Below the pieces are notes generated by a model. That model did no database searches and had not been told where the DNA came from. It saw only the letters and a program-made list of their open reading frames with translations. 34,268 nucleotides of DNA, taken from positions 1-34,268 of the forward strand of contig JACQZR010000311.1 in NCBI GenBank assembly GCA_016213775.1, read 5' to 3'. Shown here piece after piece: positions 1 to 34,268 of the stretch (position 1 is its first letter; every line of letters starts with the position of its first letter). This DNA is from Acidobacteriota bacterium (GTDB lineage Bacteria > Acidobacteriota > Terriglobia > Bryobacterales > Bryobacteraceae). Position numbers and translations under genes: made by a program.

Positions 1-2366
1 CGCGGAGAGACGCCGCCATTTGGGGAGATGCGCCAACGTTTGGGCTGGCCGGTGAGGGTGTGGACGTAGACTTCAAATGCGCCGGTCTCGGCGGAAATGT
101 AGGCGAGGAGTTTTCCATCGGGTGAGAACTGCGGCTGGGACTCGGAGTAGGGTCCGTTGAGGAACGGCTTTGGCTGGCGTTGCGGGACGGGGACGTTGAA
201 CGGGACGAGGAAGATGTCGGTATTATCCTCGGACTCGCCGCCGTCAAAGGCGAGCGTGGAGCCGTCCGGAGAGATCTGGGTGTGATGCTTGTAGCTATCC
301 GTATCGAGGAAAAGTTGTTCGCCGCCGGAGCCGTCGGCGAGCCGGGTGTAGATCTCGCCCTCGCGAAGGCGGCCTTTGCGATTGGCGACGAAGAAGATGG
401 TTTTGGAGTCCGGAAACCAGGATGGGATCCACTCCCGGCTGCCGGGTTTTGCATGGGTGAGGCGCTGGCGCAAGTCGCGTTTTAGGTCGAGTATCCAGAC
501 GTCCCGTTCTCCGGTGGGAGTGGCCACGTCGTATGCCATGAAGCGGCCGTCAGGAGAGAGCTCATTATGAGAACCGCCGGATGCGGCGGCGATGGTCTTT
601 CCGGCGCGGTCCACGAGGGTAAGTTGGGTGAACGTGGAATTGCCGCCTTCCCGGAAGACGAGGATGCCGTTTTCGGAAGCGGAGAAGGCGGAGACTTGCG
701 ATCCGATGACAGCGGGTTGGCCGGAGAGCTTGCCGGTACGCGCATCGAAGGGTTGTGCCGAGAGTTTGCTAGCGGTGAGAGTGAGGAGTTTGCCTTTGAC
801 GAACGCAAAAGCCGATGGGCCCTGCATCAGGTTGACGGACGTGCCGCCGCGCAGGGAGCGCCAACTCAACTCGCGGGAGAAGGAGAGTCCGAGAAGGTGT
901 TCGCCATCCGGGAGCAAGACCGACCGGCTGGCGTTGGATTTCCCGCGAGGGAGTTTCTCCGGGAAGCCTATTGCGGGGTCCAATAGATACTGCTGGCTGG
1001 CGAAGTCGGAGTAGAGGATTCTTCCCGATTGCGACCAGGAGCCGGATACGAGGACGGGGACATCGGCGATGGATTGGCGGGTGTCCTTGTCCAAATCGAT
1101 CCGCCAGAGTTTTCCCTCAGTGTTGTGAACGGCGACGGACCGGCTGTCGGGAGCCCAGAAGAAAGAACTGCTGATGCCATTCAGGACTTTGCGGGTTTCG
1201 AGGCTGTCGAGATTTCGAATCCAAAGCGCGGGGGAAAGGTTCCTGTCGCGGGCGGTGAAGGCGAGGCGGCGGCCATCGGGGGAAATGGCAAATGTGCCGA
1301 TAGAGGAGGTGGTTTCCGTGGGGTCCTGGATGGTGTAGCGCAGTTGCGGTAGAGCGGTGGCGGGGGGACGAAGCCAGGCGGTGACAGCGAAGGTGACCGC
1401 GGCAGCAGCGACGGCGGTCGCGGCGAGCATGGCCCACGGCGTGCGGCGAGGGGCGGGGGGCGGCGGTGCGGGAGCAGGGATAACGGGAGCGGCCCAGGCG
1501 TCGGCGATGTCGCGCAGGCGGGCCTTGCGATCGCGCTCGAGGCAGCGCTGAAGGAGCCAGCGGAGGTTGGCTGGTGTGGCCGGCGGAAGGGATGCCCAGG
1601 GGATTTCCTTTTTGAGGACTTCGGCCAGGACGTCGGAGACGGAGTCGCCCTCGAAGAGTTGTTTGCCACTGAGGAGTTCGAAGAGCACGACACCGAAAGA
1701 CCAGATGTCGGCGCGTTTGTCGATCACCTGACCGCGGGCCTGTTCCGGAGCCATGTAGGCGGCCGTGCCCAGGATCATGCCGGTCATCGTGGGCGAGTGG
1801 CCTTTGACAATTGTGGGGGCCGATTGTGGATTCTCGCCGGGGTCGGTGGGGTCGGAGAGTTTGGCGAGGCCGAAGTCGAGGACTTTCACTGCGCCGTCGG
1901 GAGTGAGCTTCACATTGGCGGGCTTCAGGTCGCGGTGGATGATACCTTTTTCGTGTGCGGCTTCCAGGGCGGCGGCGATCTGGCGGGCGATGGACAGGAC
2001 TCCGGCGGGGTCCATGGGGCCTTGGTCGATGCGGCTGTCGAGCGTGGGGCCCTCGACGAGTTCCATGATGATGGCACGGTCTTCAATGCCGTAGATGGAT
2101 GCGATATTTGGGTGATTCAGGGATGCGAGGACTTGCGCTTCGCGGGTGAAGCGCATGAGGCGTTCGGGGTCGTCAGCGAAGGCGCCGGGAAGGATTTTGA
2201 TCGCGACGTCGCGGTTCAGTTTGGTGTCTGTGGCGCGATAGACGGCTCCCATGCCTCCTTCCCCGAGCTTGGAGGTGATGCGGTAGTGGGCGATTTGAGT
2301 GATTGCGGCGATAGGCGATAGTCTATCGCATTCCTGTGGGCTCCAGACCAGACAGCCAGTTGACAA
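1..2366 (-). CDS. Ser/Thr protein kinase with C-terminal PD40/WD40-like propeller (3' end cut by window)
   Basis: One minus-strand frame stays open from about 2366 to the window edge. It reads a Hanks-type kinase: [19 protein letters not shown] glycine loop, VAIKIL lysine, [10 protein letters not shown] catalytic loop near 1930, VLDFGLAK near 1870. A hydrophobic segment near 1385-1440 should be the single membrane pass, so the kinase lies in the cytoplasm and the rest outside. The remainder reads as repeated SPDG/PDS-type blades of a TolB/PD40-like propeller, a sensor layout common in Acidobacteria. The start is unresolved: no ATG or GTG precedes the HYRI segment. The nearest alternative starts are TTG at 2366 and CTG at 2351, both inside the 3' end of the upstream paralogue; I give TTG. 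It is the downstream member of a tandem pair, very similar in DNA over the kinase N-lobe. The stop codon lies outside the window. Confidence 0.8.
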   Translation of the reverse strand, partial: MSTGCLVWSPQECDRLSPIAAITQIAHYRITSKLGEGGMGAVYRATDTKLNRDVAIKILPGAFADDPERLMRFTREAQVLASLNHPNIASIYGIEDRAIIMELVEGPTLDSRIDQGPMDPAGVLSIARQIAAALEAAHEKGIIHRDLKPANVKLTPDGAVKVLDFGLAKLSDPTDPGENPQSAPTIVKGHSPTMTGMILGTAAYMAPEQARGQVIDKRADIWSFGVVLFELLSGKQLFEGDSVSDVLAEVLKKEIPWASLPPATPANLRWLLQRCLERDRKARLRDIADAWAAPVIPAPAPPPPAPRRTPWAMLAATAVAAAAVTFAVTAWLRPPATALPQLRYTIQDPTETTSSIGTFAISPDGRRLAFTARDRNLSPALWIRNLDSLETRKVLNGISSSFFWAPDSRSVAVHNTEGKLWRIDLDKDTRQSIADVPVLVSGSWSQSGRILYSDFASQQYLLDPAIGFPEKLPRGKSNASRSVLLPDGEHLLGLSFSRELSWRSLRGGTSVNLMQGPSAFAFVKGKLLTLTASKLSAQPFDARTGKLSGQPAVIGSQVSAFSASENGILVFREGGNSTFTQLTLVDRAGKTIAAASGGSHNELSPDGRFMAYDVATPTGERDVWILDLKRDLRQRLTHAKPGSREWIPSWFPDSKTIFFVANRKGRLREGEIYTRLADGSGGEQLFLDTDSYKHHTQISPDGSTLAFDGGESEDNTDIFLVPFNVPVPQRQPKPFLNGPYSESQPQFSPDGKLLAYISAETGAFEVYVHTLTGQPKRWRISPNGGVSP

Positions 2367-5005
2367 GGACAGTGAGTGGCTCCGTGGATGATTCGGCGGG
2401 GCTGACCATGAGGAACTGGCGGCCATCCCTTGAGACGGCGTAGCGGTGGCTCAAATAGATGGTGCCTGAGACGAGGCGGGCAGCAGAAAACAAGGTAGTT
2501 GGCGGGGACGTTTGGTAACTCGGAGAAACGGACACGGACATGAGTTTACTGTCGGCGGAGAGGAAATAGAGTTCGCGGCCGTCGGCGCGCCAGCGGGGAT
2601 CGTTCCCGCCGTTGGAAGAGACCTGGACGCGTCCGCCGCGGCGGCCCTCCAGTGTGAAGTTTTCCAGGTAGACCTGCGAGGCTCCGGACTCGTTGGAGGA
2701 GTAGGCCATCCACCAGGAATTGGAAGAGCCGGGGGCCAACTGGCTCTGTGCATCCACCTGGCCGTCGCGGATCCATGGGTACCGTTTGCGGTCGCGCAGA
2801 GAAAGGGCCCAGATCTCGCGCCTGGAGCCAAAATCCACTTCATAGATGAGGAGGGAACCGTCGGAGGAGATGGATCTGGGAAAGGCGTATTGCGGAATGG
2901 CGTGAAGACGTTGTGGTGCGAAAGGCCTGTCCAGCAGGAGTTCGCTAACGTTGAAGGGGCCATCCTCCCCGTAGCCCAAGGCGAGGCGCCGCTGGCCCGG
3001 CCACCAAACGGGCCCAATGCCCCGATATTTTTCCGGGCCGAAGGGGGTGGCGGCGGACTGTTCCAGGTCGCAGAGCCAGATTCTGTTGGTGCCGCTGAGA
3101 GTGGTGCCGATACCGATGGACAGCCACCTGCCGTCCAGGGAGAGATCCATGCCGTTCAGATTGCCGCGTGGGAGAGCAGTGAGAGGCAGTGCCGGGCGAA
3201 GGAGCCTGCCGTCGCGGGCGTACCAATTGAGGGCAATCTGATCAAAGGCCTCACCAGACCAGAAGGCCAGAATCCCGTTCGCCGAAACAGAGAACGCCCC
3301 TCTGGAGTTAAACTGCTGGGGCCCGGCCGCGATGACCACCGGTTCCCCGGTGACCTCCAGGCGCTTGCTGTCGAACGCCACCGCGCGCAGAGAATTGTCC
3401 TTCACAAACAACAGACGGCCTGAGGAACCGCCAGCGGTGAGTGGAGTGAAGACGGCGTGAGAATCGGAGTCGAGCAGGCGCCTGGGCGGAGACTTGGAAA
3501 GATCTCCCAAATAGACGCCGGCACGGGAGCGATCCCCGGAGCCGATGTAGTAAAGGAAATGGCGGTCTGTCGGCGAGGAAATGTGGGAACCGGTGCAGGG
3601 TCTCCTTGTTTTCGATCAGGGTGGTGAGCGGTGCAGGGGTGCCACCGGCGGCTGGCACGCTCAGCAAACCGCCCGTGGGGATCGGAGAGAAGACAATGAC
3701 GCCGTCGCGGCTCCAGGTCCCGCCGCGAAAGCCACGGCCGTTGGGGAGGCAATCGCAGATTACCAGCCCGGATGGGGAAGCGGCGGTGACGTCGATTTTT
3801 TTCAACTTCGTTCCCGAGGCATAGGCTACCCAACGGCTATCGGGCGACCAGAAGGGATAGCCGAGATCGAAACCGGGTTCCACCATGAGCTTCCTGGGTT
3901 TTGTTGAGTTGAGTGCGTGGAGCCAGAGAGTGTTTTGGCCGTCCTGAAAAATCCGGTAGACGATGTGCTGTCCATCGGGGGAGATTTCCGCGCCAGCGCG
4001 GAAAGAGGCGCCTTCGGGAGGCGGAATTGTGAACCGGATGGCCGAGGCAGGCGGCGGAGCGCTGGTGCGGTAGTGGACGAAAGCGAGTCCGGCGAGGGCG
4101 GCGGCCAGGACGCCGGCTGTTGTCCATGGGAGCCAGACGGAGCGTGCGGCCGGCGGCGGAGCGTGCTGTGGCTCTTCGATGGGGCCGGTGAGCAGGATAC
4201 GAGCTTCGCCGATGTCGCGCACGCGGCGTTTGGGATCGCGATCGAGGCAGCGTTCGAGCAACGGCCGGATGGAACCGGGGATGGACGTGAGGTGGATGGG
4301 GGCGCGGAGGACATCGGCAAGGGTGTGGGAGGTCGTCTCGCCCGCGAACAGGCGTTGCGCGGTGAGCATCTCATGAAGCACGACGCCGAACGACCAGATG
4401 TCGGAACGTTTGTCCACCGGCTTTCCAGCGGCTTGTTCCGGGGACATGTATTCGGCGGTGCCCATGATCATGCCGGCGATGGTGGGGGAGTTGCCGCGGA
4501 GGACAGTAGGGGCGGAGGCGGGGTCTTCGGCTGCTTCCCGCGGGTCGTTCAACTAGGCGAGGCCGAAGTCCAGCACTTTGACCCTGCCGTCCGTGGTGAG
4601 TTTGATATTGGCGGGCTTGAGATCGCGGTGTGTGATGGATTTCTCGTGCGCCGCTTCCAGGGCCTCGGCGATCTGAGTGGCGATGGGAAGGGCTTCGCTG
4701 AGCGCGATGGGGCCCTGCGCAATACGCTCCTCCAGGGTTGGGCCATCGATTAACTCCATGACGATGGCGCGCTCTTCGATGCCGTAGATGGCGGCGATAT
4801 TGGGGTGGTTCAGGGATGCGAGCACCTGCGCTTCGCGGGTGAAGCGCATGAGACGTTCGGGGTCGTTGGCGAACGCGTCGGGGAGGATCTTGATGGCGAC
4901 ATCGCGGTTGAGCTTGGTGTCGGTGGCACGGTAGACGGCACCCATGCCTCCCTCGCCGAGCTTGGAGGTGATGCGGTAGTGGGCGATTTGGGTGGGGTCC
5001 GGAAT
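2323..5005 (-). pseudogene. Broken paralogue of the kinase-PD40 gene (in-frame TAG plus frameshift)
   Basis: This reads as the same kinase-membrane-propeller design as the downstream gene. The N-lobe from 4987 is [14 protein letters not shown], then [15 protein letters not shown] and VLDFGLA. Directly after DFGLA there is a TAG at 4553-4555 where the paralogue has Lys (AAG); the same frame then continues with LNDPREAAEDP, a GTAEYMSPEQA activation segment and a membrane segment near 4070-4130. Near 3562 the frame is lost by one extra base in a C/G run, and the propeller continues in another frame to the TAG at 2323, ending in the usual VLVNW-type terminus. No ATG, GTG or TTG exists between the upstream in-frame TGA (5042-5044) and the glycine loop; only ATT at 5005 is available. 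Two lesions and no clear start make an inactive gene the simplest reading; assembly errors remain possible. Confidence 0.75.
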
Positions 5006-5103
5006 GGTGACAGTATATCGCGAAGCAGGCGGCGCTAGTAATCACCCCAATTCAGATCGGGATTGGGTAGACATCGCCCGAATGGTTGGGTTACCATCAA
5101 TGT

Positions 5104-6006
5104 ATGGCGAATCTCTCGCATCTTCGCGCTTTGGAAGCCGAATCGATCCATATCATCCGAGAGGTGGCGGCGGAGTTCCAGAAACCGGTGATGTTGTACT
5201 CCATCGGGAAGGACTCCTCGGTGATGCTGCGGCTGGCGCAGAAGGCATTTTTCCCTGCCCGTATACCATTTCCCCTGCTTCACGTGGACACAACCTACAA
5301 GTTCAAGGAGATGATCGAATTCCGTGATCATTATCCGGCGAGCATCGGTTGCGAGCTGCGGGTTTATTCGAATCAGGAAGCGGTGCACGCGGGGGCGAAT
5401 CCGTTTGTGCTGGGGACGTCGAAGTGCTGCTCCTTGTTGAAGACGCGGGCGCTGTTGGACGGGCTGGCCCAGGGCGGCTACGATGCGGCATTTGGGGGCG
5501 CGCGGCGCGATGAGGAGAAGTCGCGGGCCAAGGAACGGATTTACAGCTTCCGCGACGGCCATGGGCAGTGGGATCCGAAGAATCAAAGACCGGAGTTGTG
5601 GAATCTATATAACTCGCGGGTGGACAAAGGACAGTCCATTCGAGTGTTTCCGCTGTCGAACTGGACGGAGTTGGATGTGTGGCATTACATACATCTGGAG
5701 AGCATCCCGGTGGTGCCACTGTATTTCGCCAAGGAGCGGCCGGTGATTGTGAGGGGTGGATCGTTGATTCCACCGGAGTCGGACGTGGTGAAGCTGTTGC
5801 CGGGAGAAAAAGTGAGCATGGTGAAGTGCCGGATGCGGTCGCTTGGATGTTCGCCGTGCACGGGCGCGATCCGGTCAGACGCGGACACGGTGCCGAGGAT
5901 TATTGAAGAACTGCTGTCGTTCCGGCGGTCGGAGCGCGAGAACCGGGTAATTGATCACGATCAGGAAGGGTCGATGGAATTGAAAAAGCGCGAGGGCTAT
6001 TTCTAA
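5104..6006 (+). CDS. cysD: Sulfate adenylyltransferase subunit 2
   Basis: CysD is the small, catalytic subunit of ATP sulfurylase, which makes adenylylsulfate (APS) from ATP and sulfate together with the GTPase CysN. The product is 300 aa, the normal length. The PP-loop ATP pyrophosphatase motif [10 protein letters not shown] is near residue 40, followed by [26 protein letters not shown] and [12 protein letters not shown], all typical of CysD; the tail is KKREGYF. I chose ATG 5104 ([11 protein letters not shown], the usual family N terminus) over a TTG 18 nt upstream. No good Shine-Dalgarno is visible, so the leader may be short. Its stop overlaps the cysN start by one base (TAATG), giving a tight operon with cysN, cysH and a permease. 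It is divergent from the broken kinase gene. Confidence 0.95.
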
Positions 6007-7664
6007 TGCGGACGGCGGAAGCTTCGTTTGAGGCATCGACGCTGACGATTGAGGAGTTTCTGGAGAAGGAATCGGGCAAGGAACTGCTCCGCTTTTCCAC
6101 GGCCGGGAGCGTGGATGACGGGAAGTCGACGCTGATCGGGCGGCTGCTGTATGACGCGCGCGGGATTTATGAAGATCAGCTTGCGGCGATTCAGAAGAGC
6201 AAGTTGAACCGGTCCACGGGACCGATTGATTTTTCGCTGCTGACCGACGGCCTGCGGGCGGAACGGGAGCAGGGCATCACGATCGACGTGGCGTACCGGC
6301 ATTTCTCGACACCGCGGCGGAAGTTCATTATTGCCGATACGCCGGGGCATGAGCAGTATACGCGCAACATGGCCACGGGTGCGTCGACCTCCAGCCTGGC
6401 GATTGTGCTGATCGACGCGCGAAATGGAGTGTTGGCGCAGACGCGGCGGCATGCGACCATCTCGAGCCTGCTGGGGATTCCGCGGCTCATTCTGGCCGTG
6501 AACAAGATGGACTTGAAGGAGTACTCGCGGCAGGTGTTTGAAGACATTTGCGCGGACTTTCTGTACTTTGCGCGAGAGATGGGATTCGCCCATATACAGC
6601 CGATCCCGATTAGCGCACTGGAGGGAGACAACGTCGCGAAACGGTCGGCGCGGACGCCGTGGTATACCGGGCCGTCGCTATTGGAGCACCTGGAGAGCGT
6701 GCCGGTGTCGACCGATGTGGCGAGCGGCGCCCTGCGGTTTCCGGTGCAGTATGTGATCCGGCCGGATCAGAATTTCCGCGGGTATGCGGCGCAGATTGCC
6801 AGCGGGACCATCGGGAAGGGCGACCGCGTGCAGATCCTGCCCTCGGGGCAGTTGAGCCATGTGGCGTCGATCACGACCTTTGACGGCGAGTTGGAACATG
6901 CCGAAGCGCCGATGTCGGTGACGATCACCCTGGAAGACGAGCGCGACATCAGCCGCGGCGACATGATTGTCCACACGCATTCGCTGCCCAAACTGGCTCG
7001 GCAGATGGAAGCGAACCTGGTGTGGATGACGGATGAGCCGCTGACGGCGGGGCGGAGCTACCTGCTGAAACACACGACGCAACAGGTGAACGCGCGCGTG
7101 TTGTCGATTGAGAGCAAGCTGGACATTCAGGCGATGGAGCGGCGCCAGGCGCTGTCGCTTGGCTTGAACGACATCGGGACGATCCGGATAGAAGCCAGCC
7201 GGCCGCTGTTTTTTGACACGTACAAGGAGAATCGGTTAACCGGATCTTTTATTCTGATTGACGCGATTTCGAATACGACGGTGGCGGCGGGGATGATCAT
7301 CAGCGCGCTCGAGGGAAGGAACGCGGCGCGGCGTCCGGTGAGGGCGGAGGAGCGGCATAAGCGCAACGGGCACAAGCCGGCGGTCCTGGAAGTGCACAAC
7401 GCGAATCTGGCGACTCTGCTGGAGAGGAGATTGTTCGAGTACGGGTGCCAGGTGGTAGCGCTGGATAATCCGGGTCCGGTGGCGTCGCTGCTGGCGGCGG
7501 GCGTGCTTGTGATCACACCCATGCCGGGGTATGCGAATGCGATCCGGGTGGGCGAACTGGCGCTGCCGGCCGACGACCAGGCCGCGGTGGATGCGGTGCT
7601 GCTGTATCTGGCGCAGCACGATATTCTCGATTCGGGGCATTTTGCGTTTGGTGAGGGGATTTGA
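6006..7664 (+). CDS. cysN: Sulfate adenylyltransferase subunit 1 with C-terminal degenerate APS-kinase domain
   Basis: This is the GTPase subunit of ATP sulfurylase, which couples GTP hydrolysis to APS formation by CysD. Residues 34-42 are the P-loop GSVDDGKST, followed by DTPGHEQYTRNM, NKMD and SALEGDNV, then EF-Tu-like beta-barrel domains to about residue 440. At 552 aa it is longer than a stand-alone CysN. The extra 110 residues (443-552) resemble APS kinase (CysC): GHKPAVL, then LERRLFEYGCQVVALD, then LAAGVLVITPMPGYANA. The Walker A segment expected between AVL and the helix is missing (EVHNANLAT stands there), and roughly half of the kinase domain is absent. So the fusion looks like CysNC with a dead kinase part. 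The gene overlaps cysD by one base and ends one base before cysH. Confidence 0.93.
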   Translation: MRTAEASFEASTLTIEEFLEKESGKELLRFSTAGSVDDGKSTLIGRLLYDARGIYEDQLAAIQKSKLNRSTGPIDFSLLTDGLRAEREQGITIDVAYRHFSTPRRKFIIADTPGHEQYTRNMATGASTSSLAIVLIDARNGVLAQTRRHATISSLLGIPRLILAVNKMDLKEYSRQVFEDICADFLYFAREMGFAHIQPIPISALEGDNVAKRSARTPWYTGPSLLEHLESVPVSTDVASGALRFPVQYVIRPDQNFRGYAAQIASGTIGKGDRVQILPSGQLSHVASITTFDGELEHAEAPMSVTITLEDERDISRGDMIVHTHSLPKLARQMEANLVWMTDEPLTAGRSYLLKHTTQQVNARVLSIESKLDIQAMERRQALSLGLNDIGTIRIEASRPLFFDTYKENRLTGSFILIDAISNTTVAAGMIISALEGRNAARRPVRAEERHKRNGHKPAVLEVHNANLATLLERRLFEYGCQVVALDNPGPVASLLAAGVLVITPMPGYANAIRVGELALPADDQAAVDAVLLYLAQHDILDSGHFAFGEGI

Positions 7665-7665
7665 G

Positions 7666-8340
7666 ATGGATATCAATGAATCGTTGACAGCAGCGGAAGT
7701 GGTGGCGGCAGAGGTAGCCGGCGGTGGCCGCATTTGCATGACCTGCAGCTTTCAAGCGGAAGACATGGTGGTGTTGGACCTGGTGCGGAAGGCGCATCCG
7801 AGCGTGGACGTGCTGTTTCTGGAGACCGGGTATCACTTTGCGGAGACCTATGAGTATCGCGACCGGATGACGGCGGAGTGGGGATTACGGCTGATCAATT
7901 TGACGGCGGCGACGACCGTGGAGGAGCACGAGCGCGAATACGGCAAGCAGAATCGCACGAATCCGACGGGCTGCTGCGGGATTCGCAAAGTGGAACCGCT
8001 GTTCCGCGGACTGGCGAACTACGATGTTTGGTTTACGGGGTTGCGGCGCGAGCAATCCCCGACGCGGGCGGGGCTGAAGAAAGTGGAAACGCACAAGCTG
8101 CCGGATGGCCGTTCGCTGGCGAAGGTGAGTCCTGTGGCGGACTGGACCAATCAGCAGGTGTGGCGGTATTTGAAAGAGCACTCGATTGCGCCGCATCCGC
8201 TCTATGACAAGGGCTATACGAGCATCGGGTGTGAGCCGTGCACGTTGATTCCGCTGGATCCGAACAATCCCCGGTCGGGGCGTTGGGCCGGGGCGGGGAA
8301 GCTGGAGTGCGGCATCCACACCTTTTCGGAGAAGCAATGA
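7666..8340 (+). CDS. cysH: Assimilatory APS reductase (CysH family, [4Fe-4S] type)
   Basis: Thioredoxin-dependent reductase that makes sulfite from adenylylsulfate. The 224 aa product starts MDINESLTAAEVV at ATG 7666, one base after the cysN stop; a longer open frame upstream lies inside cysN and is not used. Visible motifs are SFQAEDMVVLD (PP-loop-like nucleotide site), ETGYHFAETYEYRD, TGCCGIRKVEPL, FTGLRREQSPTRA, SIGCEPCT and the catalytic ECGIHTF near the C terminus. The Cys-Cys and Cys-x2-Cys pairs ligate a [4Fe-4S] cluster in APS reductases and are absent from the PAPS reductases of the E. coli type. This predicts APS as substrate, in line with the dead APS-kinase part of the adjacent cysN. 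Confidence 0.93.
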   Translation: MDINESLTAAEVVAAEVAGGGRICMTCSFQAEDMVVLDLVRKAHPSVDVLFLETGYHFAETYEYRDRMTAEWGLRLINLTAATTVEEHEREYGKQNRTNPTGCCGIRKVEPLFRGLANYDVWFTGLRREQSPTRAGLKKVETHKLPDGRSLAKVSPVADWTNQQVWRYLKEHSIAPHPLYDKGYTSIGCEPCTLIPLDPNNPRSGRWAGAGKLECGIHTFSEKQ

Positions 8341-8344
8341 TTAT

Positions 8345-9094
8345 ATGACTGTACTGGCGGGGCTTCTCATTGCACTGGCGATTGGGCTGACGGGCATCGG
8401 CGGCGGCGTCTTGACCGCGCCGGTGCTGCTGCTATTTCTGGGGATGCCGGCGCCACTTGCCGTGGGAACGGCGCTGGTGTTTGTGGCGGTGGTGAAGCTG
8501 GTGGCGGCTCCGATGTTTCTGATACGGGGTCAGGTGAACTACCGGATATTGGCGCTGCTGGTGGCTGGCGGACTGCCGGGGGCGCTGTTGGGAAGCCTGG
8601 CGCTTAACGGTCTGCAATCGAAGGGTCTCAACGGCGTGATGCTGGTCCTGTTGGGGACGACCATCGTGTTTTCCGCGTCGATCAATTTTCTGCGGCGCAA
8701 GGAAGGGACGACGCACGGGGTGGACAAGTCGCGATGGCTGCCGTGGGCAAGTTTTCCGATTGGGTTGGAGGTGGGTTTTTCGAGCGCGGGTGCAGGGGCG
8801 CTGGGTTCGTTGATGCTGATGCATTGGACAACGCTGGCAGCGGGCACGATTGTAGGGACGGACGTGTTGTTTGGGCTGGTCCTGTCGACGGCGGCCGGTG
8901 GGATCCATCTGTCGAGCGGGAATGTGGACGGCGCCGTGTTGCGGCAATTGTTGTATGGCGGGATTCCAGGGGCGATGGTAGGGGCGTGGCTGGCGACGGT
9001 TGTACCGAACCGGGGGCTGCGGAAGGTGCTGGCGGTGTGGCTGGTCTATTTGGGGTTGACGCTTTGCTGGAAGGGGATTGGGGCGCTGGCGTAG
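8345..9094 (+). CDS. TauE/SafE (TSUP) family membrane permease
   Basis: The 249 aa protein is almost wholly hydrophobic, with about seven to eight membrane segments and the TSUP hallmark near the N terminus (IGLTGIGGGVLTAPVLLLF). The family moves sulfur-containing organic or inorganic anions such as sulfite, sulfoacetate or taurine-derived compounds across the inner membrane. The gene starts 4 nt after cysH in the same operon, so a role in sulfate uptake or sulfite export linked to assimilation is the sensible inference; direction and substrate cannot be read from the sequence. The 3' end (8876-9058) is duplicated in damaged form at 9756-9942, beyond the toxin-antitoxin genes. Confidence 0.85.
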   Translation: MTVLAGLLIALAIGLTGIGGGVLTAPVLLLFLGMPAPLAVGTALVFVAVVKLVAAPMFLIRGQVNYRILALLVAGGLPGALLGSLALNGLQSKGLNGVMLVLLGTTIVFSASINFLRRKEGTTHGVDKSRWLPWASFPIGLEVGFSSAGAGALGSLMLMHWTTLAAGTIVGTDVLFGLVLSTAAGGIHLSSGNVDGAVLRQLLYGGIPGAMVGAWLATVVPNRGLRKVLAVWLVYLGLTLCWKGIGALA

Positions 9095-9137
9095 GAGGGG
9101 GCCGCGTCCGGCAGCATCGACTTGAGATAATACAGGC

Positions 9138-9404
9138 ATGACCATCACACCGCGACCGGAGCACGAGCGTTACATTGCACAGGCGATTGAAGCTGGCACC
9201 TACCGGAATGCTGACGAGGCGGTGGCGAGGGCACTTGAAGTACTTCGTTCGGAGGACGAAGGGCTTCGGGCTGAGAAGCAGGCGATTGAGGAAAAGCTGG
9301 AACGAGCCGAGAGGCAGTTTGAAGGTGGTGAGTTCTACTCAGCCGAAGAGTCCCGTGCAGACTTGGCGAGGCGGAAGGCGGAGTGGTTGGCAAGCCGTGG
9401 CTGA
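9138..9404 (+). CDS. parD: ParD-like (ribbon-helix-helix) antitoxin
   Basis: The 88 aa protein begins MTITPRPEHERYIAQAIEAG, then YRNADEAVARALEVL, a pattern of type II antitoxins of the ParD/CopG class in which the N-terminal ribbon-helix-helix binds DNA and the charged C-terminal helix (EEKLERAERQFEGGEF) covers the toxin. The ATG at 9138 lies 43 nt after the permease gene. It stops 2 nt before the start of a ParE-like toxin gene. The antitoxin reads intact although its partner is frameshifted. Confidence 0.8.
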   Translation: MTITPRPEHERYIAQAIEAGTYRNADEAVARALEVLRSEDEGLRAEKQAIEEKLERAERQFEGGEFYSAEESRADLARRKAEWLASRG

Positions 9405-9406
9405 CG

Positions 9407-9710
9407 ATGACTCACTATCAGGTTTCGGCAGAAGCACAGGACGATCTGTTCGAGCTTCTGGCAGCGAATTGCGATGGATAGTGTAGAACTCGCGGATCGG
9501 ATTGAAGAGGAGTTCTTTGAGCTGTTTGAGGCGCTCGGGCGGATGCCGGCCATGGGACACGAACGTAGGGATCTGACATTGAGGGCTGTTCGCTTCTTTC
9601 CGCTGCACTCGTTTCTCGTTGTGTATGACCCGGTTGTGCGACCGGTACGGATCTGGGCGGTGCTGCGCGGCCGGCGAGACGTTCAGAAGGTCCTTCAAGA
9701 AAGACTGTGA
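9407..9710 (+). pseudogene. parE: ParE/RelE-family toxin, frameshifted
   Basis: The frame from ATG 9407 reads MTHYQVSAEAQDDLFE, the usual ParE N terminus, then runs into TAG at 9479-9481. One base (about 9455) must be removed to join it to the other frame, which gives FWQRIAMDSVELADRI and then the full ParE remainder: EALGRMPAMGHERRDL, RFFPLHSFLVVYDP, IWAVLRGRRDVQKVL. The joined product would be about 100 aa, normal for ParE gyrase-poisoning toxins. An ATG at 9474 could only express the C-terminal 78 residues. The simplest view is a toxin silenced by a +1 frameshift next to a complete antitoxin. Confidence 0.75.
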
Positions 9711-9755
9711 AGCTGCCGCAGGTGAGCGCATAGGGATGGAATCTGAGGGAGGGGA

Positions 9756-9942
9756 TTGGTGCTGTCGACGGCCGCCGATGGGATCCATTTGTCGAGCGGG
9801 AATGTGGACGGGGGGCGGTGCTGCGGCAATTGTTGTATGGGGGGATTCCGGGCGCGATGGTGGGTGCGTGGCTGGCGACGGTTGTACCAAACCGGGGGCT
9901 GCTGAAGGTATTGGCGCTGTGCCTGGTCTATTTGGGGTTGCG
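9756..9942 (+). pseudogene. Damaged duplicate of the 3' end of the TSUP permease gene
   Basis: About 185 bp here align by eye with 8876-9058 inside the upstream permease gene. Shared blocks include GGGATCCAT, GTCGAGCGGGAATGTGGACG, GGCAATTGTTGTATGG, GTGGCTGGCGACGGTTGTAC and CTGGTCTATTTGGGGTTG. Base changes and small indels (extra G residues near 9811-9815) destroy the frame. Together the two copies form a direct repeat that brackets the parDE module. This suggests that the module came in by recombination or that the region was duplicated around it. No coding potential remains. Confidence 0.8.
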
Positions 9943-10061
9943 ATAGGTCTACTCGGGGAGATTGGCGGATGAGCGGGTTCCTGCTTGCGTGCCTGTTCGA
10001 CCGACCCCATCAGACGAGCAGGTCGGTCGTAAACAGTGGTTTTATGCAGGCAAGCCCAATA

Positions 10062-13000
10062 TCAAAACGACAACTTCAGGGCAAGCTGGAGAACCCTCCC
10101 CGGCTCTCCTGTGCGAATGACATTTCTCGTACTTGCTGTTCCGACGGCTCCCGGGGTCTGCCCAAAATTCGGCGACAGGATGTTGAGTGTGCCGGTAGTG
10201 AAGTTCGTGTGGTTCACGAAATTGAAAGCCTCTGCCCGAAACACAAGCCGGACTCCCTCCGTCACATGGAATCCTTTCGTGACGCTCACATCGACGTTCC
10301 AGAACGAGGGCCCTTGAAAGAGATTCCTGCCCGCGCCGTTGGAACCAGGCTCTGGCAGGCCGAACCCGCTGGTACTGGTAAACAGCACGGGCCCGACGAT
10401 GCCAGCCTGATCCTGAAGTGCCGGCACCGGCAGTGTGGTGCCCGTAAGGGCCGCATAGGACTGATGCGTTCCATTGTTAGTGAGTGCTCCGCTGAGGACA
10501 CTGAACGGCTCGCCGCTTTGGAATATTCCGATGGCGTTCAGCCCCCATCCACCCACGACGAGGTTCACAATACGCGAACGCCGGTTCAGAAAACGTTGTC
10601 CCGTCCCAAAGGGCAGTTCATAGATGGAATTCATGGTGATGACGTGCCGGCGGTCAAAGTCGGATCGGGCCCGCAGGTTCCGCCAGTTGCTGATGTCCAC
10701 CGGGGCGCCGGCACTTGTGGCGGAGATAGAGACGGCTGCCCCTCCCGGATCCGCTGAGCCGTTGTCCATGGACTTGGAAAACGTGTACGTAGCGCCCAGC
10801 AACAGGCCGCTGGAGAATCGTTTGCGGAGGGCGGTCTGTAAGCTGTGATAGTAGGAATCGGCGCTATTGGACAGGTAGTTGATAGTGCTGAACTGTTGGT
10901 TGGGCCGCAGATGCAGCGCCAGCGTCGTGTTTTCCACCCGGGTGGCGAAGTTGCCGGCCGCGTTCTGCGCCAAATCGGTCGCCGTGGCCGCACTGTTCAC
11001 AAAGGTGCTGTTGACGATGCCCTGCGCCACAATGGGCACCGTTCTGCCGGTCTCGCCGGCGGGACATCTGGAGCCGTCGGCCTGGCATTTCGCGCCCACA
11101 TTCTGCTGCATCGCAACAAAGGAAGGCAAAATGGCGCCGGCGCTGATCTGGTTGATGTTGTAGTTCCGGTAGAGCCGGGTGCCGCGCTTGCCGACGTAAC
11201 CAGCCGATGTGAGGAAATCCTTGCCGAGCTGATGCTGAATGGTCAGGTTCCACTCGTGAACAGCCGGCGCTTTCATCTCCGGAGAGAACACTCCGACGCT
11301 GGGTGCGTTGCTGTTCAGTTGGGATGCCGGACTCACGAAGGCAGACGGCTGGAGCGAAGGAGCCGGAAGCGTTTGGGGAAAACCCTGGCCAAGGCGAAGA
11401 TTCGGGACGCTGCCGCAACCCGGTGTGCCAGTCGATCCGGTGGCGGTGAGAGTGACGCTGCATGTCCCGACCAGGCCGGGCACGCTGCTGGCAACAGCGG
11501 TGACCACGAGTGACGATATCGTGTCGAACGCCATCCCATAACCTGCGCGGACCACGGTTTTGCCGGCCCGCGGGTTCCACGCCATGCTCAGTCGCGGTGC
11601 GATCGCGCCAAGGTTGCGGCGCGAGAACCAGGAATCGCGGTTCACGAATGTCACCGGACCTTGCGAGCCGTCGATCGGCCGATCAGGAAGATAGACACGT
11701 CCGCCGGCTTCCGTAGGCGGCAGGTTCACCTCCCAACGGGCTCCAAAGGTCAGCGTGAAGTCGCGGCGAACCTTCCACACATCCTGCCCGTAGAAGTTGT
11801 ACTGCTTGAGCCGGTTTCCTTCGTTGTACATCGTCACCTGACCGTTTGAGAGGAACGGCAGGAAGGTATTGGATCGGAGGTTCCCGAGAAAGCGCTGCGT
11901 CAGCGTGGCGGGTATGCCCAACAGGTCGTTGATCGCGCTTTGCAGCCGCGAACTGTCAGCCGAGCTTATCCCGGGCCCACCCGCGCCGGCGACGGCAGGC
12001 AGAGCGAAACCCGCGGGCGGCCGCGTCGTGGCGCTGAGAGAAATGGTTGGGGTGATGCTCAAACCTCCGGCCGACCCCCGAAGATCGTTGTGCTGGTACA
12101 TCCGGATGTTGATTCCGGTGCTCACAATATGCGCCCCCTTGGCTACCGTGAGATTGTCAACGATCTGTGGAGTCGTGAGGATGCGTTGCACCAGCGGAGC
12201 GTTGCTGTACGGTGTCGTTGCCACGTTGTAGCGGAAGGCGGGGACGTTGGGAAACTCAGGATTCGCCTGCCCTTGCGTAAATAGCTGGGTGATGCGGGAG
12301 AAGCCCAGGGTGAGTTCGTTCACGGTTGAAGCCGAGAACACACGCCGATAGCTCAGCACGAAGTGGTGGGCCGGCCAGAACGATTCGCCAAGCGGCGGAA
12401 GGCCAGGCAGGACCTGCGGAGTGCCGTTGACAGGGTCGCCGTTCAATGTGTTGGACTCGGCGTAGATGTACCTTGCGAAAATCGAGTTCCTTTCGTTGAA
12501 CAAGTGGTCGATCCGCCCCATATAGTTCGGCCCACGGATCTGGAACGGTGTGTTCCAGAAATAGCCGCCGGTGTTCAGGCCGTCTCCCGCGCCATAGTTG
12601 TTCACAGCCGGATAGCCGGCAAGCTGCCTGGCGATGACCGGATCCAGACCGGCGCGCAGTGGATCGCTGGCTGGGATGTTGAAGCTGGCGACGCAATTCG
12701 AGTCAGTCGGGCTGCCACAGTTGCGCACCCCTGGATTGAGGTCACCGGTCTGCGCGTTCACCAGCAGAGGACTGTTGCCCGTGATCCTGGCAGAGCCCAG
12801 GGAGAACGGCTGATTGGGATTCATCACGAAATAGCGGAAATTGCCCGCTGCCGCCGCCGGGGTATACAGCGTGACAGTCCCAAACGCGCGAGAGATAGGC
12901 TGCGCGATATTGATGTGCTGCCCACCGTAACTGCCGAAGAAGAACGTCTTGTTCCTGACGATTGGCCCGCCGAGATTGAAACCGTACTGGCTCATGTGGA

Positions 13001-13823
13001 TCTGCTGCTTGGCGATCCGATTGGCGTTGGTATAGAAATCGGCGGCGTTCAAGGCGGTGTTGCGGAAGAACTCGTACACTGTGCCGTGGAACTGATTGGA
13101 ACCGGACCGCGTGGCGATGGAGACATTCGCGCCGCTGTTCCGTCCTTCCTGCGCATCAGGGTTGCTGGTGGTGACCTTGAACTCCTGGACGTTCTCGGGA
13201 CTGAGACCGTAGAGGTTCTTGGTGAAGTTCGGGGCCGATGACTCGTTGGCCTCGATGCCGTCAATCGTCACATTGGTAGCCACGGAGCGGCCGCCATTGA
13301 CATTGATGCTCCCGCCGGTGGTCTGAACCACACCGGCCTGGAGAGTGACGAGCATGAGCGGATTGCGGCCATTGAGCGGCAGCCGATCGACCGCCTGCTG
13401 CGTAATGACGTCGCCCAACGCGGCGTTTGCCGTCGTCAGTGTGACCGCGGCCGATTCGATTGTCACAGCCTCGGAGGCGGAGCCCAATTGCAGTTGGAAA
13501 TTGACGGCCACTGGGGTGCGTACTTCGATGACAATGCCTGTTCGCTTTTCGGGCTTGAATCCCGCCGCCTCGACGGATAGCGTGTAGCGCCCCGGTGCGA
13601 TGGACGAGAACTGAAAGACGCCGGCGCCTGTCGTCGTTTGCTGCATCGCAGCGCCGGTTCCCTCGTTGAGCGCCGTTACGCCCGCGGCCGGTATCACGGC
13701 CCCGCTCGGATCGGTTACGACGCCGCTAATCTGAGAAGTCGCGGTTTGTGCGACTGCACACGACCCATACGCAGAAAGGTAGAGTACAGCCTTCATGAGG
13801 ATTAACGCGAGACGCCTTTGCAT
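10062..13823 (-). CDS. TonB-dependent receptor with N-terminal carboxypeptidase-regulatory-like domain (Oar-like)
   Basis: The 1253 aa outer-membrane protein has a signal peptide (residues 1 to about 26, ending near CAVAQTA). It is followed by a carboxypeptidase regulatory-like beta-sandwich (about 30-110: SGVVTDPSGAVIPAAGVTA, GRYTLSVEAAGFK) and a TonB-plug-like region (VDRLPLNGRNPLMLVTLQAG, GRSVATNVTIDGIEAN). The long barrel has TFSKSMDNGSADPGG and ends in LALKLSF with a C-terminal Phe as BamA substrates require. No clear TonB box is visible. Such Oar/SusC-like receptors are multiplied in Acidobacteria and import oligomers such as glycans or peptides. SD AGAGGAG precedes the ATG at 13823. 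It is divergent from the PLP lyase gene, so it may import the substrate of that cluster; this is inference. Confidence 0.88.
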   Translation of the reverse strand: MQRRLALILMKAVLYLSAYGSCAVAQTATSQISGVVTDPSGAVIPAAGVTALNEGTGAAMQQTTTGAGVFQFSSIAPGRYTLSVEAAGFKPEKRTGIVIEVRTPVAVNFQLQLGSASEAVTIESAAVTLTTANAALGDVITQQAVDRLPLNGRNPLMLVTLQAGVVQTTGGSINVNGGRSVATNVTIDGIEANESSAPNFTKNLYGLSPENVQEFKVTTSNPDAQEGRNSGANVSIATRSGSNQFHGTVYEFFRNTALNAADFYTNANRIAKQQIHMSQYGFNLGGPIVRNKTFFFGSYGGQHINIAQPISRAFGTVTLYTPAAAAGNFRYFVMNPNQPFSLGSARITGNSPLLVNAQTGDLNPGVRNCGSPTDSNCVASFNIPASDPLRAGLDPVIARQLAGYPAVNNYGAGDGLNTGGYFWNTPFQIRGPNYMGRIDHLFNERNSIFARYIYAESNTLNGDPVNGTPQVLPGLPPLGESFWPAHHFVLSYRRVFSASTVNELTLGFSRITQLFTQGQANPEFPNVPAFRYNVATTPYSNAPLVQRILTTPQIVDNLTVAKGAHIVSTGINIRMYQHNDLRGSAGGLSITPTISLSATTRPPAGFALPAVAGAGGPGISSADSSRLQSAINDLLGIPATLTQRFLGNLRSNTFLPFLSNGQVTMYNEGNRLKQYNFYGQDVWKVRRDFTLTFGARWEVNLPPTEAGGRVYLPDRPIDGSQGPVTFVNRDSWFSRRNLGAIAPRLSMAWNPRAGKTVVRAGYGMAFDTISSLVVTAVASSVPGLVGTCSVTLTATGSTGTPGCGSVPNLRLGQGFPQTLPAPSLQPSAFVSPASQLNSNAPSVGVFSPEMKAPAVHEWNLTIQHQLGKDFLTSAGYVGKRGTRLYRNYNINQISAGAILPSFVAMQQNVGAKCQADGSRCPAGETGRTVPIVAQGIVNSTFVNSAATATDLAQNAAGNFATRVENTTLALHLRPNQQFSTINYLSNSADSYYHSLQTALRKRFSSGLLLGATYTFSKSMDNGSADPGGAAVSISATSAGAPVDISNWRNLRARSDFDRRHVITMNSIYELPFGTGQRFLNRRSRIVNLVVGGWGLNAIGIFQSGEPFSVLSGALTNNGTHQSYAALTGTTLPVPALQDQAGIVGPVLFTSTSGFGLPEPGSNGAGRNLFQGPSFWNVDVSVTKGFHVTEGVRLVFRAEAFNFVNHTNFTTGTLNILSPNFGQTPGAVGTASTRNVIRTGEPGRVLQLALKLSF

Positions 13824-14323
13824 ATGATCAAGCTCCTCTAACAGATTTCATGTTGCACATTTCTTGTTGCCCCTTAGCCCACGAGCTGATTGTTCCAGCC
13901 CGGCACGGAAGGATCGCCGCGAACACCTACGCGGTGCCGCGGATGCGCATAGCCAACTCCCAATCTCCTGGCTATCCGGGGTCGATGGACTTGATGCCCG
14001 GGTAGCGATGCCAAGAATTATACCAACCCCATGTGAGGCAGTACAGTACATGTGTTATGAAATATGGGCTGCGCGCCTAATAGTCATCCTGGATTCAGCG
14101 TTCCTGCCACACGATATTAAGTCTAAAGCCAGCTATCGGCCTTGTGTATGAACAGCGGGCCAACGGGCTCCAGCTAGGCAGGCCCGCGGGCCTTGGTCCC
14201 GACCCATTGTGATAGGCATACTCGATGGTTTGCTTAACAAATGATAATGAAACTGCATGATTACCTTAACTAACTGCTTCAAAGAGGATCGGCGCTGACG
14301 TTAAAGTACAGTCAGGTAGATTC
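13824..14323. other. 500-bp divergent intergenic region between TonB receptor and PLP lyase
   Basis: No convincing ORF lies here. The SD of the receptor gene sits at its left end. The segment from about 14040 is clearly richer in A and T than the flanking genes, especially 14215-14285, and should hold the promoter of the lyase, although no good -35/-10 pair could be fixed. TGTTATGAA occurs near 14051 and CCTAATAG near 14077. Related strings (TGTTATGAA, CTATTAGG) recur between the amidohydrolase and the Lrp gene, so they may be regulator sites. Confidence 0.5.
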
Positions 14324-15754
14324 ATGCCATTACCCCCAGATATGGTTTCCCGTTTCGCGCCCTTTCGAATCAAGGTCGTAGAGCCGATCCGGATGAGCAC
14401 TCGCGTGGAGCGGGAGCGGTTCCTCAAGCAGGCCGGTTTCAACCTGTTCGGCATCGACTCGGAGAGTGTCCTGATTGATCTGCTTACCGACAGCGGGATG
14501 AGCGCCATGAGCGCCCGGCAGTGGGGCGCCCTGATGCAGGGTGATGAATCCTATGCCGGCGGGGCCAGTTTCCGGCGCTTTCAGGCGGCTGTCCAAGACA
14601 TCACCGGCTTCGAGCATGTCATTCCTGCGCATCAGGGCCGGGCCGCTGAGCGGATTCTGTTCTCGGTCATGTGCAAGCCAGGGGATGTCGTCCCCGGCAA
14701 CACGCACTTCGATACGACGCGGGCCAATATTGAGCATTCCGGAGCCAGTGCGGTCAACCTGCTGTGCGGCGAGGCGCTTGAGCTCTCCACCGCTTACGCA
14801 TTCAAGGGGAACATGGATGTAGCTGCGCTGCAGGGGACGCTCGATCGCTTCGGGCGGGGGAGGATACCACTGGTGATGCTCACGGTGACGAACAACTCGG
14901 CCGGTGATCAGCCGGTCTCCATGGCCAATCTTCGGGCTGTGAAGACGGTGCTTGCCCGGCACGGCATTCCGCTGTTTCTGGATGCGTGCCGGTTTTCGCA
15001 AAACGCGTATTTCATTCAACAGCGCGAGGCGGGATACCAGCGAGCGACCGTCCGGGAGATCGCCAGGGAAATGTTTTCGCTGGCGGACGGTTGCACGATG
15101 TCGGCCAAGAAGGACGGCCTTTCGAACATCGGGGGCTTCATCGCTCTGGGCGATGGCGAACTGGCGCGGCGGATGAAGGACGTTCTGATCCTTACGGAAG
15201 GCTTCCCCACATATGGCGGACTCGCCGGACGAGATCTGGAAGCGATCGCCATCGGGTTGGAGGAGGGCCTTGATGACCACTACCTGCAGTACCACGCCGA
15301 CCTCACGAGGTGGCTGGGGGAAAGGCTGTCAGCGGTAGGCGTCCCAATTATCCAGCCGCCCGGAGGGTACGCGGTATTTATCAATGCATCGGCTCTCCTG
15401 CCGCATCTGCCAGCCACAGCGTTTCCCGGGCATGCACTTGCAGCGGAACTCTATCTGGAAGCGGGAATCCGCACGTCGGCTACCCGATTTCCCTCAGCCC
15501 ACGTGCCGCTCCGCGAGATTGATTTGGTGCGGCTGGCGTTGCCGAGCCGCGTCTACTCAACCAGTCACCTTGAGTATGTGGTTGAGGCAGTCGCCCGAGT
15601 GTACCAAAACCGCGCGGCCATCGGCGGCCTTCAGATGGTCTATGCGCCGCCTGTGCTTCAAAACTTCACGGCGCGCTTTGCACGCATCACTCGCTCCACT
15701 ACCGATCCCGATCTCGAGTTAGCCGCCGCGATCACCCCTCGATCGCACACCTGA
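14324..15754 (+). CDS. PLP-dependent beta-eliminating lyase (tryptophanase / tyrosine phenol-lyase family)
   Basis: The 476 aa protein spans the whole family fold, which splits aromatic or sulfur amino acids into pyruvate, ammonia and a leaving group. Visible are FRIKVVEPI, LIDLLTDSGMSAMS, MQGDESYAG, PAHQGRAAER, TNNSAGDQPVSMANL, LDACRFSQNAYFI, the PLP-lysine motif MSAKKDGLSNIGGF (Lys263) and EGFPTYGGLAGRDLEAIAIGL. Several blocks (AMSxxQW, ADGCTMS, GLAGRD) are closer to tyrosine phenol-lyase than to TnaA. However, the position of the TPL phenol-binding Arg381 reads Thr387 (with Arg388 next), and the position of TPL Phe448/TnaA His463 reads Asn447. The substrate is therefore open, and I give no symbol. 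It is convergent with the secreted hypothetical and divergent from the TonB receptor. Confidence 0.88.
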   Translation: MPLPPDMVSRFAPFRIKVVEPIRMSTRVERERFLKQAGFNLFGIDSESVLIDLLTDSGMSAMSARQWGALMQGDESYAGGASFRRFQAAVQDITGFEHVIPAHQGRAAERILFSVMCKPGDVVPGNTHFDTTRANIEHSGASAVNLLCGEALELSTAYAFKGNMDVAALQGTLDRFGRGRIPLVMLTVTNNSAGDQPVSMANLRAVKTVLARHGIPLFLDACRFSQNAYFIQQREAGYQRATVREIAREMFSLADGCTMSAKKDGLSNIGGFIALGDGELARRMKDVLILTEGFPTYGGLAGRDLEAIAIGLEEGLDDHYLQYHADLTRWLGERLSAVGVPIIQPPGGYAVFINASALLPHLPATAFPGHALAAELYLEAGIRTSATRFPSAHVPLREIDLVRLALPSRVYSTSHLEYVVEAVARVYQNRAAIGGLQMVYAPPVLQNFTARFARITRSTTDPDLELAAAITPRSHT

Positions 15755-15773
15755 GTGATCGACAGAAGGCAAC

Positions 15774-16244
15774 TTACGGAATGCGATCAAACCACTCCTC
15801 AAAAGTGTTCACTTCGTTGGGCCCCTTTTTCGCGGTTCCCTTTCTCGTCAGCGATTTCCCATCGGCAGCAACCTGATACACAGCGTCAACGATCACAGCG
15901 CCGTTCTTTTTCATTTGTACGCGCAGCGTGCGCGCATCCACCCGCTGGAGGGAGGCAGTTTCATAGGAGGCAGAGCCGGTCACGGAAGCTGCGCTGCCGT
16001 CGAGCCTGGCTGCGTACGACATGCCACCAGTCTTTTCACCAACCTGGTTTTTCGATTGATAGCGGAGGCCATTAGGTCCATCTGCCGCAAGGGTGATCAC
16101 CAGGCTGTTCGGCAACGTGCCATGGGAGAAGCGGGATTTGCCGTGGTTCAACTTCCATTTGCCGGCAAACGGAAAATCCGCGCCTTGTGCCAGAGGCACA
16201 ACGATGGCGTTGAGCGGCAATAAGAGAGCGGTTCTTCGTTGCAT
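15774..16244 (-). CDS. Small secreted protein of unknown function (lipocalin-like beta-rich)
   Basis: The 156 aa product has a short signal peptide (MQRRTALLLPLNAIVVPLAQGA). The mature part begins FAGKWKLNHGKSRFS and continues with alternating strands: VTGSASYETASLQRVDART, VDAVYQVAADGKSLT and a C-terminal NTFEEWFDRIP. This arrangement (GxWKLN..KS.F at the start, then strand repeats and DGKxLT) is one I associate with small exported proteins of unknown function that are common in Acidobacteria; I cannot name the domain. It lies 36 nt downstream of the amidohydrolase gene on the same strand and is probably co-transcribed with it. Confidence 0.75.
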   Translation of the reverse strand: MQRRTALLLPLNAIVVPLAQGADFPFAGKWKLNHGKSRFSHGTLPNSLVITLAADGPNGLRYQSKNQVGEKTGGMSYAARLDGSAASVTGSASYETASLQRVDARTLRVQMKKNGAVIVDAVYQVAADGKSLTRKGTAKKGPNEVNTFEEWFDRIP

Positions 16245-16280
16245 ATCGTCCAGGCCTTTCTTGTCTTCGAGCGGAGGCCG

Positions 16281-18122
16281 CTATTGGAATCGAATGTTAT
16301 CCAACTCAAGCCAGGCTTTCCCCCCGGCGGGTGCGGAGAGCTCGAAGAGCAGTTCCCTAATGTCCTGACCAGTCCACCGCGCTGAGTTGCCGCTCTGCGC
16401 CAGAGAGGAAAAATTGATGATTACTGTCCGCCAATCCCCGCCGGCCTCGAATGGCGCGGAGAAGTCCCCACCTCTGCGAATCCCATAGGCAGCGGCCCGC
16501 AGCCTGAACTTGCCTTCGCCTCGGGCGTCGAAGCTGACTGCCTTGTAGCCGCTGATATCGGCGAGCTCGAGGGCGCCCGGCGTCAGCGGAATGCGCAATT
16601 GAACAAAGCTGTTGGTCTTGGGGCCCATGGTTGCCTGCACCATCAACGAGTGGTCGTTTCCCTTGCGCCAGACGCGCGTAAACTGCATCGTGGACCGGTC
16701 AATCCCCGAGTCGTATTGACTCATCGGAAGTGTATCCAGCCGTGTGCGGCCATCGGATCGCTCGAAATCGTCCACCATGGGGCCGACAGGTCGAGTGGGA
16801 AGCTTCGTCATGCGGTCAGACTGAATGCCCTCCCGGAGCTTGCCGGCATCGTATTCTCTTCCGTTCAAAAAAACACGCGAGGTCTTGTAGATATCTTCAA
16901 TCTGTTCGTCCGGTTTGCCGGCGATCAGCACCAGATCCGCCAGCTTACCTGCCTGAATCGTCCCCAAGTCGCGATCCACGCCAAGGATGACAGCACTGTT
17001 GCGAGTTGCGACGGTGATGGCTTGGAGCGGAGTCAAACCGGTTTTGGTTCCGAGTTCCAGTTCGCGAAGCGCCGCCCATCCGTGGTAGGCTCCCGCCATT
17101 CCGGCGTCCGTGCCGTTCCCGAGTAAAACGCCGGCCTTGAAGAGCGCATTGGCATTGTGTTGAAGGCGATGCCACCGTTCCAAGCGATTAGAAGATTGCT
17201 GTTCCGCCGTTGCCGAGGGGCCCTTCATGAGTTGCTGTATCGCGGGTTCGAGCAAACCATGCATCCCCGGAAAGACCTCGGTGTGGTTGCGAGGCTCATA
17301 GACGGCCAGGGTCGAAATATAGCCGGTGCCTTTGGCCTTGATCAACTGGATAAACTCCTCGTCGATCTGACGATCCTGGATGCCGTGCGCCAAGGCATCG
17401 ACACCGGCGCGCACAGCAAGCCTGGCGTTTTCGAGACTGACGGTGTGGGTCACTACCTTGATGCCGGCCCTATGCGCGTCCTCAACAATTGCCGCGAGTG
17501 TTTCCTCGTTCATGCTCATCAGGTTCGGACTCGAACCATAACGCCAGCCGTCAGTAAAGACTTTGATCAGGGCTGGCTTGTATTGGAGTGCCGTTCGCAT
17601 CGCGGCGTGGGCCTGCTGGGCAGTCGCTGCGACGAAAGTGAACATTTCACCCTGACCGCCCTCAGTTCCATGTCCTCCCGGCGAACTGAAGCGGATGGCG
17701 AGGTGCACCCGCGGAGCAACCACAGTACCGTTTTGCATCAAACGGCGCATGGGCTCAAACATCTCGCCATAGTTCCCGAAATCACCAACCGAAGTCACAC
17801 CCGCGGCCAGATGAGCCGCAAGATTCTTACCCCAATCGGCTGCCAGCCGGCCACCGGGCGCCGCCGAGTTTCGCAGGTGCGTGTGCAGATCGAACAGACC
17901 CGGAATCAAGGTTTGGCCGGTTGCATCGATGACACGGGCATCACGGGGGATGGAGACCGTTTTGCCCACGGCGGCGATGCGGTGGTTTTGGATGACAACA
18001 ATCGCGGCGGTTGCCGGTGCGCCGGTTCCGTCCACGACGCGAGCGCCGCGAATAGCGATGACTTCCGATTGCGCGGAAAGCTGCGCCACGGAGATAGTGA
18101 GAATGCCGAGGAGGATTCGCAT
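16281..18122 (-). CDS. Secreted amidohydrolase with C-terminal CIA30-like domain
   Basis: The 613 aa protein starts at MRILLGILTISVAQLSAQS, a signal peptide; longer readings add residues without a start signal. Residues about 20-440 are a metal-dependent amidohydrolase of the imidazolonepropionase/prolidase-like branch: DLHTH metal site (His80, His82), Lys187 in LIKVFTDG, His226 (VVTHT), His246 (ALAHG) and Asp339 (GNGTDAGMAG), then GTIQAGKLADLVLI. Residues about 460-613 (VDDFERSD, GYKAVSFDARGEG, RWTGQDIRELLFEL, WLELDNIRF) read as a CIA30/galactose-binding-like jelly roll. Likely substrates are dipeptides or cyclic amides in the periplasm. It is divergent from an Lrp regulator and upstream of a small secreted protein. 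Confidence 0.87.
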   Translation of the reverse strand: MRILLGILTISVAQLSAQSEVIAIRGARVVDGTGAPATAAIVVIQNHRIAAVGKTVSIPRDARVIDATGQTLIPGLFDLHTHLRNSAAPGGRLAADWGKNLAAHLAAGVTSVGDFGNYGEMFEPMRRLMQNGTVVAPRVHLAIRFSSPGGHGTEGGQGEMFTFVAATAQQAHAAMRTALQYKPALIKVFTDGWRYGSSPNLMSMNEETLAAIVEDAHRAGIKVVTHTVSLENARLAVRAGVDALAHGIQDRQIDEEFIQLIKAKGTGYISTLAVYEPRNHTEVFPGMHGLLEPAIQQLMKGPSATAEQQSSNRLERWHRLQHNANALFKAGVLLGNGTDAGMAGAYHGWAALRELELGTKTGLTPLQAITVATRNSAVILGVDRDLGTIQAGKLADLVLIAGKPDEQIEDIYKTSRVFLNGREYDAGKLREGIQSDRMTKLPTRPVGPMVDDFERSDGRTRLDTLPMSQYDSGIDRSTMQFTRVWRKGNDHSLMVQATMGPKTNSFVQLRIPLTPGALELADISGYKAVSFDARGEGKFRLRAAAYGIRRGGDFSAPFEAGGDWRTVIINFSSLAQSGNSARWTGQDIRELLFELSAPAGGKAWLELDNIRFQ

Positions 18123-18199
18123 GGTTCGATTCACTGTGCCGCACGCGGCCAACCTCTGGAGGTCCAGTGATGGCCCGGCCAATTAACGACGGTTCATGT

Positions 18200-18205
18200 A
18201 TTATA
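18200..18205 (-). promoter_or_regulatory. Candidate -10 box of the amidohydrolase promoter
   Basis: On the minus strand a perfect TATAAT lies 78 nt upstream of the amidohydrolase ATG, inside the divergent intergenic region shared with the Lrp-type gene. A strong -35 is not evident at the ideal spacing (TTGCAT lies 13 nt upstream), which fits an activated promoter. Confidence 0.4.
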
Positions 18206-18417
18206 CACGGGCGAGCAAATGCAACTCCAGCTTACTTGTTATGAAGAACGGAGATTGCATAGCCGGCTATTAGGTCTTAGGCTGCTTTCACCAAAGAATT
18301 GTAGCCGATGTGCCTTGCTGAGCGACACATCTGGCAGCGACACAGGCCGTACGGGCCCTCGCGGCTCCCAAAATGAGGTACACTCATGCTTACGCCGTCT
18401 ATTGCAAGGAGGAGATC

Positions 18418-18918
18418 TTGGCGCCAGGTAGCGACAAGCTGTTGGACAAGATAGGCTGGAGAATTCTCATCGAGCTTCAGGCGAATGGCCGGTTGCCCCT
18501 GACGGAGTTGGGCCGCCGGGTAGGTCTCTCAACGCCGGCGGTCGGCGAGCGCGTACGACGATTGGAAGATGCCGGAATCATTACGGGTTACCGCGCCCAG
18601 GTGGACCATTCCAAGGTGGGCTTTCCAATCCTGGCATTCATCCGGATTAACGTCGTTGGGGATTTCCTGTCTCGCGTCATGAAGGTGAGCCGGGAAGTGC
18701 CGGAGGTTCTTGAATGCCACCGTGTCACAGGCTCGGATTCATTCATCATCAAAGCGATCGCGGGCTCGATCGAAGACTTGGAGCGTGTGATAGACCGTTT
18801 CACGCCGTATGTGGCTACAACCACGGCAATCGTTCTCTCCTCCGTGGTGACCGCCGGGGTCATCGAGACGAAGCCGGCGCCCAGCGGCAAGCGCCGTGGA
18901 AGGAATAGTGGCAATTAG
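18418..18918 (+). CDS. Lrp/AsnC family transcriptional regulator
   Basis: The 166 aa product has a winged helix-turn-helix at residues about 10-65 (LDKIGWRILIELQANGRLPL, then VGLSTPAVGERVRRLEDAGI) and an AsnC/RAM ligand-binding domain (VGFPILAFIRINV, VLECHRVTGSDSFII, DRFTPYVATTTAI). These octameric regulators sense amino acids or their products. I chose the TTG at 18418 because a perfect AAGGAGG (18406-18412) sits 5 nt before it; an in-frame ATG at 18373 would only add 15 poorly conserved residues. It is divergent from the amidohydrolase gene and about 4 kb from the PLP lyase, a sensible local regulator of amino-acid catabolism. Confidence 0.88.
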   Translation: MAPGSDKLLDKIGWRILIELQANGRLPLTELGRRVGLSTPAVGERVRRLEDAGIITGYRAQVDHSKVGFPILAFIRINVVGDFLSRVMKVSREVPEVLECHRVTGSDSFIIKAIAGSIEDLERVIDRFTPYVATTTAIVLSSVVTAGVIETKPAPSGKRRGRNSGN

Positions 18919-19174
18919 CACCTGGGAGACGGACCTGGCAGGACCTGTCGCGCGGCACTCGCCGCGCAACTTATGAACCTTCAGACAATGGCCATCGATG
19001 CTTTAAAAACACTGGGGAAATCCTCGAAGTACCTTCGAAAGCGGATGGATGTGCCCCCCGGCCTTCCTCTAAACTGAACAAGAGTGCTGCGTCTGTGACG
19101 GGCGAGGGGTCCGCCTGGGCGCGGCTTTGCGTCAGAGTAGCCGGGTTGTCTTTCAAGCCGGAGAAGCAGGTTCC

Positions 19175-19618
19175 ATGATGAAAACGTCGGTACAATTCGC
19201 AGGCGATGACTTCTTCGTCGCCTTAAGCCCTGGTGGACATGCACACGTCTTCGAGACCAACAGCGAACGAAAAAGCGCGGCTACGCCCGTCGAAATGCTG
19301 CTGTCGGCGCTTGGTGCGTGCACTGGTGCGGATATCACTATGATCCTCGCCAAAAAGCGTCAGAAGATCACCGGCTATCGCGTCGAAGTAACCGGCGAAC
19401 GCCGTGAGGAGTATCCCCGCAGCTTCACGCACATTCACATCCATCACATCGTACGAGGGCGACATGTATCGGAGAATGCCGTTGCCCAGGCCATCGAACT
19501 TTCGGATACGAAATATTGCAGCGTGGCGGCGGCGCTTCGCCCAGCCGCTCAGATTTCGAACAGTTTTGAGATTGTCGAAGAAGGGGACGTAGCTTCCGAG
19601 GCAGTGACTGAGCGATAG
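19175..19618 (+). CDS. OsmC/Ohr-family peroxide-reducing protein
   Basis: The 147 aa protein has the OsmC fold with its two redox cysteines: Cys49 in LSALGACTGAD and Cys115 in DTKYCSVAAAL. The usual ETNSERKSAATPVEMLL lead-in and the IHIHHIVRGR strand are present. Members reduce organic hydroperoxides or act as general thiol peroxidases. ATG 19175 (MMKTSVQF) follows GGAGAAGCAGG; an ATG directly after it is equally possible. A truncated AhpD-like gene follows 21 nt downstream, so the two probably formed an oxidative-stress operon. Confidence 0.85.
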   Translation: MMKTSVQFAGDDFFVALSPGGHAHVFETNSERKSAATPVEMLLSALGACTGADITMILAKKRQKITGYRVEVTGERREEYPRSFTHIHIHHIVRGRHVSENAVAQAIELSDTKYCSVAAALRPAAQISNSFEIVEEGDVASEAVTER

Positions 19619-19639
19619 TGTCAGATAGAGGGCAAACGT

Positions 19640-19957
19640 GTGAGTGAACTACCGAAATCGATCAAGGAATTCCAGGAGCGGTACCCGGCAGTCTGGGAAG
19701 CATTCTCTGCGCTCGGCGAGAAGTGCCACGAGCAGGGCGGCCCCCTCGACGAAAAGACACGACGCCTGGCGAAGCTGGGAATCGCCATCGCTGCGCTGCA
19801 TGAAGGCGGAGTTCATTCTGCTGTTCGTAATGCCCTGCTCATTCACCCGACAGGGTCGAAGCTCGCTGCCCGACCGTGTGTTGACCCAACATGTCCGGCT
19901 TGGAACAGGGAGACGGCGCAGCGGGTAAATCGGCGCAGGGGGCACCGGCCTTGGTGA
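19640..19957 (+). pseudogene. Truncated AhpD-like / carboxymuconolactone decarboxylase-family gene
   Basis: The frame starts at GTG 19640 (VSELPKSIKEFQERYPAVW). For about 66 residues it matches the AhpD-like fold: SALGEKCHEQGGPLDEKTRR, LAKLGIAIAALHEGGVHSAV, RNAL. The family then continues with about 40 residues of helices (typically an AI...G.P.A.A pattern), but here the sequence turns into an unrelated Arg/Pro-rich tail from about 19838 to the TGA at 19957. That tail is antisense to a small minus-strand ORF with an excellent ribosome site. I read it as a gene cut by recombination at about 19838. The Cys pair of classical AhpD is absent; related Cys-less members exist. Confidence 0.6.
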
Positions 19958-20027
19958 AGCCGTCGACCACTTCCATGGCCATGTGACTGAAAAACAGCCA
20001 GACGGAAATACTGACGATCAATCGCAT
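19839..20027 (-). CDS. Small membrane/exported protein coupled to the kinase gene
   Basis: The 62 aa ORF begins MRLIVSISVWLFFSHMAMEV, a membrane segment or signal peptide, followed by a short Pro/Cys-containing tail. Its ATG (20025-20027) overlaps the kinase stop by one base (TAATG), and AGGAGG, 7 nt upstream, is part of the last kinase codons; this points to translational coupling. I know no family for it. Its 3' part lies antisense to the aberrant tail of the truncated AhpD-like gene, so its last 15 or so residues may be fusion-derived. Confidence 0.5.
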   Translation of the reverse strand: MRLIVSISVWLFFSHMAMEVVDGFTKAGAPCADLPAAPSPCSKPDMLGQHTVGQRASTLSGE

Positions 20028-22027
20028 TATGGGACCTCCTGTTTGGCGGGCTCGTGGACTTGAGCGATGTTCCGCTGCAACCAACGCTCGATGGTGTCCA
20101 CTTGCAGCGACGGGACCTGGATTTGATAGTAGGGTACGAGGAACGGGAGCAGGCGGCGCACATTGAGCCGCAATACGCGGGTGTCATCGGTGTCATCTTC
20201 GATCCACTGGTAGTTCACCATGCGAAGCCAGGGAATCAACGAACCGCGGAAAAGGATGCCCCGGCCCCGGACCTCCAACCGCGGTTGAATCCACCGGGCG
20301 TAGAGCAGGCACAGAGCGAGCAAAACGAAAAAATACGCCGCATGGAGCTCCAGCGGCTCGCCTCTGCGATAGACATAGATCAGATCGTATGTGTCGAGGA
20401 TCAACAGGGTGGTGATCAGTTTCGATTTCCGGCGCGCAGGGAAGGCTTCGAGCAACTCTCCGGCCCATCGGGTTCTCATGGTCCAGTGAAGGAAGGACGC
20501 GAGCAGCAGGAGAATCAACGCGGGGAGGGCCGCGCGCAGAAACGCGTGCCACGCCGACACTGCGTCTGTGAAGGAGCCGGTGGAGAAGCGCAGTATTACT
20601 AATGCCAGGATGGTTGCCAGCGGCAACACGAGGTCGAGGCGGTTGAGGGGGTCGCGCAGCCAGACCCCAATCCTCTTGTGCATCACCGCCACGACCACCG
20701 CGCCAGCAAGAACTGCGCCTCCCAGGTAGATGAGATTCGAACCCTCGATTCGTACGGCGCCTGTGGCGAAGGCGGCGAGCAGTGTCAGGATGGACAGGAT
20801 GGCCAGCCTGTACCGCGAGAGGCCGCGCGACAGTTGCTGGTAGCGCCCGAAGTTCGCCGCGAGCACGGGCTTTCCTTCCAGGTGCCGCTCCAGATCGGAG
20901 CTGAATTGTTCCACCGACCGGTAGCGATCCTCGGGCTTCTTTTCAAGCACTTTGGAAAGGACGCCATCCAGGTCGCCGTCCAGCCGTCGCTTCAGATCCA
21001 CTGGCGTTCCCTCGCGTGTTGCGCTGAGAAACCCGGGCGCAATCCTCTCCGTAATGCCTTCGGAGGTGATGTGCTCATAGGCTCCCGTCACGGCGGAACT
21101 GGCGCGGAGGGCGGGTTCTTCGCAAACCGCGCGCACGATCTCATGGATGATTCTGCTCTTGAAGCGGTAGGGTTTTCGTCCCGTGAGGAGTTCGTAGAGT
21201 ATGACTCCGAGCGAGTAGACATCGGCCACCGGGGTAATCTTTTGCGCAAGGATCTGCTCCGGGCTGGCGTACTCCGGCGTCATCAGCCGGATTCCGGTGC
21301 GAGTGTCGATCGCCGTCCGATCGTCTATTCCAGCTCGTGTCAGTTTTGCGATTCCGAAGTCGAGCAGTTTGACCGTGCCATCCTCAGTAACGAGAATATT
21401 GCCGGGTTTGAGATCGCGATGAATGACACCGTGCTGGTGGGCATACTGGACGGCGGCGCAGACCACGCGAAAGAGGCGGATCCTCTCACTGGTGTTCAGC
21501 CGGTGCTCATCGCACCAGGTGTCGATCGGCTTGCCGTTGACATACTCCATCACGAAGTAGGGCCACCCTTCTTCGGTGGAGCCGCCATCATAGATGCGCG
21601 CGATGTTGGGATGTTCGAGAGCGGCGAGGATGGACCGTTCCTGGGAAAACCTTCTTACGATCTCCTCACTGCCGGCGGCGGGAGTGACTACCTTCACTGC
21701 GACGCGCTGGTCATAGAGGCCGTCGGCGCGGCGGGCAAGATAGACGGTGCCCATGCCCCCACGTCCAATTTCGGTGAGAATCTCCCAGTGGTCCAGGCGG
21801 CGGCCTTCCATGCGCAACGGATCGGTGCGAAGTTCGATGGGTGCGGTAAGGGTACCGTCGAGAAATGTGACTCTTCGAGCGTGTGCATCCATCATCCGCT
21901 GCACTTCGCGCGACAGCTCCGCATCGCCGTCCGCTGCTTCAGCAAGGAATGCGCCGCGGGCCGAGGGGTCCTTTTCAATCGCCGCTTCAAATAGGTTGCG
22001 AACCTGGCGGAACCGTTCTGGTGTCAT
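20027..22027 (-). CDS. Membrane Ser/Thr protein kinase with multi-pass C-terminal domain
   Basis: The 666 aa product begins MTPERFRQVRNLFEAAIEKD, the N-terminal helix pattern typical of kinases paired with ECF sigma factors; a GTG 12 nt upstream is less likely. The kinase domain spans about 80-350: EIGRGGMGTVYLARR glycine loop, Lys112 in VAVKVV, HRDLKPGN (Asp205), DFGIAK (Asp223), TPEYASPEQ. About six membrane helices follow (LAILSILTLLAAF, LGGAVLAGAVVV, LVLPLATILALVI, ALPALILLLLASF, LITTLLILDTYDL, AAYFFVLLALCLL). A soluble end reads RGILFRGSLIPWLRM...W, like a small PH-like/DUF5673-type domain. It is divergent from the ECF sigma gene with 64 bp between, which suggests that it controls that sigma factor by phosphorylation. 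Confidence 0.88.
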   Translation of the reverse strand: MTPERFRQVRNLFEAAIEKDPSARGAFLAEAADGDAELSREVQRMMDAHARRVTFLDGTLTAPIELRTDPLRMEGRRLDHWEILTEIGRGGMGTVYLARRADGLYDQRVAVKVVTPAAGSEEIVRRFSQERSILAALEHPNIARIYDGGSTEEGWPYFVMEYVNGKPIDTWCDEHRLNTSERIRLFRVVCAAVQYAHQHGVIHRDLKPGNILVTEDGTVKLLDFGIAKLTRAGIDDRTAIDTRTGIRLMTPEYASPEQILAQKITPVADVYSLGVILYELLTGRKPYRFKSRIIHEIVRAVCEEPALRASSAVTGAYEHITSEGITERIAPGFLSATREGTPVDLKRRLDGDLDGVLSKVLEKKPEDRYRSVEQFSSDLERHLEGKPVLAANFGRYQQLSRGLSRYRLAILSILTLLAAFATGAVRIEGSNLIYLGGAVLAGAVVVAVMHKRIGVWLRDPLNRLDLVLPLATILALVILRFSTGSFTDAVSAWHAFLRAALPALILLLLASFLHWTMRTRWAGELLEAFPARRKSKLITTLLILDTYDLIYVYRRGEPLELHAAYFFVLLALCLLYARWIQPRLEVRGRGILFRGSLIPWLRMVNYQWIEDDTDDTRVLRLNVRRLLPFLVPYYQIQVPSLQVDTIERWLQRNIAQVHEPAKQEVP

Positions 22028-22091
22028 GATTGCCTTCACAGACTCGTTAGCGGATGCCGCGAAGAAATCAGCTCAATTATACTATCGGCGT

Positions 22092-22658
22092 ATGGCCGAA
22101 CAACCCGTGACCACGCTGCTGATGGACTGGCGCAAGGGCAGTGACGCGGCCGGTAAAGAGCTGCTGGCGCGGATGCAGCCCGAATTGCGGCGGATCGCCG
22201 CGGTTTACATGCGGAAGGAGAGTCCCGGGCACACGCTCCAGGCCACGGCGCTGGTGAACGAGTTGTATATCCGGCTGATGGGTGGGGCGGCGGTGGAGTG
22301 GCAGGACCGGGCGCACTTTCTCGCCGTCGCTTCACAACAACTGCGGCGGATACTGGTGGATCACGCGCGGGAGAAAAGGGCGGAGAAGCGTGGTGGCGGG
22401 GCGGAGCGTGAGCCGCTGTTTGAGGCGCAGGCGGTGACACCGCCGTTCGAGGAACAGCTACTCGACTTACATGGCGCGCTCGACGAACTGGCTTCGATGG
22501 ATGGGCGCGCGGCGCAGGTGATTGAGCTTCGCTATTTCGGCGGGTTGACGGAGAAGGAAGCGGCCGAGGTCCTGAGTATCTCCGTCGCTACGCTGAAGCG
22601 CGATTGGGAGGCCGGCCGGGCGTGGCTGGTGGGGCGACTCGGGTGGGCGCTCCCGTAG
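22092..22658 (+). CDS. ECF-type RNA polymerase sigma factor (TIGR02999-like)
   Basis: The 188 aa protein reads MAEQPVTTLLMDWRKGSDAA, ELRRIAAVYMRKESPGHTLQ (region 2), ATALVNELYIRL, FLAVASQQLRRILVDHAREK, and a region 4 helix-turn-helix with ELASMDGRAAQVIELRYFGG and LTEKEAAEVLSISVATLKRD. The linker between regions carries an Arg/Glu-rich stretch (RAEKRGGGAEREP). This fits the acidobacterial/planctomycete ECF group usually encoded next to Ser/Thr kinases and lacking a classical anti-sigma factor. ATG 22092 is chosen because longer upstream reading would overlap the divergent kinase gene. Confidence 0.88.
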   Translation: MAEQPVTTLLMDWRKGSDAAGKELLARMQPELRRIAAVYMRKESPGHTLQATALVNELYIRLMGGAAVEWQDRAHFLAVASQQLRRILVDHAREKRAEKRGGGAEREPLFEAQAVTPPFEEQLLDLHGALDELASMDGRAAQVIELRYFGGLTEKEAAEVLSISVATLKRDWEAGRAWLVGRLGWALP

Positions 22659-22720
22659 TTTGTTTGTTTGTGGGGCAAGTATGAGCTGTTTTCCTCAGCA
22701 GTCCGCTAAACCAAGTGAGA

Positions 22721-22740
22721 GCGCGCTGGAACAAGCGCGC
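22721..22740. repeat. GC-rich hairpin downstream of the sigma-factor gene
   Basis: GCGCGCT, a six-base loop GGAACA, and AGCGCGC form a 7-bp perfect stem, with GAG/CTC just outside after one unpaired base. No T-run follows, so it is not a standard intrinsic terminator; it could slow transcription between the sigma gene and the zinc-ribbon gene. Confidence 0.5.
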
Positions 22741-22769
22741 CTCAGAATCGAATTACTTGGAGGCGTGAA

Positions 22770-23111
22770 ATGGATAACTCGACATTCGCCGTAACCGGGG
22801 AGGACACAATTGCCCGGGAGATGGCCGTGATCAAACAGGACATAGCCGCGCTGAGGGGTTTCAACAGTCCTGCGCGGTTGAACAGGATTGGCCTTCGTCT
22901 CATTTGGATGGAAATGCTCAGACGTGGAAACTGGGACGGGTACCAGGCCATGTCGCAGATGGAGTCCGCCGTTGACACCCCACGATTGCTCAAGCCGATA
23001 AATGTATGGTGTCCGGGGTGCGGAAAGCAGATAGATCCGGATGTGGATAGGGTGATCGGGGGCGGCTCATTCAAGTGTAGGCGTTGCGGAAAGGCCTTTA
23101 AGGCCTGGTAG
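22770..23111 (+). CDS. Small zinc-ribbon protein of unknown function
   Basis: The 113 aa product has no family I recognise. Residues 1-70 are helical and charged (AREMAVIKQDIAAL, LRLIWMEMLRRGNW). The C terminus has two CxxC knuckles (Cys81/Cys84 in WCPGCGKQ, Cys103/Cys106 in CRRCGKAF) 18 residues apart, which should bind one zinc ion. The ATG follows TTGGAGG with 5-6 nt spacing. It sits between the ECF sigma factor and the HicBA pair; no functional link is evident. Confidence 0.7.
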   Translation: MDNSTFAVTGEDTIAREMAVIKQDIAALRGFNSPARLNRIGLRLIWMEMLRRGNWDGYQAMSQMESAVDTPRLLKPINVWCPGCGKQIDPDVDRVIGGGSFKCRRCGKAFKAW

Positions 23112-23183
23112 TGCCCGGACTGGTTACCCACCACACCTGGGCTCCCAGCAAACTCGCGCAAGGTAAGCTGGCGTAGGGGACAG

Positions 23184-23408
23184 TTAGCGAGCTTCAAATA
23201 GGGACTTTGTCAGGCCGGACTGGCGAATGATGCTCAGCAGGGTGCCTCGCCGGATCGGGTCGTGTAAGGGAACCGGCACGGTGATTGTCGTTTCGTCCGT
23301 GCGCTTCTGCATGATCCTGTGGCTGCCGCGGTGACGCACCGCTGCAAACCCGTTCCGTTCCAGAATCCTACAAATCTCCAACCCCGAGAGGATTTGAAGC
23401 CTACCCAA
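23184..23408 (-). CDS. hicA: HicA-type mRNA interferase toxin
   Basis: The 74 aa protein has the HicA double-stranded-RNA-binding-like fold: GRLQILSGLEICRILERNGF, AAVRHRGSHRIMQKR with the catalytic-region His in GSH, TITVPVPLHDPIRRGTLLSI, IRQSGLTKSLFE. HicA toxins cut mRNA under stress. I chose TTG at 23408 (LGRLQILSG), which overlaps the 3' end of hicB by 8 nt, as is common in these pairs; longer readings exist. Unlike the other two toxin genes in the window, this one looks intact. Confidence 0.8.
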   Translation of the reverse strand: MGRLQILSGLEICRILERNGFAAVRHRGSHRIMQKRTDETTITVPVPLHDPIRRGTLLSIIRQSGLTKSLFEAR

Positions 23409-23628
23409 CAGGCACCTCAACTTGGGTCACTAATACCTCGCGTCGGAATCTGGTTTCGATTTCGGATGGTGAGGCTGTCTCGAGGAAGAGCGTAAGCGCC
23501 TCGATCAGATTGGCTCGGGCTTCTTCGATCGAGCTTCCTTGACTAGCGATATCGAACTCCGGGCAGAGTGCGACAAAGCCGTCGTCCTCGCGTTCGATGA
23601 TCGCGGTCATTTGGCGGGCGCTAGGCAT
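23401..23628 (-). CDS. hicB: HicB-type antitoxin
   Basis: The 75 aa protein reads MTAIIEREDDGFVALCPEFD, IASQGSSIEEARANLIEALT, LFLETASPSE, the partial RNase-H-like fold of HicB antitoxins, which block HicA. No C-terminal DNA-binding domain is visible, so this is the short HicB type. The start could be ATG 23628 or the in-frame ATG 18 nt later. Order hicB-hicA with overlapping ends supports co-translation. Confidence 0.82.
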   Translation of the reverse strand: MPSARQMTAIIEREDDGFVALCPEFDIASQGSSIEEARANLIEALTLFLETASPSEIETRFRREVLVTQVEVPVG

Positions 23629-23698
23629 AGCTCAAGTTTACGTGATTGGGGAGCAAGTGATCACGGTACTCGGGGCGCTGGGGTATTCTGGTAGCTCA

Positions 23699-24864
23699 AT
23701 GGAGCGGAGGGTTACTGTATTTGTTGCTTCGCCCGGCGATGTGGCGGCGGAGCGGAAACTTGGTGTGCGGTTGCACGTGGTGGGGTGGGAAACGGACGCG
23801 CGTCCCCGGCTGCATCCGAAGGGCGGGCAGGGGGCGATCGACGAGGATATTCCGATCGGCGAATGCGATGTGGTGGTGGGTGTGTTCTGGCGGCGGTTCG
23901 GGCGGCCGATTCCAGAGATGGGTGGGGAGACGGGGACGGAGCATGAGATTCGTGCGCGGTGGCGGCGTGGCGGGCATCGGGCGCGCCGAAGAAGCCGGAG
24001 GTGGTGTTGTGTTTCAAGGACGCGCCCTACACCATTGGCGACGAGTCCGAGTTGGAACAAGTGGCCGGAGTTATCAAGTTTCGCAAGGAGACGCGCAAGC
24101 TTGGGCTGGAACTGAGCTTCACCAGTGAGGATGAGTTTTCCGAGAAGATCCGCGATTACTTTGAGAAGTATTTGAATGACCGGTATCCGGTAACACCGGG
24201 TAAGGCTGGTGCGGTTGTTGCCGGGGGATCCGTCGCGGTATTTGAAAGCGCTGCGTGAGGACACGTCGCACTTTGATGTGCAAGGGCTGCGCTTTGGCGA
24301 TAACCGCGCTTACCGGTTTCCGATTGACGAGTTCTATATTCCCCTGACTACGGTTTCCGGCGGCGAACCGATGCCGTTGCTTGAGGCTGTGGGGGCGCAT
24401 CGCAATCTGTTTGTGGTGGGCGATCCGGGCTCGGGCAAGAGCACGTTCCTGAAACGATTGGCGTTCCAGTTGTGCGACGCGTATGAGGCTGGGGGGCTGC
24501 TGCCGGTGCGCATTGAGGCGGCGGTGCTGGCCAACTTCATTGCGAAGGGGGAGGGGCCGGCGGATGTGTGTTCGCCTGACTGGATTCCGGTCTACCTTGG
24601 CGCGCAGTGCGGCGAGAACAATCGCGGGCTGGAGGCGGATTACTTTCGCGCCATGCTGAAGGCCGGCAAGTGTCATGTGCTGATCGATGGGATGGACGAG
24701 ACGCCGGACGAGCCTTGAGCGGCTGATTCCACAACAATCGAAGGAATGCGCTTCCGGCGTACCGTTACAACAACCAAGCGGACGAACGGAACGAAAACCT
24801 GGGGTTCCATCTGGCCTGGGGATGTGGAACAGGTCTAATGGCCTGCAAGTCAGAGTTCCGCTGA
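23699..24864 (+). pseudogene. Wrecked DUF4062-NACHT-(FGE-sulfatase-like) STAND NTPase gene
   Basis: Pieces of one multidomain gene lie in order in different frames. At 23699: MERRVTVFVASPGDVAAERK, then VVGWETDARP, GECDVVVGVFWRRFGRP, the DUF4062 domain, with about 20 residues lost after AAERK. Frame change near 23960: ASGAPKKPEVVLCFKDAP to YLNDRYPVTPG. Frame change near 24210: GDPSRYLKALREDTSHFDVQ, YIPLTTVS, NACHT Walker A GDPGSGKST (24423-24449), Walker B HVLIDGMDE, then a stop at 24716-24718. The rest of the ATPase is missing. At 24727-24864 the last part of an FGE-sulfatase/C-type-lectin fold appears: FHNNRRNALPAYRYNNQ, ADERNENLGFHLAW, TGA at 24862. Intact DUF4062-NACHT proteins with such sensor ends are candidate immune NTPases. 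At least three lesions plus deletions leave no functional product. Confidence 0.75.
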
Positions 24865-25119
24865 GGACAGCAGCGTCAAACAGAAACAGGGTCCTGGGCC
24901 CGGGCTCGCGGCCAGGACCGCGCTACTACTTACGCTACTTCGCGCGGGGCATGGGGAGAAACGGAAAGGCCTCGAATGTCTTTTCACGAAGGCGCCGTCG
25001 ATCTGGCAGTGAATCGGTGAACTTGTCGGGCGAATATGGACGGGGCGGTGTTGCGATATTTTGTCGTATGGCGGCGATGATGGGGGCGCGGCTGTCAGGC
25101 TATCATTGTATAGGTCCTC
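24865..25119. other. Non-coding stretch with a long-armed hairpin between NACHT remnant and VapB
   Basis: No complete gene was found. An inverted repeat GGTCCTGG (24890-24897) and CCAGGACC (24912-24919) gives an 8-bp stem with a 14-nt loop, 26 nt after the stop of the FGE-like fragment. On the minus strand about 53 codons (roughly 24950-25105) stay open and end REKTFEAFPFLPMPRAK-stop; this reads like the tail of a lost gene, but it has no start. Confidence 0.4.
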
Positions 25120-25383
25120 ATGACAATTAGGATTGAACTCCCTCCTGAGTTGGAAGAGCGGTTTCTTGCTCAAGCAAGAGCTCGTGGAGTTTCCGTTGGC
25201 GTTTGCGTTGAGGAGTTCCTGGCGCGCTCCATTCGGCCCTCGATGGAACCTCGACAGCTTTCCGCAGAGGATGTGGACAGGCTTTTTGAGGAAGCCGCGG
25301 ATCTGGTTCCCCCAGGAGTGCCGCCCCTTTCCGATGAGGCGATGAGCCGCGAGGGCATCTACACTCGCGAAGATGAGTGGTAG
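25120..25383 (+). CDS. vapB: VapB-like antitoxin
   Basis: The 87 aa protein starts MTIRIELPPELEERFLAQAR, ARGVSVGVCVEEFLAR, a ribbon-helix-helix/CopG-like DNA-binding pattern, with an acidic C-terminal tail (EDVDRLFEEAADLVPPG, YTREDEW) that would embrace a PIN toxin. It overlaps the downstream vapC by 7 nt. TATAGG 5 nt before the ATG could be a -10 element, which would make the transcript nearly leaderless. The antitoxin is intact while the toxin is not. Confidence 0.72.
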   Translation: MTIRIELPPELEERFLAQARARGVSVGVCVEEFLARSIRPSMEPRQLSAEDVDRLFEEAADLVPPGVPPLSDEAMSREGIYTREDEW

Positions 25384-25780
25384 CGTCAGTGCTGATTCTG
25401 GCCGATACTAATGTGCTTCTTCGAAGGATTCAGAGGAACCACCCCCAGCATCGTCAAACGAAAGAGGAGATCGCACGGATTGTGCAGCGCGGTGACGTGT
25501 TGTGTGTGACCGCGCAGAACCTTATCGAGTTCTGGGCAGTCTGCACGAGACCAGTCGACAACAACGGGCTTGGTCTTCTCCCGGCACAGGCAAGCCGCAT
25601 TCTCTCGCGCATCGAGAGATCAGCCGTGCGGCTCAGCGGATGACACACGGCGTTTCCGGCAAGAAGAGCCATGACGCCCGTCTGGTTGCAGCCATGAGGG
25701 TTCACAAGTTGACGCATGTGCTGACGTTCAACGTCGATGACTTCCAGCGTTTTCCGGGCGTCGTGCCAATCCGGCCGTGA
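25377..25780 (+). pseudogene. vapC: VapC PIN-domain toxin with internal deletion and frameshift
   Basis: From GTG 25377: LILADTNVLLRRIQRNHPQH, with the first PIN aspartate in ADTN, then VTAQNLIEFWAVCTRPVDNN, GLGLLPAQASRILSRIERSA, ending at TGA 25641-25643. The remainder appears in another frame: HGVSGKKSHDARLVAAMRVH, KLTHVLTFNVDDFQRFPG to TGA 25778-25780, with the later acidic residues of the PIN site (HDAR, NVDDF). Between SAVRL and HGVSGK the family has about 15-20 residues (a LLPDTPAIYPEW-like helix) that are missing here. So a deletion of roughly 50 nt also broke the frame. PIN toxins cleave RNA; this one should be inactive. Confidence 0.78.
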
Positions 25781-25848
25781 TAACCAACTGCCAGACGTTG
25801 CCGAATCCAGTGGAGCAGGCGGCTCATCCAAAATAGAATAGGAATAGG

Positions 25849-26766
25849 ATGAGCGAGACGGTTGCATTTGTGGCGCGGCATGGCTACCTCCTGCTCTTTG
25901 TGTGGATTCTCATTGAGCAGGCGGCGCTGCCGTTGCCTTCGGTGCCGTTGCTGCTGGCGGCGGGCGCGCTGGCCAAGAGCGGGAATCTGCACGCAGGGCT
26001 GGCGATTGGGGCTTGCGTGACGGCGAGCCTGTTGCCGAACCTGGTGTGGTTCTTTGTGGGGCGTGCGCGGGGGACGCGGGTGTTACGGTTTCTGTGCCGG
26101 ATCGCGATTGAACCGGATTCCTGTGTGCGCCGCACCGAGAACATATTCACACGCTATGGGATGCGGGCGCTGCTGGTGTCGCGGTTTGTTCCGGGGTTGA
26201 ATGCGGGGGCTGCGCCGATGGCGGGGAGGTCGGGGGTCGGGTTGGCTCGGTTCCTGATGTTCGATGCGGCGGGGGCAGTCTTGTGGGCGACGCTACTGAT
26301 CGGGACCGGGTACGCGTTCAGCAGCCAGTTGGAAACAGTTGCGGGGTATCTGTCGCAAACGGGTTCGGGGCTGTTGGTGTTCTCTGCCGCGATCACCGTG
26401 GGGTGGATTCTGGTGAAGTGGATCCAGCGGGAGCGGTTCCTGCGAAAGGTTCACCAGAACCGGATCACCGTGGAGGAACTCCGCGTGCTCCTCGATAGCG
26501 GCGAACCAACCTACATTGTCGATCTGCGAGGAGAGCTGGATGGGGACGCGTCGATTCCGGGGGCATTGCGATTCACCGCGACGGACTTGATGGAGCGGCA
26601 CTGGGAGATCCCGCGCGACCGCGAGATCATCCTCTTCTGTAGTTGACCAAACGAAGCATCGAGCGCCCGTGCGGCGCTGCTGTTGAGAGCGAAGGGAATC
26701 ACCCGGGTGCGTCCGCTCGAAGGCGGATTCGAGGCGTGGGTGACCACCTTTCCAGGCGGGGCTTGA
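25849..26766 (+). CDS. DedA family membrane protein fused to rhodanese, with in-frame TGA (possible Sec)
   Basis: Residues 1 to about 195 are a DedA/SNARE-associated-type membrane protein (ILIEQAALPLPSVPLLLAAG, VSRFVPGLNAGAAPMAGRSG, WILVKWIQRERFLRKV). Residues about 205-305 are a rhodanese: TVEELRVLLDSGEPTYIVDL, IPGALRF, REIILFCS, then TGA at 26644-26646 (codon 266), then in the same frame PNEASSARAALLLRAKGI and RVRPLEGGFEAWV to TGA 26764. Homologues have a CSCPNE-type loop here, so TGA replaces a Cys codon exactly. A hairpin 21 nt downstream fits bacterial SECIS geometry. Either selenocysteine is inserted (305 aa) or the protein is a 265 aa truncation by a recent nonsense change. DedA proteins act in the inner membrane in lipid or proton-driven transport. 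Confidence 0.7.
26662..26678 (+). promoter_or_regulatory. Candidate bacterial SECIS-like hairpin after the in-frame TGA
   Basis: AGCGCC (26662-26667), loop CGTGC (26668-26672) and GGCGCT (26673-26678) form a perfect 6-bp stem with a 5-nt loop. The loop starts 21 nt after the TGA and has G as its second base. Published bacterial SECIS models ask for a 16-37 nt distance, a loop of 3-14 nt and a G in the first two loop positions; all are met. GC-rich DNA gives such hairpins by chance quite often. Confidence 0.4.
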
Positions 26767-26818
26767 CACAACTGCGGGGTCCGCTTATCCTATACGTGTC
26801 TGGATTCGACATGTCGAA
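26763..26818 (+). promoter_or_regulatory. Promoter and palindromic operator of padR-permease operon
   Basis: TTGACA at 26763-26768 and TATCCT at 26786-26791 are 17 nt apart and make a good sigma-70-type promoter; the -35 overlaps the second stop codon of the DedA-rhodanese frame. Downstream, TTCGACATGTCGAA (26805-26818) is a perfect 14-bp palindrome that contains the padR start codon (26811). Its place just after the predicted transcription start suits autorepression by PadR. Confidence 0.6.
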
Positions 26819-27149
26819 ACCTAAAGTAACAATTCCCCGCGACACACTCGACCTGCTGGTGCTGAGAACGCTGGCGACAATGGGCACGATGCATGGGTAC
26901 GCACTGGCGCGGCGCATTGAGCAGGTAGCGGGCGATTCGCTGCGATTGAGTCAAGGTTCCATTTACCCGGCGCTGATCCGCGTAGAGCAGGAAGGGTGGA
27001 TTTCCACGGGGTGGGGCGTCTCGGAAACGAACCGGAAGGTGAAGTTCTATTCGCTGACCAAGGCTGGACGGAAGCAACTGCTGGTGGAGGTTGCCAACTG
27101 GGAGAGAAACACCGCCCTGGTGGCGCGCTTCCTGGAGACGGAGTCATGA
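26811..27149 (+). CDS. PadR family transcriptional regulator
   Basis: The 112 aa protein starts MSKPKVTIPRDTLDLLVLRT, followed by the winged-helix PadR signature (GTMHGYALARRIEQVAGDSL, RLSQGSIYPALIRVEQEGWI) and the wing/dimerisation part (KVKFYSLTKAGRKQLLVEVA, NWERNTALVARFL). Short PadR repressors of this type often control the transporter encoded next to them. Its stop overlaps the permease start (ATGA), so the two are translationally coupled. The transcript is nearly leaderless and the start codon lies in a perfect palindrome, probably its own operator. Confidence 0.9.
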   Translation: MSKPKVTIPRDTLDLLVLRTLATMGTMHGYALARRIEQVAGDSLRLSQGSIYPALIRVEQEGWISTGWGVSETNRKVKFYSLTKAGRKQLLVEVANWERNTALVARFLETES

Positions 27150-29785
27150 CACTGCGCAGGATGGCGGCGCGCCTTGCCGCGAGTGTGCGGGCAAGGAAGA
27201 TGGACGAGGAACTGGGAGCCGAAGTAGAGGCCCATCTGGAACTCGCCGAGCGAGACGGCATGGCGCGCGGACTGTCCGCGGCCGAAGCCCGGCGGGAAGC
27301 GCTGATGCACTTTGGAGGAATGTCACAAATGAGAGAAGAGCACCGGGAGACGCGCGGCCTGGGCGCGATGGAGCATGTGGGGCGCGACTTGCGCCACGGG
27401 TTTGCGCTGCTGGCGCGCGAGCCTGGCTTTGCGGCGGTGTGCGCGGGATTGCTCGCATTGGGTATCGGCGCGAGCGTGGCGATGTTCAGCATCCTCGATA
27501 CGGCGCTGTTGAAGCCATTGCCGTTTGCCGATCCAGAGCGCATTGTACGAGTGTGGGAAGCGCCGCGGCCGGGAGTATCGAACGCCACCAGCACACTCGA
27601 TTACCTGGACTGGCGCCGCATGAATTCCGCTTTCGATGCGCTGTCGGCGTCGCGTCCGGTAGCGGTAGCCATGAGCGGTTCGGGGGAACCGGTGAGGCTA
27701 CGTGGCGCGGCGGTAACCAGCAGTTTCTTTCGTGTGTTTCCGACGCGTCCGTTGCTCGGCAGCGTCTTCACTGAAGCCGATGAACAGCCGGGCGCCGGAG
27801 GGGTGATCGTCCTCAGCCACTCGGCTTGGCGGAGCTACTTCGGAGCAGACGTGACTGTTCTCGGACGCCCGGTAGCACTGGATGGAGAAACGTACCGGGT
27901 GGTGGCGGTGTTGAGCCCTGGCCCAGGCGATTTGGCGCGCTCGGACTTCTGGATGCCGCTGGTGTTCTCTGCGGGCCAGCGTATTCGCGACTGGCATTGG
28001 CTGGAAATTCACGGCAGGATGCGGCCCGGCGTGACATTGGATCGCGCCAAAGAGGACATGAACTCGATACAGGCGGCGCTTGGCGATACCATGCCGGTCT
28101 GGAAACGCGATTGGAAGATTGAGGTGCAACGCGTGGACCGGCTTCTGGTGGGCGACAGGTTCCGTCAGTCGGTGTATGTGGTGTTCGGCGCGGTATTACT
28201 GGTTCTGCTGATCGCGTCGGCCAACGTGGCGAGTCTGTTGCTGGGCAGAGGGGCGGCACGAGGGAAGGAGATGGCGGTGCGGATGGCGCTGGGAGCGTCG
28301 CGCGGGCGGATTGCGGCGCAACTCACTGCGGAGACGGTGGCGTTATGCCTGGTGGGTGGCGCCGGCGGGCTTCTGTTCGCCTGGCTTCTGGTACAGATCA
28401 GCATTCCATTCGTGGCGCGGACGCTTCCGTATGCGCTGCCTCCGGCGATTGATTGGAGGGTCTTGGCGTTCGCCACTGGCATCGGGCTCGGAACGGGTCT
28501 GTTGACGGCGGTGATGCCCTCGTTCCGGACTTCCGCTGGTTCGCTGGAACGATTCCTGCGGCAGGCGGGTCGAGGGTCCTCCGGGGACAATCGCGCGATC
28601 CGCAAGTTCATTGTTGTGGGCGAAGTCGCTCTTTCGCTAGTGCTGGTTTGTGGGGCGATGCTGCTGTTCCGGAGTCTGGACAATCTGCAGCGGGTGGAGA
28701 CTCGCGCCCGGATTGAGAACATCCTCACAATGCCTGTGGAACTCCCCGGCAGAGCGTACCCTTCGGCGGCGCGCGCGGCACTGTTGTATGACTCGCTGTC
28801 GGAACGGATGAAGGCCATTCCCGGGGTGGTGGACACGGCGATCTCCACACAGTTACCTCTGCAATGGATTGGTAACGGCGAGGCGGTGCGAGTGCCTGGC
28901 GTTTCGCAGTGGATCAAGGTTCGATTCAAGCGAGTGGACCCTGGCTACTTCAAGACGTTCGGCATTCCGATGGTGGCGGGGCGTGGAATCGCGCCGGGAG
29001 ACCGCGAGGGGGCGGCGCGGGTGGCGGTGATCAACGAAGCTCTGGCGCGCCGTCTGGCCGAGGTAGCGGGGATGGGCAACCCGGTGGGACAAACTGTGAC
29101 GGCGTTGTGTCCGCGCTACGGGCAGACGGGGGGCGAGGAGCGTCAAGTGGGGATTGCCGGCATCGCCTTCAATGAGCGCACGACTTCGGCTGGCATGCAG
29201 GAACCGCCGGTGATCTATGTGCCTCTGGCGCAGACGCCGAGCGCTTCAATCCAACTGATTGTGCGGAGCCAAGGCGAGTTTCCGTCGCTGGCCCAGGGGC
29301 TTCGCGAGGCTGTTCGTGAGGTGGACCCCAACCTGCCGCGCCGGGAGGTGATCTCGATGCAGGAGATCCATGCGATGACGCTTTCCGGAGCGAGCCGTCC
29401 GGCTTGGATGATTGGGACATTTTCCGTGGTGGCAGTACTGCTCACCGCCATCGGCCTTTATAGCGTCATTGCCGAGACGGTGCTCCGGCGGAGGCGGGAG
29501 ATTGGCATCCGGATGGCGCTTGGCGCCCGCGCCGGCGACGTCGCCGGGCAACTGATTCGCGAGGGACTCCTCCTGGTGGCTACGGGCCTCGCGTTGGGCA
29601 TGATGGGAGTGTTCGCGCTGATGCGCGTGGTCAAGTCACTACTCTATGGAGTTTCGCCCTTCGATCCCGCTGCCATCTTGGCGGCCTGCCTGACGATGGC
29701 AGTCATCGGCCTGCTGGCGGGGCTGATCCCGGCAGCCCGTGCTGCGCGAGTGGATCCAGTGATCACGCTTCGCGAGGAAGGGTGA
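27146..29785 (+). CDS. ADOP-type (acidobacterial duplicated orphan permease) MacB/FtsX-like permease
   Basis: The 879 aa protein begins MTLRRMAARLAASVRARKMD with the ADOP N-terminal helical segment (DEELGAEVEAHLELAERDGM, ALMHFGGMSQMREEHRETRG). Two MacB-FtsX units follow: first helix LLALGIGASVAMFSILDTAL, MacB periplasmic core (PFADPERIVRVWEAP), FtsX helices with the cytoplasmic GKEMAVRMALGASRGRI; second periplasmic part (FGIPMVAGRGIAPGDREGAA) and a second FtsX unit with RREIGIRMALGARAGDV near residue 785-800, ending VDPVITLREEG. No ATPase is encoded beside it, hence orphan. Such permeases are strongly expanded in Acidobacteria and probably export or act as mechanical transmission proteins. 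Upstream padR is coupled to it. Confidence 0.92.
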   Translation: MTLRRMAARLAASVRARKMDEELGAEVEAHLELAERDGMARGLSAAEARREALMHFGGMSQMREEHRETRGLGAMEHVGRDLRHGFALLAREPGFAAVCAGLLALGIGASVAMFSILDTALLKPLPFADPERIVRVWEAPRPGVSNATSTLDYLDWRRMNSAFDALSASRPVAVAMSGSGEPVRLRGAAVTSSFFRVFPTRPLLGSVFTEADEQPGAGGVIVLSHSAWRSYFGADVTVLGRPVALDGETYRVVAVLSPGPGDLARSDFWMPLVFSAGQRIRDWHWLEIHGRMRPGVTLDRAKEDMNSIQAALGDTMPVWKRDWKIEVQRVDRLLVGDRFRQSVYVVFGAVLLVLLIASANVASLLLGRGAARGKEMAVRMALGASRGRIAAQLTAETVALCLVGGAGGLLFAWLLVQISIPFVARTLPYALPPAIDWRVLAFATGIGLGTGLLTAVMPSFRTSAGSLERFLRQAGRGSSGDNRAIRKFIVVGEVALSLVLVCGAMLLFRSLDNLQRVETRARIENILTMPVELPGRAYPSAARAALLYDSLSERMKAIPGVVDTAISTQLPLQWIGNGEAVRVPGVSQWIKVRFKRVDPGYFKTFGIPMVAGRGIAPGDREGAARVAVINEALARRLAEVAGMGNPVGQTVTALCPRYGQTGGEERQVGIAGIAFNERTTSAGMQEPPVIYVPLAQTPSASIQLIVRSQGEFPSLAQGLREAVREVDPNLPRREVISMQEIHAMTLSGASRPAWMIGTFSVVAVLLTAIGLYSVIAETVLRRRREIGIRMALGARAGDVAGQLIREGLLLVATGLALGMMGVFALMRVVKSLLYGVSPFDPAAILAACLTMAVIGLLAGLIPAARAARVDPVITLREEG

Positions 29786-29810
29786 CTGCAACGGCGGGGT
29801 ATCGCGCGTG

Positions 29811-29834
29811 AAACAATTTTGGGGTAGATTGTTT
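29811..29834. promoter_or_regulatory. Inverted repeat in the promoter of the GAF-like gene
   Basis: AAACAAT (29811-29817) and ATTGTTT (29828-29834) are perfect inverted repeats 10 nt apart, about two helical half-sites. TATAGC at 29836-29841, right after, can serve as -10 for the gene starting at 29852, so a bound regulator would cover the promoter. Confidence 0.4.
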
Positions 29835-29851
29835 TATAGCGACCAATTCTC

Positions 29852-30634
29852 ATGGCCACAGAAGCCGATTGCCGGACTTTGCTGCGGGCGCTTAGCGAGC
29901 ACTTGAACCATACCGCGAGACGATTGCGGATGGCGGAGAGCCGTGGGGAGTGGGTTGCGATTCTCGAGGATGGCGCGCGGAGGTTTGCGGGATACGCGGC
30001 CGTGTTTCTGACGGATGATCCGGCGGTGCGTGCGGGGCCGGCGTTCGCGGAGGTGCTGGAATCGAAGGACACGGTGGTGACGTTGCGGGACGCTTCGCAG
30101 CTTGGTGGCGCCCTAGGGCGGTTGCCGGAGGCGCTGAGCGGGCGGTGCTACCTGTTTCCGGTGTTGATGGGAGATGAAGTGGCGGCGGTGGTTTATGCCG
30201 AAGATGCGGAGCAGCCGGACCGCAATGCTCTGGAACTGTTGGGGGCGATTGCGTCGGGGACGTTGCCGGGCTTGCAGGATTCGGCTCCGGCGGCGGGAGG
30301 CGGGTTGATTCAGATTGGGGGAGCGAAAGCGCGGCTGAAGGTGGAGATTCCGGAGGCGGATCGTGCACTGCATTGGAAAGCCCAGCGCTACGCGCGCGTG
30401 CACGTGGCGCAAATGCTGATCGATCAATACGAGGCGGTAGAACATGGACGCCGAAATCGCGCCTTGTACGTCTACCTGAAAGACCCGATAGAATTGCAGC
30501 GGAAGGAATTCCGCAAATTGTACCTGGACACCTGTGCGTCTATGACCGATTATTATCATGAGGAACTGGTGAGGACCCTAGCCAACAATGAAGCACCAAT
30601 GCTCGGTCCGCAATACCCTGGCGCTATGCGCTAG
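29852..30634 (+). CDS. GAF-like domain protein with conserved C-terminal helical region
   Basis: The 260 aa soluble protein reads MATEADCRTLLRALSEHLNH, then an alpha/beta sensor part (GEWVAILEDGARRFAGYAAV, GRCYLFPVLMGDEVAAVVYA, EQPDRNALELLGAIA) that looks like a degenerate GAF domain. The C-terminal helical part (HWKAQRYARVHVAQMLIDQY, HGRRNRALYVYLKDPIELQR, DYYHEELVRTLANNEAPMLG) matches a segment I associate with acidobacterial GAF/response-regulator-linked proteins. Function unknown. The 3' end overlaps the lytic transglycosylase gene by 47 nt, and the start has no visible SD, consistent with a very short leader from the TATAGC box. Confidence 0.7.
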   Translation: MATEADCRTLLRALSEHLNHTARRLRMAESRGEWVAILEDGARRFAGYAAVFLTDDPAVRAGPAFAEVLESKDTVVTLRDASQLGGALGRLPEALSGRCYLFPVLMGDEVAAVVYAEDAEQPDRNALELLGAIASGTLPGLQDSAPAAGGGLIQIGGAKARLKVEIPEADRALHWKAQRYARVHVAQMLIDQYEAVEHGRRNRALYVYLKDPIELQRKEFRKLYLDTCASMTDYYHEELVRTLANNEAPMLGPQYPGAMR

Positions 30635-32822
30635 AGTCGCGGCGATCGCCGCCCTCTCGAATGTGCCGCCTTTGTGTGCGCAACCGCGTACAGAGCCCGA
30701 CACCGCCCTGATGCGGGGAGTGGAACAGGTGAGGGCGAAGTCGTATGCGGCCGGGATCGCCACGTTGCGACCGGTGGGAGACCGGCTGCCGTTGTTGAGC
30801 GACTATGCGTCGTACCACCTGGGTGTGGCGTATCGCGAGACGGAGAACTGGAGTGGGGCGGCGGAAGCCTTCAGCGCCGTATTGCATCAGACACCGGTTT
30901 CTCCTTTTTACGTGAATGCGGTGATTTCGGCGGCGGGAGCGTACAACCATCTCAACCGGGCGCGGGAAGCGATCACGCTGTTGAAGCTGCATTATCAACG
31001 GCTGCCGCAGGCGCGGGTGGAAGCGGCGTTAGGGGATGCGTTTCTGGCCGCTGGGGACCCGGTGTCGGCGGCGGTGGCGTATCAGAAAGTCTACTACTCC
31101 TGGCCGAATACGGAAGAGGCCGGCGATGCGGCGGCTGCCCTGGCAAAGCTGCGGATGACGCTGGGGGATAAGTTCCCTCCTCCGATGAGCCAGGCGATAC
31201 TGGCGCGGGCGAAGGCGTTGCTGGACGGGCGGCGCACGTTTGAGGCGCGCAAGGATCTGCTGGCGGCGGTGGAGCGCCTCGGAGGCACTGAGCGGGATGT
31301 CGCGCGAGTGAGGCTTGGCTCGGTGGATTTGCAGGAGAAAAAGTACGGCGCGGCGGACAGCTATCTGAGGCGCCTCACGGTGACACACGGCGAGGCCGAT
31401 GCCGAGCGAATGTACCACCTCGTGGTTGCGGCGCGGCGGCTGGATCGCGATGAAGCGATGCTCAAGTGGGTGAAGGAACTGGAGCGGCAGTATCCGGACT
31501 CGCCGTGGCGGATGGAAGCTCTCATTTCGGCGTCGTATCCGTTTCTGTCGAGGAATGAAGCCCAGCAGTTTGAGCCGTTGTATGCGGCCTGCGCCGAGGC
31601 GTTTGCCGCGAATCCGCAATCGGCGTTGTGCCACTGGAAGTGGCTCTGGTCGCGCTATCTGAGTTCGCCGCCGAGCGGGGAGCATAACTTCAAGGAGCAC
31701 GTGCGGCGGTATCCGGATGGCGAGAAGGTTCCGGCGTCTTTGTATTTCCTCGGGCGGATCGCGGAAAACGCCCGGGATTACGGCGCGGCGCGGGTGTACT
31801 ATTCTTTTGTCGAATACAATTTCCCGAACCACTTCTATGCGACGGTAGCGCGGGAGCGGCTGCAACAGGCGCAGGTGTCCGGAGCCGTGGTTTCCACGGC
31901 GGCGCAGGAGTTTTTGGCTGGGGTGCGCTTTCCGGCCAAGCGCGTGACCGTGAGTTTTGAACCGAGTGCCACGACTGTCAAGCGGCTGGAACGGGCTGTC
32001 AGGCTGGTGGATATCGGTTTGGGTGAAATGGCGGAATCGGAACTGCGGTTTGGGGCGAAGCAGGACGGGCAGCCGCAGATTGTGGCAGTGGAACTGGCGA
32101 AATTGTTGGACCGCCGCGGCGCGCATGATGAGGCTCTGCGGGCGGTAAAGGCCTATGTGCCGAATTACCTGCATTTCCCGTGGGGGGAGGCTCCCACGAC
32201 GTTTTGGCGGTCGGCGTTTCCGATGCCGTACCGGGAACCGTTGGAGCGCTATGCGCGGCAGAAGTCGCTCGATCCGTATGTCGTGGCGGGCTTGATCCGG
32301 CAGGAATCGGAGTTCAATCCGAAGGCGGTTTCGGTGGCCAAGGCGTACGGGTTGACGCAAGTTCTGCCGTCCACGGGGCGGCAATTGAGCCGGCAGAGCG
32401 GCATGAAGATGTTTACCCCGCGCATGCTGTTTGAACCAGAGACAAACATCCGCCTGGGGACGCTGTTTATGCGACAGTTGCTCGATTCGTGGCGCGGGAA
32501 GTGGGAGGAAGTGCTCGCCTCGTACAACGCGGGTCCAAACAGGGTGAAGCGGTGGATTACCTGGGCGTCGTTCCGGGAGCCGGCGGAGTTTATCGAGACG
32601 ATTCCGATCAATGAGACGCGGGACTATGTGCAGATTGTGCTGCGGAACGCGGACGTCTACCGGAAGTTGTACGCCGGGACAGTGGCGGACGTGCTGGCGG
32701 CGGCGCCGGTAGCCGTCGTGAAGCCGGTGATGCTGAAGCCGGCGATCGTGAAACCGGCGGTCGCGAAGAAGCGCTCGGGGAAGGCGAGGGGAATGAAGCT
32801 TTCGGCGCGCGCGCGCAAGTAG
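30588..32822 (+). CDS. slt: Soluble lytic murein transglycosylase (Slt-like)
   Basis: The 744 aa periplasmic enzyme cleaves the MurNAc-GlcNAc bond of peptidoglycan to 1,6-anhydro products. It has a signal peptide (TLALCARVAAIAALSNVPPL to CAQP), a long superhelical TPR-like region (YHLGVAYRETENWSGAAEAF, VAYQKVYYSWPNTEEAGDAA, YFLGRIAENARDYGAARVYY) and a C-terminal SLT domain from about 555: VVAGLIRQESEFNPKAVS with catalytic Glu573, AYGLTQVLPSTG, NIRLGTLFMRQLL, VLASYNAGPNRVKRW, ETRDYVQIVLRNADVY. It ends in a basic Ala/Pro/Lys tail with repeated KPA units. The gene overlaps the previous one by 47 nt, so they are probably one operon. Confidence 0.92.
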   Translation: MKHQCSVRNTLALCARVAAIAALSNVPPLCAQPRTEPDTALMRGVEQVRAKSYAAGIATLRPVGDRLPLLSDYASYHLGVAYRETENWSGAAEAFSAVLHQTPVSPFYVNAVISAAGAYNHLNRAREAITLLKLHYQRLPQARVEAALGDAFLAAGDPVSAAVAYQKVYYSWPNTEEAGDAAAALAKLRMTLGDKFPPPMSQAILARAKALLDGRRTFEARKDLLAAVERLGGTERDVARVRLGSVDLQEKKYGAADSYLRRLTVTHGEADAERMYHLVVAARRLDRDEAMLKWVKELERQYPDSPWRMEALISASYPFLSRNEAQQFEPLYAACAEAFAANPQSALCHWKWLWSRYLSSPPSGEHNFKEHVRRYPDGEKVPASLYFLGRIAENARDYGAARVYYSFVEYNFPNHFYATVARERLQQAQVSGAVVSTAAQEFLAGVRFPAKRVTVSFEPSATTVKRLERAVRLVDIGLGEMAESELRFGAKQDGQPQIVAVELAKLLDRRGAHDEALRAVKAYVPNYLHFPWGEAPTTFWRSAFPMPYREPLERYARQKSLDPYVVAGLIRQESEFNPKAVSVAKAYGLTQVLPSTGRQLSRQSGMKMFTPRMLFEPETNIRLGTLFMRQLLDSWRGKWEEVLASYNAGPNRVKRWITWASFREPAEFIETIPINETRDYVQIVLRNADVYRKLYAGTVADVLAAAPVAVVKPVMLKPAIVKPAVAKKRSGKARGMKLSARARK

Positions 32823-32859
32823 TGTGAGAGGAAGTGTGGGCTGGCGCCACTAACATAAC

Positions 32860-33159
32860 GTGGAATCCGGCAATGAGCGGTGGCGGCTGCTAGGCGCGTC
32901 GGTGGCGCTCATGGTGGCCATCGGGACAGTGGCTACGGTGGATTGGTGGCCAAAGGGGCGGCCTCCGGTTGTTGCGCGGGTGGCTCCGGCGGTGGAGGCT
33001 CTGGCAGAGGTGCCACCGGCCCCGCTGAAGGAAACAATAGTCGCCGTTGCCGTTCCCGAACCGCATCAATGCTCAGGGGTTACCAAGAGCGGGCGACAGT
33101 GCCGCCGGATGCTGAAAGCAGGAAAGTACTGTCATCAGCACAAGGGCCAGGGCGATTGA
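32860..33159 (+). CDS. Small membrane-anchored protein with C-x9-C-x9-C-x2-H zinc motif (DUF5763-like)
   Basis: The 99 aa product starts at GTG 32860 (VESGNERWRLLGASVALM) with one membrane helix (residues about 9-27). A Pro/Ala/Val-rich linker follows. The C-terminal motif is CSGVTKSGRQCRRMLKAGKY, then CHQH: Cys71, Cys81, Cys91 and His94. This C-x9-C-x9-C-x2-H pattern with TKxGxxCxR is the small motif seen in DUF5763-type proteins and as an add-on in nuclease-linked proteins; its role is not known. It lies 37 nt after slt and its last 25 bases overlap the convergent gene. Confidence 0.65.
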   Translation: MESGNERWRLLGASVALMVAIGTVATVDWWPKGRPPVVARVAPAVEALAEVPPAPLKETIVAVAVPEPHQCSGVTKSGRQCRRMLKAGKYCHQHKGQGD

Positions 33160-33680
33160 CGCTTGGTGACGCAGACCGGTTCCCGTTCCGCGATGGGTTG
33201 ATCGCTGGTGCCGATTGCTTGGACGAGGGCCAGCAGGCCGGTAGTGCAAGGTTCCACGGCGGGTTGCTGTGTTTTCTCGATCACGATTGGATCTCCATTG
33301 TTGAGGGCGGTTCGGATTCGCTGTTTGGCGGATGCCTGGAGCCAGCGTGAGGGCTCGACGGGTTCAGCCGGGGCGCCAGGTTCGGGTTTGGCGGCCGCTT
33401 CCACAGGGCTGCCAGCAAGGTGCCGCTCATGGGTTTCCTCGTAGAGGAGGCGGAGGGCGTAAATGGCAGCTAAGCCGACCAGGAGCCGGAAGGTTCCGCC
33501 GATCATCGAGAACCCGCCAATGCTGGAGTAGACGATAACTGATAATTGAGCCATCGTCATGATCCCTGCCGCTAGTATGAGCCGCCGCAGGCGGGGTGAC
33601 GGTCCCCGGTGCAACAGCAGCAGAGAACTGCCGGTAGCCACCAGATTCACAAGTCCCGTCAGGGATTCCGGAGTATGCAT
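33135..33680 (-). CDS. Multi-pass membrane protein of unknown function
   Basis: The 181 aa protein (MHTPESLTGLVNLVATGSSL) has about three membrane segments (LVNLVATGSSLLLL, LILAAGIMTMAQLSVIVYSS, IGGTFRLLVGLAAIYALRLL). A cytoplasmic tail follows with Pro/Glu/Ala-rich linker (AAKPEPGAPAEPVEPSR) and WLQASAKQRIRTALNNGDPI. I do not recognise a family. ATG 33680 is preceded by GGAGGAG at 8 nt, better than the ATG 27 nt upstream. It converges with the zinc-motif gene with a 25-bp overlap of the 3' ends. Confidence 0.65.
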   Translation of the reverse strand: MHTPESLTGLVNLVATGSSLLLLHRGPSPRLRRLILAAGIMTMAQLSVIVYSSIGGFSMIGGTFRLLVGLAAIYALRLLYEETHERHLAGSPVEAAAKPEPGAPAEPVEPSRWLQASAKQRIRTALNNGDPIVIEKTQQPAVEPCTTGLLALVQAIGTSDQPIAEREPVCVTKRQSPWPLC

Positions 33681-33874
33681 GGCAGATTCTCCTCCTTCCA
33701 TTGTCATTTTACTTGTTGGCCCCAGGGCGGCGATATTGGGAAATAGCTTTACCCGGACTACGTATCTCTCCCATTACGGGGCTCCAGTAAGGTACTGGTA
33801 CGAGGGAAGCGAGGTGGCTAGTCTAGAGTACTACTGTGTTATAAACATGCTGGCCGATCGCTGTTCATTGTGGC

Positions 33875-34064
33875 GCACGCTCTCAGCGTGCCGCGTCCCC
33901 ACTCTTGGGGACGCATGGCGAACAACACGTACCCTTCTCCTCCATCCGCCCCATTTCCGTCCTTCGGGACGACCGGCCAAAAGGCCTGTCACGAGGGGTT
34001 GCTCCGAAAATACGTGTAAGCCGCTGATCGAACGTGCTTGTAAAGGGCGGTCCCCCTGGACCGC
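33875..34064. repeat. Array of four hairpins in non-coding DNA
   Basis: Four stem-loops follow each other: GCACGCT/AGCGTGC with CTC loop (33875-33891), GCGTCCCC/GGGGACGC with a 6-nt loop (33893-33914), GACcGGCC/GGCCtGTC with AAAA loop (33971-33990), and GCGGTCC/GGACCGC with a CCCT loop (34047-34064). No supported gene covers this part; reading frames through it are low-complexity. It may be a dispersed REP-like element or a structured RNA. Confidence 0.5.
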
Positions 34065-34159
34065 GGACCGACCCCAACGAAAACCTACCACGCCAGACTC
34101 CGCCCTATTCGCGCTTTTGCGTCCTCCTTTGCGTTTTTGGTACACCAGGCTAAGCCTGA

Positions 34160-34187
34160 CTCACCAAGCTTGGCTCACCAAGCCAAG
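34160..34187. repeat. Two 14-bp direct repeats (CTCACCAAGC core)
   Basis: CTCACCAAGC occurs at 34160-34169 and 34174-34183, each followed by four bases, TTGG and CAAG, which let the copies pair with nearby GGCTTGG-like strings. It is the right-hand end of the hairpin-rich non-coding stretch. No coding use is evident. Confidence 0.45.
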
Positions 34188-34200
34188 CCTATCTGATCTT

Positions 34201-34226
34201 GTGAACTGAAAGGAGTTCACCATGTG
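34201..34226 (+). promoter_or_regulatory. Hairpin holding a Shine-Dalgarno followed by ATG-TGA
   Basis: GTGAACT (34201-34207) and AGTTCAC (34214-34220) form a 7-bp stem whose loop GAAAGG contributes to the SD AAAGGAG. The ATG at 34222 comes 6 nt after the SD but is followed at once by TGA. It could be a minimal start-stop ORF or the damaged start of a gene beyond the window. Confidence 0.3.
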
Positions 34227-34268
34227 AATTGCTCGTTCGACATGTAGCTGAACTGGAGTGAGATGGAG

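Follow-up and report, generated by a model that had tools for sequence, protein, structure and literature searches.

Rhodanese-containing selenoproteins have been described in several forms. Table 1 of PMC13188914 (2026) gives 119 families or subfamilies, including five rhodanese forms, of which form 3 carries a C-x-U motif (U, selenocysteine, Sec) and form 5 is a rhodanese/DsbD fusion; form 3 is listed with the same motif in PMC9312934. That table's paper also deals with TsoB (NF045694), a rhodanese/DsbD fusion-like double selenoprotein in which a rhodanese is joined to a DsbD-like partner. Fusions of DedA to rhodanese (COG0586 with PF00581) are known as well, without reported Sec, and P. aeruginosa PA1209 has the same domain order as the fusion studied here (PMC10127716, PMC12893004). 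The passages of these two papers on the fusions do not mention Sec, and PMC10127716, where it touches on the link between rhodanese and lipid carrier, calls it unclear. The table of 119 families does not contain a DedA-rhodanese fusion, and 'DedA' and 'VTT' occur nowhere in the main text of PMC13188914. In the open-access literature we found no paper combining selenoprotein, rhodanese and DedA, and no paper with a title on a DedA selenoprotein.

In this study, we analyzed a stretch of 34,268 nucleotides (the window) from an Acidobacteriota genome of the class Terriglobia (10.96 Mb, 314 contigs, 98.48% complete, 4.6% contaminated). It contains a DedA-rhodanese fusion gene with an in-frame TGA. 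Translation by table 11 gives 265 aa with the stop at TGA 26644-26646, and read-through gives 305 aa. The features of the gene are as follows.

25849..26766, + strand: DedA(VTT)-rhodanese fusion gene, 305 aa with putative Sec at residue 266; ATG at 25849, terminal TGA at 26764-26766
25849..26457, + strand: DedA/VTT membrane domain with the helices that come after it, roughly residues 1-203 (Pfam places VTT_dom at residues 29-155; helices to residue 203 in the predicted structure)
26467..26742, + strand: rhodanese domain, residues 207-298 (Pfam Rhodanese; PDB rhodanese matches of the predicted structure)
26638..26640, + strand: codon of Cys264, the presumed catalytic rhodanese Cys (aligned with the loop Cys of 3tp9; conserved among rows)
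26644..26646, + strand: in-frame TGA, read as putative selenocysteine U266 in the loop C-S-U-P-N-E-A-S-S-A-R (conservation across homologous loci)
26662..26678, + strand: bacterial SECIS-type hairpin with a 6-bp stem AGCGCC/GGCGCT (26662-26667, 26673-26678) and loop CGTGC (26668-26672)

It is very probable that TGA 26644-26646 is decoded as selenocysteine and that the fusion is a selenoprotein, because the TGA persists across relatives and alternates with Cys, the hairpin tracks the TGA, the tail is under purifying selection and the Sec machinery is present in the genome. The frame was said in the initial annotation to continue through the TGA to a complete rhodanese end, and Pfam agrees: the 305-aa protein matches VTT_dom (PF09335) with 46.5 bits against a cut-off of 33.9 and Rhodanese (PF00581) with 44 bits against 22.2, over positions 1-100 of the 102 in the profile. 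The piece 26602-26763 by itself gives 30.3 bits for Rhodanese. TGA is used twice in this gene, as the putative Sec codon and as the terminal stop, and loci L034 and L131 seem alike in this respect.

A PIN-domain gene just upstream seems split over two overlapping frames (25377-25643 and 25502-25780, + strand); the first matches PIN with 26.6 bits over positions 1-48 of 120, and the second has no Pfam match. A small frame before it (25120-25383), also without a Pfam match, could be an antitoxin. On the 3' side (26643-29785, + strand), the window encodes a PadR-type regulator (63.7 bits) and, in a long ORF, a permease-like protein that we take to resemble FtsX-type permeases. Such permeases are common in Acidobacteriota. 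The neighbours of the fusion gene differ among seven loci, judged by eye on the longest open frames, and this context gives no function.

The best NCBIfam match of the fusion protein is NF041203, rhodanese_LYCAU ('rhodanese-related (seleno)protein', form 3), with 64 bits over profile positions 17-118 of 126. The two share the C-x-U motif; the fusion has [FY]C-x-U, in the form C264-S265-U266. However, the cut-off of 115 bits was not reached in any of the six fusions scanned (64 bits here, 67-82 in five relatives), and the model of 126 positions is too short for the DedA domain to which the rhodanese is fused here. None of eight places in the window's genome exceeded the NF041203 cut-off, and none of the nine NCBIfam matches of the fusion protein passed its cut-off in the release of June 2026. 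TsoB differs in having the motif UxxxxU, two Sec residues and a partner other than DedA, and it is not among these nine matches. We regard the protein as a new membrane (DedA) architecture built around a Sec rhodanese domain of an already known kind. Thus, the 'selenoprotein' in the initial proposal of a candidate new selenoprotein holds, given the TGA in 96 of 150 loci and the sel genes described below, whereas the 'new' applies to the architecture only, since C-x-U rhodaneses are already listed.

Among the matches listed from a search of 200 genomes of the family, we read all 73 that contain a single internal TGA (from 73 genomes), together with 37 of the roughly 77 that lack it. A second search covered 247 genomes of the phylum; 48 of these gave a match at an E-value of 1e-25, and 40 further loci were read. 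Twelve extra loci were left out of the counts: L139 and L140 equal L031 and L102, respectively, in a 400-base test, and the others match the rhodanese part or little more. The total was 150 loci, one of which lacks a codon aligned to 26644-26646. In the 149 aligned rows this codon is TGA in 96, TGC in 25, TGT in 18, Ser in 8, Gly in 1 and Arg in 1, these ratios being tilted towards TGA by the choice of rows. Neither TAA nor TAG was found at the column in these 149 rows. The TGA rows span 51 genera and 12 families, and 73 of the 200 family genomes carry the TGA form. The expectation that homologues carry Cys at the same place was correct, and the alignment holds both members of the TGA/Cys pair, with Cys in 43 rows. 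The position of Cys264 is Cys in all 96 TGA rows and all 43 Cys rows. Random further stops in the tails of close relatives, which would have spoken for decay, were absent; only two further in-frame stops occur in 43,863 codons, both TGA at the alignment end, 38 codons after Sec (L034 and L131). The residue is Ser, Gly or Arg in 10 of the 149 rows, and therefore Sec or Cys is not indispensable in every fusion.

A FastTree tree of 147 rows, made with the columns around Sec left out, gives 16 U/C changes; it is rough, with 44 of 144 inner branches open. The window gene belongs to a group of 21 rows, all of them TGA, with support of 100. A Cys (TGC) copy of the fusion, 49% identical, is present in the same genome (L059, G000:C84:40494-41399), and Sec copies are found alongside Cys or Ser copies in other genomes too (e.g. 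G058, G128 and G145). Ser replaces Sec in L117, L118, L120, L121, L122, L134 and L187, which form one starred branch in the tree. In L117, L118 and L134 the presumed catalytic Cys is Ser too, and the rhodanese half of these fusions may be non-catalytic. Loci L124-L129 and L169-L172 have the loop C-T-U without Pro after Sec and stand beside Cys rows; their placement in the tree also suggests TGA/Cys exchange.

In bacteria, the SECIS element is described as a downstream hairpin with a guanosine in a small apical loop, as far as the definition in PMC1088965 goes. The 6-bp stem, the loop CGTGC and the G at loop position 2 that had been noticed at this locus are all there; only the spacing needs correction, as the stem begins 15 nt after the TGA and it is the loop that begins at 21 nt. 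The inner four pairs can form in 92 of the 96 rows with TGA and in 8 of the 43 with Cys (Fisher 1e-20, the rows not being independent), and all six pairs in 76 vs 4. G at loop position 2 is present in every TGA row and in 20 of the 43 Cys rows. Codon usage in the stem follows the same division: in 69 near-full TGA rows, Ser is AGC in 67 of 69, and Ala is GCC in 65 of 65 and GCG in 69 of 69, vs AGC in 16 of 25, GCC in 8 of 20 and GCG in 14 of 28 for 28 Cys rows. Protein constraint does not explain this pattern, because the Ala at U+11 is invariant (69/69 TGA and 28/28 Cys rows) yet its GCG codon is frozen only in the TGA rows (69 vs 14). Both partners of pair 3, C-G in the window, differ in two of the TGA rows, which have T-A (L159) and G-C (L163) instead. 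The hairpin of L126 and L127 has a different form. On well-supported branches there are five independent pairs, too few for significance; on average, hairpin and TGA agree in 3.1 of these and disagree in 0, and for the loop G the figures are 1.7 and 0.

The energy of the single hairpin was tried as evidence and rejected, since it gave no signal over shuffled sequences: single-sequence folding was no more stable than shuffles (z of 0.14, -0.30 and 0.36 for 55, 40 and 121 nt), and the minimum-energy fold calculated for 121 nt lacks the hairpin. With up to two mismatches allowed, the TGA-spacer-hairpin pattern has a single occurrence in the window and none in 100 shuffles, which is weak evidence because the pattern was derived from the same sequence. 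After the terminal TGA, 5 of 6 base pairs are possible at the same spacing, but there is no G in loop position 2. Hence a SECIS-type hairpin, just downstream and with G in a small apical loop, emerges from the comparison of rows, not from folding of the single sequence. It is conservation across relatives, rather than the single sequence, that makes the observation rise above chance.

The sequence after the TGA also appears to be translated. For the five least divergent pairs of TGA rows, downstream pN is 0.014, 0, 0.036, 0.015 and 0, and pS is 0.125, 0.179, 0.242, 0.224 and 0.146. With pN low against pS, purifying selection is acting on the tail, which suggests that it is translated. Over 997 pairs, at saturated distances, the median pN/pS is 0.47 downstream and 0.70 upstream.

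The initial annotation let its proposal hang on selA, selB, selC (tRNA-Sec) and selD, and all four are present in the same genome. The tRNA-Sec reaches 77.6 bits (cut-off 47); ARAGORN labels it tRNA-SeC, anticodon TCA, and assigns the five next matches of the model (39-46 bits) to Ser, Leu or Cys tRNAs. SelA, SelB and SelD score 493.9, 379.6 and 349.7 bits, far above their cut-offs. Among 14 control genomes, the cut-offs were passed in 5 for tRNA-Sec, 1 for SelA, 2 for SelB and 2 for SelD. The selD gene has an in-frame TGA at its own Sec site (AKAAG-U-ASKL), and is therefore a second gene with a Sec codon in this genome. In tables sorted by hand, 175 of the 200 family genomes have Sec machinery. 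The TGA form is found in 70 of these 175 and in 3 of the 25 others (p 0.007), which is weak evidence because the machinery is common in the family. Of the 73 genomes with the TGA form, 59 have tRNA-Sec at an E-value of 1e-11 or better and 64 have SelA at 1e-60 or better, again sorted by hand; the 14 and 9 without a strong match are draft genomes. A laxer tRNA-Sec search in 13 of these 14 placed 11 above the 47-bit cut-off, at 47-55 bits. These 11 were left uncounted, since a tRNA-Ser of the window's genome reaches 45.7 bits and 183 of the 200 genomes pass 47 bits. Strong tRNA-Sec and/or SelA is thus present in 70 of the 73; the remaining G072, G075 and G134 have neither, and SelB is above cut-off in each.

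Other explanations of the TGA can now be weighed. A one-base nonsense mutation or a base-call error might truncate an ordinary DedA-rhodanese protein, and the initial annotation called such a mutation quite possible. The split PIN-domain gene nearby indicates that broken genes occur around this locus, and the hairpin alone is not unusually stable. However, TGA at the same codon in 51 genera, never replaced by TAA or TAG, contradicts that estimate, and neither the purifying selection downstream nor the freezing of the hairpin codons in TGA rows alone would be expected of a damaged gene. Conservation at one column rules out a fresh mutation or sequencing error, and we consider this explanation very improbable. 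Even less credible, to the point of being negligible, is a genome-wide change of code in which TGA means Cys or Trp. It would account for the exchange of TGA with Cys codons at the column, but each gene has a single internal TGA, always at the same column, across all the codons compared, the fusion gene itself ends in TGA, SelA and SelB of the genome have no internal stop, and a SECIS-type hairpin follows the TGA. Confinement of TGA to one column rules this candidate out.

Decoding of Sec competes with release factor 2, so that the UGA might act mostly as a regulated or programmed stop, yielding a DedA protein with a clipped rhodanese and leaving selenium-dependent read-through as a minor event. 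The existence of fusions with Ser at the column also indicates that variants lacking both Sec and Cys can persist. On the other hand, the tail is conserved at least as well as the front, and a stop here would cut the rhodanese fold within its active-site loop. A programmed stop thus seems improbable. In the preferred reading, decoding as Sec, SelB would bind the hairpin that lies 15 nt downstream and bring Sec-tRNA(Sec) to UGA 26644-26646. The product would be a 305-aa membrane protein with an N-terminal DedA (VTT) domain and a last membrane helix, followed by the rhodanese domain with its C-x-U loop.

In the HMMER alignment with the rhodanese half of 3tp9, C264 lies opposite the loop Cys, Sec266 is at +2 and the loop is two residues longer. 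Of the five alignments shown to solved rhodaneses, the other four are to one protein, Alr3790, which has Gly opposite C264. The earlier placement of Sec in the rhodanese active-site loop therefore stands, whereas its placement at the presumed catalytic Cys does not; Sec comes two residues later, in C264-S-U266. A PDB sequence search gave matches (9 sequences) only to residues 208-298, the rhodanese half. The predicted structure, made with three sequences (mean pLDDT 75.6, pTM 0.58), shows helices in the N-terminal half, followed by a rhodanese half. In a fold search, the rhodanese half matched solved rhodanese domains, persulfide-related enzymes included (best E 5.5e-4). Rank 1 is BH2092 (3nhv); the best 50 of 181 matches are mostly rhodanese-domain entries by title, and none of these 50 names DedA. 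CoADR-RHD and NADH-dependent persulfide reductases with a rhodanese domain are structural neighbours (3icr and 3ict at ranks 3 and 4, 6pfz at rank 20), but by title they are reductases without DedA. They are soluble Cys enzymes.

Residues Glu39, Asp51, Arg130 and Arg136 of YghB are named for undecaprenyl-phosphate flipping in the relevant part of PMC10127716. In eight aligned fusions, the position of Glu39 is acidic in 8/8 and that of Arg130 basic in 8/8, whereas that of Asp51 is acidic in 0/8 and that of Arg136 basic in 0/8; the window protein has E23, V32, R112 and N118 in the order of the four residues. Because the Asp51 and Arg136 positions are lost, we did not file the protein as a COG0586 undecaprenyl-phosphate flippase. 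Its function is probably membrane-anchored persulfide chemistry. The basic stretch after the last helix suggests that the rhodanese domain would face the cytoplasm. Cys264 would take sulfane sulfur as a persulfide, which the selenolate of Sec266 would attack, releasing sulfide and forming a Cys-S-Se-Sec bond that thioredoxin would reopen. Sec would give speed or resistance to over-oxidation. We propose this cycle on the basis of the C-x-U motif and general knowledge of rhodaneses and selenenylsulfides. That a cytoplasmic rhodanese with a Cys264/Sec266 cycle makes the protein a membrane-anchored persulfide reductase or sulfurtransferase is a tentative suggestion, to which we give somewhat less than an even chance.

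Alternatively, the selenoprotein might serve selenium handling, with DedA moving a selenium or sulfur oxyanion or lipid-linked sulfur and the C-x-U rhodanese reducing or relaying it, perhaps to SelD. DedA has reportedly been tied to selenite resistance, as the title of a paper by Ledgham in 2005 has it. DedA of Ralstonia metallidurans is mentioned as involved in selenite uptake (PMC11422209), and two of the four flipping residues are absent in all eight fusions, so the cargo may differ. These selenite-linked DedA proteins, however, are not shown to be of the DedA-rhodanese type. The sel genes lie on contigs other than that of the fusion gene in this draft genome, the neighbours vary between the seven loci, and the frequency of Cys forms speaks against a role linked to selenium supply alone. 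A role in selenium handling is therefore unlikely. We are similarly doubtful of its broadest version, a phylum-wide Sec-dependent import-and-reduce unit in which DedA, with half of the lipid-carrier signature, would pass a sulfur or selenium species, such as selenite or a persulfide, to its own C-terminal C-x-U rhodanese for reduction.

For Acidobacteriota, few selenoproteins are on record: one genome with three selenoproteins is recorded in PMC12013277, and four proteins in three families were counted in 2006 (PMC1794560), as far as the entries on this phylum go. If the TGA is decoded as Sec, a membrane-transporter-type fusion joins the list of selenoproteins. Annotation that reads the TGA as a stop would cut such genes at the active site. 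Sec and Cys copies within one genome would be a natural experiment on what a rhodanese gains from selenium, and the unexplained link between DedA and rhodanese would become testable.
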